Shown: positions 1 to 64,000 of the stretch, piece by piece
Layout: every line of letters starts with the position of its first letter
Position numbering within the stretch: the first letter of the stretch is position 1
Source: Anaerolineae bacterium
GTDB lineage: Bacteria; Chloroflexota; Anaerolineae; Aggregatilineales; Ch27
Assembly: GCA_013178165.1 (NCBI GenBank)
Contig: JABLXG010000001.1
Location: 329,605-393,604, forward strand
Length of the DNA stretch: 64,000 nt
Direction: 5' to 3'
The notes under the pieces: generated by a model
The model's database searches: none
What the model was told of the DNA's origin: nothing
What the model saw: only the letters and a program-made list of their open reading frames with translations
Translations under genes and position numbers: made by a program

Positions 1-2
1 AC

Positions 3-1007
3 TTTCTGATTATCGGCGACCTGAACGCCTACGCGATGGAAGACCCGGTCCGGCTGCTTAAGGGTGCGGGCTATGTGGACCTGATCGAGGCGTTCGCCGG
101 CCCGTATGCCTACTCCTACAACTTCCAGGCGCAGTCTGGCTACCTCGACCATGCCCTGGCGATCGCCAATCTGGCGCGGCAGGTGACCGGCGCCGGTCAC
201 TGGCACATCAACGCTGATGAGCCGGTTGCGCTGGACTACAACAACTACAACCAGGCGGTGCTCTACAGGCCGGATCCGTACCGCTCCTCTGACCATGACC
301 CGGTCTTGCTGGGTCTGGTGCTGGATTTTGAGGTGCCGTTCGATGTCAAGCCGGGCGCGGATGTCAGCCCGGTCAACCCGAAAGCGAAGGGTACGCTACC
401 TGTGGCGCTGCTGAGTACACCGTACTTCGATGCAACACGGGTCGACCCGGCAACTGTCCGGGTGGCGGGCGCGCCGGTGGCGATGCGCGGCAATGGCTAC
501 ATGATCCAGATCCGCGACGTGAACCATGACGGGCTGGATGACCTGTTCATGCACATCGAGATGTCGCTCATCAGTCTGCCGGATGGCGCGACGGAGATGC
601 CGGTCGAGGCCATGTACGGCAACCGGCGTGTCTATGGTGCAGACGCCATCCGGCTGGTTCCGGCAGCGCAGGCAGCAGCGTGTGCGATGGACGAGACGAC
701 CCTGGCGGTCTTGGGGCTGCGGGGCGGTCATGAGGTCTTCCTGTGGGGCAAGACGTATGCTGAGGTGCTGGCGGCGCCGGGTCGCGGCCAGCTGTGGTTC
801 GATCTGGCGCGGGCGTATATCGGCGCGCAGGCGCATATCCTCAACGGCGCGCCGGTGCCCGGTGATGTGGACTCGTCGATGACACTGGCCTACAACCTGC
901 TCAGTGCGACTGATCCCGATCGGGGCATGGGCCGGGCCAACCGCGTGCTGTATGCCCAGTTGACCGCCATCCTTAACAGCTATAGCGCCGGTCTCTGTGT
1001 ACCGTAA
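3..1007 (+). CDS. extracellular endonuclease/exonuclease/phosphatase-family nuclease, C-terminal part
   Basis: The gene enters from the left edge, so its N-terminus is missing; 334 residues remain. The first visible residues carry GDLNAYA, the metal-binding signature of large secreted EEP-fold nucleases (ExeM/NucH type). GYLDHAL (about residue 47) and SDHDPVLL (about residue 97) are the usual catalytic Asp/His segments near the end of that fold. After about residue 110 comes a region resembling the common secreted-protein module with VKPG...KGTLPVALLST and DVNHDGLDDL motifs, then a module resembling the GYWKNHP-type tail of such proteins. This suggests an exported enzyme that degrades extracellular DNA or related phosphodiesters. 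A strong terminator follows 20 bases after the stop. Confidence 0.8.
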   Translation, partial: FLIIGDLNAYAMEDPVRLLKGAGYVDLIEAFAGPYAYSYNFQAQSGYLDHALAIANLARQVTGAGHWHINADEPVALDYNNYNQAVLYRPDPYRSSDHDPVLLGLVLDFEVPFDVKPGADVSPVNPKAKGTLPVALLSTPYFDATRVDPATVRVAGAPVAMRGNGYMIQIRDVNHDGLDDLFMHIEMSLISLPDGATEMPVEAMYGNRRVYGADAIRLVPAAQAAACAMDETTLAVLGLRGGHEVFLWGKTYAEVLAAPGRGQLWFDLARAYIGAQAHILNGAPVPGDVDSSMTLAYNLLSATDPDRGMGRANRVLYAQLTAILNSYSAGLCVP

Positions 1008-1027
1008 CCACGTGGGTTAATAGCGTT

Positions 1028-1061
1028 TCGGGGCGGGGGCTGAACACCCCCGCCCCTTTTT
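1028..1061 (+). terminator. intrinsic terminator of the nuclease gene
   Basis: A perfect 10-bp GC stem (1030-1039 with 1047-1056, loop of 7) is followed by five T residues. It lies just downstream of the nuclease stop codon. Confidence 0.9.
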
Positions 1062-1106
1062 GATGCTGTCTGATCGGTTGGGAAGCCTCGCTGCGCCGCA
1101 AACTGG

Positions 1107-1140
1107 GAGGCCCCCGCCATGCGGCGAGGGCCTCTTCTTC
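1107..1140. terminator. hairpin between convergent genes, possible terminator
   Basis: GAGGCCC...GGGCCTC forms a 12-bp stem with one mismatch (1107-1134). A TTCTTC stretch follows on the plus strand and a weak CCAGTTTG follows on the minus strand. It could end transcripts from either side. Confidence 0.45.
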
Positions 1141-1191
1141 CAGCAGGGGGTAGGCCAGCCTGGAATCGTCCCGTAAAGCCTCTTTGGCGTG

Positions 1192-1225
1192 CTCAGGATC
1201 AAGGGCTTGAACCCCTTGTCCTGAG
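1192..1225. repeat. intergenic palindrome, REP-like hairpin
   Basis: CTCAGGA-T-CAAGGG pairs with CCCTTG-TCCTGAG over 13 bp with a single bulged T. There is no T-tract, so a simple terminator is less likely than an RNA-stabilising or repeated extragenic palindrome. It sits just beyond the stop codon of the minus-strand hydrolase gene. Confidence 0.5.
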
Positions 1226-1248
1226 TCTTGTTGGTGTTGAGCAGGCGC

Positions 1249-3006
1249 TTAGAAGGCGAAGTGAATGGCCTGCCCGGCAACGATATACCACGTGATCAGG
1301 ATCGCCACCAGGAACGCGCCGGTATAGACACGCCCGGTCTTGTAGAAGAAGAAGGTCAGCACCAGACCGATGATGACCATCAGCGGCACGATCTGGATGG
1401 CGACGATCGTCAGCAGCGGTTCGGCCAGCGGCATCGTCCCGCCAGCGAACAGCGGCAGGTACTGGATCAGCAGCAACACCACGAAGCCGATGGCCAGGAT
1501 GACCGCGCTCAGTGGCAGGGCCTTGTCCAGCGCTTGCGGCTGGCCCTGGGCGTCCACCCGGCGCAGCTGGCTGGTTAGCGTGGTGCTCAGTACCAGGAAG
1601 AACAGCCCGAAGAACGGCAGGTAGGCCAGCATGATCTGGAAGTGCAGTGTGCTCATCGGCTTGAAGGCCAGCACCCACAGACGGAAGTCGATCATGAAGA
1701 TCAGATTGGCCAGGATCAACAGCAGGTAGGTCGGGATGAAGATAGCAATGGCCAGCAGCAGCGACTTGCCGATCTTGGCCCAGTTCAGACCGCCCTGCCA
1801 GGTCAGGCCATAGTTGTCGGCGGTGGCGCCCTTGTTCAGCAGGAAGTGCCACAGCAGGAAGAGCACCAGCGAGATCACGGCGTTGCCCAGCGCCCAGGTG
1901 ACCAGCCCGGTGGTGATGTTCTGTGGCCAGAAGGAACCGGCCGGGAACCAGCTATTGCCCTGATGCTGCAGCCAGTAGTAGGTGACGATGGGAATGCCGG
2001 CTGCCAGCAGGACGCCGACCCACCAGCCCCACCCCTTGAGGCCCTTGAACTCCGGCATCGGATCCGCCAGTTCCTTGAAGAAGCTGGTCTGGAGCAGCAC
2101 TTCGCCCAGCGGGAACATGAACAGGATCATGCCCAGCAGGGCGATGAAGCCGCCGATCTCGCGCCAGTACCAGATCTGGTCAGTCGGGGGCAGGTCGTTG
2201 CCGCCCTCCAGTGTCAGTTGCAGCCATTCGACGGCATTGGCGATGGCTTCCTGCGAGATGTGATCGCCGGGGTGGGTGACGCCCGGCATGTACAGCTTGC
2301 GGGCCGTGCCCTCTTCAACCGAGCCGTAAAGCTGCCCGATCACGACCGGTTCGTCGGTGCCGAACAGTGTCTGCAGCTTTTCGGTGTTAACGATCTCTGG
2401 CGCGGTGGTGGCGCCCCACATCAACTGGGCGAACTCATCAAACTGGCTGAAGATCAGGCCCAGGTTGCGCGGGAACTCGGCGTTGCCATCCGGTGCGCCA
2501 AAGGTGCCGGTGGACGAGCCTTCCAGGATGATGGCTTTGTAGTCATCCGGGTAGGTACCGGCGGCGATGGCTGCCGCCCAGCCGCCCATCGAATGGCCGG
2601 TCACCGCGACGTTGTCTTTGTCGACGATGTCCAGGCTGCGGAGGTAAGCCAGCCCATCTGGGCCGCCAAAGCCGTTGGCGAAGGCCGGTGGAGCGGAGTA
2701 GCCGTGACCGGTCTGGTCAAGAGCCAGAACCACATACCCCCGGCGCGCAAACTCGATGGCAAAGCCGTCCTGGGTCTCCCGTGAGTTGATGTAGCCGTGG
2801 ACAGCCAGCACACCCGGCGCGGGCGACTCGGCGCTGACGCCCGGCGGAATGTAGAGCAGAGCGCTCATCTGTTTGCCGTCTGTGCCTTCGAAACGCACAT
2901 CCTGCACAGTGATCGTCCCGCCTGCCGTCTGCGCCGCCCAGGCGATCAGACTCCCGGCAAGCACCAGGATCAGGGCGATCCCTAAAAGTACATATGTTCT
3001 TCTCAT
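1249..3006 (-). CDS. alpha/beta hydrolase fused to a polytopic membrane domain
   Basis: The 585-residue product begins with a signal anchor (residues 5-25). An alpha/beta-hydrolase domain follows to about residue 265, with the nucleophile elbow GHSMGG (Ser139), the oxyanion-region HGY after strand 3 and a late His in THPGDH (about 241-246) as likely catalytic base. From about residue 280 to the end there are some nine hydrophobic segments. The hydrolase domain, placed after a single anchor, is probably outside the cytoplasm. The substrate cannot be told; peptidase (S9/S15-like) or esterase activity would fit the fold. The gene diverges from the methyltransferase at 3205. The start follows a GGGG-type ribosome site. 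Confidence 0.8.
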   Translation of the reverse strand: MRRTYVLLGIALILVLAGSLIAWAAQTAGGTITVQDVRFEGTDGKQMSALLYIPPGVSAESPAPGVLAVHGYINSRETQDGFAIEFARRGYVVLALDQTGHGYSAPPAFANGFGGPDGLAYLRSLDIVDKDNVAVTGHSMGGWAAAIAAGTYPDDYKAIILEGSSTGTFGAPDGNAEFPRNLGLIFSQFDEFAQLMWGATTAPEIVNTEKLQTLFGTDEPVVIGQLYGSVEEGTARKLYMPGVTHPGDHISQEAIANAVEWLQLTLEGGNDLPPTDQIWYWREIGGFIALLGMILFMFPLGEVLLQTSFFKELADPMPEFKGLKGWGWWVGVLLAAGIPIVTYYWLQHQGNSWFPAGSFWPQNITTGLVTWALGNAVISLVLFLLWHFLLNKGATADNYGLTWQGGLNWAKIGKSLLLAIAIFIPTYLLLILANLIFMIDFRLWVLAFKPMSTLHFQIMLAYLPFFGLFFLVLSTTLTSQLRRVDAQGQPQALDKALPLSAVILAIGFVVLLLIQYLPLFAGGTMPLAEPLLTIVAIQIVPLMVIIGLVLTFFFYKTGRVYTGAFLVAILITWYIVAGQAIHFAF

Positions 3007-3110
3007 CCCCCTTGATCTCCTTCACATACTCGACAAACAACCGCGAAGACGAACAAAGAGGTGGTCGGCGCTGGCTCCAGGCAGCCAGTGCATCATCGGC
3101 CCCCTGACTT

Positions 3111-3140
3111 ATTATACGAGAGTCTGCGCCAATGTGTTGA
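3111..3140 (-). promoter_or_regulatory. candidate sigma-70 promoter for the hydrolase gene
   Basis: Minus strand reads TCAACA, an 18-base spacer and a perfect TATAAT (3111-3116). It lies about 105 bases upstream of the hydrolase start. Confidence 0.5.
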
Positions 3141-3165
3141 ATCTTGCTTAATTTCGCTGCACAAT
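3137..3165 (+). promoter_or_regulatory. candidate sigma-70 promoter for the methyltransferase gene
   Basis: TTGAAT (3137-3142), a 17-base spacer and CACAAT (3160-3165) lie 40 bases before the chosen start. It overlaps the -35 region of the divergent hydrolase promoter, so the two may compete. Confidence 0.45.
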
Positions 3166-3204
3166 GACCCGTGCACTTGTTTTTACGGACAGGGTTTGGT
3201 CGGT

Positions 3205-3927
3205 ATGCCCCTGACGCTTGACCGCCAGAATGCCTACCGCGCCCGTTACGCCCGCCTGCGTCCCGGCTGGCAACCGGCGACGGCCGTCTACGAGGGCGCG
3301 ATCCGGGCGGCGCTGGCCGGGCGGGAACGCCCGGTGGTGCTGGATATCGGCTGCGGTCGGGGTGGCGTCCTGGAGCAACTGGCTGATGTGGACGGTCTGC
3401 GCCCGCTGGGCATCGACCCGGACCTGGCCTCACTGGTGGAACATCGCTTGCCGGCGCTCCGCCGCGCCGTTGCCCTCTCGGAGGCGATCCCGCTGCCCGC
3501 GGCGGTGGTTGACGTGGCCATCGCCGCCTGGGTGCTGGAGCATTTGCCCGCGCCGGAGCGGACCTTCGCTGAGGTAGCCCGTGTCCTGCGCCCCGGCGGG
3601 GTGTTTATCTGCCTGGCCCCGAACCGCTATAGCCCCATCGCCCTGCTCAACCAGGCGCTGTTCCCTCTGCAACGGTGGCTGGTGCCACGGCTCTATGGGC
3701 GGGCGGAAGCGGATGCTTTCCCGGTCGTCTACCGCGCCAACACGCGCCGCCGGGTGATCGCGCTGGCGGAAGGGGCAGGCCTGCGGCCAGTCGCTTTCCA
3801 TGCCATCGACGATCCGACCTATCTGGCCTTCAATGATGTGCTGTTCTGGCTCAGCCGGCAGGCGGCCCGGCTGCTGCCGGAAGCGGCGGCTGTCCATTTT
3901 GTGGCTGTGTGTGCCAAAAATGCCTGA
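3205..3927 (+). CDS. class I SAM-dependent methyltransferase
   Basis: The 240-residue protein has the Rossmann-type motif I VLDIGCGRGG (about residues 43-52), an acidic end of strand 2 (GIDPD), a motif resembling post-II (SEAIPLPAAVVDVAIAAWV) and LEHLPAPERTFAEVARVLRPGG before the VFICLAPN strand. This is the pattern of UbiE/Methyltransf_11 small-molecule methyltransferases; the substrate is unknown. The frame stays open upstream to 3061, but that part has poor coding character and overlaps the promoter, so the ATG at 3205 was chosen. It is probably monocistronic. Confidence 0.82.
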   Translation: MPLTLDRQNAYRARYARLRPGWQPATAVYEGAIRAALAGRERPVVLDIGCGRGGVLEQLADVDGLRPLGIDPDLASLVEHRLPALRRAVALSEAIPLPAAVVDVAIAAWVLEHLPAPERTFAEVARVLRPGGVFICLAPNRYSPIALLNQALFPLQRWLVPRLYGRAEADAFPVVYRANTRRRVIALAEGAGLRPVAFHAIDDPTYLAFNDVLFWLSRQAARLLPEAAAVHFVAVCAKNA

Positions 3928-3972
3928 AGCCACCCCCAACTACTCATAGGAACACCCCCCAAAGTGTAGGGG

Positions 3973-4000
3973 CAGACAGCGTCATAATTCGTGCTATGAT
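3973..4000 (+). promoter_or_regulatory. candidate promoter of the ABC-2 operon
   Basis: CAGACA (3973-3978), a 16-base spacer and TATGAT (3995-4000) lie about 60 bases before the ATPase gene. Confidence 0.45.
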
Positions 4001-4058
4001 TTGTTCGCTCAACAAACCACAGCGCGCGTGGCGCTGCTTCGACTCGATAGGGGGAGTT

Positions 4059-4976
4059 ATGAACACTGATAGGGTGATCATCCACATTGAAGGGCTGACC
4101 AAACATTACGGCAGCGTGCAAGCCCTCAATGACCTTAATCTGGATGTCTACCAGGGCGAAATCTTCGGCTATCTGGGGCCGAACGGCGCTGGCAAGACAA
4201 CCACCATCCGCATGCTGCTGGACCTGATCCGCCCGACTGCAGGTCACGCAACGATCCTGGGCATGGATGTGCAGCGGGATAGCGTGGCCTTGCACCGCCA
4301 TATCGGCAATCTGCCCGGCGAACTGGGTCTGTGGGAGCAGATGACCGGCTGGGAAGTGGTCCGCTACCTGGGCGAGTTGCGCGGCGGGATCGATGAGAAG
4401 TACGTCGGCGAACTGGCCGAGCGGCTGGACATGGACATGAACCGCCGTGTGCGCGACTGCTCATCCGGCATGAAGCGCAAGATCGGCCTGATCCAGGCGC
4501 TGATGCACAAGCCGCAGGTACTGATCCTGGACGAGCCAACTAACGGCCTTGACCCGCTGGTGCAACAGACGTTCTACCAGCTGATGCGCGAGGTCACCGC
4601 CGAGGGGCGCACTGTCTTCCTCTCCTCGCATAACCTGCGCGAGGTGGAGACAATCTGCGACCGGGTGGGCATCCTCAACAAAGGCCGCCTGCAGGCTGTC
4701 GAGCGCATCAGCGCGCTCAAGCAGGTTCGCTTCCGCTGGATGACGCTCAAGGTCGCCAACGGGGCCGATCCGTCAGCCTTTGAGCGGCTGGAGGGCGTTT
4801 CCGATGTTAGCCGCGAAAACGACTCGATCCGCTTCCGGGTGACTGGCGAACTGGACCCGGTGATCAAGCTGGCGGCGCAGTACCATGTCATTGATCTGAC
4901 GTATGAAGAGCCTAGCCTGGAAGAGATCTTCCTGGAGTACTACGGCGAAGGTAAGAAGAAGGGGGGGCAGGCATGA
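4059..4976 (+). CDS. ABC transporter ATP-binding protein (ABC-2/drug export type)
   Basis: This 305-residue ATPase has Walker A GPNGAGKTT (about residues 39-47), an LSGGQ-like signature replaced by CSSGMKRK (about 133-140), Walker B LILDEPTNGLDPL and the switch His in SSHNLRE. The variant signature and the acidic C-terminal tail ending near LEEIFLEYYGE are typical of the CcmA/DrrA-like ATPases that energise two-gene ABC-2 exporters. The ATG at 4059 follows GGGGGAG. Its stop overlaps the next start as ATGA, so it is translationally coupled to the first permease. The exported substrate is not evident. Confidence 0.9.
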   Translation: MNTDRVIIHIEGLTKHYGSVQALNDLNLDVYQGEIFGYLGPNGAGKTTTIRMLLDLIRPTAGHATILGMDVQRDSVALHRHIGNLPGELGLWEQMTGWEVVRYLGELRGGIDEKYVGELAERLDMDMNRRVRDCSSGMKRKIGLIQALMHKPQVLILDEPTNGLDPLVQQTFYQLMREVTAEGRTVFLSSHNLREVETICDRVGILNKGRLQAVERISALKQVRFRWMTLKVANGADPSAFERLEGVSDVSRENDSIRFRVTGELDPVIKLAAQYHVIDLTYEEPSLEEIFLEYYGEGKKKGGQA

Positions 4977-5785
4977 ACAACGCAGGCGCGATCTTTCGGC
5001 GCACGCTGTACGATCACCGGCGCAGTATCCTGTGGTGGAGCATCGGGATTGGCGTGCTGGCTTTCTATGTGACGATCGTTTTCCCGATGATCGCTCAGTT
5101 TGAGCAGTTCAACGAACTGCTGGAAAGCCCGCTGTTCGGCGCTCTGTTCGGCGATCTGGGCGAACTGGATTACACCTCGCCGGAAGGCTTCCTGGGCATA
5201 GAGTTCTTCACCTGGGCGCCGCTGGTGTTGGCCGTTTTCGCGGTGATGTTCGGGCTGGGCATCGTCGGCGGGGAGGAAGATCGGGGCACGCTGGACCTGC
5301 TGCTCAGCACCCCCATCCCGCGCTGGCGGATCATCATTGAGAAGACGGTGGCGTTCCTGGTCGCTCTGGTCATCATCCTGGCGCTCTCAGCACTGGCCAT
5401 GATCGCAGCGGTGGCCATGACGCCTGAGCTGGCCGAGATGAATCTGAGCATGATCGTCGTGGCGATGATCAATGTGATCCCGACTGTGCTGCTGATGATG
5501 ACTCTGGCGCTGTGCCTCTCGACGGTGATGCGTTCGCGCGGGCAGGCAGGCGGCGTAGCTGCCGGGATCATTGTGGCTTCGTACTTCATCAATTCATTCG
5601 CGGATATGGCTGAATCGGGGCTGCTCAAGACGCTGCAGAACTTCTCCTTCTACAAGTACTACGCCCCGTTCCGCGTGCTGCTGGATGGCGTGCAGTGGGG
5701 GAACTTCCTGCTGCTGCTGGTAGTGAGCCTGGCGTTGCTGGGGCTGGCGCTCTACTTCTTCCAGCGCCGCGACCTGGCCGTATAG
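4973..5785 (+). CDS. ABC-2 type permease, first copy
   Basis: The 270-residue protein has about six membrane segments. It shares the motif GGEEDRGTLDLLLSTPIPRW near residue 100, the amphipathic coupling region of ABC-2 permeases, and ends FFQRRDLAV. It overlaps the ATPase gene by 4 bases. The protein at 7133-7948 is a clear paralogue (GEEARGTLDILLSTPAPRW and FFQRRDVLGN at equivalent places). The two probably form a heterodimeric channel with the upstream ATPase. A strong hairpin after the stop now ends this part of the operon. Confidence 0.88.
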   Translation: MNNAGAIFRRTLYDHRRSILWWSIGIGVLAFYVTIVFPMIAQFEQFNELLESPLFGALFGDLGELDYTSPEGFLGIEFFTWAPLVLAVFAVMFGLGIVGGEEDRGTLDLLLSTPIPRWRIIIEKTVAFLVALVIILALSALAMIAAVAMTPELAEMNLSMIVVAMINVIPTVLLMMTLALCLSTVMRSRGQAGGVAAGIIVASYFINSFADMAESGLLKTLQNFSFYKYYAPFRVLLDGVQWGNFLLLLVVSLALLGLALYFFQRRDLAV

Positions 5786-5809
5786 CGACGCCCATCATAC
5801 ACCTCTGGA

Positions 5810-5854
5810 CGCGGGCTTCCCCCCGGCGGGGGAGGCCCGCGCCCTGTGTTTTCT
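5810..5854 (+). terminator. strong intrinsic terminator after the first permease
   Basis: A 14-bp stem with one G-U pair (5810-5823 with 5828-5841, loop CGGC) is followed by a TGTGTTTTCT stretch. It separates the ATPase-permease pair from the insertion sequence and the second permease. Confidence 0.75.
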
Positions 5855-5875
5855 GCTATCATGATCAGTGGGGGG

Positions 5876-5885
5876 GTAACCACTG
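5876..5885 (+). repeat. left target-site duplication of the ISAs1-family element
   Basis: GTAACCACTG directly precedes the left inverted repeat. The same ten bases directly follow the right inverted repeat at 7104-7113. Confidence 0.95.
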
Positions 5886-5920
5886 TAGGGCAATCGCATG
5901 TGAAACTCTAATGTAGGACA

Positions 5921-5950
5921 ATGGCAGCCAAACGACAAGGAGGCTGCCAT
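5921..5950 (+). promoter_or_regulatory. hairpin hiding the transposase start codon
   Basis: ATGGCAGCC (5921-5929) pairs perfectly with GGCTGCCAT (5942-5950), whose last two bases begin the transposase ATG. The loop contains most of the ribosome site AAGGAGG (5937-5943). In RNA reading in from outside, this stem would block initiation. IS10 and IS50 are known to use such occlusion against impinging transcription. Confidence 0.6.
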
Positions 5951-7081
5951 GCTACCCGAAACGAGCTTGCTCGCATACTTTGCAGACCTGGAAGACCCGC
6001 GCAATGACCATCAATGCACACATCCGCTGATGAATATCATTGTCATCGCCATCCTGGGGGTGATTTGTGGAGCCGACAACTGGGTAGACATCGAACGGTA
6101 CGGCAAGGCGAAGCAGGGGTGGCTGGCAAGCTTCCTGGACTTGAGCCATGGGATACCGTCGCATGACACCTTTGGCCGAGTGTTTCGCTGGCTAGACCCG
6201 GAAGCGTTTCAAGCCCGGTTCATCACCTGGACACAAAGCCTGTGCCAACACACGCAAGGTCAGTTAGTCAGTGTGGATGGCAAGAAGCTACGGCGGTCGC
6301 ATGACCGGCCCCATGGCCGAGAGGGCATTTGGATGGTGAATGCCTGGGCAACAGCGAACCGACTGGTGCTGGGACAGCGGCAGGTGGAGGACAAAAGCAA
6401 TGAAATCACCGCCATACCGCCGTTGTTAGAGGCCCTGGACATAACCGGGTGTGTGGTGACGATTGACGCCATGGGCACACAAAGTGCGATTGCCGAGGCT
6501 ATCGTGGCGGCAGATGCCGACTACATCCTGGCGGTCAAAGAGAACCAGGGCACACTCTACGAAGACCTGGAGATGTTATTTGAGGGTTTTGAAGACACCG
6601 AATATGCCGATGCGCTCTACGATGACTACAAACAGGTCACCGAAGGGCATGGCCGCCGTGAAATCCGGCACTGTTGGGTCGTGGCCCACCCCGATTACTG
6701 GGCCTACCTGCGCCGTGCGTCCACCTGGCCACGCCTAACCAGCCTGGTCAAACTGATAACCGTGCGCACCATCGGTACCAGGACGGAAATCACAACCCGC
6801 TACTTCATCAGTAGTTGGCGGGCTTCCGCCCGGCAGTTCTTGCAGCGCATCCAGGCCCATTGGCAGATTGAAAACGGCCTCCACTGGGTGCTGGACATCG
6901 CTTTCCGTGAAGATGAAGCCCGCCTTCGCAAAGACCATGCCCCCCAGAACATGGCCGTGCTCCGCCACATGGCAACCACCTGCTCAAACAGGATAAATCC
7001 GTCAAAGTGGGTATCGCGGCCAAACGCAAGATGGCCGGCTGGGACAATGACTATCTATTCCGCGTGCTATGCCCAGATTAG
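5949..7081 (+). pseudogene. ISAs1-family DDE transposase, frameshifted near the 3' end
   Basis: The N-terminal region with DLEDPRNDHQ, the first catalytic Asp in VDGKKLRRS (about residue 103), the second in TIDAMGTQ (about 176), and the late ENGLHWVLDIAFREDEAR (with the catalytic Glu) identify an ISAs1 (DDE_Tnp_1-associated) transposase. After RHMA at 6974 the family reading continues one frame back as NHLLKQDKSVKVGIAAKRK and ends with a stop at 7079-7081. One base is therefore missing near 6974. As read without correction, the frame runs through the IS end to 7136 and its TGA overlaps the ATG of the second permease. Only about 35 C-terminal residues are affected, so residual activity cannot be ruled out. 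A sequencing error is the alternative. Confidence 0.85.
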
Positions 7082-7103
7082 AGAAGCACATGCGATTGCC
7101 CTA

Positions 7104-7113
7104 GTAACCACTG
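7104..7113 (+). repeat. right target-site duplication of the ISAs1-family element
   Basis: This second copy of GTAACCACTG directly follows the right inverted repeat. Confidence 0.95.
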
Positions 7114-7132
7114 TGATGAAGGGATACAAACC

Positions 7133-7948
7133 ATGACACCGGGTATATCCTGGGGGATCATTTTCAGGCGGACTTTGCGGGATTCGCGGATAGGGATCGT
7201 GGGCTGGGGGCTGGCACTGGCGGCGATGGGCTTTATGGTCATCGCCCTGTTCCCCAGCATTGACGGGATGCTGAGTCAGTTCGGCGAATTGCTGGAAAAC
7301 CCTGTCGTCAAGGTGCTGGTTGGGGATGTGAAGCAGTTTGCCACTATGGAGGGCTTCCTGGGGGTCAAGCTGTTCAGCATGTTGCCGCTGATCCTGGCGG
7401 TGTACGCCGTGCTGTTTGCGCTGGGCATTGTGTCCGGGGAAGAAGCGCGGGGGACGCTGGACATCCTGCTGAGCACGCCCGCCCCGCGCTGGCAGATCGT
7501 GGTGGAAAAGGTAATGGCGCTGATCGTTGCCCTGCTGATCATCCTGGCGATGATGCTGGCCGGGATGCTGGCCGGTGGCCTGACCATCCCGAACTTCTCG
7601 CTTTCGGTGGGGCAACTGGCGGCGGCGGTGATTAACGCCCTGCCGGTCACGTTGCTGATGGCCGCGCTAGCCCTGCTGCTCTCGACAGTCCTGCGCCACC
7701 GGGGCACGGCGGGCGGCCTGGCGACAGCGATCATCGTCGGCGCGTACTTCCTGACCACGCTGACCGATATGGCTGGTGACTCCCTCAAAGCGCTGGGCTA
7801 CCTGTCGTTTTACGAGTACTACAACGGTGCTGAGGTGCTGATCGACGGCATCTACTGGCCGGGCTTCATCGGGCTGCTGGTCGCCGCGGGTGTGCTGTTT
7901 GCCCTGTCCGTGGTGTTCTTCCAGCGGCGGGATGTGCTGGGCAACTGA
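7133..7948 (+). CDS. ABC-2 type permease, second copy
   Basis: This 271-residue membrane protein is a paralogue of 4973-5785, with the same six-segment layout, SGEEARGTLDILLSTPAPRW coupling region and FFQRRD end. It must originally have followed the first permease directly. The IS now separates them by 1.3 kb, and an intrinsic terminator also lies between. Expression may come from a site before the IS (TATCAT at 5858) if read-through occurs, or from the IS. The uncorrected transposase frame ends as ATGA over its start codon, which would couple translation of the two. Confidence 0.88.
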   Translation: MTPGISWGIIFRRTLRDSRIGIVGWGLALAAMGFMVIALFPSIDGMLSQFGELLENPVVKVLVGDVKQFATMEGFLGVKLFSMLPLILAVYAVLFALGIVSGEEARGTLDILLSTPAPRWQIVVEKVMALIVALLIILAMMLAGMLAGGLTIPNFSLSVGQLAAAVINALPVTLLMAALALLLSTVLRHRGTAGGLATAIIVGAYFLTTLTDMAGDSLKALGYLSFYEYYNGAEVLIDGIYWPGFIGLLVAAGVLFALSVVFFQRRDVLGN

Positions 7949-8226
7949 GCTTCACCGGCTTCCAGCAGGCAGGCACGGATTCTACGAGTTCAGACGCCGA
8001 TCGTCCTGGACAGACCAGAAACGACTGTCCTGTTCCGTGACGATCCGCGCTGCAACCATGGAATCCGCGCCCTGTTTTTTACGCATTCCCTTCCCGATTT
8101 TCCATCATCACCGATAAAAAGATAAAACTGGTAGGCTTTGATGCATCCAGCCGCCCCTTCCGGAGCGTAATACAGCATGTGAGCGATTGACGCCCACATG
8201 GAGATCGTTTTCTGGGGAGCAGGGAG

Positions 8227-9354
8227 ATGACTATGGTTAAGCGTATTCTTGTGCTGGTGGTGCTTTTGGTGGCCGGTGTGCTCGGCGTTGCCGCGCAGGA
8301 GAGTGCATCGGCTACGGTGATGTTCGGCGGCAACGCCGATCTTGGCGCGTTTCTGGTGGATGCCAGCGGCATGACGCTGTACATCTTCGCCATGGACGAA
8401 CCGGGCGTGACCAATTGCTATGGTGATTGCGCGGTCAACTGGCCACCGTTGCTGGTCGGCGAAGATGAAACGCCCACGCTGGCGGCGGGCATCCCTGGCC
8501 GGCTGGGGGTAGTGACCCGCACCGATGGCACCCGTCAGGTTGCTTACAACGGCATGCCGCTTTACTACTGGATTCGGGACCGGGTGCCCGGCGACGCGAC
8601 CGGCCACCTGGTTGGTGATGTCTGGTTTGTGGCTACGCCGCCAACTGTTGCCCTGGGCGGCAACGCGGAACTGGGGACCTTCCTGGTTGGCGAAACCGGG
8701 ATGACCCTTTACATGTTCACGCGGGATGAGCCGGGCGTATCGAATTGCTATGACCAGTGCGCGGCGAACTGGCCGCCGCTGGTGGTGGGCGAGGACGAGG
8801 AACCGGCCATCCTGCCCGGCCTGGGCGGGACGCTGGGTGTGATCGAGCGGACGGATGGTCTGCGCCAGGTCACCTACAACGCTATGCCGCTTTACTACTG
8901 GGTGAATGATAAGGCTGCTGGAGATGCCACCGGCCAGAACGTCAACGGCGTGTGGTTCGTGATCAAACCGCCGACGGTTTCCATCAGCAGCAACGCCGAA
9001 CTGGGCGACTTCCTGGTCGGGCCGGATGGCATGACGCTCTACACCTTCGCCAACGATCAACCGGGCGTCTCCAACTGTGTCGATCGCTGCGCGGTGAACT
9101 GGCCGCCGTTGCTGGTGGCCGCCGGTGAGCAGCCCACGGCCAGCGCCGAACTGCCCGGCACGCTGGGCGTGATCGAGCGCGCTGACGGCACTTTCCAGGT
9201 CACCTACAACGATTTGCCGCTTTATACCTGGATCCGGGATGTCATCCCCGGCGATACCACAGGCCACCTGGTCGGTGATGTGTGGTTCGTCGCCGCTGTG
9301 GGCGGCGAGACGAGCACCATGAGCCAGGCAGACGACCTGTACTCAGGGATGTAG
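8227..9354 (+). CDS. secreted protein with three YxWxD/NWPPL repeats (Secreted_repeat/COG4315-like)
   Basis: The 375-residue product has a signal peptide (KRILVLVVLLVAGVLGVAAQ). Three tandem units of about 115 residues follow, each with GMTLYxFxxDEPGVxNC, CAxNWPPL and the closing DGxxQVxYNxxPLYYW. This is the repeat of small secreted or lipoprotein families with the conserved Yx(F/W/Y)xxD motif. Each unit has a paired Cys (NCY..C, NCV..C) that may form a disulfide. No lipobox is visible. The function of the family is not established; a cell-surface role is inferred. ATG 8227 (GGGGAG 7 bases upstream) and ATG 8233 (GGGAG 6 bases upstream) are both possible starts. A terminator follows. Confidence 0.85.
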   Translation: MTMVKRILVLVVLLVAGVLGVAAQESASATVMFGGNADLGAFLVDASGMTLYIFAMDEPGVTNCYGDCAVNWPPLLVGEDETPTLAAGIPGRLGVVTRTDGTRQVAYNGMPLYYWIRDRVPGDATGHLVGDVWFVATPPTVALGGNAELGTFLVGETGMTLYMFTRDEPGVSNCYDQCAANWPPLVVGEDEEPAILPGLGGTLGVIERTDGLRQVTYNAMPLYYWVNDKAAGDATGQNVNGVWFVIKPPTVSISSNAELGDFLVGPDGMTLYTFANDQPGVSNCVDRCAVNWPPLLVAAGEQPTASAELPGTLGVIERADGTFQVTYNDLPLYTWIRDVIPGDTTGHLVGDVWFVAAVGGETSTMSQADDLYSGM

Positions 9355-9395
9355 GATCACTCGCCCCGTGACGTGCCCCGGGGCGGATCCGCGCA

Positions 9396-9435
9396 GGGTG
9401 GGCAGGGGAAACGCGCTTCCTGCCTGCCCTGTTTT
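9396..9435 (+). terminator. intrinsic terminator of the secreted-repeat gene
   Basis: GGGTGGGCAGG (9396-9406) pairs with CCTGCCTGCCC (9419-9429) using two G-U pairs, followed by TGTTTTG. Confidence 0.65.
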
Positions 9436-9443
9436 GCTGTCGG

Positions 9444-10625
9444 TCAGCGAAAGCGACCGACGTCCAGGTGGCTCTGTACCAGGCCGTAGCGGCTCCAGTC
9501 CAGCGATTCGTCGGCGGTGTTGAGGCTATCCAGGGCCGTCGGCAGGCCAACGCTGGCATCACTCTTGATCGAGCGCAGGGCGGCCAGCGGCGCGGGGAAG
9601 GTGGCTGTGGCGTCGGCGAATGTGGCGCCCGCCGGCCAGATGGCATCCCCGACCAGGCGGCGGTAGTTGAGATCGCCTTTGAAGATGACCAGCTGCGCCG
9701 GGGCCAGCAGCGCCCGCAGGCGCTCCGGCAACTCCCAGCAGAAGCGTCCGCCGCTCCAGAAAGGATCCACCACCAGGCGCAGCCGTCCGGCCTCAAAGGC
9801 GGCGATCAGGCGGGCGGCCAGCCGCCGCACCGGATCAGGCCGGTTAGCGGCCAGGCGCAGGAAACGCCAGACATCGGCGGCGGTGGCATCGCTGACGAAG
9901 CCGGGGTGAAACTTCACGTGCAGGTAGACGCTCTCCGTGCCCGGCGAATCAAGCAGGGCATCGGCCAGCACGAGGTCCATGGCCAGTTCGCGCCCGTAAT
10001 TGTCCAGCACCAGGTGCACCGGCCCGCGGGCGGCCAGCAGGTGAGCCACGATCGCATCGCTGTCATCCACCAGCAGATCGTCATGGGCGGCGGCAGTGCC
10101 GTGGGCCATCGACCAGGGGAAGCTGAGGTCCATGCGGTTGCCCCATAGCGCACCAATTAACAGGCGGCCCAGCCGTTCATCCGGCGGCAGATCGGGGCCG
10201 TTTGCCGTCAGCGCTTCGGCGGTCATCGCCCACAGGTCTGCGCTCTGCTCCTCTTCGGTCTTGATCGGCAGGAAGGGATCGCGCCCGGTTTCCCACCAGC
10301 GTACGGCCTCCAGAATCAGGCGGTAGGCGTATGTTTCCGCCACAAACCAGGTGGTCGCCTGCCAGGTTTCGCCCAGGTGTGGGGCCAGGACGGCCATCCA
10401 GTCCTCGTAGTCCGGGGCGGGCAGGGTCAGGGCGGGCAGCGGGGCGTCCCCGCTGATGGCTTCCCGCAGGCGCAGGAGCGCCTCCCGGATAGCGGGCGGG
10501 TAGTCCGGGTTGACGTCCAGGATGCGCTGGAGTGTATCCGGTACGCGGACGCGCATGGTGTGGTTGGCGAAGGCGTTGGTGTGATCGGTACGGACAGGCG
10601 GGGGGGCGTAGGCTAGGTGGGGCAT
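9444..10625 (-). CDS. ARMT1-like (DUF89) metal-dependent phosphatase
   Basis: The 392-residue protein matches the damage-control phosphatase / ARMT1 family (PF01937). It has a DNYGRE motif near the middle (HLVLDNYGRELAMDL) and KGDLNYRRL near residue 320, the two segments that hold the metal and substrate phosphate in this family. ARMT1-type enzymes remove phosphate from damaged sugar phosphates or related metabolites; the substrate here is unknown. The ATG at 10625 was preferred over 10646 because AGGAGA lies five bases before it. It is monocistronic. Confidence 0.82.
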   Translation of the reverse strand: MPHLAYAPPPVRTDHTNAFANHTMRVRVPDTLQRILDVNPDYPPAIREALLRLREAISGDAPLPALTLPAPDYEDWMAVLAPHLGETWQATTWFVAETYAYRLILEAVRWWETGRDPFLPIKTEEEQSADLWAMTAEALTANGPDLPPDERLGRLLIGALWGNRMDLSFPWSMAHGTAAAHDDLLVDDSDAIVAHLLAARGPVHLVLDNYGRELAMDLVLADALLDSPGTESVYLHVKFHPGFVSDATAADVWRFLRLAANRPDPVRRLAARLIAAFEAGRLRLVVDPFWSGGRFCWELPERLRALLAPAQLVIFKGDLNYRRLVGDAIWPAGATFADATATFPAPLAALRSIKSDASVGLPTALDSLNTADESLDWSRYGLVQSHLDVGRFR

Positions 10626-10758
10626 GACTTCTCCTGGTTGGGCCATCCGGAAGGCAGATCAGCGCATGGATTCACGGCGGTCTGGAACGGCGTGATCAGC
10701 GGCAGGTCACACTTGGGTTCTCCACGCTGGCTGGCGGCAAGCGATGGATCAGATGTTA

Positions 10759-10787
10759 ATCATACCTGAAGGTAAGCTGGATGTGGA
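10759..10787 (-). promoter_or_regulatory. candidate promoter of the ARMT1-like gene
   Basis: Minus strand reads TCCACA, 17 bases, TATGAT. The leader to the chosen start would be about 130 bases. Confidence 0.4.
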
Positions 10788-10804
10788 GAGCAGATTGCGG
10801 GAAT

Positions 10805-10833
10805 CAAAAACGCAACGCCCCGCGAACGGGGCG
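10805..10833 (-). terminator. intrinsic terminator of the hsp20 gene
   Basis: CGCCCCG (10816-10822) pairs with CGGGGCG (10827-10833). On the minus strand the stem is followed by TTGCGTTTTTG. Confidence 0.75.
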
Positions 10834-10859
10834 CTGTGTGTGTGAGGATGGGTGCTGTT

Positions 10860-11318
10860 TTACTTCTTTTCCGTCTTGGCTTCGAGCAGTTTCTTGGCTT
10901 TGACGGCGATCTTCTTGACCGGGCTGGGTTCGGTCTTGGGCAGCTTGATGGTCAGGATGCCGTTCTCCAGCTCGGCTTCCGCCTTCTCAAAGTTGACATC
11001 TTCCGGCAGGCGCACGGCGCGGCTGAACTTGCCGTAGCGCAGCTCGCGGCGATGCCAGTTTTCCTTCTGCTCATCATACTCTGCGCGCGATTCAGCGGAG
11101 ATGGTCAGGATGTCATCGCGCACTTCGATGTTGATGTCTTCCTGCTTGACGCCGGGGATGGCCGTACGAACGATCACATGCTTGTCATCGCTGGAGACAT
11201 CCAGCGCCAGCGGGTTCACCGCCGCTTCATCCTCGAAGGGCCACAGTTCGCGTTCTACCAGGTCCATCATCCGGCGCATCTCACGGAATGGGTTGAAACG
11301 GTCATAACGCATCAACAT
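10860..11318 (-). CDS. Hsp20/alpha-crystallin small heat-shock protein
   Basis: The 152-residue protein has the normal length for the family. The alpha-crystallin domain spans about residues 38-130, with the A-x-x-x-N-G-V/I-L motif as AELENGILTIKLPK, and a Lys-rich tail follows. It is an ATP-independent holdase that binds unfolding proteins. The ATG at 11318 has a consensus AGGAGG five bases upstream; longer upstream frames do not. No CIRCE or HAIR operator was seen before it. It has its own terminator. Confidence 0.92.
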   Translation of the reverse strand: MLMRYDRFNPFREMRRMMDLVERELWPFEDEAAVNPLALDVSSDDKHVIVRTAIPGVKQEDINIEVRDDILTISAESRAEYDEQKENWHRRELRYGKFSRAVRLPEDVNFEKAEAELENGILTIKLPKTEPSPVKKIAVKAKKLLEAKTEKK

Positions 11319-11443
11319 AGGCACCTCCTGACATTCCACGCCATACAGGCTGTGGTATTGTTGCAACTGTAGTCAAGCAAAACCATATCGGAATCACATC
11401 AACGCGGTATCAGAACCGTGTAAGAAATTCCCGGCGGGGAAGC

Positions 11444-14005
11444 TCAGCCGATCCGGACACGGGAACCGGCGGCGGTGCGCTCCACTTCCAGGCGGGCGGG
11501 GAAGGCGTCGCGCAGGTCGTCGAGGTGGGTGATGACCAGGATCAGGTCAAAGTCATCAGCTACCGCATTGATGGCCGCCACCAGCCGCTCGCGGCCAGCG
11601 GCGTCCTGTGTCCCAAAGCCTTCATCGATGAACAGGGTGCGCAGGTGTGCCCCGGCGCGGCGCGCCAGCAACTTGCTGAGGGCCACGCGCAGGGCGAAGT
11701 CGATGCGGAAGGCTTCCCCGCCGCTATAGAGGGCGTAGTCGCGCGTCCCCTGCTCATCGGCGATGATGATGTCCAGCGTGTCGATCTGGCCGCCGCTGAC
11801 CTTCTCCCGCTGTGTGGTGATTTGCAGGCGCATCCGCCCGTCAGTCATGCGCGTCAGCAGGTCATTGGCCGTGTTTTCCAGTTCCGGGATGGCCGCCTCG
11901 ATGATCATGGCCGGGATGCCGCTGCCGCCGAAAGCCTCCCGCAACTCGGTGTAGAGGCTGCCCTGCGCGGCCAGCGCTTCCCGCCGCGCCTGCAGGGTCT
12001 CCTGCCGCTGGCGAGCGGCGGCCAGGGCGTGGAGCGCCTGCTGGGCGCGGGCGCGTTTTTCCGCCGTCGCCTGGAAGGCTGTGCGCACGGCGCGGGCCTG
12101 GTCAAAGCGACGGTTGGCTTCGGTTGTCAGGGCCTGCAGGCGTTCGATTTCGGCCTCGCTGGCGGCGCGGGCGGCTTCGTCCTCGGCCCGCCGATCGCGC
12201 AGCCGGGCCAGCCGTTCCTGAGTAGCGGCCAGCGCCTCCTCGGCGGCGGGCAGGGCGTCCAGAGCGATCTGCAATTCGTGCTGCTGGCGCTCGTAAGCAC
12301 GGTAGGCGGTCAGGTCCTCGCGGGCGGCGGCATGGGCGGAACGGTCGTAGCCTAGCGCGGCGATCTCCTCCTGGAGCAGGGCCAGCTGGGCGCGAGCTTC
12401 GCCAGCATAATTCCCCGCCGCCAGGATGGCCTCCACGCCGGCCAGCGCGGTGCGGGCGGCCTGCAGGCGTTGACCGGCGTCGCGGGCGGCTTCCAGGCGG
12501 GCGTGCAGTTCTCCCGCCCGCTGGCGCAGGGTGTTCAGGCGGCTCAGGTCGGCCAGCAGGGTCTGCATCGCCGCGTCGTGGCGGGCCAGTTCCACCTGGA
12601 TGGCCTGCAGGCGGGTAGCGTTGGCGCGGTAGCGGTCACCGCGGGCGGTGCCGTCAGCGCGGAAGGCGGCGATCAGTTCGGCGCGGCGCGGCGGTGGCAA
12701 TGGCTGCTGGCAGGTCGGGCATTCGGCGGCATCCGGGTCGGCGGCGCTGAGCGTGTCCAGCCGCGCCTTGATCTGGCCCATCTCCCTGCGCAGGGCGTCA
12801 TTGGCCCCGCGCAGGGCGGCGGCTTCCTCCTTGAGACTGGCGATCGTCTGGCGCAGCGCGTCGCGTTCGGCCTCGCGGGCCTGCAACGCCGCGATCTCGG
12901 CCTCGACGCCGTCCAGCTCAGCGGTGATGGACTCCGTGTCAACGGCCAGGCGGGTCAGTTCCTCAATGGCTCCGCGGTAGTCGCTGGCTTGGGCCTCCAG
13001 TTCAGCGCGGGCAGCGGCGATCTGGCGCTCCAGGGCGTGGCGGCGTTCCTCCGCTTCCTGCAGCGACAGCAACTTGTCACCCAGCGATCGGTCGGCCTGG
13101 CGGGCCGCTTCCAGCGTGGCGAAGCCGGTCTCGATGACCTCACGGCGGGCGATGATCGCCCGGTAATCGGCGACCCGCGCGGCCAGGCGTTCAACCTCAG
13201 CCAGCAACGCCCCTTCGTCGTGGGCATAGGCCCGCAGACGGCGGTCGAGGTCAGCCTGGCGGTCGAGGGCGGCGCGGAGTTGCGCCGGGGCATCGCGGAT
13301 GGCATCGTAGGCCGCTTCGGCCTCATGCAGGGCGGCGGAGGCAGCCGCGTGATCGGCCTCGGCGGCGGCCAGATCGCGCTCCAGCACGGGTTGGCGGGCC
13401 AGGTCGTCGGCGATCTCGGAGAGCCGCCCGTCGATGTTCTGCAACGCGCCTTCGATCTCGCGCAGGCGGTCGCGGGCCTGCTCTGCCCAGGTTTCCCAGA
13501 TGCCCAGGCCCAGGATGTCAGCCAGGATCTGGCGGCGCTGAGCGGGTGGGCGGGTGGTGAAAGCGTCGGCGCGGCCCTGTTGCAGGAAGGCGCTATGGAC
13601 GAACGTGTCGTAATCCAGGCGGAGCAGGCCGGTGATCCGGGCCTGCGTTTCGCGCAGGGTGGGGGCGCTGATGTCGCGCAGGCCGCCAGCAGCGGCATTA
13701 TCGCGGAGGTACAGGCTCAGGCTGGTCTGCCGGCGGCGGTCACGCCCGCGCGTGACCAGGTAGCGCTCGCCTTCCTGCTCGAATTCCAGTTCGACGCGCA
13801 TTTCGTCCGCGCCGAGGGTGATCAGGTCCTGGTCGGTGCGGCCACGGGCGCGGCCCCACAGCGCCCAGGTGATCGCGTCCAGCAGGGCAGATTTGCCCGC
13901 GCCATTCGGCCCGCTGAGCACGGCCAGGTGCAGCCCCTCAAAGACGATCGGGTCGGGGGCGTGATAGGGCAGGAAGTTGCGCAGGGTCAGGCGTATCGGG
14001 AGCAT
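11444..14005 (-). CDS. sbcC: SbcC/Rad50-type DNA repair ATPase
   Basis: The 853-residue protein has Walker A GPNGAGKS (residues 32-39), two long coiled-coil arms, a zinc hook CPTC at about residue 428, the signature YSGGEAFR at about 760 and Walker B TLFIDEGFGTQD at about 788. With SbcD it forms the complex that opens and trims hairpins and blocked double-strand ends. Total length is shorter than E. coli SbcC but normal for Rad50-like proteins. The sbcD stop is 90 bases upstream on the same strand, so the two are co-transcribed. Confidence 0.93.
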   Translation of the reverse strand: MLPIRLTLRNFLPYHAPDPIVFEGLHLAVLSGPNGAGKSALLDAITWALWGRARGRTDQDLITLGADEMRVELEFEQEGERYLVTRGRDRRRQTSLSLYLRDNAAAGGLRDISAPTLRETQARITGLLRLDYDTFVHSAFLQQGRADAFTTRPPAQRRQILADILGLGIWETWAEQARDRLREIEGALQNIDGRLSEIADDLARQPVLERDLAAAEADHAAASAALHEAEAAYDAIRDAPAQLRAALDRQADLDRRLRAYAHDEGALLAEVERLAARVADYRAIIARREVIETGFATLEAARQADRSLGDKLLSLQEAEERRHALERQIAAARAELEAQASDYRGAIEELTRLAVDTESITAELDGVEAEIAALQAREAERDALRQTIASLKEEAAALRGANDALRREMGQIKARLDTLSAADPDAAECPTCQQPLPPPRRAELIAAFRADGTARGDRYRANATRLQAIQVELARHDAAMQTLLADLSRLNTLRQRAGELHARLEAARDAGQRLQAARTALAGVEAILAAGNYAGEARAQLALLQEEIAALGYDRSAHAAAREDLTAYRAYERQQHELQIALDALPAAEEALAATQERLARLRDRRAEDEAARAASEAEIERLQALTTEANRRFDQARAVRTAFQATAEKRARAQQALHALAAARQRQETLQARREALAAQGSLYTELREAFGGSGIPAMIIEAAIPELENTANDLLTRMTDGRMRLQITTQREKVSGGQIDTLDIIIADEQGTRDYALYSGGEAFRIDFALRVALSKLLARRAGAHLRTLFIDEGFGTQDAAGRERLVAAINAVADDFDLILVITHLDDLRDAFPARLEVERTAAGSRVRIG

Positions 14006-14095
14006 GGGTCGTTTCTGGCGTCAAATCCTGAGTGTTGCGTCACAAATTGCCGGTCTATCATACGGCGAGCAGCATAAGGCTATGCCTGCCGTGCG

Positions 14096-15331
14096 TCAGG
14101 CCTCCTCGTCGCTCAATATCTCCCGCGCGGCGTCGAGTAGATCGCGCAGGCGATCCGGCGGTGTGCTTTTGCCCTCAAAGTAGCGCCGCACCAGTTCCTC
14201 TGGTGGCAGGCGCTCCGGGCTGGCCCCCAGCCGGGCATGTACCGGGTGGGCTACCTCCACCTGGATAGCGGCCACGTGATCGGCTCCGGCGGCGAACAGA
14301 GCGCGGCGGATGGCGCCTTCCTGCAGCAGGTGGGCGTTGGTCTCGCTGAGGGCGACGATCACGCGCACAATGGCGTCGTTCATCTCCAGCTCTTCAGCGG
14401 CCGCCAGAACGGCGGCGGTCGGGTCGCGGCTGTCGCGGGCGTCGGCCCGTACGGTCACAAAGGGCCGCGCCGCCAGCGGCACAAAGCGCCAGCTTGCTGC
14501 GCCGCGCGCCACCTCCGCCCAGCAAAAGCCCTTTGGTTCCCCTTCTTCGCTGAAGTCCAACCGCTCCAGGCTTCCGCTGTAGACAACCGGGGGGATGCTG
14601 CCCGGCAGCGTTAGAACCTGATGGCGGTGGCGGTGGCCCAGGGCTACATAATCCCAGCGGCGGTCGGTCAGCGCTTCCAGGGGCACGGTCACGTCGCGGC
14701 CCAGCATGTTGGCCTGTTCGCTGCCGGGCCGTGCCCCGCGCACGCTGAAGTGCCCGGCCAGCACGCGCGGGGCCGGATCAGAGTCGGCTTCCTCCGCCAG
14801 GGCGCGCAGCCGATCCACCAGGGCGTGCTCCAGGGCGGCGTCCAGTTCGGCCAGGGTCAGGCCGCGCGCCTGGCCTTCCGCCAGCAGCCGGGCGCGGACG
14901 GGGTAAGGCGCAGCGGCCACCTGTACCGGCCCGCGCACCGTCTCGATGCGGTGCAGGGCGTAGTCCACGCCGACAATCACGTTAGGCACGCCCAGCGTCG
15001 CGTAAATCTCGATACTGGCGGCCTTGCCGGCGCTGGCCGGTAGATCGTGGTTGCCGACCAGCAACAGCACCGGGCACAGCGCGGCCAGGTCCCGCACGAA
15101 GCGGGCAAACTCGCGCTGGTAGGTCGGGCTAGGGTTGCGCGTCTGGAAGGCATCGCCGCCGAAGATCGCCAGGTCGGCGCCATGCGCGGCAGCGTGATCG
15201 CGCACCTCCGCCAGCCGGGCGAAGAAATCCTCCGCGCGGGAACTGAGACCGGTCTCCGGGTCGGTCCGCCCGTAGGCTTCCAGCCCGATGTGGGCGTCGG
15301 CGAAGTGGAGAATGCGGATCGGGTCGCTCAT
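14096..15331 (-). CDS. sbcD: SbcD/Mre11-type nuclease
   Basis: The 411-residue protein carries the phosphodiesterase motifs in order: FADAHIG (residues 10-16), FGGDAFQ (about 58), VGNHDLP (about 97), GHFSVRG (about 195) and LGHRHRHQ (about 230). These bind two Mn ions for 3'-5' exonuclease and endonuclease action. It is the nuclease partner of the downstream SbcC. It begins 21 bases after the beta-lactamase-fold gene, indicating one operon. Confidence 0.93.
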   Translation of the reverse strand: MSDPIRILHFADAHIGLEAYGRTDPETGLSSRAEDFFARLAEVRDHAAAHGADLAIFGGDAFQTRNPSPTYQREFARFVRDLAALCPVLLLVGNHDLPASAGKAASIEIYATLGVPNVIVGVDYALHRIETVRGPVQVAAAPYPVRARLLAEGQARGLTLAELDAALEHALVDRLRALAEEADSDPAPRVLAGHFSVRGARPGSEQANMLGRDVTVPLEALTDRRWDYVALGHRHRHQVLTLPGSIPPVVYSGSLERLDFSEEGEPKGFCWAEVARGAASWRFVPLAARPFVTVRADARDSRDPTAAVLAAAEELEMNDAIVRVIVALSETNAHLLQEGAIRRALFAAGADHVAAIQVEVAHPVHARLGASPERLPPEELVRRYFEGKSTPPDRLRDLLDAAREILSDEEA

Positions 15332-15352
15332 GGCCTGCGCTCCCGGCGGCGA

Positions 15353-16738
15353 TCAGGGCAGTTTACCGGTGCGGCGGAACAGGTAGCGGCCAAAGATCAT
15401 CTCGGTGGGGCCATCCGGCTTGCGGCGGAATTCCACCGGCATCTGCACGCCGCCGCCATCCTGCACGTAGAAGGTTGACACCTCGTCGCTGACGTCGTCC
15501 GGGATCAGCACGGCTTTTGCCTGGGAGAGCTTGCCGGCTTTCTCGTAGATGAGAAAATCGCCCGCCCGGCGAATCTGGGCGCGCATGGTGGCCCTGTAGG
15601 TCTCGTAGGTTCCGGTCAGGGCTTCCAGGCGGCGCATGTGGCGGATGAAAGGCAACGCCTCCGGGTCTTTGCCAAGCAGTTCGGCCAGGCCGTAGAAGGC
15701 GAAGTAGCTCATCGGATAGCCCGTGCCATTGGCCAGTAGCATGATCCCGATGTTTTCTGCCGGGATGAAAGCCATGTGCGCGGTGGCCACACCGACCGAT
15801 CCGCCGTGCCCGATCACCTGCCGGCCCAGAAAGTCCGGGGTGACCTGCAGGCCGTAAGCATAGCCAGGCGGGCCGAAGTGCGTCCCGCGCTCTGGCTGGG
15901 TGATGCGCGGCGTTTGCATCTCGGCCAGACTGGCGGCGCTGATCAGCCGCGCGCCGTTGTACTCGCCGCCATTGAGATACATCTGGATGTAGCGGGCCAT
16001 CTCCGCCACGCTGCTGACCAGCGCACCATCGGCCTGCAGTGTGTTGAAAACGTAGCTGGAGGGTTCCCGTTTGCCTTCCGGGGTGACGACATAGGGCACG
16101 GCGGCGTTTTTGTCCGCCGCCAGGGCGGCCTGGTCGAACGTGGTGCGGGCTATGCCCAGCGGCTTGAGGATGTGCTCAGCGACATATTCGGCATAGGGCT
16201 GACCGCTGACGCGGGTGATGATCTCGCCCAGCAGGGCGAAACCTTCGTTGAGGTAGTACCAGCGCTCGCCGGGCTTGTTCAGTGTCCAGTCGCGGGCGTC
16301 CTTCATAAAGGTCAGCAGATCGGCGGTGGTGCTGATCGGCAGGGGGATGTCGCTGCCGTCGGTATGCGCGTAGATGATCTGCTCCATGTAGGCCAGCGCT
16401 GGCAGGCCGGAGGTGTGGGTCATCAGGTGCCAGAGGCGCACCAACTCCCCACCGGGGCGGACCTGAAACTCCGGGATGAACTTCTCGACCGGGTCATCAA
16501 CGCTGAGCAGGCCCGCTTCTGCCAGTTGCATGATCGCCAGGGTGGTGAACGACTTGGTGACGGAGCCAATGCCGTACAGCGTGTCAGGCGTGGCGGGCAG
16601 ACCGGCGGCCAGGTCGCGGAAGCCGAAGCCCCGCGCCCAAATCACGTCGCCGCCGCGTACCACGGCGGCGCTCAGGCCGGGCAGGTGGGTGGCGGCAAGC
16701 TGCTCAAAGATGAAGGCTTCCAGTTTTTCCAGCGGCAT
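15353..16738 (-). CDS. serine beta-lactamase-fold hydrolase (class C / penicillin-binding-like)
   Basis: The 461-residue protein has the catalytic triad motifs of the family: S-V-T-K (Ser59-Lys62), YLN in WYYLNEGF (about 172) and HGG in GHGGSVG (about 318). No signal peptide follows the chosen ATG (16738, GAGGAT upstream), so it may be cytoplasmic and act as an esterase or peptidase rather than a true beta-lactamase. An upstream extension to 16885 would overlap the promoter and lacks hydrophobic character. It is first in an operon with sbcD and sbcC; a functional link is not obvious. Confidence 0.85.
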   Translation of the reverse strand: MPLEKLEAFIFEQLAATHLPGLSAAVVRGGDVIWARGFGFRDLAAGLPATPDTLYGIGSVTKSFTTLAIMQLAEAGLLSVDDPVEKFIPEFQVRPGGELVRLWHLMTHTSGLPALAYMEQIIYAHTDGSDIPLPISTTADLLTFMKDARDWTLNKPGERWYYLNEGFALLGEIITRVSGQPYAEYVAEHILKPLGIARTTFDQAALAADKNAAVPYVVTPEGKREPSSYVFNTLQADGALVSSVAEMARYIQMYLNGGEYNGARLISAASLAEMQTPRITQPERGTHFGPPGYAYGLQVTPDFLGRQVIGHGGSVGVATAHMAFIPAENIGIMLLANGTGYPMSYFAFYGLAELLGKDPEALPFIRHMRRLEALTGTYETYRATMRAQIRRAGDFLIYEKAGKLSQAKAVLIPDDVSDEVSTFYVQDGGGVQMPVEFRRKPDGPTEMIFGRYLFRRTGKLP

Positions 16739-16790
16739 AACAGATCCTCGCAGGGGATGGTTCGGGCCAACATTCCGCACATTGCTGCCA

Positions 16791-16819
16791 ACTGTAGACC
16801 GCGCTGCGCCCCCTGTCAA
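16791..16819 (-). promoter_or_regulatory. sigma-70 promoter of the hydrolase-sbcD-sbcC operon
   Basis: Minus strand reads TTGACA (16814-16819), exactly 17 bases and TACAGT (16791-16796). It lies about 55 bases before the chosen start. Confidence 0.8.
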
Positions 16820-17036
16820 CACAGGGGCTGCGTCGCGCCCCGCACCGGGCGCAGGCCGGAACACGGGCGGGAAGGGGGATAGCAAATCAGGGGTCGGGAG
16901 ACCGGGTGACCGGGAGGTGGAGAGGCCAGGGGGCCAGATAATCGCCCCAATGCCTGCTCCCTGCTCTCATCCCTGCCGGTTGCGTCCGGCCCGGTTCTTG
17001 CCTACCATTGGGAGTAGGCAATCCCGCACCGCATTG

Positions 17037-18770
17037 ATGGGGAGGATGATCGGTTCCACCATGATGGGCGATAGATCCACGCCGGGCACAGGCGATGACC
17101 TGCTGGGCCGCACGATCGGGCATTACCAGATCCTGCGGGAACTGGGGCGTGGCGGGATGGCGACCGTTTACCTGGCCCGCCAGACCAACATGAATCGCCA
17201 GGTGGCAATCAAGGTGTTGCCGCGTATTTTCCTGCACGATCCAACCTTCCTGGAGCGTTTCAAGCGGGAAGTCCAGCTCATCGCCGAACTGGAACATCCG
17301 CATATCCTGCCCGTCTACGACTTTGGCGAGGTGGACGGCATCCCTTACATCGTCATGCGCTATCTGAGCGGCGGTAGCATGCTCGACCTGCTGATCGACG
17401 GCCTGCCGCCACTGGCTAACCTGGAAAAACCGATCCAGCAGGTGTGCGCCGCGCTGGACTTTGCTCACAGCGAGGGCATCATCCACCGCGATCTCAAGCC
17501 CTCGAACATCATGCTGGATGAGCACGGCAACGCCTACCTTTCGGACTTCGGCATTGCCCAGATTATGCAGGACGCCGGACGATTGACCGGTTCCGCCCTG
17601 ATCGGTACGCCGGCGTATATGTCGCCGGAACAGGCGGAAGGCCGCCCGCTGGATGCCCGCTCGGATGTGTACGCGCTGGGGGTAGTGCTGTTTGAGATGG
17701 TGACCGGGCGCGAGCCGTTCCAGGCGGACACGCCAATGGCTATGCTGCTCAAGCAGATCGCCGAGCCGATGCCCTCCCCGCGCGCCTACCGGCCTGACCT
17801 GCCGGCGGCGGTGGAACAGGTTATCCTGCGGGCGACGCTCAAGGACCCGGCGCTGCGCTATCCCTCAGCAGGGGTGCTGGCAGCGGCCTTTAGCCAGGCG
17901 CTGCGCACGATTTCGCCGGAACAGAGCAGCGTCCGCCTGCCGCGCCCGCCTTCCACCGAGATCACCATGTTGCCGCGCCGGGAAGCGCCGACCGAGGCCG
18001 AGATGGCGAGCGAGGTGGAGGACCTGCCAACGGTGCTCGGCGCTGAAGACCTGGCCGTACCAACCATGCCGGCGGAGAGACCATCGCGGAGAAGTATCCC
18101 GGCGGGGAAAAGCTTCCCGGCGGCGGAAAAGCTGCCAACGGCGCAGGCAGGCGAAGCCGCCGTTGCGCCCCAGGCCGGTCGCCGCCGATGGGTGGGGGTG
18201 CTGGCCGGGGTATTGATCGTTCTGTTTCTGGCCTTCGGCGCGGTGCGGCTGCTGCGGAATAACTGGCCCGGCGGCTTGCTGAGGGAAGCAGAACCGACTG
18301 CGTTCCCCGGTGCAACGCTGCGCACCGGCCCGGATCGGCTTTACTGGTTGGCCGTGCCGGAAGGCTGGCAGGAGCGGCAATTGCCTGTTGAGGACGGCCT
18401 GGCGGTCCTGTGGGCGCCGGAAGATGACAGCGCGTTTGTGGCGCTGCGGCTAACCCCCCTGGACGCCGCGGAGGCGCTGGCAGCGCTGGTCGAGCGCCAC
18501 AGCCGCACCGCTTACGGCGATGCACGCCTCTTTGTGCCGATTGACCGGGCCGAACAGCCGGATGGGCGGCTGCGGGTCAGCTATCGCATCCCGCAGCCGG
18601 GGACGCTATATAACCGCTTTGGCCCCGGCCAGCTTGATCTGTTCTATAGCCGGGCTGGCTCGCAGCTGGTCACGCTGGCGTTCTTCACCAGCGATAGTGC
18701 AGATGTGGACCTCCTGCTGCCGGTGCTGCAGAAGGTGCTGGATTCGGTCGTGATCAATCTTTCCGGGTGA
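17037..18770 (+). CDS. transmembrane Ser/Thr protein kinase
   Basis: A Hanks-type kinase domain (about residues 27-285) shows GRGGMATVYLA, VAIKVL with the ATP-site Lys, HRDLKPSNIML, DFGIAQ and the APE-equivalent GTPAYMSPEQ. A low-complexity linker leads to one membrane segment (VGVLAGVLIVLFLAFGAV, about 390-407). An outside domain of about 160 residues follows and is not recognised. It probably senses something at the surface and phosphorylates Ser/Thr inside. Start is uncertain: ATG at 17037, 17046 and 17061 are all in frame, and GGGGAGG lies between the first two. Confidence 0.88.
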   Translation: MGRMIGSTMMGDRSTPGTGDDLLGRTIGHYQILRELGRGGMATVYLARQTNMNRQVAIKVLPRIFLHDPTFLERFKREVQLIAELEHPHILPVYDFGEVDGIPYIVMRYLSGGSMLDLLIDGLPPLANLEKPIQQVCAALDFAHSEGIIHRDLKPSNIMLDEHGNAYLSDFGIAQIMQDAGRLTGSALIGTPAYMSPEQAEGRPLDARSDVYALGVVLFEMVTGREPFQADTPMAMLLKQIAEPMPSPRAYRPDLPAAVEQVILRATLKDPALRYPSAGVLAAAFSQALRTISPEQSSVRLPRPPSTEITMLPRREAPTEAEMASEVEDLPTVLGAEDLAVPTMPAERPSRRSIPAGKSFPAAEKLPTAQAGEAAVAPQAGRRRWVGVLAGVLIVLFLAFGAVRLLRNNWPGGLLREAEPTAFPGATLRTGPDRLYWLAVPEGWQERQLPVEDGLAVLWAPEDDSAFVALRLTPLDAAEALAALVERHSRTAYGDARLFVPIDRAEQPDGRLRVSYRIPQPGTLYNRFGPGQLDLFYSRAGSQLVTLAFFTSDSADVDLLLPVLQKVLDSVVINLSG

Positions 18771-18849
18771 GGGCGTCGGGGGGTTGGTGGAGACAGGTGT
18801 GTGGGGGCGGTATGAATCGGGTCTCTGACATGGGTGAAGGAAGGATGTG

Positions 18850-19437
18850 ATGATGCGGTCCAAACCGATCTGGAGTCTGGCCGGGCTGATCCTGGCCCTG
18901 GCGCTCCTGAGCGCGGCCTGTGGGCTGGTGCCGGGCATTGACCCGCTGGCTACGCCGGTCAGCAATGCACCGCCTGCATACAGTTACCTGCCCAACCTGC
19001 CAGGCTATACACGGCTGGATGCCCGCAGCATTCAGGAGTTCATCGCCGGGCTGGGGGAAGCCGGTTCGGCTCTGCTGGGCCAATTTCAGGCCACGGCGGT
19101 GATCGCTATGGTCGATAGCGTGGCTGACTGCTACCAGGAGATGGGTGCGGTGGCGGCCAGTGGCTACAGCAAGGACGCCCTGCCGATCGTGGCGGGCGTG
19201 GTAGCTGTCGCCAATCGCAACCTGTTGCTCAACCCGCAGACCTTCCTGGCCTGCATCACCCGCGCTCAGCAACCTCAGGGTCTGATGGAAGGACAGGGCG
19301 GCGGCGGTTTGCAGCCCTGCGCCTACAGCTATAGCACGGTGATTAACGGGGAGACCTTTGATTTCCTCTATGCCGGCACTGATCTGGAGATCTGCCAGGC
19401 TTTCTGCCGTTCGTTGCCCGCTTGCACTGGTCACTGA
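18850..19437 (+). CDS. lipoprotein of unknown function
   Basis: The 195-residue protein begins with a lipoprotein signal peptide and lipobox LSAAC-G (Cys near residue 24). The mature part has six further Cys residues, several in pairs (CITRAQ..., LQPCAY, ICQAFCRSLPAC), suggesting disulfides in an exported domain. No family is recognised. It lies 80 bases after the kinase gene and may be cotranscribed with it. AAGGAAGG lies five bases before the ATG. Confidence 0.72.
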   Translation: MMRSKPIWSLAGLILALALLSAACGLVPGIDPLATPVSNAPPAYSYLPNLPGYTRLDARSIQEFIAGLGEAGSALLGQFQATAVIAMVDSVADCYQEMGAVAASGYSKDALPIVAGVVAVANRNLLLNPQTFLACITRAQQPQGLMEGQGGGGLQPCAYSYSTVINGETFDFLYAGTDLEICQAFCRSLPACTGH

Positions 19438-19514
19438 TGATTCCGGGATCGGCCTGTTGAAGCATGTGTCATACAGCATTGTCCCCGCAAGCCAGGAGGA
19501 GAGGAGCGACTCAG

Positions 19515-20672
19515 GTGAACAGGTCTAGCATGAGGATATTGACCCTGATCGCGGTTGTGCTGGTACTGGCCGCTTTTACCGGCCCGGCGAACGCGCAGGG
19601 CGGGCATTGTTTCGGCGATGTGGTCTACTTCCGGGCATGCTTCCTGGAAGGTCACCGCCTGCAGGTGCTGCGCATTGAGAATGGCCAGGGCATCGAGGTG
19701 GGGATCATCCCCGGTGAGGTGTATCCCTATGCCGCTGCCTACTACGATAGCGCCCAACTGATCTACACCATCAGCGCGGATGGCTACGCCGCGGAGCTGT
19801 ACTTCACCGGCAAGACCCCCGCTCCGGCCAACGGCTACGATACCACCTGGACGCTGGTCTTTTATGGCCCGGCGGGGCCGCTTTCCCGCGCTGAGTTCAC
19901 CAAGCGCACCGCCGCCGATCCGGGGATCAGCCTGCCCGCCCCGACTCCGGTTGGCGGGCGGCGAAGTGCTGGCGCGGCGGCTCCACCTGCGCCAGTGGAC
20001 GTTCCCGTGGTGGTGGGCGCCTTTGAGCCGAGTATCATCCGCCCCGGCTCGGTGAGCAGCTGCCTGGTGCGCAGTGCCTATACTGTGCGTATGCGTCAGG
20101 CGCCTTCGACTGGCGCGGCCATCCTGGATCGCGTCCCCTATGGGACATCCATGCCGGCGGATATGCAGACGTCAGATGGGCAGTGGGTACGGGCCTTCTT
20201 CGTCGGGGAAGGTGGCGTCGGGCGGTTAGGCTGGGTCTTTGCCAGCTATCTGGACCTGAGCGACGCCTGCGCCAATATCACGGTGGTCGCGCCGCTGGCT
20301 GCCGCGGCGGTTGCCGCGCCGCCGGTCGCGCCAGTGGAATCCACCCCCGCAGCCCCGGCTGAATCCCCGGCGGCAACGCCTTTTGACCCGACCTGGGGTG
20401 GCCAGCTTGACCTGACCATTGTCGAACCGGGCAGCGTCCAGACCTGCCTGGTGCGCACCACGTACACCGTGCGTATGCGGGCCATGCCGACGGAAAGCGC
20501 CCCGGTGCTGGTCAGCGTGCCGTATCAGTCGTCGATGCCTGCCGACCTGCGCACGACTGACGGTGGCTGGGTTCGGGCGAATTACCTTGGCTCGCTGGGC
20601 TGGATTAGCAGCCAGTATCTATCACTCAGTGAGGCCTGCGCCGGGTTGCCCGGCATCGCCCCCATGCGGTAG
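19515..20672 (+). CDS. secreted protein with two bacterial SH3-like domains
   Basis: The 385-residue protein starts with a signal peptide (RILTLIAVVLVLAAFTGPANAQ). A N-terminal region of unknown fold is followed by two SH3b-type repeats, each beginning CLVR..YTVRMR and including MPAD..T.DG.WVRA and LGW....YL.LS.AC. They are joined by a Pro/Ala-rich linker. SH3b domains usually bind cell-wall peptides or other surface polymers. GTG at 19515 is preferred (AGGAGGAGAGGAG ends 8 bases upstream); ATG 19530 is the alternative. No partner is evident. Confidence 0.82.
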   Translation: MNRSSMRILTLIAVVLVLAAFTGPANAQGGHCFGDVVYFRACFLEGHRLQVLRIENGQGIEVGIIPGEVYPYAAAYYDSAQLIYTISADGYAAELYFTGKTPAPANGYDTTWTLVFYGPAGPLSRAEFTKRTAADPGISLPAPTPVGGRRSAGAAAPPAPVDVPVVVGAFEPSIIRPGSVSSCLVRSAYTVRMRQAPSTGAAILDRVPYGTSMPADMQTSDGQWVRAFFVGEGGVGRLGWVFASYLDLSDACANITVVAPLAAAAVAAPPVAPVESTPAAPAESPAATPFDPTWGGQLDLTIVEPGSVQTCLVRTTYTVRMRAMPTESAPVLVSVPYQSSMPADLRTTDGGWVRANYLGSLGWISSQYLSLSEACAGLPGIAPMR

Positions 20673-20674
20673 CT

Positions 20675-20724
20675 CGACCCGATGCGGCAGCATCGACCCG
20701 ATGCGGCAGCATCGATGCTGCCGC
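20675..20724. repeat. tandem 19-bp direct repeat running into a perfect palindrome
   Basis: CGACCCGATGCGGCAGCAT occurs twice in tandem (20675-20693 and 20694-20712). The second copy runs into a perfect 22-base palindrome (20703-20724) with GCGGCAGCATC arms. It begins just after the SH3-protein stop codon. There is no T-tract. Confidence 0.75.
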
Positions 20725-20771
20725 GGCGTGGCTGTTCTCCCGCCACCAGCCAGAGCGAACAGCCTCCATTG

Positions 20772-20797
20772 CAGCCCGGTTCCTGCGAGCCGGGCTG
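20772..20797. terminator. hairpin between convergent genes
   Basis: CAGCCCGG (20772-20779) pairs with CCGGGCTG (20790-20797), just downstream of the minus-strand protease stop. T-tracts are weak on both sides. Confidence 0.45.
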
Positions 20798-20803
20798 ATG
20801 CTT

Positions 20804-21535
20804 TCAGAAGGTGGGATCATCAGCGCGGCGGTGCAGCGGTCGCCAGAAGGTCAGGTAGGCGGAGAATCCCAGCAGCGCCAGCGCCTGGATCATCCAGATT
20901 ACGGCCCAGCCAGCGGCGGGTAGGATGCCAACGGCCTGAGCCATGTGGTAGGCATCGTTGGGAATATTGCCCAGCCCCGTCACCGCGCTGGCGTTGAGGT
21001 TATGGAGCAGGCCCCACACGTCCAGCACGGCGTTGAGGCCGGTCAGCATGGCCAGGATGTTCAACACGAATGTGACCAGCAATCGTGGGGCCTTCCAGCC
21101 GAGGGCGATGAGCGCAGCAGCAGAGAGCAGCCCGACCAGGATGGCTGTACTGTTGCGGGCAAAAACCAGGGTGATCGCCCCCAGCGTGAAGCCCAGGGCC
21201 ATCGCGATAACGTGGGTCCATAAGTTGCGGTTGGTCAGGTAGAGCAGGACGGCGCCGAAGAGTGCTGTGCCCACATACCCCGCCGGGATGACCAGCCACG
21301 GGGCACGGTGGGCGGTAGTGGCCACCCCCGCACCGCTGGCGTAGACCTGGTATTCCACAAAGGTGCCGCCGCTGATCACCGCCGCCAGGCCGTGGCTCAT
21401 TTCGTGGATGGTTGTTACGAAGTAACGGAATGGGTAGAGCAGCCCGTTCAATTCCGGCACCTGCCAGATCAGCAGTACCAGCAGAAAGGCCAGAGCAGCC
21501 AGCAAGGGCGAAAGGCGGCGATCACGATCAGACAT
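20804..21535 (-). CDS. M50-like membrane metallopeptidase
   Basis: The 243-residue protein has about six membrane segments. The zinc motif HEMSH lies near residue 44 in TIHEMSHGLAAVISGG, matching the site-2-protease HExxH helix of the M50B group. Such proteins cut substrates inside the membrane; no PDZ domain is present and no substrate is known. A second zinc ligand motif (NxxPxxxxDG) was not seen clearly, so catalytic activity is uncertain. The ATG at 21535 has GGAGAGGAG just upstream. Confidence 0.75.
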   Translation of the reverse strand: MSDRDRRLSPLLAALAFLLVLLIWQVPELNGLLYPFRYFVTTIHEMSHGLAAVISGGTFVEYQVYASGAGVATTAHRAPWLVIPAGYVGTALFGAVLLYLTNRNLWTHVIAMALGFTLGAITLVFARNSTAILVGLLSAAALIALGWKAPRLLVTFVLNILAMLTGLNAVLDVWGLLHNLNASAVTGLGNIPNDAYHMAQAVGILPAAGWAVIWMIQALALLGFSAYLTFWRPLHRRADDPTF

Positions 21536-21862
21536 GCGGCGCTCCTCTCCAACGGATGCTTGAAGTCGGGTGTTTCTGGAGGATGAATACGGGATCAGGG
21601 TGATGGTGGTTGCAGATGATCTGGCCGGGAGCAAACACGCCCTCTGTCAGACCCGGCAGGGGGCGCAGCCGCAAGACTCAGTTTAGTAAGTGATCACGCG
21701 CTCCAGAGTCTTGGCCAGGCGATCCAGTTGGCGACCTGTTGCTCGGTGGGCAGGCGGCGGACCAGTTTCTTTTCGTTAATTATAGCCTAATATCCAGGTC
21801 ACGAAATTCGCTATTGTTAAGGCCTTTTGCCGGGTTAGGGAAGATTTAAGGCTTTTCGGGGG
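21536..21862. other. gene-free stretch with a possible decayed coding fragment
   Basis: No intact gene was found. On the minus strand, about 21686-21780 reads NEKKLVRRLPTEQQVA and, after a one-base shift, LDRLAKTLERVITY followed by a stop. It looks like the tail of a helical protein. It has no start codon, so it is either a remnant or chance. AT-rich sequence at 21770-21860 precedes the strong promoter at 21863. Confidence 0.35.
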
Positions 21863-21891
21863 TTGACAGCTTTTGGATTCCCGTTTAGACT
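21863..21891 (+). promoter_or_regulatory. near-consensus sigma-70 promoter of the orphan small transcript
   Basis: TTGACA (21863-21868), exactly 17 bases and TAGACT (21886-21891). Transcription would start near 21898. Confidence 0.85.
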
Positions 21892-21897
21892 GGCGAA

Positions 21898-22074
21898 AGA
21901 CTACGCGCGAAAGGAGCGAGGCGCATGTTCAACAGCACACTCATCTGCCGTCTCTGGGTGCCGAGATACTTCGGTGGTGAAGTTATTGCCCAGGGAGTAA
22001 TGCGCCTGCTCGCCGGAAGTTGCCGCTAAGAATCGGGTAACAGAAGGCCGTGGGCGCGCCCCACGGCCTTTTTT
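21898..22074 (+). ncRNA. candidate structured small RNA (about 177 nt), possibly with a short ORF
   Basis: This unit is bounded by a consensus promoter and a perfect intrinsic terminator. GGCGCAT (21920-21926) pairs with ATGCGCC (21999-22005), extended by GAGC/GCTC across a small bulge. Inside, CTC-TGGG pairs with CCCA-GG-GAG, and a smaller hairpin (ACTTC-GAAGT) forms the tip. The asymmetric open region (about 21927-21949) gives a rod-with-bubble shape that recalls 6S RNA, but no 6S motif is proven. The same stretch holds a 34-codon frame (21925-22029) with GGAG eight bases upstream, starting MFNSTLICRL, so it could instead be a small mRNA. Confidence 0.55.
22044..22074 (+). terminator. intrinsic terminator of the orphan small transcript
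   Basis: AAGGCCGTGGG (22044-22054) pairs perfectly with CCCACGGCCTT (22060-22070), followed by a run of six T residues. Confidence 0.92.
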
Positions 22075-22124
22075 GTTGCGCAGCCGGCATACGACTGCGA
22101 CACCAGGACGCCAAGCCAGGGTCC

Positions 22125-22161
22125 GGGCCGTGGGGGGAGTAATCTCGCCACGGCCCGTTTT
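22125..22161 (+). terminator. second hairpin with the same stem core
   Basis: GGGCCGTGG (22125-22133) pairs with CCACGGCCC (22148-22156), followed by GTTTTG. The stem core GGCCGTGG is the same as in the terminator 50 bases upstream. Confidence 0.6.
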
Positions 22162-22340
22162 GTTCCCGGCTCCGGCGGTCACAGACCGCTCGCGGCCCGC
22201 CTTCCCGGAGGGGAAAGAGGGCGGCTGCCGCTGCGGGCTGAGCAACCGGCGCAGGCAGGCAACGTACTCATAGCGGGGTGACTGGATTGGTCGCCATGGG
22301 GAAGTTCTGAGCGTCGTTGGTTATAGATACGCAAGAGGGG

Positions 22341-22604
22341 ATGATGACTGATTTGCGCACGTACCAGACTCTGGCCTACCTGACCCACCAGCCGGAAAAG
22401 GCCCGCGAAATCCTCGGCGTGCCGGATTACCGGGGGTGCGGGATGGTGCCCGGCGGCTGGCTATTGCGGCCTGCGCTTCACCTGCTGGGTCGCGCGCTGG
22501 CCGGTCTGGGCGGCTGGCTGCTCAGCCAGACCGGGGAAGCTGAAGGCCTGGCAGCAGCGCGGGAATCCCACCAGCAGCCAGCCTGGGCGGATCGTTACGA
22601 GTGA
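22341..22604 (+). CDS. small hypothetical protein
   Basis: This 87-residue frame lies just upstream of the ABC ATPase gene and reads in the same direction. It has a hydrophobic middle part (WLLRPALHLLGRALAGLGGWLL, about residues 41-62) that could be a membrane helix, and a charged tail. No family is recognised. GAGGGG precedes the ATG. It may be cotranscribed with 22684-24507. Confidence 0.5.
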   Translation: MMTDLRTYQTLAYLTHQPEKAREILGVPDYRGCGMVPGGWLLRPALHLLGRALAGLGGWLLSQTGEAEGLAAARESHQQPAWADRYE

Positions 22605-22683
22605 GGGGAAACTTCGCGCCCGGCTATCTTGAGGGGAACGCCGGGACAACCATGGGGAAACATTCGGCAAAAGGGAAACCGGT

Positions 22684-23589
22684 ATGACGATAGTGATCGA
22701 TCACAATCAGGACGCTTTGAACGTCAGCCATGTGACTAAGCGCTTTAAGGTGCAAAAACCGCCCTTCTGGGAGCGCTGGTTTGGCCATGACGCGGCGGAG
22801 AGCGGCCAGCAAGCGGAGAAGGCTCGCCACGAGGTGGTAGCCGTTCGCAATGTCTCGCTCGATGTCCATCGCGGCGAAATCTACGGCATCCTTGGCCCTA
22901 ATGGCTCCGGCAAGAGCACGCTGGTGCGCCTGCTCTCCACCCTGCTGATCCCGGATGAGGGGGAAGTGCGCGTCTTCGGGCTGGACATCATCCGGCACGA
23001 GATGGATGTCAAGCGCATGATCAACCGGGTATCGGTGGACGCGGCGTTCTTCAAGAAGCTCAGCCCGCTGGAGAACCTGCTCTATGGCGCACGGCTGTAC
23101 GGGATGAGCGGCGGCGAGGCCCGCGAGAAGGCAATCGCCATCCTCAAGCGGCTCGGCCTGGATGCACGCACCTACACGCAGCCGATGGAGGAGATGAGCC
23201 GGGGGATGCAGCAGAAAGTGGCTATCGCCCGCGCCTTCCTCACCCAGCCGATCCTGCTGCTGCTGGACGAGCCGACCACCGGCCTCGACCCGCGCTCCAA
23301 GTACGAGGTGCAGGAATTCGTCTACGAACTGCGTGATAAGCACGACGCGACGATCCTGATCACCACCCACGACATGGGGGAGGCCGACCGCCTGTGTGAC
23401 CGGATTGCCATTCTGGATGATGGCCGGATCGTGGCGGAAGATACGCCCGAAGGGCTGAAGCGCCTGATCCGCCGTAACGGCCACGAGCCGACGCTGGAAG
23501 ACGTGTTTATGCAGTTGACCGGCAAGCAGCTTGTGGAAGAAGATGACTTTGACGCAGACAAGGCCGCGGAATTGAAGGCCGTGGCCTGA
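22684..23589 (+). CDS. ABC transporter ATP-binding protein, second ABC-2 system
   Basis: The 301-residue ATPase carries Walker A GPNGSGKST (about residues 78-86), a signature with MSRGMQQK, Walker B LLLLDEPTTGLDPR and the switch His in TTHDMGEA. An insertion of about 25 residues (WERWFGHDAAESGQQAEKAR) lies between the first strand and the ATP loop. An acidic C-terminal tail follows. It pairs with the permease 73 bases downstream. The signature variant and layout resemble DrrA-like exporters of lipids or drugs; substrate unknown. Confidence 0.9.
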   Translation: MTIVIDHNQDALNVSHVTKRFKVQKPPFWERWFGHDAAESGQQAEKARHEVVAVRNVSLDVHRGEIYGILGPNGSGKSTLVRLLSTLLIPDEGEVRVFGLDIIRHEMDVKRMINRVSVDAAFFKKLSPLENLLYGARLYGMSGGEAREKAIAILKRLGLDARTYTQPMEEMSRGMQQKVAIARAFLTQPILLLLDEPTTGLDPRSKYEVQEFVYELRDKHDATILITTHDMGEADRLCDRIAILDDGRIVAEDTPEGLKRLIRRNGHEPTLEDVFMQLTGKQLVEEDDFDADKAAELKAVA

Positions 23590-23619
23590 TCGGAGCACTC
23601 ACAGCCAGGGGGGGGACGC

Positions 23620-23645
23620 GGAACCGGACGCTGCCGTCCGGTTCC
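23620..23645 (+). promoter_or_regulatory. strong hairpin between ATPase and permease genes
   Basis: A perfect 11-bp stem (23620-23630 with 23635-23645, loop CTGC) lies between the two genes with no T-tract. It probably protects mRNA ends or adjusts the relative output of the two genes. Confidence 0.5.
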
Positions 23646-23661
23646 CGCCCCCGGCTGAAGG

Positions 23662-24507
23662 ATGATGACCATGCTGGGGAAGCTGAACTTTCGGAAAGAG
23701 GCGTTGCAGAGTTACGCCTTTGTCGCCCGCAACTTCAACCTGGTCAAGCGGTACTGGGGCTGGGAGCTGGTGTGGCTGGCGTATTCGACCGCGACCTCGC
23801 TCTCGGTGGTGTTCATCGGCCAGGGGTCGACGCTCATCACCGGGCAGGAGGACATTAACACGTCGTTTTTCGTCGTCTATCTGCTGATCGGGACGCTGGT
23901 CTGGCGCTTTCTGTCGGGCCTGTTCAACAATATCAGCGAGATGATCCAGTGGGAACGCTGGGAGGGGACGATCGAGTACACCCTGATGGCCCCCGTCCAC
24001 CGCTTCACCCAGATCGCCGGGCAGGCGGGCTTCGCTGTGCTGTACAGCCTGCTGTTCACCCTGGTGATCGGCGCGGCGATGGTGGCCTTCTTTGAACTAG
24101 ACTTCAGCGGCGCGAACCTGTTCGGGGCGTTGCTGGTGTTGCTGGCGGGGAGTATCTCGCTGGTTTCGCTGGGGGTGATGGCGAGTATCCTGCCGCTGCT
24201 CTACACCGAGCGCGGCACGCAGATGACGCATATCGTCGAGGCGTTCCTGCTGTTGATCTCCGGCGTGTACTACCCGATCGAAGTGTTGCCAGCATGGCTG
24301 CAGTCGATCGCACAAATCTCGCCGGTCTACTATGTACTGGGCGGCATCCGGGCGGCAATCCTGGATGGCGTGCCGACTCTGGAACTGTGGCCGTACATGA
24401 TCCCGCTGCTGATCATCGGCGCGATCGGACTGCCGGTAGGGGTATGGGCCTTCCGCCAGGCGGAGCTATACGCCAAGCGGACGGGCAAGCTCAAGCGGGT
24501 GGGCTAG
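23662..24507 (+). CDS. ABC-2 type permease
   Basis: The 281-residue membrane protein has about six segments and an ABC-2 layout, with ERWEGTIEYTLMAP as the coupling region near residue 97 and VEAFLLLISGVYYPIEVLPAW near residue 195. It completes the two-gene exporter with the upstream ATPase. Starts at 23662, 23665 and 23671 are all in frame after GAAGG. It is unlike the paralogous pair at 5-8 kb in sequence. Confidence 0.88.
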   Translation: MMTMLGKLNFRKEALQSYAFVARNFNLVKRYWGWELVWLAYSTATSLSVVFIGQGSTLITGQEDINTSFFVVYLLIGTLVWRFLSGLFNNISEMIQWERWEGTIEYTLMAPVHRFTQIAGQAGFAVLYSLLFTLVIGAAMVAFFELDFSGANLFGALLVLLAGSISLVSLGVMASILPLLYTERGTQMTHIVEAFLLLISGVYYPIEVLPAWLQSIAQISPVYYVLGGIRAAILDGVPTLELWPYMIPLLIIGAIGLPVGVWAFRQAELYAKRTGKLKRVG

Positions 24508-24572
24508 TTGCTGGTTGGTGAGGGCACGGCACTGTACTTTGACAACTGAAGAGTCACTGGCGGCGGGGCTGG

Positions 24573-25523
24573 CTATACTTGCTCCCGCCGTTCAAGCCAC
24601 GTGTTGAGTGCGTTGCAGAGTTCCGCCGCCAGGAGCAAGATTGCCGAGCTGACGTATACCCAGAGCAGCAGGATGATCACCGCCGCCAGGGAGCCGTAAA
24701 TCAGGCTGTAGAGGCTGAAGTTGTCCAGGTACCACACGAACAGGGTTTGCGCCAGGTTCCAGCCCAGGCTGCCCAGGATCGCTGCCGGCCAGATGGCATC
24801 CCAGCGTACCCGCACACGGGGCACGTAGCGGAACAGCAGGGCGAAGATCGTCAGGTTCAGCCCCAGCGGCAGTGAGAGGTTGAGGATGCGCAGGGTGGCC
24901 CCGCCGCGATCCAGCAGCAGGGCGCTGACCAGGCGCAGGCCCAGCGACGTGATCAGTGAGCCGGTCAGCAGGGCGGCCAGCACCACCACCATGACCATGG
25001 CCATCAGGCGCTTGCGCCAGAGGGGGCGCCAGCGGGTTGGATGAAAGATGTTGTCGATGGCGACGGTCAGGTTGGAAAACAGCGATAGCCCCGACCAGAC
25101 CAGGCTGATCACGGCTACCAGGCCGAAAGGCTGGCGCTGGCGCAGGGCAAGCTGGACGTTGTCCGCGATGACTTCGACGGTGTCGGCGGGGAAGAATGTG
25201 CCGATAAACTGGATAACCTGTTCGCGGGCCAGACCTGGCCCCAGCAGACCGCTGATGATGGTGATGGCCAGGAGCACCAGGGGGAAGATCGAAAACAGGG
25301 CATAGTACGCCAGCGAAGCAGCGTAACGGGTGTCGCGCTGGGCAAAGGCAACCCAGCCCCGCGCCAGCAGCGGCAGCAGGCCGTCTGTGGCCCGGTCCAG
25401 CGCGGCGTAGGTCCGCGCCAGCCACCAGGCCAGCCGGCTGATCCGGTGTTCCACCCACAGGATCAGGCGAGCCAGGGGCGGCGGCTGGTCTTCAGGTGGC
25501 GGAGGGGTGAGCTGGGGCAACAC
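24573..25523 (-). CDS. YihY/BrkB-family membrane protein
   Basis: The 316-residue protein has six membrane segments and the family pattern DTRYAASLAYYALFSIFPLVLL near residue 65, FFP near 112 and a final LLLWVYVSSAILLLAAELC. Despite older annotations this family is not an RNase; a transport or envelope role is assumed but not established. The start is GTG. It converges with the ABC permease. Confidence 0.85.
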   Translation of the reverse strand: MLPQLTPPPPEDQPPPLARLILWVEHRISRLAWWLARTYAALDRATDGLLPLLARGWVAFAQRDTRYAASLAYYALFSIFPLVLLAITIISGLLGPGLAREQVIQFIGTFFPADTVEVIADNVQLALRQRQPFGLVAVISLVWSGLSLFSNLTVAIDNIFHPTRWRPLWRKRLMAMVMVVVLAALLTGSLITSLGLRLVSALLLDRGGATLRILNLSLPLGLNLTIFALLFRYVPRVRVRWDAIWPAAILGSLGWNLAQTLFVWYLDNFSLYSLIYGSLAAVIILLLWVYVSSAILLLAAELCNALNTWLERREQV

Positions 25524-25741
25524 GAGTCATCCGATCGCGGCAGGGGCCGGATGGCTTACGAGCAATCACAGGCCCCGGCTGATAGCTCCTGCTCCAGGCG
25601 GGCGCATGATGCGCAATCTTACCATAGAACGCATACTGCCGGTAATTGGCGGGGGCAGGTCTGGCCCCCGGCGGCTGGCGGGTTTTGAGGGGAAACAACG
25701 GGCGTGCGCTCCGGCGCGCGCCGGAATCAGGATGGCAGGCC

Positions 25742-26353
25742 ATGAATACAGTTCGCATTGCAGCAGGACAACTCAAACACTTTGTGGTTCGGCGTCCAAC
25801 GCTGGAAGACGCCGCCGCTGTGACCGGCCTGATCAACGTCTGCGCGGTTATCGAGACCGGATCGCTGGCGATGACAGTCGATCAGTTGCTGCAGATCTGG
25901 GCCTCGCCAGGCTTTGACCTGCAGACTGATGCCTGGATGGTCTTTGACCCGGTGGGTCAGCTGGTGGGTTACGCCGAGCTATGGGAGCAGCCGCCCTATG
26001 AGGCGCCTTATGTGTGGGTGCATGTGCATCCAGACTACGTCGGGCGCGGCATTGGTATCCATCTGCTTAGCCTGGCGGAAGGGCATGTTCGCCAGGCGGC
26101 CCGCTGCGACATGGCGGGCAGGCGGGTGGTGCTGCGGGTGGCCACGATCTGCCTGAACCAGACCGCTCGCCGTATGCTCAGCGAGCAGGGCTTCCGCCTG
26201 ACCGAACGTTTCTGGCGCTCCGGCGAAGGTACACAGGGCGCAGGGCGCTCCGGCGGTCCCGTCGATCGCATCGCGCTGCGGACTTTTGTGCCAGGCGAGC
26301 AGGGGCTGGCAGCGTACCGTTATGACATCTACGAGAAGGAACTGTGCGCTTAA
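25742..26353 (+). CDS. GNAT-family N-acetyltransferase
   Basis: The 203-residue protein has the acetyl-CoA loop HVHPDYVGRGIGIHLL (about residues 97-112) and a central LVGYAELWE strand, typical of GNAT proteins that acetylate amines with acetyl-CoA. The C-terminal half of the second GNAT fold is not seen. It is similar to the N-terminal half of the next gene (VHPDY.GRGIG, YxEWE/YxEVW), so the two arose by duplication. The ATG at 25742 was chosen; the frame upstream is poor coding sequence. Confidence 0.8.
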   Translation: MNTVRIAAGQLKHFVVRRPTLEDAAAVTGLINVCAVIETGSLAMTVDQLLQIWASPGFDLQTDAWMVFDPVGQLVGYAELWEQPPYEAPYVWVHVHPDYVGRGIGIHLLSLAEGHVRQAARCDMAGRRVVLRVATICLNQTARRMLSEQGFRLTERFWRSGEGTQGAGRSGGPVDRIALRTFVPGEQGLAAYRYDIYEKELCA

Positions 26354-26428
26354 GCGAGGCTTGAGCGCGGGAGAAGCGCCGGGGAGGTCGGCAACGGCTT
26401 CCCCGGCAGTACCGGACAAGAGGTAGCT

Positions 26429-27439
26429 ATGACCACTGCTGATAGCCAGCTACTGTTGCGCGCGCCGACGCTGGCGGATATCCCCGCCGCTGTCGCCCTG
26501 ATGAATGCTGTTTCGATGGCGGAGCAGGGCGTCCGCCAGGAAGATGAAGCGCATCTGGCCCATGAATGGGCCACCGATCACTTTGATCTGGCGACCGATG
26601 CACGCTTTGCTCTGGACGTGGAGGGCCGCCCGATCGGCTACATCGAAGTGTGGGATCGCCCGCCGCATGTCCATCCCTTCATCTGGGGCTGCGTCCATCC
26701 GGACTACCAGGGCCGGGGAATCGGGACCGGACTGATGGACTGGGCGGAGGCGCGTGCCGCCCGGGTGGTGAACGATGCGCCGGCGGGCGCGCGCGTCAGC
26801 GTCCGGGCCAGCACGGTCAGTACCAACGAACGCGCCGCGCGGTTGCTGACCCGCCGCGGCTACCGCCCGGTACGGCACTTCTGGCGTATGGTCCGCGAGT
26901 TGGAACCGGCAGTGACGCCGGAACCCCCGGACTGGCCGGAGGGGATCACGCTGCGCCCGTACTTCCCCGGTCTGGATGATCGCCTGATCCACCGCGTGGT
27001 TATGGACTCTTTCCGCGACCACTGGGGCTTTATCGAGGAGCCGTTTGAGGCGTGGCGTCGCCGGGTCAGGGGGCGCCCCGACTTCGATCCATCGCTGTGG
27101 CTTCTGGCGGTGACGACGGCTTCCGGCGGGGATGAGATCGTCGGCGTGGCGCTGTGCTCCCCGGCAGCAATTGAAGACCCGGATATGGGCTGGGTTGGCT
27201 CGCTGGGGGTGTTGCGGGAATGGCGGCGGCGGGGAATCGCCCGCGCCCTGCTGCAGTACGCCATCGGCGAGTTTTACCGCCGGGGACAGGCGCGGGTTGG
27301 GCTGGGCGTGGACGCGGCCAGCCTGACCGGCGCGACCCGCCTGTACGAGGAAGTCGGGATGCGTGTCGTCCGCCAGTGGGATCAGTACGAGAAAGTGCTG
27401 CGCGAAGGGCAGGAGATCGCGATCGAGTCGCTGGACTGA
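26429..27439 (+). CDS. tandem double-GNAT acetyltransferase
   Basis: The 336-residue protein carries two GNAT folds. The first has CVHPDYQGRGIGTGLMDWAE (about 90-109). The second ends in GVLREWRRRGIARALLQYAIG (about 259-279) and LGVDAASLTGATRLYEEVGM. Tandem GNATs such as mycothiol synthase have one active and one structural half; either may apply here. The substrate is unknown. It follows the similar single-GNAT gene by 75 bases and is probably in one operon with it. Confidence 0.85.
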   Translation: MTTADSQLLLRAPTLADIPAAVALMNAVSMAEQGVRQEDEAHLAHEWATDHFDLATDARFALDVEGRPIGYIEVWDRPPHVHPFIWGCVHPDYQGRGIGTGLMDWAEARAARVVNDAPAGARVSVRASTVSTNERAARLLTRRGYRPVRHFWRMVRELEPAVTPEPPDWPEGITLRPYFPGLDDRLIHRVVMDSFRDHWGFIEEPFEAWRRRVRGRPDFDPSLWLLAVTTASGGDEIVGVALCSPAAIEDPDMGWVGSLGVLREWRRRGIARALLQYAIGEFYRRGQARVGLGVDAASLTGATRLYEEVGMRVVRQWDQYEKVLREGQEIAIESLD

Positions 27440-27455
27440 ACGCCTCTCCGGCTCG

Positions 27456-27485
27456 TTGACAGCGCCGCGAAAACTATGCTACAGT
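27456..27485 (+). promoter_or_regulatory. sigma-70 promoter upstream of the RIO-kinase leader
   Basis: TTGACA (27456-27461), an 18-base spacer and TACAGT (27480-27485), starting 17 bases after the GNAT stop. Confidence 0.7.
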
Positions 27486-27981
27486 GGCGAAGGTTTTGCC
27501 TCCCGGCGGTGCACCGGGAAGGTTGCAGAAAGTGAGGGAGTAGATGCAAGTATTCGGATACCAACCCATTGTGTGGCGGAGCGCGCCTGCGCCCTGCTGA
27601 GGGTGGCTGAGCCATCACGCTCGTTTAGGTAGGCACTGTCAGCTTCATCACTTGCCCCTGCGATCCGCCCGACGGCGGCGCAGAAACCGGCGTCGCGCCC
27701 TTTCCTGGCGCGGACGCTGCCTCAAGTTCCTCAGCAGCTGGCCGACGCGCTCCCCCTGACCGCACCGGGGTAGGCGCTGCCGCGCCTGTTTCAGGCTGTC
27801 TGAGTTTCCCCCGACTGACCGGGTTGACCGACTTCCTGAACCAGACTCCCGCTTTATCCGGGCAGGCCATCCTGCGCGTAGCGCATAGCGGGCCAGACCC
27901 TTGCCCCCGGCGCAGAGAGCAACCGTTGCCGCTTTTACATCGCCTTATCTGTCACAGGTGCTGTTTGCTGAGGATACTGCC
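27486..27981 (+). other. long untranslated leader before the RIO kinase, with a possible 18-codon ORF
   Basis: From the promoter to the kinase start there are about 490 bases without a supported gene. A CCCGG...CCGGG hairpin lies at 27501-27520. A short frame at 27544-27600 (MQVFGYQPIVWRSAPAPC) follows GAGGGAG. No known riboswitch motif was recognised. Confidence 0.45.
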
Positions 27982-29013
27982 TTGCCTGACCTGAACGCTT
28001 ACCTGAAAGATCCTGACGCCATCGATGATCTCGATGACCTCTACAACCCGCAACGCCGCGACCGCCAGGCGCGCCGGGGACGTCGGCCACGTGGCGTTTC
28101 GAAGTCGCGCCGGACGAAGCGGCAACGCGCTGCCGTGAAGGTGGCTGGACTGGCCGCATCGGAAGGCGACTTTGCCACCACTTATACCCCGTCCCGTTAC
28201 GAAGAAGGTTGGTTGTTGGAATCGCTCCAGCCGTTCTATGAGATGGGCCTGCTGGCTGATGTGCTGGCCGTGATCAAGGGCGGCAAGGAGGCCACTGTCT
28301 ACCGCTGCCAGGGGCATCCCGACAGCGGGCTGGGACTGGTGGCAGCCAAGGTCTACCGCCCGCGCATGTTCCGCAACCTGCGTCGGGATCATGTCTACCG
28401 CCAGGGGCGTGACATCCTGACGCCGGAGGGCCGTCCCGTTGGCCTCAAAGGCGATCGGATCGCTCACGCCATCCAGAAGAAGACGGCCTTTGGCCAGAAG
28501 GCAGCGCATACATCCTGGTTGATGCACGAGTACACGACATTGCAAACGCTACACGCCGCCGGGGCAGCTGTCCCGGCGGCGTATGGCGCGGCGGCTAACG
28601 CCATCCTGATGAGCTATGTGGGCGACGAAGATGCCCCCGCGCCGACGCTGCACGAGGTCACACTGGAACCGGACGAGGTTGAACCGTTGTTTGATGAGGT
28701 GTTGCACCACATCGAATTGATGCTGGGGCATGGCATCATCCACGGCGATCTGTCCGCCTATAACATCCTGTACTGGGCCGGAGAGATCACGCTGATCGAC
28801 TTTCCTCAGGTGGTTGACCCGCGCCGCAACCATGAGGCGTATGCCATTCTGGGGCGGGATATCGCCCGCGTGTGCGAGTACTTCGCCGGGTACGGCCTGA
28901 GTCGCGATCCGGCGGATATGCTGGAGCGGTTGTGGCGGCGCTACATCGGTGCAACCCCTGCCGAGCGCGACGCCGACGATGCCCGCCTGTCCTGGTCACC
29001 GGAAGAGGAATAG
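27982..29013 (+). CDS. RIO1-type atypical Ser/Thr protein kinase
   Basis: The protein has an Asp/Arg-rich N-terminus (DPDAIDDLDDLYNPQRR and a basic RGRRPRGVSKSRRTKR patch). A RIO kinase domain follows, with GKEATVYRC as the flexible nucleotide loop, AAKVYRP with the ATP Lys, HGDLSAYNILY as the catalytic loop and LIDFPQVVD as the metal Asp segment. Those motifs match RIO1. In archaea and eukaryotes RIO proteins aid small-subunit ribosome maturation; bacterial homologues are less studied. The TTG at 27982 is preferred because GAGGA lies six bases before it. The frame is open to 27901, so start is uncertain. Confidence 0.85.
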   Translation: MPDLNAYLKDPDAIDDLDDLYNPQRRDRQARRGRRPRGVSKSRRTKRQRAAVKVAGLAASEGDFATTYTPSRYEEGWLLESLQPFYEMGLLADVLAVIKGGKEATVYRCQGHPDSGLGLVAAKVYRPRMFRNLRRDHVYRQGRDILTPEGRPVGLKGDRIAHAIQKKTAFGQKAAHTSWLMHEYTTLQTLHAAGAAVPAAYGAAANAILMSYVGDEDAPAPTLHEVTLEPDEVEPLFDEVLHHIELMLGHGIIHGDLSAYNILYWAGEITLIDFPQVVDPRRNHEAYAILGRDIARVCEYFAGYGLSRDPADMLERLWRRYIGATPAERDADDARLSWSPEEE

Positions 29014-29232
29014 TTGAGCGGCCTCATCCCTGGCCCTTCTTCATTTGAAAAGAGAGAGGCAAAAGGGGGACGCGTTATACCGTCGTGCGGGGTTAGGGGG
29101 TGAGAGCCGGTAGGGGTGCGGCACTGTTGTACCTGGAGCAAGGCCAAGCCGTAGCATCGCAATCCATTACGATGCTGCAAATGGGAGAGGCCTAAGGTTC
29201 TGTTCGTTCATAAAAAGGGGGAATGCGCGACC

Positions 29233-30003
29233 ATGAGTCTGCGTTTTCACGAGATCGCCGAACGTGACCACGTGATCCAGAATCCGATCACGCTGGAGAA
29301 GCTGGATGCCATTGGCGCGGCCTGCGGCTTTCAGCCGGGGATGCACCTGCTCGATCTGGCCTGCGGGCGCGGCGAAATGCTGACCCGCTGGGCGGCACAG
29401 TATGGGATCGGCGGGACAGGAGTAGACATCAGCGCCGCCTTCCTGACGGAAGCCCGTCGCCGCGCTCGCGAACGTCGGGTTATCGACCGGGTCACCTTCG
29501 TGCAGGCCGACGCCGGGAAGTACCTGGATGATACCCCGGGGGAGGCCGGTACGTACGATGTGGTGAGTTGCGTTGGGGCGACCTGGATCGGCGGCGGGAC
29601 GCCCGGCACGCTGGCGATCATGCGCCGTGCCCTCAAAGATCAGCGGGACGGCCTGCTGTTGGTGGGGGATGTGTACTGGGCCAGGCTGCCGGTCGAAGAA
29701 GCAGCCTATGCCGTGATGGGCGAGGAATCGCGGGCGTGGGCGCACGGCCTGCCGGCGATGCTGGAGATGTTCAACCAGACCGGTTTTGACCTGGTGCAGA
29801 TGTCCCTGGCGAATCCCGATAGCTGGGATGCCTATTACGCGCCGCAGTGGCGCAGTGTCTTCACCTGGCTGCGCGAGCACCCTGATGATCCGGATTATGC
29901 CGCCCTGCGCGCCTGGATTGACCGCAACCAGCGCGGCTATCTGCGGTACGAGCGTGATTACTGTGGCTGGGGGTTATTCCTGCTCCAGCCGAAGCTGGAC
30001 TGA
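29233..30003 (+). CDS. class I SAM-dependent methyltransferase
   Basis: The 256-residue protein has motif I LLDLACGRGE (about residues 39-48), GVDIS at strand 2, FVQADAGKYL at strand 3, YDVVSCVGATW at strand 4, and then a C-terminal region with WRSVFTWLREHPDDPDY. This fits the small-molecule Methyltransf_11/25 group, with no substrate visible. It lies just upstream of an Eis-like acetyltransferase and is separated from the RIO kinase by 219 bases. Confidence 0.82.
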   Translation: MSLRFHEIAERDHVIQNPITLEKLDAIGAACGFQPGMHLLDLACGRGEMLTRWAAQYGIGGTGVDISAAFLTEARRRARERRVIDRVTFVQADAGKYLDDTPGEAGTYDVVSCVGATWIGGGTPGTLAIMRRALKDQRDGLLLVGDVYWARLPVEEAAYAVMGEESRAWAHGLPAMLEMFNQTGFDLVQMSLANPDSWDAYYAPQWRSVFTWLREHPDDPDYAALRAWIDRNQRGYLRYERDYCGWGLFLLQPKLD

Positions 30004-30076
30004 GTGTCGCTTGAGGGGCCGGGACGGCCGCTGAGCCTGCCGTCCCAGCAGCAACAAGAAAGAAGAAGATGCAACT

Positions 30077-31264
30077 ATGAGCACCATTGTCATTCGGGCG
30101 CTGACCGAGTTCGAGGAGCGCGCCGGGGTTGTGCACCGTGTGGGGGCTTACGCTTTTGAGCCGTCGCCGCCGCTGGTGCCCCGCGAAAACTGGGAGCGCT
30201 GGCTGCGCAACGTGCCCGATGCGACCATCCTGGCCGCCTTTGAAGGGGGGCAGGCGGTGGCCATCTCGTGCAGTTCGCCTTTTACCCAGAACGTGCGCGG
30301 CCAGATCTGGCCGATGAGCGGCATCTGGGGTGTGGCGACGCTGCCCGGCGCGCGGCGCAACGGCCATATCCGACGGCTGATGGCCGATCTGCTGCGCCGG
30401 GGATATGAGGAAGGCATGCCGGTGACCTGCCTGTATCCTTTCCGGCCATCCTTTTATGAGCGTATGGGCTATGTATCCTTCCCGCAGCCGCGTATGGCGA
30501 AGATCGATCCGCGTCCGCTGGCGCCGTTGCTGCGGATGTCACTGGGCGGGACGGTGGAACTGTTGCCGATCAAGGACGGCCACGCGATCTACCGGGCGTA
30601 TATCCTGGCCCAGCAGCAGCGGATTCACGGCATGGCTGTTTGTAGCGAACCCGCGGCGCTTAACGAAGCTAGCCGCGATCACTGGCTGGCGGTGGCCCGT
30701 GTTGCTGGGGAACCGGCCGGCGCGATGATCTACACGATCAGCGGGGAAGAAGATCGGCGCGTGATGCGCGTCCACCGCTTCTATACGCACACCGCCGCCG
30801 GTTTGTACCTCCTGCTGGAGTGGTTCGCCCGCCACATCGACCAGGTGGAGCACGTTGAGGTGCGCCTGCCACCAGCGGAACTACCGGAAACGTGGTGGCC
30901 TGACCTGGCCACACTCAAGACAGAGCGCCTGTGGCCGCCGATGGGCCGCGTGCTGGATGTGGCCCGGCTCGGGGGGATGGCTGCCGGGACGGGCCGCTTC
31001 ACCGCCCGGCTTAGCGATCCGCTCTGCCCCTGGAACGAGGGCATCTGGACGTTTGCGGGGGAGGGCGGGAGCCTGACGGTGACGCCGGCCGCTGGCACTC
31101 CGGAGTGCACCCTGACTATTCAGGGGCTGTCGGCGCTGGTTTACGGGGCGCACGACCCGGCTCTATTCGCCATGCTGGGCTGGGGTGATCCCGCGCCGGA
31201 AGTGCAGGCCGTCATGCGGGCCATCTTCCCGGCGCAGTTGCCGTACCTGCACGAGGAGTTCTGA
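30077..31264 (+). CDS. Eis-like GNAT acetyltransferase
   Basis: The 395-residue protein has the three-part Eis layout. A GNAT domain carries the acetyl-CoA loop VATLPGARRNGHIRRLMADLL (about residues 89-109) and CLYPFRPSFYERMGY. A second GNAT-like region follows. A C-terminal SCP2-like domain carries LTVTPAAGTPECTLTIQGLSALVYG. Eis enzymes acetylate amines on several positions of aminoglycosides or protein lysines; resistance cannot be inferred without a test. It is probably cotranscribed with the methyltransferase. Confidence 0.88.
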   Translation: MSTIVIRALTEFEERAGVVHRVGAYAFEPSPPLVPRENWERWLRNVPDATILAAFEGGQAVAISCSSPFTQNVRGQIWPMSGIWGVATLPGARRNGHIRRLMADLLRRGYEEGMPVTCLYPFRPSFYERMGYVSFPQPRMAKIDPRPLAPLLRMSLGGTVELLPIKDGHAIYRAYILAQQQRIHGMAVCSEPAALNEASRDHWLAVARVAGEPAGAMIYTISGEEDRRVMRVHRFYTHTAAGLYLLLEWFARHIDQVEHVEVRLPPAELPETWWPDLATLKTERLWPPMGRVLDVARLGGMAAGTGRFTARLSDPLCPWNEGIWTFAGEGGSLTVTPAAGTPECTLTIQGLSALVYGAHDPALFAMLGWGDPAPEVQAVMRAIFPAQLPYLHEEF

Positions 31265-31269
31265 ATCCG

Positions 31270-31307
31270 GGCGGGTTGGCCGACCTGTGAAGTGCGACCA
31301 ACCCGCC
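31270..31307. terminator. bidirectional hairpin between eis-like and malQ genes
   Basis: GGCGGGTTGG (31270-31279) pairs with CCAACCCGCC (31298-31307) between two convergent stop codons. T-tracts are weak (TCGTTGTG on plus). Confidence 0.5.
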
Positions 31308-31327
31308 TCGTTGTGAAGATGCCCGAA

Positions 31328-32869
31328 TTACTTCTTGGCGACAGCTACATCGCCGTAGACCTTTTCCTGCTGGTCGGCGCGGCGCTGGTACAGCCAGGTG
31401 ATGTGGGCCAACCCCTGGTTAGCCCGCGCCATCTGCTCCGGCGTAAAGCGCCAGGTCCAGTTGCCCGCCGGGTTGCCGGGCGTGTTCATCCGCGCCTCAG
31501 AGCCGAGGCCCAGCACGTCCTGCATGGTGACGATGAAGGTATGGGCGCAGGAACGCATGCCCAGCACCATAAAGGTCCAGGCCGGGTCGTGAACTTCAGC
31601 GCCCAGGTAGTCGGTCATGAAGCGGCGCATGGCATCGGTGCATTCTTCTTTCCACCAGCCGAGGGTAGTGTTGTTATCATGCGTACCGCTGTAAACGACG
31701 CAGTTGGGGACATGGTTGTGCGGCAGGAAGGGGTTCTTGGGGTCCTCTCCCCAGGCAAACTGCAGCACCTTCATGCCCGGCAGGCCGAAATCCTCCCGCA
31801 GCTTTTCGACACCCTCGGTGATCACGCCCAGGTCTTCCGCGATGATCGGCAGTTCGCCCAGTTCCGCTTTGACCACGTTGAAGAAATCGTGGCGCGGGCC
31901 GGGCCGCCAGTGGCCATTGATGGCCGTCTTTTCTTTCGCCGGAATCTCCCAGTAGGCTTCAAAGCCGCGGAAGTGGTCAATGCGGACGTAATCGACCACG
32001 CTGAGGATGGCGCGGAAGCGGCGGATCCACCAGGCGTAGCCGTCAGCCCGCATGACATCCCAGCGGTAAAGGGGGTTACCCCAGCGCTGTCCCGTCGGGC
32101 TGAAGTAATCCGGCGGTACGCCGGCGATCACGGTCGGGCGACCTTTGGCGTCCAGGTAGAACTGGTCGCGGTTGGCCCAGACATCCGCGCTGTCATGGGC
32201 CACGAAGATGGGCAGGTCGCCAAACAGGCGGACGCCTTTGCCGTTAGCGTAGGCCTTGAGCGCGAACCATTGCCGGTGGAAGACCCACTGGCGGAAGCGA
32301 TGCTCAGCAATGCGGTAGGCGTGGGTATGGCGGGCGGCTTCCAGCGCCAGCGGCTGGCGCAGGGCCTCCCCTTCCGGCCACTCGACCCAGGGCCGCCCGC
32401 CCTGGGCGTCTTTGAGGGCGGCGAACAGGGCGAAGTCGTCCAGCCAGTAGGCGTTTTCAGCGCACCAGGTTTCGAATTCAGCCTGGTGGGGCGAGGTACG
32501 GTTGGAGGCGAAGCGATCGTAGGCCAGGCTGAGCTTCTGGTCGTGGTAGCCGATGATCCAGCCGTAGTCGACACGATCGGCGGGGAAGGGTGGCACATCG
32601 GCCAGATCGTCAGCTGTCAGCCAGCCATCCTCGACCAGCTGATCCAGGCTGATCAGGTTGGCGTTGCCGGCGAAGGCGGAAAGAGTCTGGTACGGCGAAT
32701 CGCCGTAGCTGGTCGGGCCAAGCGGCAGCACCTGCCAGATCGACTGGCCGTTTTCGGCCAGCCAGTCCACAAACCGGTACGCCCACTCCCCCAGATCGCC
32801 GATGCCATAACGGCCTGGCAGCGAGGTGGGATGGAGCAGGACGCCACTGGAACGGGGGAACAGAGTCAT
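31328..32869 (-). CDS. malQ: 4-alpha-glucanotransferase (amylomaltase)
   Basis: The 513-residue protein is normal length for GH77. It shows SSGVLLHPTSLPGRYGIGDLG at the N-terminus, the nucleophile region RIDHFRGFEAYWEIP, the acid/base EDLG in IIAEDLGVITEG and HDNNTTLGWW near the end. It moves maltodextrin units between glucans in starch or glycogen metabolism. The gene stands alone; no maltose operon lies nearby in the window. Confidence 0.95.
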   Translation of the reverse strand: MTLFPRSSGVLLHPTSLPGRYGIGDLGEWAYRFVDWLAENGQSIWQVLPLGPTSYGDSPYQTLSAFAGNANLISLDQLVEDGWLTADDLADVPPFPADRVDYGWIIGYHDQKLSLAYDRFASNRTSPHQAEFETWCAENAYWLDDFALFAALKDAQGGRPWVEWPEGEALRQPLALEAARHTHAYRIAEHRFRQWVFHRQWFALKAYANGKGVRLFGDLPIFVAHDSADVWANRDQFYLDAKGRPTVIAGVPPDYFSPTGQRWGNPLYRWDVMRADGYAWWIRRFRAILSVVDYVRIDHFRGFEAYWEIPAKEKTAINGHWRPGPRHDFFNVVKAELGELPIIAEDLGVITEGVEKLREDFGLPGMKVLQFAWGEDPKNPFLPHNHVPNCVVYSGTHDNNTTLGWWKEECTDAMRRFMTDYLGAEVHDPAWTFMVLGMRSCAHTFIVTMQDVLGLGSEARMNTPGNPAGNWTWRFTPEQMARANQGLAHITWLYQRRADQQEKVYGDVAVAKK

Positions 32870-32932
32870 GGGTTCAACCCTTCGGGTAGGCAGTAGCCAG
32901 CAAATACAGAGTGGCGCAAGGATGATGGTCGC

Positions 32933-33118
32933 TTATTGTAGCGGCTGGGGGGAATATTCGGCAAGGCGGCGCAATGCGGCACGGCAGCCAGGGATGTCGT
33001 ACGGTTGCGCCCAGATGCTTGTAGCAGCCCGATGGCTGAACAGCTGCGCATGTATCCGCAGTTCAGCGCGACGGGCGATGATCGGCTCATTGCCGCGCAT
33101 CACGATGAGGTAAGACAT
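32933..33118 (-). CDS. possible small protein, weakly supported
   Basis: A 61-codon frame with reasonable composition (start MSYLIVMRGNEPIIARR) lies between malQ and the MFS gene. It shares one base with the divergent start of the MFS gene and reads into the malQ promoter. There is no convincing ribosome site and no known family. It may be chance. Confidence 0.3.
   Translation of the reverse strand: MSYLIVMRGNEPIIARRAELRIHAQLFSHRAATSIWAQPYDIPGCRAALRRLAEYSPQPLQ
32935..32964 (-). promoter_or_regulatory. candidate promoter of malQ
   Basis: Minus strand reads TTGCCG, 18 bases and TACAAT (32935-32940), about 66 bases before the malQ start. Confidence 0.5.
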
Positions 33119-34362
33119 TGAAGAAACTCAACGCTGTCACCGTGTATCTGGTTTTTCAGGGCGGATGGTCGTTCTTCTTTGGCCTGGTGGTGACCGTGAA
33201 CATGGTCTACCAGGCTGTTACCGTCGGGCTGAACCCGCTGCAACTGGTGCTGGTGGGGACGGCCCTGGAGCTTTCCGCCGCGATCTTTGAGGTGCCCACC
33301 GGCGTGATTGCCGACCTGCATGGGCGGCGGCTGTCGGTGATCATCGGCACAGCGCTGACCGGCGTAGGTTTCATCATCGAAGGCTCCTTCCCGGTGTGGG
33401 GGATGGTCATGCTGGGTCAGGCGGTATGGGGCTTCGGCTGGACGTTCATCAGCGGGGCGCTGGATGCCTGGATCGCCGACGAGGTCGGCACGGAACGCGC
33501 CGGGCGGGCCTACCTGCGCGGCGCACAGGTCGGGCAAATCATGGGCCTGGCTGCAATCCTGCCCAGTGTGCTGCTGGCCAGCGTGGCGATCACGGGGCCG
33601 ATTGTGCTCGGCGGGGCGCTGTTCATCGGTCTGGCCGTCTTTCTGTTCTTCTTTATGCCGGAGGAAGGCTTCCGGCCTGCTGCGCGGGGAAGCCGCCTGA
33701 ACTGGACTCACATGCGGGAGACGCTGGGGCAGGGCATCCGGCTGGTGCGGCTGCGCCCCGTGCTGCTGGCCCTGCTGCTGGTCGGGCTGTTCTATGGTGC
33801 GTACAGCGAAGGCTTTGACCGCCTGTGGACGGCTTTTCTGCTGCGCGAGCATACCCTGCCGGGGATTGGGGATCTGCAGCCGGTCGTCTGGTTTGGCCTC
33901 ATCCGCGCCGTCTCTGCGGTGCTGTCCATCGGTGCGACGGAGCTGGTCAAACGGCGGCTGACCTTGGACCATCGGCGGAGCGTCAGCCGGGCGCTGCTGC
34001 TGTTCTACGGCCTGGTCTCCGCCGGGACGGTAGCTTACGCGCTGTCGGGCAGCGTTGCAGCGGCGCTGGCGGCCTACTGGGTTGTGGTTACCGCGCGGTC
34101 AACGGCGGGACCGGTCATGGTGGCCTGGCTGAACCAGCACATCGACTCGCGGGTACGGGCGACGGTGCTTTCCATGTCGGCGCAGGCTGATGAAATCGGC
34201 CAGATCGCCGGCGGTCCGGCCATCGGCGCGATCGGGACGGTAGTCTCCCTGCGCGCCGCGCTGGCTATCAGCGGTCTGCTGCTGCTCCCGGCGTTGGGGT
34301 TGCTGCGCGGGCAATTGCGGGTGGCGCTGGAGCCGCTGGCGGAGGCGCCCGCGGCTGACTGA
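33118..34362 (+). CDS. MFS transporter
   Basis: The 414-residue protein has about twelve membrane segments. The cytoplasmic loop between helices 2 and 3 is GVIADLHGRRLSVIIG, matching the D-x-x-G-R-R motif of the major facilitator superfamily. A central loop and second half (ELVKRRLTLDHRRSVSRALL) follow. The start is TTG with GAGG eight bases upstream. Substrate unknown; it may be a drug or metabolite exporter. A downstream extended -10 promoter serves the next gene. Confidence 0.85.
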   Translation: MKKLNAVTVYLVFQGGWSFFFGLVVTVNMVYQAVTVGLNPLQLVLVGTALELSAAIFEVPTGVIADLHGRRLSVIIGTALTGVGFIIEGSFPVWGMVMLGQAVWGFGWTFISGALDAWIADEVGTERAGRAYLRGAQVGQIMGLAAILPSVLLASVAITGPIVLGGALFIGLAVFLFFFMPEEGFRPAARGSRLNWTHMRETLGQGIRLVRLRPVLLALLLVGLFYGAYSEGFDRLWTAFLLREHTLPGIGDLQPVVWFGLIRAVSAVLSIGATELVKRRLTLDHRRSVSRALLLFYGLVSAGTVAYALSGSVAAALAAYWVVVTARSTAGPVMVAWLNQHIDSRVRATVLSMSAQADEIGQIAGGPAIGAIGTVVSLRAALAISGLLLLPALGLLRGQLRVALEPLAEAPAAD

Positions 34363-34385
34363 GGCGAGTAGCGCCGGGCGGAGCA

Positions 34386-34394
34386 TGTTATAAT
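34386..34394 (+). promoter_or_regulatory. extended -10 promoter
   Basis: TGTTATAAT (TATAAT at 34389-34394 with TG one base upstream) precedes the small membrane protein gene by about 85 bases. No clear -35 box. Confidence 0.6.
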
Positions 34395-34480
34395 GCACGC
34401 GTTACAGGCGCGGGGAGGGTTGCTTCCCCTGTTCTTATCGGTGTGTGCCGCCTGGCATTCCTGGGAAAGGCAGCGACCTT

Positions 34481-34975
34481 ATGCAAGGACTGACCAACCT
34501 GAGTGTGCAGGATATCCTGGCCCTGTTGACTCCACGCAGCCCGTGGGATTACCTGCTCTACATCTTCCTTTTCTTTGCGCTGATGACCCTGTTCATGCAG
34601 CGGGCCGGTCAGCAAACGATCACTATCCTGCTGGTGATCGTGGCGGTAGGCGTTTTTGTTGACAAGGTCAAGGTACTGGGCAACTGCGGTCTGGAAGTGA
34701 TGCTGATCCGCGTGCTGTACTTCGTGGTGCCACTCATAGTGGCCGGCCTGACCAAGAATCCCAAATCGCGGGTCCCGGCGGTTATTGCGTCCGTGCTGGG
34801 CCTGGCCTATACCTTCGGGACGTGGTTCTTTGTCCTGCAGGGGCCGGCCTGTCCGCGGGAGAGCCGCGACACGATTATCCTGCTGCCGGTGGCAGCGCGG
34901 GCCTTGTGGCTGGGTGGGCGACGCCTGCGGGTGGATATCGCCCGGCTGGGTGTGGCGGAAAGCTTGCCCCGCTGA
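34481..34975 (+). CDS. small integral membrane protein of unknown function
   Basis: The 164-residue protein has about four membrane segments (WDYLLYIFLFFALMTLF, ITILLVIVAVGVFV, VLYFVVPLIVAGL, VIASVLGLAYTFGTWFFV) and a short basic tail. No family is recognised. It has its own extended -10 promoter and a bidirectional terminator downstream. Confidence 0.65.
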   Translation: MQGLTNLSVQDILALLTPRSPWDYLLYIFLFFALMTLFMQRAGQQTITILLVIVAVGVFVDKVKVLGNCGLEVMLIRVLYFVVPLIVAGLTKNPKSRVPAVIASVLGLAYTFGTWFFVLQGPACPRESRDTIILLPVAARALWLGGRRLRVDIARLGVAESLPR

Positions 34976-35003
34976 GGGTTGACTTCTGGAATTGCAGCAA
35001 AGG

Positions 35004-35037
35004 CAACGCCCCCGACCTGCTCTGGCCGGGGGCGTTG
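35004..35037. terminator. bidirectional terminator between the membrane protein and ilvE
   Basis: CAACGCCCCCG (35004-35014) pairs with CGGGGGCGTTG (35027-35037), 11 bp, between convergent genes. T-tracts are short. Confidence 0.6.
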
Positions 35038-35056
35038 TGATTCGTTGCCAGGTGGG

Positions 35057-36004
35057 TTAGTGGACTGGTTCCTTTAGCGGGTGGTACACCGGCACCAGCC
35101 AGGAAGTGTACTTGGCTTTGCGCCCGCGCACGACATCGAAGTACAGGTCGCGCAGGCGGCTGGTCAGCGGCCCCATCACGCCGGTGCCGATATTACGGTA
35201 GTCGACGCGGGTCACGGCGGCGACCTGGTAACCCGTGCCGCAGGAGAACGCTTCGTCGCAGATGTACAGCTCGGTGCGGTCGATGTTGCGCTCGACCACC
35301 TCAACGCCCAGTTCCTCCCGCAGGAGCTGGATCACCGTCCGGCGGGTGATCCCTTCCAGGATGTTGGCGGTGATCGGCGGGGTGATCGCTACACCGTCCC
35401 GGACGATGAAGAAGTTGGCCGCGGCAGCTTCCGCGATGTGCCCATCCTCGTTGAGGACAAGGGCGTCGTCAAACCCGGCGGCCTTGGCATCACTGACGAT
35501 CAGGGCCGAATTGATATACGCGCCGGTGATCTTGCCGCGGGCGGGGATGGCGTTGTCGTCAATCCGCCGCCATGAGGAGATCGTGACATGCAGCCCTTCT
35601 TCCTTCTCCAGGTACTGGCCGAAGGGCAGGGCAAATATGGCGAGCTGGTCATCCAGGTTGTGCAGGCGGACGCCAATGGTCGGGGTCGCCTTGTAGATCA
35701 GCGGGCGAATGTAGCAGTCTTCGCGCATGTTCTCGGTGCGCAGCAGTTCCGTCAGGATGTCGACGAGTTGCGCCGGGGTGTAGGGCAGATCCATGCGCAG
35801 CATCTTGGACGACCCCAGTAACCGGGTAAAGTGGTCGATGGGGCGGAAGATGTAGAGTTCTTCTTTGTCGGCATTCCAGTACCCCCGCAGGCCGCCGAAT
35901 GCACCCGTACCATAATGCAGGGCGTGCGTGGCAATGCTGACGTTGGCTTCGCTGAAGGGGACGATCTTGCCTTCAAAGAAAGCGTACTTCGGTAAGCCGG
36001 CCAC
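35057..36004 (-). CDS. ilvE: branched-chain amino acid aminotransferase
   Basis: The 315-residue protein is normal length for class IV aminotransferases. It has the PLP Lys in RGKITGAYINS (about residue 160), the YxxGxFEG-like N-terminal strand HYGTGAFGGLRGYW and the FSCGTGYQVAAVTRVDYRNIG C-terminal loop. It performs the last step of Leu, Ile and Val synthesis using glutamate. GTG at 36004 was preferred because AAGGAGG lies eight bases upstream. Aconitase and leuS elsewhere in the window concern linked amino-acid metabolism but are not in an operon with it. Confidence 0.93.
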   Translation of the reverse strand: MAGLPKYAFFEGKIVPFSEANVSIATHALHYGTGAFGGLRGYWNADKEELYIFRPIDHFTRLLGSSKMLRMDLPYTPAQLVDILTELLRTENMREDCYIRPLIYKATPTIGVRLHNLDDQLAIFALPFGQYLEKEEGLHVTISSWRRIDDNAIPARGKITGAYINSALIVSDAKAAGFDDALVLNEDGHIAEAAAANFFIVRDGVAITPPITANILEGITRRTVIQLLREELGVEVVERNIDRTELYICDEAFSCGTGYQVAAVTRVDYRNIGTGVMGPLTSRLRDLYFDVVRGRKAKYTSWLVPVYHPLKEPVH

Positions 36005-36234
36005 AGGCCAAACCTCCTTCCAGAACCCGGTGTCTGGCCTGATTATACCCTGACTGTCAGCCGGGGGTAGCCGCACTATTAACGACTTTCGGTCTGTTCC
36101 TCTTGGGCAGGATGCCCGGCGAAGTCAGGTCAGGCGTTTGCCCGTTCAGCACGGGCGCCCTTGTTTGAGGGAAACGAGAAGAGCGCCGCCGGGCCGGGTT
36201 GCGGCCAGCGCCGACCCGGCGGCCAGCATCCTGC
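36005..36234. other. intergenic stretch with a hairpin after the cytochrome gene
   Basis: On the minus strand, downstream of the cytochrome stop, GCCGCCGGG pairs with CCCGGCGGC and is followed by a pyrimidine run (TCTTCTCGTTTCC), a plausible weak terminator. No gene was found. Confidence 0.45.
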
Positions 36235-37986
36235 CTAGGGGATGGTTGCGCTGATGGCGGCGACCAGCCCGGCGGGGCTGGGCGTTTCCATGTAGTAGCC
36301 CAGGAAGCGGTTCGTCTCAAAACTGTCGTGGCGAGCCAGGTTATGCGCCCAGCGAAAAGCGATTGACTGGTAGAGCAGTTCAACCTCGATGGTGAACGGC
36401 CCCTGCGCCTCGCCCACCGGCACGGCGTACAGGACACGGTCAGCGCCGCCGATGAAATCGTCGTCCTCCGCCGCGTCTCCCCACACCTGGAAGTCGGGCG
36501 GCGCGGTAGTCTTGTCGAAGCCTTCCGGCAGCAGACGGTTATCCTTCAGGTAGCCCGCGCCGCGTAACAGCGTGGTCGTGGGCAGCCCGTCCACATCGCC
36601 CATGATCGCCTCGTAGATCTGCACCTGGTCGGGGGCGGTGATGGCGGTGTAGTGCGGCTCGTAGCGGGCGGCGTCGGTGTCATTGTCATTGCCGGCGATC
36701 GAGCCATCCGGGTTGAAAGCGCCCGATTCGAAGATCACGTTCCCGGCGGCGTCGCGGATGGTGACATGCAGCCAGGCCCGGCGGGAGGGGTAGCTGGTGG
36801 GGAACTTGTGGCCGACCTGGCTGCTGATGACGACCTCCGCCGTCAGCGTGCCATCGGTCAGGCCGAGGTTTTCCAGCGCCAGCGTTGCCGTGCTGTTCTG
36901 CAACTGATCCATGACCAGGGCGATCGTGGCCTCAATGTGCTCATCTCCGGCGTTGACAAGCAGCTCATCACGGTGGCGGCGCAACAGGTCGGGCATGTAG
37001 AAGTTGGCTCCGACAAAAATGTGCTGCATGAAAGGCTGGCGCGGCTCCCCACCGGTGATCGACAGCACCACGCCGCCTTCCGCCGCGGGCAGATGACAGG
37101 CCACGCAGGAATCAGTCTGGCTGTAGCGGCTGTGCTTCCACTCCGGGTAGACCATCTGCTCGGCGAATTCGCCGACGATCTCGCCCGCCGCATTAAGCGT
37201 CGGCGTGTAGAGCGTGTGGCACGTGCCGCACAGTTCCGACTCCTGGACGTGCAGGCTCTGCGTGGGGATAAAACCAGACGATCCCTGCATCACCAGGCTG
37301 TTGGCCTGGTTGACCTCAAAGGGGCCGTAGGCGTGGCGTTGACCGGCGGGCAGGGCTGTATCCACCTCATAGTGTCCGCTGAAGCTCTCCGGCTGGCCGA
37401 AGCTGGCGCCTTCGATCTGGTGGCATAGCGTGCAGGAGATGCCATCCATGGCCAGGGTATGCAGGGCGTTCTGCGGGTCGGCGAAGCCGCCATCCAGCAA
37501 CCGGCCCTGGCGCCCGTAAACCGATTCGGTGAAGCGGGCCATCGGCATGTGGCAGGTCGTGCATTTGTCCTGGATGAAGTCAGCGTAGGCGGGGTTGACC
37601 AGCACCTCGTTGCGGACTCCAGCCTGCCAGTACGGATCGCGGCCAGAGTTGGCCATCATACTGCTGCGCCACTGGCGATCCAGCGAGACGTCGTTAGCCG
37701 CTTCGTCCTTCATGTTGATGTGGCAGACGGCGCACTGGCCGGAGGTGGCGAAGAATTCGTTAGCGACGATGGGCAGCGGCAGCGCAGCCCCGGCGGGTGC
37801 AGCTTCTGCGACGGGTGTGGCCGGGACTTCCGTCGGGATTTCGGTTGGGATGGGCGTCGGCGTGGATGGGAGGGGGGTGGTGCTCGGCTCCGGCGTGGGG
37901 GTGACGGTGGCGATCTGGTAGTTGGGCTGGCAGGCGGACAGGAGCAGGATAACCGTTAGCAGGCCCACAAGCGTGCATTTCTTCAT
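36235..37986 (-). CDS. five-haem c-type cytochrome lipoprotein
   Basis: The 583-residue protein has a lipobox in LLLSAC-Q (Cys near residue 19) and a Pro/Thr linker. Its five CxxCH haem sites are CAVCH, CTTCH, CTLCH, CGTCH and CVACH, all within the first half. A C-terminal domain of about 250 residues without haem sites follows. Multihaem lipoproteins pass electrons at or outside the membrane. No oxidase or reductase partner is in the window. GGAGG lies nine bases before the ATG. Confidence 0.85.
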   Translation of the reverse strand: MKKCTLVGLLTVILLLSACQPNYQIATVTPTPEPSTTPLPSTPTPIPTEIPTEVPATPVAEAAPAGAALPLPIVANEFFATSGQCAVCHINMKDEAANDVSLDRQWRSSMMANSGRDPYWQAGVRNEVLVNPAYADFIQDKCTTCHMPMARFTESVYGRQGRLLDGGFADPQNALHTLAMDGISCTLCHQIEGASFGQPESFSGHYEVDTALPAGQRHAYGPFEVNQANSLVMQGSSGFIPTQSLHVQESELCGTCHTLYTPTLNAAGEIVGEFAEQMVYPEWKHSRYSQTDSCVACHLPAAEGGVVLSITGGEPRQPFMQHIFVGANFYMPDLLRRHRDELLVNAGDEHIEATIALVMDQLQNSTATLALENLGLTDGTLTAEVVISSQVGHKFPTSYPSRRAWLHVTIRDAAGNVIFESGAFNPDGSIAGNDNDTDAARYEPHYTAITAPDQVQIYEAIMGDVDGLPTTTLLRGAGYLKDNRLLPEGFDKTTAPPDFQVWGDAAEDDDFIGGADRVLYAVPVGEAQGPFTIEVELLYQSIAFRWAHNLARHDSFETNRFLGYYMETPSPAGLVAAISATIP

Positions 37987-38109
37987 GGCGATCAGCCTCC
38001 AGATAGAAGGTGAGCCGCCGGCGGTGCTGGGGGAATAGTGAGAGTCGAAGGAGGCGTGCCGGCGCAGCAGGAATTCCTGGCGGAACAGCGGCACAGCGTG
38101 CTTCCGTTA

Positions 38110-38138
38110 TATATACCCGGCTGGGAGGGTAATCACAA
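38110..38138 (-). promoter_or_regulatory. promoter of the cytochrome gene
   Basis: Minus strand reads TTGTGA (38133-38138), 17 bases and TATATA (38110-38115), leaving a leader of about 120 bases. Confidence 0.6.
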
Positions 38139-38278
38139 GTGGGGTGGTGGGGGAGAACAGCAGCAAGCTCGGCGCCTGCTGTACTCAGGGCAAGCGGCCC
38201 TTGCTGCGACCCATCCCCCAGTCGGGAACAGGAAACGGTGCCGCGCTGGAACATCGGGCGGGAAAAGACGGGTAAAGG

Positions 38279-38308
38279 TGTAGCGGCGGAATACATTCCG
38301 CCGCTACA
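38279..38308. repeat. perfect 30-base palindrome
   Basis: TGTAGCGGCGGAAT pairs with ATTCCGCCGCTACA around a 2-base centre. There is no T-tract. It resembles a repeated extragenic palindrome. Confidence 0.6.
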
Positions 38309-38343
38309 GGAAGTTTCTCGATTAGCGGGCCGCTGGCCCGGTT

Positions 38344-39513
38344 TTAGCTCAGGTAGTCACGCAGGTTATGGGCCAGTTTGGGATGACGCAGGCGACGCAA
38401 CGCTTCCTTTTCCAGCTGGCGGATACGCTCCCGGCTGAGGCCGAACTTGTTGGCGATCTCCTCCAGCGTGTGCGGCTCGCCGCCGCCCAGGCCGAAGCGC
38501 AGGCGCAGGATATGGCTCTGGCGCGGGGTCAGCTCGGCCAGCACCTCCTCGATCGTTTCCTGCAGCAGGTGCTGCGTGGCCGATTCAAGCGGGCTGGGGC
38601 TGTCCTGATCTTCGATGAAGTCGCCGAACTCGCTATCGCCGTCGTCGCCCACCGGGCGCTCCAGGGCGATGGCGTGCTGGCTGGCATCCATCATGCTACG
38701 GACAGCTTCCGGCGGCAGATCCATCTCAGCGGCGATCTCTTCTGGCGTGGGCCGGCGACCGAGGTTCTGTTCCAGCACCTGGGCGGTGCGGTACATCTGG
38801 CGGATGCGCTCGGTCATATGCAACGGGATACGGATGGTGCGCGTTTTCTGGGCCAGGGCGCGGGTGATCGCCTGGCGGATCCACCAGGTGGCATAGGTGC
38901 TGAAGCGGTTGCCGCGCTTGTAGTCGTACTTATCTACGGCGCGCATCAGCCCGACGTTGCCTTCCTGGATCAGGTCCGGGAAGGGCAGGCCCTGCCCCAT
39001 ATAACGCTTGGCGATGGAAACGACCAGACGCGTGTTAGCCCGGCCCAGGTGTTCGCGGGCGGCCTGGCCGTCTTCGACGAGCAGGCTCAGTTCGCGGCGC
39101 AGAGTCGGGTTGCAGTTGCGGCTCAGTTGCTCCAGTTTAGACTGGGCGTCTTTGCCGCGCTCGATGCGTTTGGCCAGTTCAATTTCCTCTTCCGCCGTCA
39201 GGAGCGGCTCCTGAGCCATCTGGCGGAAGTAGAGACCGACCGGGTCATCGGCGGATACCGCATTGATGTCGCCTACACTGGGGTCGGTCAGATGCTCTTC
39301 AGCGACGAATTCTTCTTCGCTATCGGGGTCAAACCCCGTGGCGGTGAACTGCTGTTCGTCGTGCTGCCTCAGCTCAATCCCCAGCTCATCCAGCTCATCC
39401 AGTAGCGCCTCAATCGCGGTTACGTCGTCGCCATCCTCGCCCAGTACTTCCAGTACATCCTCAAAGGTGACATAGCCCTGCTGATCGGCACGATTCATCA
39501 GTTCTTGGATCAC
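38344..39513 (-). CDS. rpoD: RNA polymerase primary sigma factor (sigma-70)
   Basis: The 389-residue protein has a short region 1.1 (MIQELMNRADQQGYVTFEDVLEVL). Region 1.2 carries DDPVGLYFRQMAQEPLLTAEEEIELAKRI, region 2 DLIQEGNVGLMRAVDKYDY...RFSTYATWWIRQAITRA, region 3 IPLHMTERIRQMYR, and region 4 EEIANKFGLSRERIRQLEKEALRRLRHP. Region 1.1 and the complete promoter-binding regions point to a group 1 housekeeping factor; a group 2 paralogue cannot be excluded. The start is GTG, with GGAGG 13 bases upstream. Confidence 0.93.
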   Translation of the reverse strand: MIQELMNRADQQGYVTFEDVLEVLGEDGDDVTAIEALLDELDELGIELRQHDEQQFTATGFDPDSEEEFVAEEHLTDPSVGDINAVSADDPVGLYFRQMAQEPLLTAEEEIELAKRIERGKDAQSKLEQLSRNCNPTLRRELSLLVEDGQAAREHLGRANTRLVVSIAKRYMGQGLPFPDLIQEGNVGLMRAVDKYDYKRGNRFSTYATWWIRQAITRALAQKTRTIRIPLHMTERIRQMYRTAQVLEQNLGRRPTPEEIAAEMDLPPEAVRSMMDASQHAIALERPVGDDGDSEFGDFIEDQDSPSPLESATQHLLQETIEEVLAELTPRQSHILRLRFGLGGGEPHTLEEIANKFGLSRERIRQLEKEALRRLRHPKLAHNLRDYLS

Positions 39514-39605
39514 GGACGTCTTATTGCCTCCCTGCGGTTAAGGATTGGCCGTCTTCAGGGCGTGGCATAGCCGCTGAAGACACCCTTACTTTTGTGGCGG
39601 CAAAC

Positions 39606-39634
39606 ATTGTGTATTTTACCACAAGCATACTCAA
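39606..39634 (-). promoter_or_regulatory. candidate rpoD promoter
   Basis: Minus strand reads TTGAGT (39629-39634), 17 bases and CACAAT (39606-39611). The leader would be about 90 bases. Confidence 0.45.
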
Positions 39635-40060
39635 CTTTTCAGGGCGCTTGGGTGAGGGGTTGATGAGAGTCGGGCCAGGGGCCTTGCGGGCGTCAATGGG
39701 TCCTACCTGCCTTCCGCGCTCTTATACCATTATAAGGACTGTGTCAAGCCCCCAGATGTAGGGGGTAGGCGCTGCACAGCTGCCTCCAATCCGGCATATC
39801 CATTGTACAACGAAAAAGACTTCAGCGGTCATAATTAGTTGTTTTCTAAAACAATTCTAATATGTCCTGCCACGCCCAGCGGGGCCGATTCGACCGGAGG
39901 TAGAGAACCGGCCCTGCGCAGATATTGCCAGCGATTCGCTCGCCGGGTGGCGGGGTGGTGCTCCCGGCCTCCCGGTCTCCGGGCTTCCTGGCCACTGGCC
40001 TCCTGCCTTTTGCCCCTCACCTGCCTGCTGACTGAACCCGGCGTTTTTGGGCCGGTTTTG

Positions 40061-40069
40061 TGGTATCAT
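40061..40069 (+). promoter_or_regulatory. candidate extended -10 promoter of aconitase
   Basis: TGGTATCAT lies about 40 bases before the aconitase start; no good -35 box. Confidence 0.4.
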
Positions 40070-40109
40070 CAGCGCCGGAAACCCTGGTATCAGGCTGCGG
40101 AGACGAAGG

Positions 40110-42812
<2,703 letters not shown>

Positions 42813-42836
42813 ACGGGAACTGCGCCGGGTATCAGG

Positions 42837-42868
42837 ACGGGCGCATCCGTTCACGGGTGCGCCCGTTT
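42837..42868 (+). terminator. terminator of aconitase
   Basis: ACGGGCGCA (42837-42845) pairs with TGCGCCCGT (42858-42866), followed by TTTCGGG; the T-tract is short. Confidence 0.55.
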
Positions 42869-42980
42869 CGGGTACTGGCGGCGGAGGCAACCCGGCGGCG
42901 GTTGCTGAGTCGTGGCAGACGCTATATAACGGGGTTCGGGCCGTCATGGGTGGGCGGCTTCCTTTGCAGCGGGGTGATCT

Positions 42981-44102
42981 ATGCGCGTGTTGCTGATGAC
43001 CAGCGGCCTGCCACTGCGGGGCGCTGAGCGGAACGTAGTCGATGTGCTGCCATACATCAAAGCGCAGGGTGTGGATATCCACCTGGGGACGCTCAATACC
43101 CGCCGCGATGGGCCGCTGGCGGAGGAGTTCGCCCGCACTGGCCTGCCGCGTCACGACCTTGGCGCGCGCCGCCTGCTGGATCGGGCCGCATGGAGCCGCT
43201 TTGTCGAGTTAATCCGGGTGCAGCAGTTCGATCTGATTCACGCCCAGGATCAGGACACGATCCTGTTTGCGGCGGCGGCGCACTGGCGGCTGGGCATCCC
43301 AACGGTGATGACTCGCCATGTCCTGGTGGAGTTGGCACCCAACCTCAAGAAGTGGATCCGGGCACGGGCGGTGCTGGTAGCGGCGCGCCATGGTTTCGAC
43401 CGGATCGTGGCTGTGTCGGAAGCCGTGCGCCAGGACTTTGCCCGGCGGGCAAACGTGCCACTGGCGCGTATTGAGACGATCTACAACGGCCTGGACATGG
43501 AACCTTTCCTGGCGGAACGCGACCGGGCTGCGCTGCGGGTCGCCCTGGGCTGGGGTGATGCGCCGGTTGTCCTGCTGATCGCCGCCCTGCGGGAGCGTAA
43601 GGGGCACGATGTGCTCTTTCAGGCCATCCCGGCATTACGGGCGGCTGTCCCTGATGTGCAGATCAAACTGGTGGGCGATGGCAAGATGGCCGCGCAGATC
43701 AGAGCTGAGGCCGAGCCTTACCGCGATGTGGTCGAGTTTATGGGTGAACGTACCGACGTACCGGATTTGCTGGCCGCCTGCGATGCGGTTGTCCAGTCGT
43801 CGTGGAGTGAGGCCCTGCCGACCGTCCTGATCGAGGCGGGCGCCAGCGCGTGTCCCGTGGTGGCAACAGACGTGGGTGGCTCAGCGGAGATCGTGGTTGA
43901 TGGCGAGACCGGCTATCTCGTCCCGGCTGGTGACGCGGCGCAGATCGCAGCCCGCCTGGCCCAGCTGCTGCACGATCGCGATCTGGCGGCGCGGCTGGGG
44001 GCACAGGCCCGTCAACGGGTGTTGGGCCTGTTTTCCCTGGAAGAGCAGGCCCGTCAGACAGCTGGGCTGTATGAGCGGGTGCTGGCGGGGCGGCGAGGTT
44101 AA
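42981..44102 (+). CDS. GT4-family glycosyltransferase
   Basis: The 373-residue protein has the GT-B layout. The N-terminal domain carries PLRGAERNVVDVLPYI near residue 11. The C-terminal domain carries LIAALRERKGHDVLFQAIPALR and the nucleotide-sugar region SWSEALPTVLIEAGASACPVVATDVGG (EX7E-like, about residues 274-300). It probably adds a sugar from a nucleotide donor to a glycan, lipid or small molecule. It is followed 49 bases later by another GT4 gene. Confidence 0.87.
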   Translation: MRVLLMTSGLPLRGAERNVVDVLPYIKAQGVDIHLGTLNTRRDGPLAEEFARTGLPRHDLGARRLLDRAAWSRFVELIRVQQFDLIHAQDQDTILFAAAAHWRLGIPTVMTRHVLVELAPNLKKWIRARAVLVAARHGFDRIVAVSEAVRQDFARRANVPLARIETIYNGLDMEPFLAERDRAALRVALGWGDAPVVLLIAALRERKGHDVLFQAIPALRAAVPDVQIKLVGDGKMAAQIRAEAEPYRDVVEFMGERTDVPDLLAACDAVVQSSWSEALPTVLIEAGASACPVVATDVGGSAEIVVDGETGYLVPAGDAAQIAARLAQLLHDRDLAARLGAQARQRVLGLFSLEEQARQTAGLYERVLAGRRG

Positions 44103-44150
44103 GAGCGATCGGCGAGTACTTCACAAGTTTGGGAGAGGAGCCTAGATGCA

Positions 44151-45371
44151 ATGCGCTTCTACATGGTTGAGGCTTCCGCCAAAGGTGGTCTGATCCACTA
44201 TGCCTTCCATCTATGCCGTGCCATGCAGCGTCTAGGGGTGGATACGACGCTGGTTACTTCAACCAATTATGAACTGCGCGATCTCAAGCACGAGTTTCGT
44301 GTCGTTGAACTGTTGAAACTGTGGGATCCGCGGGGCAAGAAGGCAGGCAATCCGCTCGTGCGCAAACTGCGCCGGGGCTGGCGTGGCGTCCGCTACGTGC
44401 TGGAATGGCTGCGACTGGTGCACTTCCTGCAGCGCGAAAAACCGGACGTTGTGTTGTTTGGCGAGATGCGTTTCGGCTTCGAGAAATATTTTCTCAGAAT
44501 GCTTAGGCGATCTGGCTTCTTGCTGGCTGATATTGTTCACGATGTACAGCCCTATGATACCAGCCGCGCCGCCGACCGGATCGTGGCCACCCGTGAGCAG
44601 CTCGCTGCATTCCAACGGATCTATGAGCAGTTTGACGCCCTTTTTGTCCACGATCAGAGCAACTATGTGCAGTTTCTGGAGTTGTACCGTATCGACCCGA
44701 CCCGCGTACACCGCATCTTCCTCCCCACTAGCGAGTTGATGCTGGAAGTGGAACAGGCGCTGACACCCGATGAAATGCGGCAGCAGTTTGGTGTGGAACG
44801 AGGTCGGCCGGTTGTCCTGTTCTTTGGGACGATCACCAAGTACAAGGGCCTGGAGGATTTACTCCGCGCGTTCCCGGCAGTGCAGCAGCAAACCGGCGCG
44901 AAATTGATCGTTGCCGGTTTCCCGGCCAAAGATGTCGATCCGGAAGCCCTGTGCGCGCTGGCTGATGAACTGGGCATTGCCCCGCATACCGCCTGGTATC
45001 TGGACTACGTGCCTAACGAGTGGGTCGCCACGTTGATGAATATCAGCGATGTGGTGGTTTTGCCCTATCGGGCGATCACCCAGAGTGGGGTGTTACAGAT
45101 CGCTTATGCCTGCAGCAAGCCGGTAGTGGCGACACGTGTTGGCGGTCTGCCCGACATCGTAGAAGAGGGCAGGAGCGGTCTACTGGTTGAGGCTGGCAAT
45201 CCGCAGTCGTTGGCGCAAGCGATTGTTGAGGTGCTGTCGTCCCCGGAGAAGATCGAGGCTATGGGCGCTTACGCCCGGACGCTGGCCGAGCAGAAGTACT
45301 CCTGGCTGAAGCTGGCCGAAGAACTACGGGCGGTTTTCGAACAGGAGCTAACAGTGGGAGACAAGAGATAA
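44151..45371 (+). CDS. GT4-family glycosyltransferase
   Basis: The 406-residue protein shares the GT-B layout. The N-terminal MVEASAKGGLIHYAFHLCRAM resembles donor-loop proteins. The C-terminal domain has LFFGTITKYKGLEDLLRAFPAVQ, and SGVLQIAYACSKPVVATRVGGLPDIVEEG with the conserved Glu. It differs from the preceding GT enough to act on another acceptor. Both may build one surface glycan. GAGGAG lies 10 bases before the ATG. Confidence 0.87.
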   Translation: MRFYMVEASAKGGLIHYAFHLCRAMQRLGVDTTLVTSTNYELRDLKHEFRVVELLKLWDPRGKKAGNPLVRKLRRGWRGVRYVLEWLRLVHFLQREKPDVVLFGEMRFGFEKYFLRMLRRSGFLLADIVHDVQPYDTSRAADRIVATREQLAAFQRIYEQFDALFVHDQSNYVQFLELYRIDPTRVHRIFLPTSELMLEVEQALTPDEMRQQFGVERGRPVVLFFGTITKYKGLEDLLRAFPAVQQQTGAKLIVAGFPAKDVDPEALCALADELGIAPHTAWYLDYVPNEWVATLMNISDVVVLPYRAITQSGVLQIAYACSKPVVATRVGGLPDIVEEGRSGLLVEAGNPQSLAQAIVEVLSSPEKIEAMGAYARTLAEQKYSWLKLAEELRAVFEQELTVGDKR

Positions 45372-45534
45372 GTGGACTGCTGCTCAGTCCCTTGTCTCCC
45401 GATCGTTTGTTCTTCCCCTTGTTGTCTTGCATCGCTCAGTGCCTCATGCTACATTTGGTTAGAAACCCGTTGGATTTGTCTTGGCAATGGGTTGAATCTT
45501 AAGGCGACCCTTCCCCGGAAAGAGGCGCTGCTCC

Positions 45535-46221
45535 ATGGCCGAAAAAATTCTGGTGATTGATGATGAAGAGACCACGGTGCAGCTGATCGCGATCCTGCTG
45601 GAGCGGCGGGGTTACGAAGTCATCAGGGCCTACCGCGCCGAGGACGGTCTCCGCAAGGCCTACCGTACCCATCCCGACCTGGTGTTGCTGGATATCATGA
45701 TGCCGGAAATGGATGGCTGGGAGGTCTGCCGCCGCCTGCGGGAACTCTCCGATGTGCCGATCATCTTCCTCACGGCGCGGGGCGAGATCCGCGATGTGGT
45801 CAAAGGGCTGGAGATGGGAGCGGACGACTATATCATCAAGCCCTACGACAATGAGGAGCTGGTCGCCCGCATCCGCGCCCACCTGCGGCGCACCCCCACC
45901 CCTGCCATTGCTGAGGAACTGGTTTTTGATGGCGGCAACTTCCGCATCAATTTTCTCAATCGCGAGGTGCGCGTGCGGGGCCGCCCGGTTCATCTGACGC
46001 CCAAGGAGTTCAATCTGCTCGGCGTGTTGGTGCGCGAAGCCGGGCGGGTGATCACCCGGCAGGAACTGGTAACCCAGGCGTGGGGAGCCGAATACGCCGA
46101 CGCTACCGATAGCCTGAAACTGTACATCCACTATCTGCGCCAGAAGATCGAACAGGACCCCGAACATCCCCAGTACATCCTGACCTCCCGCGGGATCGGG
46201 TATCGTTTTGCCAACCGTTAA
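45535..46221 (+). CDS. OmpR/PhoB-type response regulator
   Basis: The 228-residue protein has a receiver domain with acidic pair DD (9-10), phospho-acceptor Asp53 in LVLLDIMMPEMDGWE, TARG and YIIKPYD. A winged-helix DNA-binding domain follows (LTPKEFNLLGVL, GAEYADATDSLKLYIHYLRQKIE, RGIGYRF). No histidine kinase lies next to it, so its partner is elsewhere. A clear terminator follows. Confidence 0.92.
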   Translation: MAEKILVIDDEETTVQLIAILLERRGYEVIRAYRAEDGLRKAYRTHPDLVLLDIMMPEMDGWEVCRRLRELSDVPIIFLTARGEIRDVVKGLEMGADDYIIKPYDNEELVARIRAHLRRTPTPAIAEELVFDGGNFRINFLNREVRVRGRPVHLTPKEFNLLGVLVREAGRVITRQELVTQAWGAEYADATDSLKLYIHYLRQKIEQDPEHPQYILTSRGIGYRFANR

Positions 46222-46246
46222 GGAGCCTCTTGGCGTAGTATCTTCC

Positions 46247-46284
46247 GGCTGTGTCCCGTTGTCTCTAAGGGGCGCAGCCTTTTT
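46247..46284 (+). terminator. terminator of the response regulator gene
   Basis: GGCTGTGTCCC (46247-46257) pairs with GGGGCGCAGCC (46269-46279) with two G-U pairs, followed by five T residues. Confidence 0.85.
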
Positions 46285-46347
46285 GTTTCCAGACGGCCGG
46301 TCACCGGCTGAGGCGCACCTGTCAGCGTGCGCCAGGAGGGGCGACAC

Positions 46348-47181
46348 ATGCGGATCACGATCACGATCGAGGCCAGCGACGCTGAAGTAACAGCGCTGAT
46401 CGCCAGGTTGCACGAACTATTTGGCGACCGGGTGACGGTCATGGTGGAAGGCGCGCCTCCCACCGCCGTAGAGGAGCCGGCGCCACTGCCAGACATCCCG
46501 CTCTCTCCGCCGCCAGTAGCGGTGATCCCGCCGCGCCCGCCGAGCCGCGGCCAGATCCTCCGTAACCCCGATCTGACCGGCGAGTCAGTGGTCTACGGCG
46601 AATGGCAGGTTGGCCCGGCGGAATGGAAACTGGTTGACCGTGTGGGTGTCTCCCGCCCCGGTGGGGAGACCCAGGCGGTGCGCTGTGAACCCAAGCGCCC
46701 GGAGAACAGCTTTGAGGGCTATGACCGCTATCTCAACCCCGCCTACGGCAACACGGCTGTGGAGATGGGCGGTTCCTGGCGCACGTTCGAGTGGGCTTTC
46801 CAGCAGAGCGATGTCGATCTCCGGGCCGGGTACACCTATGAACTGGCGGCTGTTTTCCACCCCCTGGTCAAAACACGCCTGGCTGATGGCTCCGAGGTCT
46901 TCATGAGTGCGGCGCAGGCCGGGGATTGGATGGCTAACCTGGAATGGCGCTGGGTGGTGCGGTCGCAGGCGGGTGACGTACTGGCTGCCGATGACTGGCG
47001 GGACGGCGAGACGCTGGGCACCACCACCTTCGACCTGCCCCCGAACCGGCCACACCGCTATACCTGGCGCTGGACTGCTCCCCAGGATGCCCGTGTGACG
47101 GTGGCCCTGGAATTCCGTAACAAGTGGGCGCTGGCCATGACCAAGGTCTGGGTGCACCAGCTGACCTGCATCGAGCAGTAA
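46348..47181 (+). CDS. hypothetical protein with a beta-rich C-terminal domain
   Basis: The 277-residue protein has an N-terminal segment of about 35 residues (MRITITIEASDAEVTALIAR...) and a Pro-rich linker (about 40-75). A C-terminal domain of about 190 residues follows, with repeated W and Y strands (WYEWQVGPAEWKL-like, SWRTFEWAFQQ, YTWRWTAPQDARVTVALEFRN), as in carbohydrate-binding or jelly-roll domains. No signal peptide and no recognised family. AGGAGGGG lies six bases before the ATG. Confidence 0.6.
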   Translation: MRITITIEASDAEVTALIARLHELFGDRVTVMVEGAPPTAVEEPAPLPDIPLSPPPVAVIPPRPPSRGQILRNPDLTGESVVYGEWQVGPAEWKLVDRVGVSRPGGETQAVRCEPKRPENSFEGYDRYLNPAYGNTAVEMGGSWRTFEWAFQQSDVDLRAGYTYELAAVFHPLVKTRLADGSEVFMSAAQAGDWMANLEWRWVVRSQAGDVLAADDWRDGETLGTTTFDLPPNRPHRYTWRWTAPQDARVTVALEFRNKWALAMTKVWVHQLTCIEQ

Positions 47182-47191
47182 CAGCGCGGGC

Positions 47192-47220
47192 GCAACAACC
47201 TTTCTCTATCCTCATATAAT
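47192..47220 (+). promoter_or_regulatory. promoter of the CFA-synthase gene
   Basis: A perfect TATAAT (47215-47220) lies 100 bases before the start; the box 17 bases upstream (GCAACA) is weak. Confidence 0.5.
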
Positions 47221-47319
47221 GGAATCAGGCGGCTCAGGCAGGCTTGCGCCCGCCAGCCGCCTGTCTGTGATCGCCCGATCACAACCTCAGGCGAGGAGAG
47301 GAGAAGGAGGAGAAGGGCT

Positions 47320-48657
47320 ATGGCTACCCGTTCGGATAGCTCACAGGCCCGGGAGGAGATCCGCGTTGGGGGTGCGGAAGCTGCGGTGCGCCGCGCCTTC
47401 GATATTGTGATGACCGAGGAAGAGCGCGACTTTGCCGTACGGCTGTGGGATGGTAGCGTCTTACCGCCGGGGCCGGGGCAGCCGGCGCGCTTCACGATCG
47501 TGCTGACCCATCCCGGCGCGCTGCGGCGGATGTTCATGCCACCGGGGGAGTTGACGCTGGCGGAAGCCTATCTGCGCGGAGACTACGAGCTGGAGGGCGA
47601 TGTCATCGCCGCGCTGGGGCTGGCCGTGCGGGTGCAGGGCTTCGCCGCCCGTGACTGGCTAGCGCTGGCCCGCCTGGCCCTTAGCCTGCCAGCTACGATG
47701 CCGCCGCAGGAATACACTGAGGGACGGCAGGCGGCTCGTCTGCGCGGCATACGCCATTCCCGCAGCCGTGACCGAGCCGCCGTGACCTACCATTACGATG
47801 TCGGCAATGAGTTCTATGCTCTCTTTCTGGGGCAGACGATGGCTTATTCCTGCGCCTACTTCAGGAGCGAGACCGACGATCTGGATGCGGCGCAGACAGC
47901 CAAATTTGAGCATATCTGCCGCAAGTTGCGCCTGCAGCCCGGTGAGCGCCTGCTGGACATCGGCTGTGGCTGGGGCGGGTTGGTGGTCTACGCCGCGCAG
48001 CACTATGGCGTCGATGCCACCGGGATTAACCTGAGCGAGCCACAGGTAGCCTACGCGCGGGAGTGGATCACGCGGGCGGGCGTGGCTGACCGGGCGCGCG
48101 TTGAGATCTGTGACTACCGCGACCTGGACCCGGCCCAACCCTACGACAAGATCGTCAGCGTGGGAATGTTCGAGCATGTCGGGCGTGCCCGACTGGATGA
48201 CTACTTCCGCGCGGCATATAACGCCCTGCGACCGGGTGGGCTGTTCCTCAATCACGGCATTGCCGCCCAGTATGACGAGCCGGGCTGGCTGGCCCGTCGG
48301 CTCTTCCAGGCAGGGCAGTTCACCCAGCGCTACGTATTCCCCGATGGCGAACTGGTCCCCATCGGCGAGGCCATCCAGGTTGCTGAGAGGGCCGGCTTTG
48401 AGCCGCGCGACCTGGAAAGCCTGCGGGAACACTACGCGCTGACGTTGCGGCGCTGGGTACGTAACCTGGAGGCGCGCCGGGCGGAGGCGGTCGCCCTGAC
48501 AGACGAGCGCACGTTCCGGGTGTGGCGGTTTTATATGGCCGCGGCGGCGGTCGGCTTTGAAGCTGGCAGCACCAACGTTTACCAGTTGTTGCTCTCCCGC
48601 AGCCGGCGTGGCCCGGCCCGCCTGCCGCTGACACGGGCCGATCTTTACGCCGGGTGA
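47320..48657 (+). CDS. cfa: cyclopropane-fatty-acyl-phospholipid synthase-like methyltransferase
   Basis: The 445-residue protein has the family layout. An N-terminal lipid-binding part (about 1-150) is followed by YHYDVGNEFYALFLGQTMAYSCAYF (about 160-185), SAM motif LLDIGCGWGGLVVYAAQHYGV, NLSEPQ, EHVGRARLDDYF and LFLNHGI. These enzymes methylenate double bonds of membrane lipid acyl chains using SAM. The C-terminal WRFYMAAAAVGFE fits. GGAGAAGGAGGAG lies before the ATG. Confidence 0.9.
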   Translation: MATRSDSSQAREEIRVGGAEAAVRRAFDIVMTEEERDFAVRLWDGSVLPPGPGQPARFTIVLTHPGALRRMFMPPGELTLAEAYLRGDYELEGDVIAALGLAVRVQGFAARDWLALARLALSLPATMPPQEYTEGRQAARLRGIRHSRSRDRAAVTYHYDVGNEFYALFLGQTMAYSCAYFRSETDDLDAAQTAKFEHICRKLRLQPGERLLDIGCGWGGLVVYAAQHYGVDATGINLSEPQVAYAREWITRAGVADRARVEICDYRDLDPAQPYDKIVSVGMFEHVGRARLDDYFRAAYNALRPGGLFLNHGIAAQYDEPGWLARRLFQAGQFTQRYVFPDGELVPIGEAIQVAERAGFEPRDLESLREHYALTLRRWVRNLEARRAEAVALTDERTFRVWRFYMAAAAVGFEAGSTNVYQLLLSRSRRGPARLPLTRADLYAG

Positions 48658-48682
48658 CGGCGTATGCATGGCTTCAGGATAC

Positions 48683-48719
48683 AAAAACGGGATGCTCTGC
48701 CGGGAGCATCCCGTTTTTT
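48683..48719. terminator. bidirectional terminator between cfa and pucR
   Basis: AAAAACGGGATGCTC (48683-48697) pairs with GAGCATCCCGTTTTT (48704-48718), a 15-bp stem with a T-tract on each strand. It ends both convergent genes. Confidence 0.92.
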
Positions 48720-48740
48720 ATCGGTAGCTTGAACCTGGTA

Positions 48741-50405
48741 TCAACTCTTGAGCAGCAACTGGCGGATGACCAGCGCCAGGTGGACGCCCAGGCGGGTCTC
48801 CGGGCGGTTGAGATCCATGTCCGCGATCTCGCTGATGCGGTTCATCCGGTAGAGCAGCGTGTTGCGGTGGACGATCAGCATCTCGGCGGTGCGGCTCAGG
48901 TTGCCGTGGCAGGCGAAGAACGCCTCCAGCGTCTTGATCAGGTCGGCACGGTTGCGCTCGTCGTAGTCCAGCAGCGGGCCGAGCATGTGGTTGGCGAAGG
49001 CCAGCAGCGTCTCCCGGTCTTCCAGGCGCAGGATGAACTGGTAGACGCCCAGGTCGCCGATGTACAGCGGCTCGTCAGTTTCCAGGCGGCGGGCCAGGTC
49101 GACGGCCTGCTGAGCATCCTGGTAGCTTTCCCGCCACTGGTTGACGTGTATGGCCTTCTGGCCAATGCCGATGGCCACGCGGTGCTGTGGCTGCTGTCGC
49201 CGCGCTTCCTGGCGGATGGCTTCCGCCAGAGCCAGCGAGGAGTCGATCGGGTTTTCGGCGTCGGTGGCGTAGAAGATCACCACATGATCGTCGCGTTGCC
49301 AGACCAGGGCATCTTCCCGTTGGCTGGAGACCACGCCGTTGATCAGCGTCTCCAGCCGCCGCAGGGAGGGCGTCTCTGTCCCCTGCCAGGCCAGCACCAG
49401 GGCCATATGAGGCAGGGCCATGTTGTGGTTGAAGCGCTCGCCCTGGCGGATCGCTTCCTGCTGGCTGATGTCGCCGATCAGCAAACGGTCCAGGAAGGTA
49501 CCGCGCAGGCGTTTTTCCGTCTCGCTGATGGCTTTGGCCTTGGCCATTTCTAACGCGCAGGCCTCCGCACCATACTGAGCGATCAGGTAATCAACCTCGT
49601 CGAAGTCGCCGGTGGTGATGATCGACAGGTAGCCGCGGCCGATAGCCTGGTTGATGATCGGCGAGACCAGACGCTTGAGGCCGCTGCGCTGCAAGTCCTG
49701 TTCCAGCACCATCTGATCAAGGTTGACGAGCTGGTGGCGGTTGCGCAGCTTATCCGGCAGAGTGGCGATCTGCCCGGTAAAGGCCTTGACGTACTCCCAG
49801 TCATCGCTGCTGATGACCGGTTGGCCAACCTGCTGAACGATTCGCAGGCGCTTGTCGTGGACAATGACGGATTTGTTGGTCAGATCGGCCATGGCGCTGA
49901 CCAGTTCCGCCATCCCGCGATTCTGTGACGAAATCTGGGTCAGCTGGCGGTAAACCTGCTGGCCACGACGCTCGATCTGGGCCTGGCGGTCGAGCAGCAG
50001 CGTGATCACGGTGCGCTCAACCTCACGGACGCTGGCGCCGACAGGCAGCAGCAACAGCGGCAGGTTACCCCCTCTGGCTTCCTCCAGGGCTAGCGTAGAG
50101 GGGTGTTCCGCCAGGACGACGGCAGCGGCCCCCGCTTCGACGGCCTGGCGCACCACCAGCGCATCCCGGTTCGGGATGGACAGGTTGCGTTCCAGCGGTG
50201 CGAGGATGACCAGCTCGCCCCGGTTGAGGGGTTTAGGGCCGATCTCCTGAGGGTAGATCAGCGCGGTCCAGGTCACGACACGGTCGAGGGCCTCCTGGCC
50301 GCTCAGGATGGTCGTGCCGATGGGCAGGGCCAGCTTGCGAACTTCCTCGACGGTGATACGGGATGTAGTGTCTGTTTTGTCGGACATTGACCAGCAAAAT
50401 CCCAT
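48741..50405 (-). CDS. PucR-family transcriptional regulator
   Basis: The 554-residue protein has an N-terminal PucR domain (TVEEVRKLALPIGTTILSG to about residue 130), a central GAF/GGDEF-like region and a C-terminal helix-turn-helix of the PucR_HTH type (TLEAFFACHGNLSRTAEMLIVHRNTLLYRMNRISEI, about 480-520). Such proteins activate purine-catabolism or other nitrogen genes in some bacteria; no such genes adjoin it, so the target is unknown. The start at 50405 lies eight bases after TATATT, so the mRNA may be nearly leaderless; ATG 50387 is the alternative. Confidence 0.85.
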   Translation of the reverse strand: MGFCWSMSDKTDTTSRITVEEVRKLALPIGTTILSGQEALDRVVTWTALIYPQEIGPKPLNRGELVILAPLERNLSIPNRDALVVRQAVEAGAAAVVLAEHPSTLALEEARGGNLPLLLLPVGASVREVERTVITLLLDRQAQIERRGQQVYRQLTQISSQNRGMAELVSAMADLTNKSVIVHDKRLRIVQQVGQPVISSDDWEYVKAFTGQIATLPDKLRNRHQLVNLDQMVLEQDLQRSGLKRLVSPIINQAIGRGYLSIITTGDFDEVDYLIAQYGAEACALEMAKAKAISETEKRLRGTFLDRLLIGDISQQEAIRQGERFNHNMALPHMALVLAWQGTETPSLRRLETLINGVVSSQREDALVWQRDDHVVIFYATDAENPIDSSLALAEAIRQEARRQQPQHRVAIGIGQKAIHVNQWRESYQDAQQAVDLARRLETDEPLYIGDLGVYQFILRLEDRETLLAFANHMLGPLLDYDERNRADLIKTLEAFFACHGNLSRTAEMLIVHRNTLLYRMNRISEIADMDLNRPETRLGVHLALVIRQLLLKS

Positions 50406-50409
50406 TTGG

Positions 50410-50463
50410 GCAGAATATACCAGTATTTATTGTACCGCAAATAACGAATGAAATCACGCATTC
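50410..50463 (-). promoter_or_regulatory. possible pucR promoter and operator
   Basis: Minus strand has TGGTATATT (extended -10) eight bases before the first ATG. Upstream, GAATG (50446-50450) and CATTC (50459-50463) form a short inverted repeat with an 8-base centre, a possible operator. Confidence 0.35.
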
Positions 50464-50557
50464 ATTGTAATCTAGATTTCAATAGAAGAGCGCGGAAAAC
50501 TTAAGGGTTGTGAGGCGGCCAGAGGGCGGGACGATGCCTGACAGGCAATCTCCCTCT

Positions 50558-51148
50558 CTACACCGCAATGTCGTTGACCTTCCACAGCACCTGATACTTG
50601 GGGGCGGGGTAAGCGGGGGCTGACCGGACATGGCCGGGGATGACATCGAAGCGGCCATGAAGCTGGTTACGCTCGCCATCGCCGCTGAAGGCGATCTCAC
50701 GCAGTACCTCCAGGCGGAAGGGCGAGATCGCCAGCGCGTCCGGCGGCGAACCGGCGCCCGGCAGGCGCACCCGCCAGGTTGGGCCGCCTTCCGCGGCAAA
50801 CACCCTGAGGATCAGCGGGTAACCCCGCGCCGGGGGTGTTGGTGGCCGGGGAATCACCGGCAGGTGGACAATACCAACTTCGCCGCCGCTCAGCTGCACC
50901 TTCAGTTCCGGGTGTGGCACGGCGAAGCTGAGTGTACTGCCCTGCGCATCACGGCGCGGCAGGCGCAGGACCAGGACGACATCCTGAGGACGGGCGATTA
51001 CGCTCTGCAGAATCACCACCACCTCAAAAGGTTGGCCGATGGTCGCTCCGGCGGGGAAGACTCCCAGCGCGCACTGGAGCGTCGGCAGCTCCCGGCGTGC
51101 CCCGCCGGTGATCGTGCCCAGAACGTCCGGGTATGTGCGCTGCTGCAT
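50558..51148 (-). CDS. hypothetical protein in the hspR operon
   Basis: The 196-residue protein looks beta-rich (FEVVVILQSVIARPQDVVLVLRLP, FAVPHPELKVQLSGGEVGIVHLPVIPRP, YPLILRVFAAEGG), suggesting an immunoglobulin-like or beta-sandwich fold. No signal peptide is seen and no family recognised. GGGAGGG lies six bases before the ATG at 51148. It is the last gene after dnaJ, htrA and hspR on the same strand, which suggests a role in protein quality. Confidence 0.6.
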   Translation of the reverse strand: MQQRTYPDVLGTITGGARRELPTLQCALGVFPAGATIGQPFEVVVILQSVIARPQDVVLVLRLPRRDAQGSTLSFAVPHPELKVQLSGGEVGIVHLPVIPRPPTPPARGYPLILRVFAAEGGPTWRVRLPGAGSPPDALAISPFRLEVLREIAFSGDGERNQLHGRFDVIPGHVRSAPAYPAPKYQVLWKVNDIAV

Positions 51149-51201
51149 GGCTTTCCCTCCCCCGCCGGCTGACCGGCCCACAGGCAGCAGCCCGGTCAGC
51201 C

Positions 51202-51531
51202 TCAGGCCAATGAATCGTCGCGGTTGTCCAGCGCGGCCAGACGCGCCTGCAGGTCGTCCATCTCCGCCTGGAGTTGTTCCAGCCGTTCAGTCAGGTTGAG
51301 GATGATCTCCACACCGGCCAGGTTGACGCCCAGATCGTTGGTCAGGCGGACGATCTTGTGCAGACGCTGGACATCGCGCTCGGTATAGAGGCGGAAGTTG
51401 CCGGGCGAGCGGTGGGGCACGACCAGCCCGCATTCCTCATAATTGCGCAAGGTCTGCGGGTGCAGCGCCACCAGCCGCGCCACTACACTGATCGTATAGC
51501 GAGGCTCATCCAGATCGGATTGTTCAGGCAT
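51202..51531 (-). CDS. hspR: HspR-type MerR-family repressor
   Basis: The 109-residue protein shows the HspR pattern YTISVVARLVALHPQTLRNYEECGLVVPHRS (helix-turn-helix, about 13-43), then RLYTERDVQRLHKIVRLTNDLGVNLAGVEIILNL and a coiled coil. HspR represses chaperone genes with DnaK as co-repressor in actinobacteria. Here it lies in an operon with a DnaJ/CbpA and HtrA, the expected genes to be controlled. GGAAGAG lies seven bases before the ATG at 51531. Confidence 0.88.
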   Translation of the reverse strand: MPEQSDLDEPRYTISVVARLVALHPQTLRNYEECGLVVPHRSPGNFRLYTERDVQRLHKIVRLTNDLGVNLAGVEIILNLTERLEQLQAEMDDLQARLAALDNRDDSLA

Positions 51532-51578
51532 CGCTACTCTTCCTACAGCTACAGCCAACACACCGAAGCGCCACGGCG

Positions 51579-52811
51579 CTATTCCGGGCGCTCCCCCAGC
51601 ACCACCGGGACTTCCAGGGTGTTGCCATTGCGGATCACGGTCAGGGTCACCTCGTCGCCGGGCCGGGTATTAACCACCAGATAGCTGACGAGATCGTCCA
51701 TGTCGTCCACGTACTGGCCGTTGATGGCCACGATGATGTCGCCGCCGACGTAGATCTCCCGCCCGCGCACCATCGTACCGTTGTTGGTTCCGCCGCGCAG
51801 ACCGGCGCGGTCGGCGGGCGAATCGGGCGTGACCGTCTGCAATAGCACGCCGGAGGTCACCGGCAGGCCCAGCGGCTCCGCCAGCCCGGCCAGGCCAAAG
51901 CCGCCCTCCACCGCCAGGCTGGAAATCCCCAGCCAGGAATAAGCCACCCGCCCGCGCTCAATCAACTCCGGGACTACGCGCTGCACAGTGCTGGCGGGCA
52001 CCGCAAAGCCGACTCCCTGGAACTGGCCGGTTTCCGTGCGGATCGCCGTGTTGACGCCGATCACGGTACCGTAGGAATCCAGCAGCGGCCCGCCGGAATT
52101 GCCGGGGTTGATCTCCGCGTCGATCTGGATGATCGACGGGTTGTTGAACGGCTGGCGGGTGGGGTCAAGCAGCTGGGCGGAAGGCAGCGTGCGGCCCAGC
52201 GCGCTGATCACGCCGTAGGTCAGCGAGCTTTCCAGCCCGAACGGGTTGCCGATGGCGATCACCCGCTGGCCGACATAGAGGGTGTCGGAATCGCCCATCA
52301 TCACCGGCAGCAGGCGGCTTTCGTCCACCTGCACGCGGATCACGGCCAGATCGCTGAAATCGTCGATGCCGACCAGTTCGGCGTTGGCGACATAGCCATC
52401 ACGGAAGATCACCTCGATCTCCGAAGCGCCGTTCACGACATGCGAATTGGTGACGATATGCCCCTGGCGGTCATAGATAAACCCCGACCCGCTACCGGAT
52501 GGCACTGCACTGGCGTTCTCTACGGCGACCGCCACGTTGATATTGACCACCGACGGCGATACGCGGTCGTAGATATTGCTGATCAGCAGATACTCGGCAT
52601 CAACGGCCTGCACGAAATCCGGGGGCAGGGGGCTGGGCGTGGGTCCCAGACCGGCAGCCCCGGCAACAGCGGGCAGCCCGTCATGGTGGGCGATCGCCTT
52701 TGGGGCGGCTGCGCCTGTCTCAGTCCTGGCGCGGTTGACCAGCGCCAGGCCGGCGGTAGCCCACAGCAGCACCACCGCGCCGATGGCCAGCGCCTGCATC
52801 CGTTTGCTCAT
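51579..52811 (-). CDS. HtrA/DegP-like membrane-anchored serine protease
   Basis: The 410-residue protein has one N-terminal membrane anchor (residues 5-25). A trypsin-like domain follows with His in TNSHVV (about 123), Asp in DDFSDLAVI (about 153) and Ser in DAEINPGNSGGPLL (about 238). One PDZ domain (about 300-400; SPADRAGLRGG) follows. This is the DegS/HtrA type that cuts misfolded proteins outside the cytoplasm. It lies between dnaJ and hspR in the same operon. Confidence 0.92.
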   Translation of the reverse strand: MSKRMQALAIGAVVLLWATAGLALVNRARTETGAAAPKAIAHHDGLPAVAGAAGLGPTPSPLPPDFVQAVDAEYLLISNIYDRVSPSVVNINVAVAVENASAVPSGSGSGFIYDRQGHIVTNSHVVNGASEIEVIFRDGYVANAELVGIDDFSDLAVIRVQVDESRLLPVMMGDSDTLYVGQRVIAIGNPFGLESSLTYGVISALGRTLPSAQLLDPTRQPFNNPSIIQIDAEINPGNSGGPLLDSYGTVIGVNTAIRTETGQFQGVGFAVPASTVQRVVPELIERGRVAYSWLGISSLAVEGGFGLAGLAEPLGLPVTSGVLLQTVTPDSPADRAGLRGGTNNGTMVRGREIYVGGDIIVAINGQYVDDMDDLVSYLVVNTRPGDEVTLTVIRNGNTLEVPVVLGERPE

Positions 52812-52861
52812 CCGTCTCGCTCCTGTCTCACCTGGCCCATCGTCAACGGCAGTCTATCCGG

Positions 52862-53797
52862 CTAGGAGCCGCGCATGGCGGCCAGTCGCTCAAACAGCTC
52901 CTGCTCCTCACGGGTCAGGCTGCGCGGCACCTGAACGAGGATGCGCACGTACAGGTCGCCATGCTCGCGGCTGGCCCCAAGCCGGGGCATCCCCCGCCCG
53001 GCCAGGCGGAACTTCTGGCCGGACTGCGTACCGGGCGGCACCTTCAGGCGCACTTTGCCGCCCAGGGTGGGCACTTCCACTTCGCCGCCCAGGACAGCTG
53101 TATACAGGTCGACCGGCAGTTCCACCAGCAGGTCATCGCCGTCGCGCTTGAAGGTCGGATGTTCCTGGACGTTGACCACCAGGTACAGGTCACCAGGCGG
53201 GCCGCCATTGTAGCCGGATTCGCCCTTGCCGCTGACGCGCACCCGCGTGCCCGTCCGTGCCCCCGGCGGGATGTTCACGCTCAGCCGCCGTCCGGCGCGG
53301 TTGAAGTCGCGGCGGGTGCCATGATACGCCTCTTCCAGGCTGATGGTGATTTCCTGTTCGATGTCCCGACCTTTCATCATGGCCCCCTGGGCCGTCCCGC
53401 GAGCGCGGCTCTGCTGCCCCGTGCGGCCCCCCAGCCCGCCGCCAAAGAAGCTGTTGAGGATGTCGAAGAAGCTTTCCGCGCCGTCAAATTCATAATGAAT
53501 GCTGCCGCCACCGGCCTGGCGTATGAGGTCTTCCCAGGGCACATTGCCCTGGCCGCCCATGCGCTGCCACTGCTGGTACTGGGCGCCCAGCTGGTCGTAC
53601 TGGCGGCGCTTCTCTTCGTCGCTGAGGACTTCGTAGGCCTCGTTGATCTCCTTGAAACGTTCCTCAGCCTTCTTATCCCCGGGGTTGACATCCGGGTGGT
53701 ACTGGCGCGCCAGCTTGCGGTAGGCTCGCTTGATATCTTTCTGGGTGGCGTCCCGGCTGACGCCGAGCACGCTGTAATAATCCTTGTACGTGGTCAT
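52862..53797 (-). CDS. DnaJ/CbpA-type co-chaperone without zinc finger
   Basis: The 311-residue protein has a J domain with HPD (34-36), a Gly/Phe-rich part (about 80-140) and two C-terminal beta domains ([42 protein letters not shown]). It lacks the CxxCxGxG zinc repeats, so it is a CbpA/class B type. It stimulates DnaK. It leads the operon dnaJ-htrA-hspR-unknown. ATG 53797 was preferred; a GTG at 53806 is possible. Confidence 0.9.
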
Positions 53798-53843
53798 GAC
53801 TGTCACTTATCCCTGCGCTATCGTGGTAAGCGCATCCGGTCAC

Positions 53844-53872
53844 ATTCTAAACCTTAAGCCGATCCTTGTCAA
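53844..53872 (-). promoter_or_regulatory. sigma-70 promoter of the dnaJ-htrA-hspR operon
   Basis: Minus strand reads TTGACA (53867-53872), exactly 17 bases and TAGAAT (53844-53849). The leader is about 40 bases. Confidence 0.85.
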
Positions 53873-53878
53873 TTTTGT

Positions 53879-53897
53879 TATGATGGGTTTTATCATA
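53879..53897. promoter_or_regulatory. inverted repeat next to the chaperone promoter, candidate HspR operator
   Basis: TATGAT and ATCATA are separated by exactly seven bases (53879-53897). They lie just upstream of the -35 box. HspR's known HAIR operator also has two 7-bp arms with a 7-base spacer (CTTGAGT-N7-ACTCAAG), but the arm sequence is different. No canonical HAIR is present. Confidence 0.4.
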
Positions 53898-53920
53898 CTC
53901 TAATATGTGGCTGCCAGTAC

Positions 53921-53955
53921 AAAAGAAACGCCGGGCCTCAAGCCAAGGCCCGGCG
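53921..53955 (-). terminator. terminator of the SPFH-protein gene
   Basis: CGCCGGGCCT (53929-53938) pairs with AGGCCCGGCG (53946-53955). On the minus strand TTTCTTTT follows. Confidence 0.85.
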
Positions 53956-53980
53956 CTACAGGCGGTGATCCGGCGCGGTC

Positions 53981-55072
53981 TCAGTCGCCGGTTTCGGCAG
54001 CCGGCGCTTCCACCGTCGGGGCTGGTTCAGTTTCAGCGGACGTGCCCGGCAGGCTCAGGCCAGTTTGTTCCAGCAGGCTGGCCAGATCAAAGAGGAAGGG
54101 GGTGTTGCTGGGCACGATGATCAGGCCCACATTGTCGCTGAGGGTCTCGATGTAGCGCCACTGGATCAGGGCCGGGTTCTGGCTGATCTGCTCGTTGATC
54201 AGGCGCAGCGCTTCAGCTTCAGCCTGAGCGCGGATGCGGATGGCTTCCGCCTCGCCGTTGGCCCGTTCGATGGCGGACAGGCGTTGCCCTTCCGCCTGGT
54301 AGACGGCGGCATCACGCTGGCCCTGCGCCTGGACGCGCAACCGATCGGCTTCCTGCAGGGCGCGCAGGCGATCCTGCTCGGCGATCTGTTTCTGTTCTAC
54401 CGAGCGGGCGTATTCCTCACTGAACTGGATATCGCGGATCAGAAAGTCGGTGACCAGCAAACCTTCTTCAGCAAAGCGACTTTCCAAAACTTCGCGGATG
54501 CCGGCACGGAGCGCCTCGCGCTCGGTGCTGTAGACCTGCTCAACGCCATAGCGGGAGATTTCATCCCGGATGACCCCGCGCACAGTCGGGCGCACCAGCT
54601 CGTTCTGGAAGCGGTTCTGCCAGCGCTGATGGACCAGATTGGCGTTGGCCGGGTCGATCGAGTAGATGATGGTGGCGTCGATGCGGACTTCCTGGCCGTC
54701 GGACGTGCGGGCTACCACCGCATCATCGCCCTGGCCAGCCACCCGTGACATGGTGTACTCCCGCTGGGCAACCGAGTAATAGGTTGCCTCCTGCACCACC
54801 GGGATGATGATGTGGACGCCGGGGCCGCGCGGTTCCAGCAGTTCGCCGCGCAGCGTGTCAAAGACGACGGCGACTTCTTGCGGCTGGACGATGATCACGC
54901 CCTGGCTGAAGACGCTGAAGACGACCCCAACCACCACGCCGATGATCGCCAGCCAGACGCCGGTGCGCGTGGAGCGCCGCTGCGACGCCGAAGCGACGGC
55001 CAGGCCGATGCCAGCGATCATCGCTACCCAGCCTGCCAGGGCAACAAAACCAAGAATGTTGCTGATACCCAT
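53981..55072 (-). CDS. SPFH/prohibitin-family membrane protein
   Basis: The 363-residue protein has two N-terminal membrane segments, an SPFH domain (about 60-230; PQEVAVVFDTLRGELLEPRGPGVHIIIP, TYYSVAQREYTMSR), a long Ala/Glu/Arg coiled coil (about 225-295) and an acidic Pro/Glu/Ala tail. Prohibitin-like proteins form ring scaffolds in membranes and may steer proteases. Its own extended -10 promoter and terminator mean it is separate from the dnaJ operon. Confidence 0.88.
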   Translation of the reverse strand: MGISNILGFVALAGWVAMIAGIGLAVASASQRRSTRTGVWLAIIGVVVGVVFSVFSQGVIIVQPQEVAVVFDTLRGELLEPRGPGVHIIIPVVQEATYYSVAQREYTMSRVAGQGDDAVVARTSDGQEVRIDATIIYSIDPANANLVHQRWQNRFQNELVRPTVRGVIRDEISRYGVEQVYSTEREALRAGIREVLESRFAEEGLLVTDFLIRDIQFSEEYARSVEQKQIAEQDRLRALQEADRLRVQAQGQRDAAVYQAEGQRLSAIERANGEAEAIRIRAQAEAEALRLINEQISQNPALIQWRYIETLSDNVGLIIVPSNTPFLFDLASLLEQTGLSLPGTSAETEPAPTVEAPAAETGD

Positions 55073-55240
55073 CCCTGAACCTTTCTCCTTAATTTCCTCC
55101 GGCGGATTCTGCCCGGCATCTCCTCATCGGTTCGCCCCTGCAGAGGGGCTTGCCCGGTTGCTGAGGATATCCTGCACTGATCAGCAATACGCAGCAGGGG
55201 GCTTTTGGTTCCGGGCTGCGCATCCCCGCTGACCAGGGTC

Positions 55241-55249
55241 ATTATAGCA
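55241..55249 (-). promoter_or_regulatory. extended -10 promoter of the SPFH gene
   Basis: Minus strand reads TGCTATAAT (TATAAT at 55241-55246 with TG one base upstream), about 170 bases before the start; no -35 box. Confidence 0.5.
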
Positions 55250-55342
55250 CGGGGTGGACGGACTTCCCGTCAGCAAGCTGATAGTGGGCTGACAACGGGC
55301 TGCTCCACAGCCAGCGCCCCGGTCTGCCCGGCGGGAAAAATC

Positions 55343-55371
55343 TTGACAATCGCCGCAGGGATGATTACAAT
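55343..55371 (+). promoter_or_regulatory. consensus promoter of the T-box leader
   Basis: TTGACA (55343-55348), exactly 17 bases and TACAAT (55366-55371). Start point would be near 55378. Confidence 0.9.
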
Positions 55372-55579
55372 GCGAACACAATCAGCCAATCCAATATGTA
55401 CAGGCTGCGAACGGGAGTAGTAAGCCATCGCTGTAGCGAGCCAGGGAGAGTGCAAGCCTGGCCGGGCATCCGCAGCGAATGCCACAAGGCCGAACTCGCC
55501 CGGGAGCCGCGGCGCTGAAAATCCGGTAAGCGTCGCCGGGAACGCCCGTTATAGCACAGAGTGGATGGCACACATTCAC

Positions 55580-55652
55580 GGGCCTGTAGCTCAGCTGGGA
55601 GAGCGCCACAATGGCATTGTGGAGGCCAAGGGTTCGAGCCCCTTCAGGTCCA
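55580..55652 (+). tRNA. tRNA-Ala (anticodon GGC)
   Basis: The 73-base sequence folds as a standard cloverleaf. The acceptor is GGGCCTG with CAGGTCC, including the G3-U70 pair that identifies Ala. The D stem is GCTC/GAGC, the anticodon stem CCACA/TGTGG with loop ATGGCAT (GGC at 34-36), the T stem AAGGG/CCCTT with TTCGAGC, and the discriminator is A. CCA is not encoded (CAC follows). It lies inside the T-box leader and has no separate promoter. Confidence 0.95.
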
Positions 55653-55691
55653 CACCCACGCGCGCCATCAAGCAGGGTGGTACCGCGGAGA

Positions 55692-55737
55692 GAAACGCCT
55701 TCGTCCCTACAAGGGGAGGAAGGCGTTTCCGGTTTTT
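55692..55737 (+). terminator. T-box conditional terminator
   Basis: GAAACGCCTTC (55692-55702) pairs perfectly with GAAGGCGTTTC (55719-55729), followed by GGTTTTT. The 5' arm region includes CGTCCCT, which would otherwise pair with the AGGG of the T-box as antiterminator. Confidence 0.9.
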
Positions 55738-55759
55738 ATGCAGCTCTAAAGGAAAACTA

Positions 55760-55813
55760 ATGGGATTCCAATGCCAGGGAGGTAGGCTTAACGGACAAAA
55801 AACAGGTGGATAG
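55760..55813 (+). CDS. possible 17-codon ORF after the T-box terminator
   Basis: MGFQCQGGRLNGQKTGG follows AAAGGA by six bases. It is the first frame read if the T-box antiterminates. No similarity is known; it may be chance. Confidence 0.25.
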   Translation: MGFQCQGGRLNGQKTGG

Positions 55814-55872
55814 TGGCGGCTGGCGCACCTGACCGGATCGTGATATGGTGATAGAAATCATCTGATTTTTGG

Positions 55873-55878
55873 TATGGT
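55873..55878 (+). promoter_or_regulatory. possible -10 box before the small basic protein
   Basis: TATGGT with TG one base before it; no -35 box seen. It would give the small gene a promoter independent of the T-box. Confidence 0.3.
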
Positions 55879-55934
55879 AGGTGAAGGTGCTGCGCGTGTA
55901 CCAGCTGCCCAGGGTGAGAAAGGGAGTGGGTGCT

Positions 55935-56072
55935 ATGGCAGGTCAAACCAGGAAGTCAATTATTGAGCGGATTCGTGAGCTGTTGGCCGAGCTTGACCGC
56001 CTTTTTCTCCCCCAGCCTCGCCCCGTGCCTGTGCCGGTGCCGGTGCGTGTGCGGCAGGATCGTCGCCGCTAG
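55935..56072 (+). CDS. small basic protein, 45 residues
   Basis: The protein begins MAGQTRKSIIERIRELLAELD, an amphipathic helix, and ends in a Pro-Val repeat (PRPVPVPVPVRVRQDRRR). GGGAG lies eight bases before the ATG. It has a strong terminator 25 bases after the stop, marking a separate one-gene unit. No family is recognised. The helix could bind membrane or nucleic acid; that is a guess from its charge. Confidence 0.65.
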   Translation: MAGQTRKSIIERIRELLAELDRLFLPQPRPVPVPVPVRVRQDRRR

Positions 56073-56096
56073 CGCAGCAATCCGCAGGGATTTCCG

Positions 56097-56131
56097 GTCG
56101 GTAAGCCCGCCAGGCGCTTACCGACTTTTTT
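56097..56131 (+). terminator. intrinsic terminator between the small gene and leuS
   Basis: GTCGGTAAGC (56097-56106) pairs with GCTTACCGAC (56116-56125), followed by six T residues. Confidence 0.92.
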
Positions 56132-56187
56132 GTGTACGTGGCCCCGCCTGATGTACCATCACGCGGGCTAACAGGGAGGGTAGACGA

Positions 56188-56274
56188 ATGTGTGATCATC
56201 CTTTGTCAGGACTGTGTCCGTTGCCGTCCTGCCTTCTCGCCCTCCACCAGCCTGACGCCCGGCGCCGGGCCTGA
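56188..56274 (+). CDS. candidate leucine-rich leader peptide before leuS
   Basis: A 28-codon frame follows a consensus GGGAGGG by seven bases. It holds six Leu codons, with the cluster SCLLALHQ near the middle. It ends 56 bases before leuS. Leucine-rich leaders control leucine genes in many bacteria by attenuation; here no clear attenuator hairpin was found, so it is only a candidate. Confidence 0.35.
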   Translation: MCDHPLSGLCPLPSCLLALHQPDARRRA

Positions 56275-56330
56275 ACTGGATCATCCTATCTTCCTGCTTG
56301 AGGCATTGACCGAAGGAGTGCCAGAAAGCG

Positions 56331-58847
<2,517 letters not shown>

Positions 58848-58862
58848 GCGGTGCAGACAGCA

Positions 58863-58897
58863 CAGCCGGGGGTGTGCGACCTGTGCGCCCCCGGCTG
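58863..58897 (+). terminator. hairpin after leuS
   Basis: CAGCCGGGGG (58863-58872) pairs with CCCCCGGCTG (58888-58897), 10 bp; no T-tract, so termination may be weak. Confidence 0.45.
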
Positions 58898-58980
58898 CGT
58901 ATACAGGATTGTCGGGCAAGGCAGCCTGCAGGCGTCACACGGGCCGGTTGACAGATTGTAAGCATTCGGATTACATTTCG

Positions 58981-58986
58981 GATAAC
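58981..58986 (+). repeat. left target-site duplication of the IS982-family element
   Basis: GATAAC directly before the left inverted repeat; repeated directly after the right one at 59887-59892. Confidence 0.85.
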
Positions 58987-59007
58987 ACCTTGATTGCTAG
59001 TTGAAGA

Positions 59008-59074
59008 CGTTCATGCTGCACTCGTTAGAATGGTAGTTGCGAAACGACCACTGGACGAGGAGGCAGCATGAACG
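59008..59074 (+). promoter_or_regulatory. 12-bp inverted repeat over the IS982 transposase start
   Basis: CGTTCATGCTGC (59008-59019) pairs perfectly with GCAGCATGAACG (59063-59074), which holds the ATG at 59068-59070. RNA that enters from outside would bury the start codon; RNA made from inside the element past 59019 would not. Confidence 0.55.
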
Positions 59075-59876
59075 ACACCTACATTGTAACGGTATATGTC
59101 GTGCTGGATGATCTGTTGTGCGCTCTGCGGTATAGCGACGACGGGCGCGCGGAACTGAGCGCAGCGGAAATCCTGACAGTGGCAGTGGTAGCGGCCAAGT
59201 ACTTTCAAAATCATCACGAACGTGCGTTGTATCTGCTGGTCCAATTGGGCTACCTGCGTGCGTTCAGTGTGTCGCGCTTCAACCGGCGGCTGCACGCGTT
59301 GAGGGAGTGGCTGTGGCACGTCGCCGGGATCATGGGTGAAGTGTTGGCCAAGGGCAAGGTCTTCATCGTGGATACGCTGCCCATCCCCATCTGCAAACGC
59401 GTGCGAGCCAAACGCTGCCGCAAGGTGCAGGGGGCGGCGTATGCCGGGTACTGTGCGGCTAAACAGGAGCACTATTTCGGTTGGCAATTGCACTTGGTCT
59501 GCGATGCTGCGGGTGTACCCGTCGTTTTTGAGCTGTTGCCAGCGGCGTGTGATGAGTTGGTCCCGATTCAGGAGTTGTTGGCGGCCTTGCCGGAGGGCAG
59601 CCAAGTGGTCGCCGACAAAGGCTATGTCAGCCAGAAAGACGAACTGATCGCCTACTGCTATGGTGGTGTGCGTCTGATCCCCACCTATCGCCGCAACATG
59701 CGCGGCAACAGCCAGGAAGATGCCCGCCTGATCCGTCAACACCGCTCGATGATCGAGACGTCAATAGCCAGTTGGAGAAGATGGGTCTGCAACGCCTTCA
59801 TGCTCGTACCAATGCTGGTGTTGCCCTGAAGGTCTTGGCCTCGCTCATCGCCTTGGCCTTGACCAACGCTAACTAG
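59068..59876 (+). pseudogene. IS982-family DDE transposase, frameshifted near the 3' end
   Basis: VDTLPIPICKRVRAKRC with the first catalytic Asp (about residue 102), VVADKGYVSQKD with the second (about 184) and RSMIET with the Glu (about 231) identify IS982. After MIET at about 59760 the expected tail continues one frame back as VNSQLEKMGLQRLHAR and ends in TNAN with the TAG at 59874-59876. One base is therefore missing at about 59760. As read, the frame ends at 59829. About 38 tail residues are changed; the catalytic triad is retained. Confidence 0.85.
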
Positions 59877-59886
59877 CAATCAAGGT

Positions 59887-59892
59887 GATAAC
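59887..59892 (+). repeat. right target-site duplication of the IS982-family element
   Basis: Second copy of GATAAC directly after the right inverted repeat. Confidence 0.85.
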
Positions 59893-59913
59893 GGAAAAAC
59901 GGGGTGTATTGTG

Positions 59914-60531
59914 ATGGTCAAAGCTGATCCGGGCCGGCCCAACGCCGGTCCAATGGCGTCTTTGGAGGCGCTGCGGCAGGCGCTGATAGCCGGGGGGGTG
60001 ACCCTGGAGCGGTGGGGCACCGGCCAGGCGAAATCCCTGGAAAACCTGTGGGAAGAGATCGCTACCGGCGAAACCCAGCTGCAGATGGAACCGCTGCGCC
60101 GCGTGCTGGCTGGCGTGGTGCAGTTGATCATCCGCCGCGACGACGGGCGCATCCTGATCGAACAGGAGCAGGTGCTGGAGGATGGCCGCCGCCGCGCCCG
60201 CAACATCCCGCCGGCGGAGAAGATGCTGGCGGGGGAGACGTATGTTGACGCCGTGCGGCGTTGCCTGCGCGAGGAGTTGCGCGTCAACCCGGACACAGCC
60301 GAGATTCTGACCCACACCCACGAGGTGCATCTGGAACAGCATGACTCGTGGTCGTACCCCGGTCTGATCAGCCTGTATCCGATCCACCGGGTCGAGGTGC
60401 GCGTGCCGGGCCTGCCCCGCCGCAGCTTCCGCACGATGGAAGCCGCAGAAGCCGCCGAGGGCCTGGTCCGCGAGCATTTATGGACCTGGAAACGCCTGCC
60501 AGCGGAGTCTCCGCGAGGTCGAGGAGCCTGA
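59914..60531 (+). CDS. NUDIX-like hydrolase
   Basis: The 205-residue protein has a degenerate Nudix box: AEKMLAGETYVDAVRRCLREELRVN (about 104-128) keeps the R-E-x-L-x-x-E-E-like centre REEL, but the Gly spacing is not standard. A C-terminal basic part follows (RRSFRTMEAAEAAEGLVREHLWTWK). NUDIX enzymes cleave nucleoside diphosphates linked to other groups; substrate unknown. The IS982-family element now lies just upstream and may have removed its promoter. Confidence 0.7.
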   Translation: MVKADPGRPNAGPMASLEALRQALIAGGVTLERWGTGQAKSLENLWEEIATGETQLQMEPLRRVLAGVVQLIIRRDDGRILIEQEQVLEDGRRRARNIPPAEKMLAGETYVDAVRRCLREELRVNPDTAEILTHTHEVHLEQHDSWSYPGLISLYPIHRVEVRVPGLPRRSFRTMEAAEAAEGLVREHLWTWKRLPAESPRGRGA

Positions 60532-60581
60532 GCGGGCAGGGGACGACAGCACAGGTTTTGGCAGGGCAGGAGACGCACAGA

Positions 60582-60604
60582 GGGGGCTTTGGCCCCCGTC
60601 TTTT
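60582..60604 (+). terminator. terminator of the NUDIX gene
   Basis: GGGGGC (60582-60587) pairs with GCCCCC (60592-60597), followed by GTCTTTTG. Confidence 0.75.
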
Positions 60605-60639
60605 GTGACCTGCCTCTTTTTTTGCCAGTCATCTGAATC

Positions 60640-60674
60640 ACCGGCAGGCTGGCAAAGCCTGCCGGTGCTGTTTT
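60640..60674. terminator. second hairpin, 11-bp perfect stem
   Basis: ACCGGCAGGCT (60640-60650) pairs with AGCCTGCCGGT (60656-60666), followed by GCTGTTTT. It may back up the first terminator. Confidence 0.6.
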
Positions 60675-60699
60675 CCCGGTAGCTTTTCGTCGCTATAAT
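60671..60699 (+). promoter_or_regulatory. promoter of the PD40 kinase gene
   Basis: A perfect TATAAT (60694-60699) with a weak TTTTCC 17 bases upstream, about 45 bases before the start. Confidence 0.5.
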
Positions 60700-60740
60700 C
60701 CAGCAGAAGGTCCACAGCGCACCGAAAGCGAACCGCGTGT

Positions 60741-62852
60741 ATGGCTGACCAGCTCCTGGGCCGCAACTTCGGCGGTTACGAAATCCTGGAGGAGATCGGG
60801 CGGGGCGGGATGGCCGTGGTCTACAAGGCCCGCCAGATTTCCATGAACCGCATCGTGGCCCTCAAGGTACTCCCGCGCCAGTTCGTTCACGACAAGACTT
60901 TCCGCGCCCGCTTTGAACGGGAAGTGTCCATCGTCGCCAAGCTGGAGCACCGGGCGATTGTCCCGGTGCATGACTATGGCGAGATCGATGAACTGCCATT
61001 TATCGTCATGCGCTATATGGATTCCGGCAGCGTGGACGATCTGCTTGTGCAGGGGCCGCTGGACCCGGCGCTGGTGGAGCGTATTGTGCTGCAGATCGCT
61101 GACGGGCTGGATTACGCTCATAGTAAAGGCGTCCTGCACCGCGACCTGAAGCCCAGCAACATCCTGCTGGATGAAGCCGGCGACGCCTACCTGACCGACT
61201 TCGGTATCGCTCACCTGACCGGCAGCAGCCAGATCACAACCGAAGGCGTGGTGGGCACGCCAGCCTATATGAGTCCGGAACAGGCGCAGGGCCTGCGTCT
61301 GGATGGCCGCAGTGATGTCTATGGACTGGCCGTGGTCACGTTTGAGATGCTGGCCGGGCGGCGGCCTTACGAATCAGAAACGCCCTATGGCATCGCCGTG
61401 ATGCACGTCACCGCGCCTGTGCCCTCCGCGCGGGAGGTCAACCCGCTGCTGGCCCCGACGATCGACCATGTCCTGCAGCGCGGCATGGCCAAGAATCGCG
61501 CTGAACGCTATCAGACGGCGCACGAATTCGCCGTCGCCCTCAGCCGGGCCATTCATGCCTCTGCCTCCGAGATCGCCGATAGCACTGCTCAGACCAAACC
61601 GGTTGACCTGGCCGAAGCGCATAAACGGTTACAGGAGGCCGACGAAGTCTATGTTTCCGCGCCGATCCGCCAGGGAGTCGCCGTCCGTACCGACCAGCCT
61701 ACCCCGCCGCGGAGCCTGCGCGTGGCGCGTGCGCGGGAGCGAGCAAACCGCTCGCGGCCCTGGCTGAATGCCCTGCTGGGCATTCTGATCGGTGTGATCA
61801 TCTTTGCCATCCTGGGCGCGTTGTTTGTGCTCGCTTCTGTGCTCGGTGAACCGGAGAGCACCCCCGCCACGCCAACCCTGCTGATCACGCCGACTGGCGG
61901 CGGCGCGCAGGTCACCGTGGTGCCGCTGGGGCCGCTGCATCCTGCCGCCATTGCCCTGACCCAGACGGCGGAAGCCGCCCCGACCGGCGACCCGCTGGAA
62001 GCGCTGGCGGCCAGCGGAGGCCGGATCGTATTCTCGGCGGCGCGTGATGGCAAAGCTGCTGACCTCTTTCTGCTCGATCTCACTACTGGCCTGGAAGAGC
62101 CGCTTACCCGCAACGATGCTCAGGATACCACCCCCGCTGTCTCCCCGGATGGGCGGCAGGTGGCCTTTGTCAGTGACCGCGATGGCGATAGCGAGATTTT
62201 CGTGGTGGATCTCGCCTGTCTGGAAGCCGATAATGCCAGCGAGTCCTGTGAAGCCGCCGCCCGGCAGATCACCGATAATGCGGTGGAGGATCGCTCTCCA
62301 GCCTGGACGCCGGATGGGCGGGCCATCCTTTTTGCCTCTGATGCCAGCTTTGCCGGGCGCTTTAACCTCTACCGCATCAGCCTGGATGGCCGCGATCTGA
62401 CCCGCCTGACCGAAAGCGAGGAGGACGAGGATCATCCCTCCGCCTCGCCGGATGGGCGTTATATGGTCTATAGCGCCTGGCAGGATGGCAACCTGGCGAC
62501 CGGTGCGATCAAGCGTCTGGAGCTGCGCAGCGGGGAGACGATCACCCTGGCCGACAACGAGGGCAATGACCGCGCTCCGGCCTACAGCCCCGATGGTCGC
62601 TGGATTGTTTTCCATCGGGACGGTCCGAATCGCGCTGCGCTGTGGGTGATGGATGCTGCCGGTGGCAACCAGCGCCCTGTGTATGACGGCCCCGGCGAGG
62701 ACTGGGGTGGCGCCTGGAGTCCGGATGGGCGGCTGCTGGCCTTTACCAGCGATGAAAGCGGCGCGGGGGAAATCTACCTGATCGCCGCGAGTGGCGGCGC
62801 GCCGCGCAAAATCTCCTCCGGTGGCGGCGCCTATCCGGCCTGGGTGCCCTGA
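60741..62852 (+). CDS. transmembrane Ser/Thr kinase with extracellular PD40/TolB-like repeats
   Basis: The 703-residue protein has a Hanks-type kinase domain (about 10-270; GRGGMAVVYKA, VALKVL, HRDLKPSNILL, DFGIAHL, GTPAYMSPEQ). A linker leads to one membrane segment (LNALLGILIGVIIFAILGALFVLASV, about 342-367). An outside part of about 300 residues follows, with repeats such as VSPDGRQVAFVSDRDGDSEI, YSPDGRWIVFHRDG and WSPDGRLLAFTSDESG, the WD40-like PD40 beta-propeller blades. The propeller probably binds an outside ligand and controls kinase output. The kinase at 17037-18770 has another outside domain. Confidence 0.92.
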   Translation: MADQLLGRNFGGYEILEEIGRGGMAVVYKARQISMNRIVALKVLPRQFVHDKTFRARFEREVSIVAKLEHRAIVPVHDYGEIDELPFIVMRYMDSGSVDDLLVQGPLDPALVERIVLQIADGLDYAHSKGVLHRDLKPSNILLDEAGDAYLTDFGIAHLTGSSQITTEGVVGTPAYMSPEQAQGLRLDGRSDVYGLAVVTFEMLAGRRPYESETPYGIAVMHVTAPVPSAREVNPLLAPTIDHVLQRGMAKNRAERYQTAHEFAVALSRAIHASASEIADSTAQTKPVDLAEAHKRLQEADEVYVSAPIRQGVAVRTDQPTPPRSLRVARARERANRSRPWLNALLGILIGVIIFAILGALFVLASVLGEPESTPATPTLLITPTGGGAQVTVVPLGPLHPAAIALTQTAEAAPTGDPLEALAASGGRIVFSAARDGKAADLFLLDLTTGLEEPLTRNDAQDTTPAVSPDGRQVAFVSDRDGDSEIFVVDLACLEADNASESCEAAARQITDNAVEDRSPAWTPDGRAILFASDASFAGRFNLYRISLDGRDLTRLTESEEDEDHPSASPDGRYMVYSAWQDGNLATGAIKRLELRSGETITLADNEGNDRAPAYSPDGRWIVFHRDGPNRAALWVMDAAGGNQRPVYDGPGEDWGGAWSPDGRLLAFTSDESGAGEIYLIAASGGAPRKISSGGGAYPAWVP

Positions 62853-62883
62853 TTCGGCAGCGCCCCTCTCCGCCAGAATCCGG

Positions 62884-62889
62884 TATAAT
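62884..62889 (+). promoter_or_regulatory. -10 box before the MFS gene
   Basis: TATAAT about 60 bases before the GTG start; no convincing -35 box. Confidence 0.4.
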
Positions 62890-62950
62890 CCGCGGCCAGG
62901 TTCCCCCGGCGCGCGGAGATGTTCGGCTGGCAACAGGAGCAGACTGGCAC

Positions 62951-64000
62951 GTGATCAGGCGGTTGCGCAGGCTTGAGCGCTGGCAAAAGACGCTGTTGAT
63001 CGTCTTCCTGGCGCAATTGTTTTCCGCTGTTGGCTTTTCCACCATCTTCCCATTTTTGCCCCTCTATATTGAAGAACTGGGGAGCAGCACCGGCACCAGC
63101 GTTGAGGTGCTTTCCGGGCTGGTGATCTCCTCGCAGGCGTTCACAATGATGCTGGCCGCGCCGATCTGGGGAGCGCTGGCCGACCGGCACGGGCGCAAAC
63201 TGATGGTCGTCCGGGCCACGCTGGGCGGGGCGGTGGTGCTGGGCCTGATGGCTTTTGTCCGCTCCTCGGAGGAGTTGATTATCCTGAGGGCCGTGCAGGG
63301 CCTGGTCACCGGTACGGTGGCCGCCGCCAACGCGCTGGTGGCCGCGGAGGCCCCCCGCGAGCAGACCGGCTTCGCCATGGGGGTGGTGCAGGTGGGGCTG
63401 TGGAGCGGCATCTCCCTCGGCCCGCTGATCGGCGGGCTGCTGGCCGACGCCTTTGGCTACCGCGTGTCATTCCTGGTGACGGCTGTGTTGCTTCTGCTGG
63501 CCGGGTTGCTGGTGCTCTTTGGCGTGCGGGAACAGTTCGAGCCACAGGCCCGCTTTGGGCCGGATCGGATGGGCTTTGTAACGGAGTGGCGGCATGTGAT
63601 GTCGATGCGAGGCGTTATCCCGACGTACATCGCCCGCTTTCTGACCGGCATCGCCCGCAACCTGATCACCCCGATCATGCCGCTGTTCATCGCCTCGCTG
63701 ATGCCGGGGGAGAGCGGGGTCAGCGCCATGACCGGCCTGATCACCGGCGTCGCCTCGGCGACGGGCACGCTGGGGGCAATCGTGCTGGGGCGCGTTGGCG
63801 ATCGTTACGGGCACCGTAGCGTCCTGATCGGCTCGGCGGCCGTTCTGGCGGTGCTCCATGTACCGCAAACGTTTGCCACCGCCACCTGGCAATTGCTTGT
63901 TCTGCAGGCGCTGACCGGCTTTGCCGCCGGGGGGATTGTTTCCGCGCCGAGCGCCCTGCTGGCTCAGTACACCCCGCCCGGCGAGGAAGGGGCAGTCTAC
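62951..64000 (+). CDS. MFS transporter, 5' part (runs off the window)
   Basis: 350 codons are visible; the gene continues beyond the right edge. It starts with GTG at 62951, with GGAG about 11 bases upstream. Membrane helices and the loop GALADRHGRKLMVVRA mark the D-R-x-G-R-K motif of MFS. AFTMMLAAPIWG and GLWSGISLGPLIGGLLAD fit helices 2 and 5 of DHA1-type drug exporters. The substrate is unknown. Confidence 0.88.
   Translation, partial: MIRRLRRLERWQKTLLIVFLAQLFSAVGFSTIFPFLPLYIEELGSSTGTSVEVLSGLVISSQAFTMMLAAPIWGALADRHGRKLMVVRATLGGAVVLGLMAFVRSSEELIILRAVQGLVTGTVAAANALVAAEAPREQTGFAMGVVQVGLWSGISLGPLIGGLLADAFGYRVSFLVTAVLLLLAGLLVLFGVREQFEPQARFGPDRMGFVTEWRHVMSMRGVIPTYIARFLTGIARNLITPIMPLFIASLMPGESGVSAMTGLITGVASATGTLGAIVLGRVGDRYGHRSVLIGSAAVLAVLHVPQTFATATWQLLVLQALTGFAAGGIVSAPSALLAQYTPPGEEGAVY

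Follow-up and report, generated by a model that had tools for sequence, protein, structure and literature searches.

Leucine transcriptional T-boxes of the kind found before leuS (Rfam RF00230) have a Stem I with a CTC specifier, a Stem II region, a Stem III set between the RRRxG and AA motifs, the T-box sequence and a terminator, with an aminoacyl-tRNA synthetase gene downstream. The leader described here shares every one of these parts but differs in that its Stem III ends in a complete tRNA gene and not in a loop. Insertions in Stem III have been noted for translational T-boxes, without mention of a tRNA (PMC7583486). Two other described systems resemble the leader in part. In the B. subtilis thrS and thrZ T-box leaders, cleavage ahead of the leader terminator shortens the mRNA (PMC3997798); such a cut is inferred for our leader as well, but whereas RNase J/Y makes the cuts in B. 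subtilis and no tRNA is released, here they would be the cuts of tRNA maturation. The E. coli tRNA-tufB operon is a tRNA-mRNA co-transcript, and there, as inferred here, a tRNA is cut from a transcript that also carries a translation gene. However, the E. coli tRNA is a neighbour, a form that some relatives of our locus also show (L198-L201, below), whereas in the leader itself it lies inside the folded regulator. A tRNA gene inside a T-box is not mentioned in the passages searched of TBDB (PMC7778990), the structural review cited above (PMC7583486), an in silico survey (PMC2494555) or a 2025 riboswitch survey (PMC12452182). An initial sequence-only reading of the locus knew of no described case, and we too found no earlier description of the nesting in the open-access literature searched, which did not include the Vitreschak 2008 and Gutierrez-Preciado 2009 surveys; priority is therefore not certain.

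The window, by which we mean the whole 64,000-nucleotide stretch of an Anaerolineae bacterium genome that was analysed, carries the leader on its plus strand. A sigma-70-type promoter, TTGACA-17-TACAAT (55343-55371; 11/12 matches), stands at its head, and a promoter scan of the window found no second promoter-like site between 55250 and 56340. In the RF00230 alignment, Stem I occupies 55404-55508, with the leucine specifier CTC, read by tRNA-Leu(GAG), at 55495-55497, and the Stem II and Stem IIA/B region runs from 55509 to 55553, its 3' end being CCCGTTAT. The RRRxG purine motif, here GAGTG, and the 5' arm of Stem III span 55559-55569, of which the arm GATGGC is 55564-55569; the 3' arm GCCATC (55664-55669) and the AA motif together span 55664-55671. 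At the tip of Stem III, joined to the arms by linkers of 10 and 11 nt, is a complete tRNA-Ala(GGC) without an encoded CCA (55580-55652 by RF00005, 62.8 bits; 55580-55653 as called by ARAGORN). The T-box sequence AGGGTGGTACCGCGG (55674-55688), which forms the 5' side of the antiterminator and has its TGGT bulge at 55678-55681, is followed by an intrinsic terminator (55692-55737) consisting of a hairpin (55692-55729) and a T-run (55733-55737), and then by the gene under regulation, leuS, an ORF identified as leucyl-tRNA synthetase (56331-58847).

Between leader and leuS there is a small ORF of 45 aa (55935-56072, plus strand; MAGQTRKSIIERIRELLAELDRLF...PVPVPVPVRV) that is conserved in about 20 relatives, is also found behind tRNA-Ala in L164-L166, where the T-box has been lost, and matched no Pfam family; its product could conceivably be a co-regulated small protein of unknown function. 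Downstream of leuS, an ORF at 59068-59829 (plus strand) reads, by eye, like an insertion-sequence transposase.

The RF00230 model, searched at a relaxed threshold, covers 55398-55711 from end to end (model positions 1-219 of 219; 75 bits, E 3.4e-16) and runs straight across the tRNA, which lies whole within a 92-nt insert between the two arms of Stem III. The score is under the curated cut-off of 93 bits, and for this reason a default-cut-off Rfam scan of the window reported the tRNA only and missed the T-box. Six related leaders score above that cut-off, full-length and across a nested tRNA (L026, 119.7; L130, 114.7; L212, 107.6; L076, 105.5; L215, 100.3; L023, 93.7 bits). The specifier fits leuS, and the genome has one tRNA-Leu(GAG). 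The RRRxG-Stem III-AA motif (here GAGTG, GATGGC-GCCATC and AA), with UGGN in the T-box bulge (here TGGT), is kept across 106 loci. The terminator, which would compete with the antiterminator, is seen in the leader fold as a hairpin and T-run; the minimum-energy fold of the leader lies well below those of shuffled sequences (z -3.5) and shows the hairpin, although a simple terminator scan did not flag it. Its T-run is just five T, beginning 3 nt past the hairpin stem, and a hairpin with T-run is present in 78 of 109 related loci as well. Because all testable sequence-level defining features are met, we file the leader as a T-box riboswitch containing a tRNA gene, an assignment made from sequence alone in which the read-through response is inferred. 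Other leaders of this kind may be overlooked by T-box scans at default cut-offs, as this one was.

The sequence-only reading had proposed a tRNA-Ala(GGC) nested in Stem III of a leucine T-box, and this is upheld by RF00230 across the tRNA, by ARAGORN and by RF00005. Its arms, linkers, specifier, G3-U70 pair and T-box motif were all exact, the consensus promoter it described held, and the terminator it placed downstream of the tRNA held by the fold, if not by the simple scan. It had named two outcomes as refuting, namely a T-box model that fails to score across the tRNA and relatives showing an independent tRNA gene that has a promoter of its own and is flanked by halves that are not a T-box; neither occurred, as the model does score there and the nesting persists in relatives, with no promoter at the tRNA.

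The nested tRNA looks functional. It folds into a cloverleaf with a GGC anticodon and the G3-U70 pair, and the acceptor stem is completely paired and G3-U70 invariant in 96/96 loci. A comparison of 30 diverse loci finds no cloverleaf pair broken, and 12 of the 21 pairs have undergone compensatory changes. CCA is encoded in 65 of 96 nested copies. The window genome has 45 tRNAs, with one each of Ala(GGC), Ala(TGC), Ala(CGC) and Leu(GAG), and the nested gene is its only tRNA-Ala with a GGC anticodon. Almost every relative likewise has exactly one tRNA-Ala(GGC), which in carriers is the nested copy, and the same is true of the isolates S. wolfei, S. palmitatica, T. lipolytica, two Desulfofundulus and Desulfovirgula. 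The sole gene of one tRNA depends on a riboswitch leader in the genomes tested. Another T-box in the window genome (L002, G000 contig C48, 1501-1769) ends about 100 nt from a tRNA-Cys(GCA) on the opposite strand (1868-1940) and is not nested.

The nested form is widespread. An isotype-blind pattern, requiring any tRNA T-arm 14-44 nt before GGTGGTACCGCG, matched 10 of 61 genomes, including the window's own, and in a partial scan of public genomes it matched at least 120 stretches. ARAGORN found a tRNA at 116 loci drawn from the bacterial genome scan and the relatives (111 are distinct by sequence, there being some duplicates across the two sources), and at all 116 it was tRNA-Ala(GGC). The other pattern matches (Exiguobacterium, Enterococcus and others), where no tRNA is within reach, reflect chance T-arms or truncated stretches. 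LeuS lies downstream in 111 of the 116; of the remaining five, three end near the T-box, and for L016 and L072 none was seen on the short stretch examined. The specifier context in most loci is GAACTC (Leu). Judged by record titles, the carriers comprise many Chloroflexota and Thermomicrobiales, the Bacillota Syntrophomonas, Desulfofundulus and Symbiobacterium, as well as Thermosyntropha, Desulfovirgula, Pelotomaculum and Thermaerobacter, and members of the Armatimonadota, Coprothermobacterota and Caldisericota; odd single labels, such as a 'Desulfovibrio' MAG (L117), probably reflect mis-binning, since the LeuS tree places them with Bacillota. With a pattern specific to tRNA-Ala, the nested form was found in at least 40 of 400 genomes of the window's phylum, at least 51 of 63 of Syntrophomonas's class and at least 24 of 120 of Syntrophomonas's phylum, all of them lower bounds because the T-box can also be spelled differently and the flanks can be longer. 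Of the first 30 tRNA-Ala(GGC) loci listed for the window's order, 24 are inside a T-box.

In 106 distinct loci, the two arms that lie between the RRRxG and AA motifs form 5.69 bp on average, compared with 2.45 for arms re-dealt among loci (200 rounds; sd 0.13, highest 2.82), and 41 different arm pairs are in use. As the arms pair well beyond re-dealt ones through changing sequence, Stem III is selected around the tRNA. Its register relative to the purine and AA motifs of the T-box is preserved, and the linker on each side of the tRNA has a median length of 6 nt; in L015, L055 and L126 almost no Stem III is left outside the tRNA. Of 96 loci, 64 have a promoter-like site matching at least 9/12 in the bin from -270 to -170 upstream of the tRNA, but only 5 have one between -110 and -10, and none of those reaches 10/12. 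On this evidence, which is that of sequence, there is one promoter, before Stem I, and none at the tRNA.

The relatives include several departures from this plan, which provide natural controls for experiment and for evolutionary analysis. In Anaerolineaceae-like genomes (L198-L201), a tandem tRNA-Ala(CGC)-tRNA-Ala(GGC) stands directly before a complete leucine T-box followed by leuS, apparently all in one transcript from one promoter (that of L200 was read by eye). In L212, L214, L215, L224 and L225, the T-box retains its nested tRNA-Ala(GGC) and has a tRNA-Ala(CGC) upstream; in the last two, this second tRNA ends only some 15 nt before Stem I. The tRNA precedes leuS without a T-box in L163, L211, L218 and L219, the T-box is present without the tRNA in L202-L204, and some other relatives have neither. 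The tRNA stands alone with a promoter in L149, L150 and L164-L166; L150, from the window's own family, has a closely similar promoter and has kept the tRNA but lost both T-box halves, and amounts to a natural T-box deletion. L223 has a nested tRNA with the T-box variant GGTGGAACCACG. The LeuS tree broadly follows taxonomy, with the nested state in a Bacillota part and in a Chloroflexota/Armatimonadota part, and requires at least 6-7 state changes as against 18.4 for shuffled labels (L223 was counted as 'tRNA_only', and L034, with a mispredicted start, and L029, a truncated stretch, were labelled by hand). Since the sample is enriched for carriers, the ancestral state is not fixed.

The nesting, its conservation across phyla, the pairing and motifs of Stem III, the functional-looking tRNA, the lack of a promoter at the tRNA, the terminator after it and leuS downstream are established at the level of sequence. 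The likely interpretation is a dual-use leader, in which one promoter serves a leucine T-box with the sole tRNA-Ala(GGC) at its Stem III tip and leuS downstream. The sequence-only reading had suggested such dual use, and the suggestion is supported in that it fits all the sequence evidence, although the mechanism, including the processing and the order of events, is inferred from sequence alone, without RNA data. Every transcript, whether terminated or read through, would contain the tRNA, so that tRNA-Ala(GGC) would be made constitutively, and uncharged tRNA-Leu(GAG), the expected ligand of the T-box, would decide read-through into leuS. Once the tRNA is excised, Stem I and the antiterminator would no longer be on one molecule, so the switch either has to act before that or has to function in two parts. 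The simplest solution would be for the antitermination decision to be taken during transcription, before RNase P and 3' processing excise the tRNA. It is possible that Stem III, which would hold the 5' leader and the 3' trailer together in a helix near the acceptor stem, itself delays RNase P, because pairing of a 5' leader with the 3' RCCA reportedly inhibits assembly of the catalytic RNase P complex (PMC9433436). Excision would leave a leuS mRNA with a short structured 5' end, resembling known T-box leader processing. Some lineages keep the tRNA alone or the T-box alone, which speaks against strict interdependence: neither part strictly needs the other. The short T-run of the window, set off from its hairpin, also weighs against the dual-use reading.

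Chance nesting was rejected on the strength of the single isotype at 116 of 116 loci and the arm-shuffling control, and an insertion peculiar to the window was rejected because the nested form recurs across genomes of several phyla. It could still be argued that the tRNA is an independent gene, transcribed from a promoter of its own and lying between T-box-like sequences by coincidence, as the tRNA standing alone with a promoter in a few relatives (L149, L150, L164-L166) might suggest. However, this is all but excluded by the end-to-end match of the T-box model across the tRNA, the same nesting in more than 100 loci of several phyla, the rarity of promoter-like sites just upstream of the tRNA (5/96 loci) and the co-variation of the flanking arms. 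That the insert serves the switch as a tRNA-like structural element or a decoy, and does not work as a tRNA, has in its favour only that it occupies the place of Stem III. It is very hard to reconcile with the genome's having no other tRNA-Ala(GGC), with the retention of G3-U70 and the anticodon through compensatory changes without a broken pair, and with the CCA encoded by 65 of 96 copies.

A more substantial objection is that a T-box split in this way no longer regulates, that leuS is constitutive or otherwise controlled, and that the two halves persist merely as flanks of the tRNA. Physical logic favours it, as excision of the tRNA cuts the sensor from the switch, and in several lineages the T-box is gone while the tRNA remains. 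Yet large divergence has left the specifier, the Stem III motifs, the T-box sequence and the terminators in place, some relatives score above the T-box cut-off, and unused halves would be expected to decay, as they have in L150; we consider this explanation unlikely. In the opposite direction, it is possible that there is active coupling beyond mere co-transcription, such that the leuS decision responds to how the nested tRNA-Ala folds, is processed or is charged, for example if Stem III stability or the timing of RNase P tunes read-through. In its favour, tRNA-Ala(GGC) is the sole isotype ever nested, and the leucine T-box the only kind that holds it; Stem III persists around this tRNA, joined to it by short linkers, and there are the loci with almost no Stem III outside the tRNA (L015, L055, L126). 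However, a single inherited nesting event, kept because the tRNA is single-copy, would look identical, and L198-L201 have the tRNA before the T-box instead.

With the dual-use leader as the preferred reading, two RNAs thought of as separate, a tRNA-reading regulator and a tRNA gene, are joined in one folded transcript, and the question arises of whether a T-box can reach its decision and remain functional as RNase P is cleaving it. A bolder reading, which we regard as no more than possible, is that the tRNA is the working distal part of Stem III, a deeply conserved nested RNA gene whose folding and excision by RNase P are timed against antitermination; equally tentatively, the arrangement may predate the split of the carrier Chloroflexota and Bacillota lineages. 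If this bolder reading is true, the supply of tRNA-Ala(GGC) would be physically coupled to that of leucyl-tRNA synthetase.
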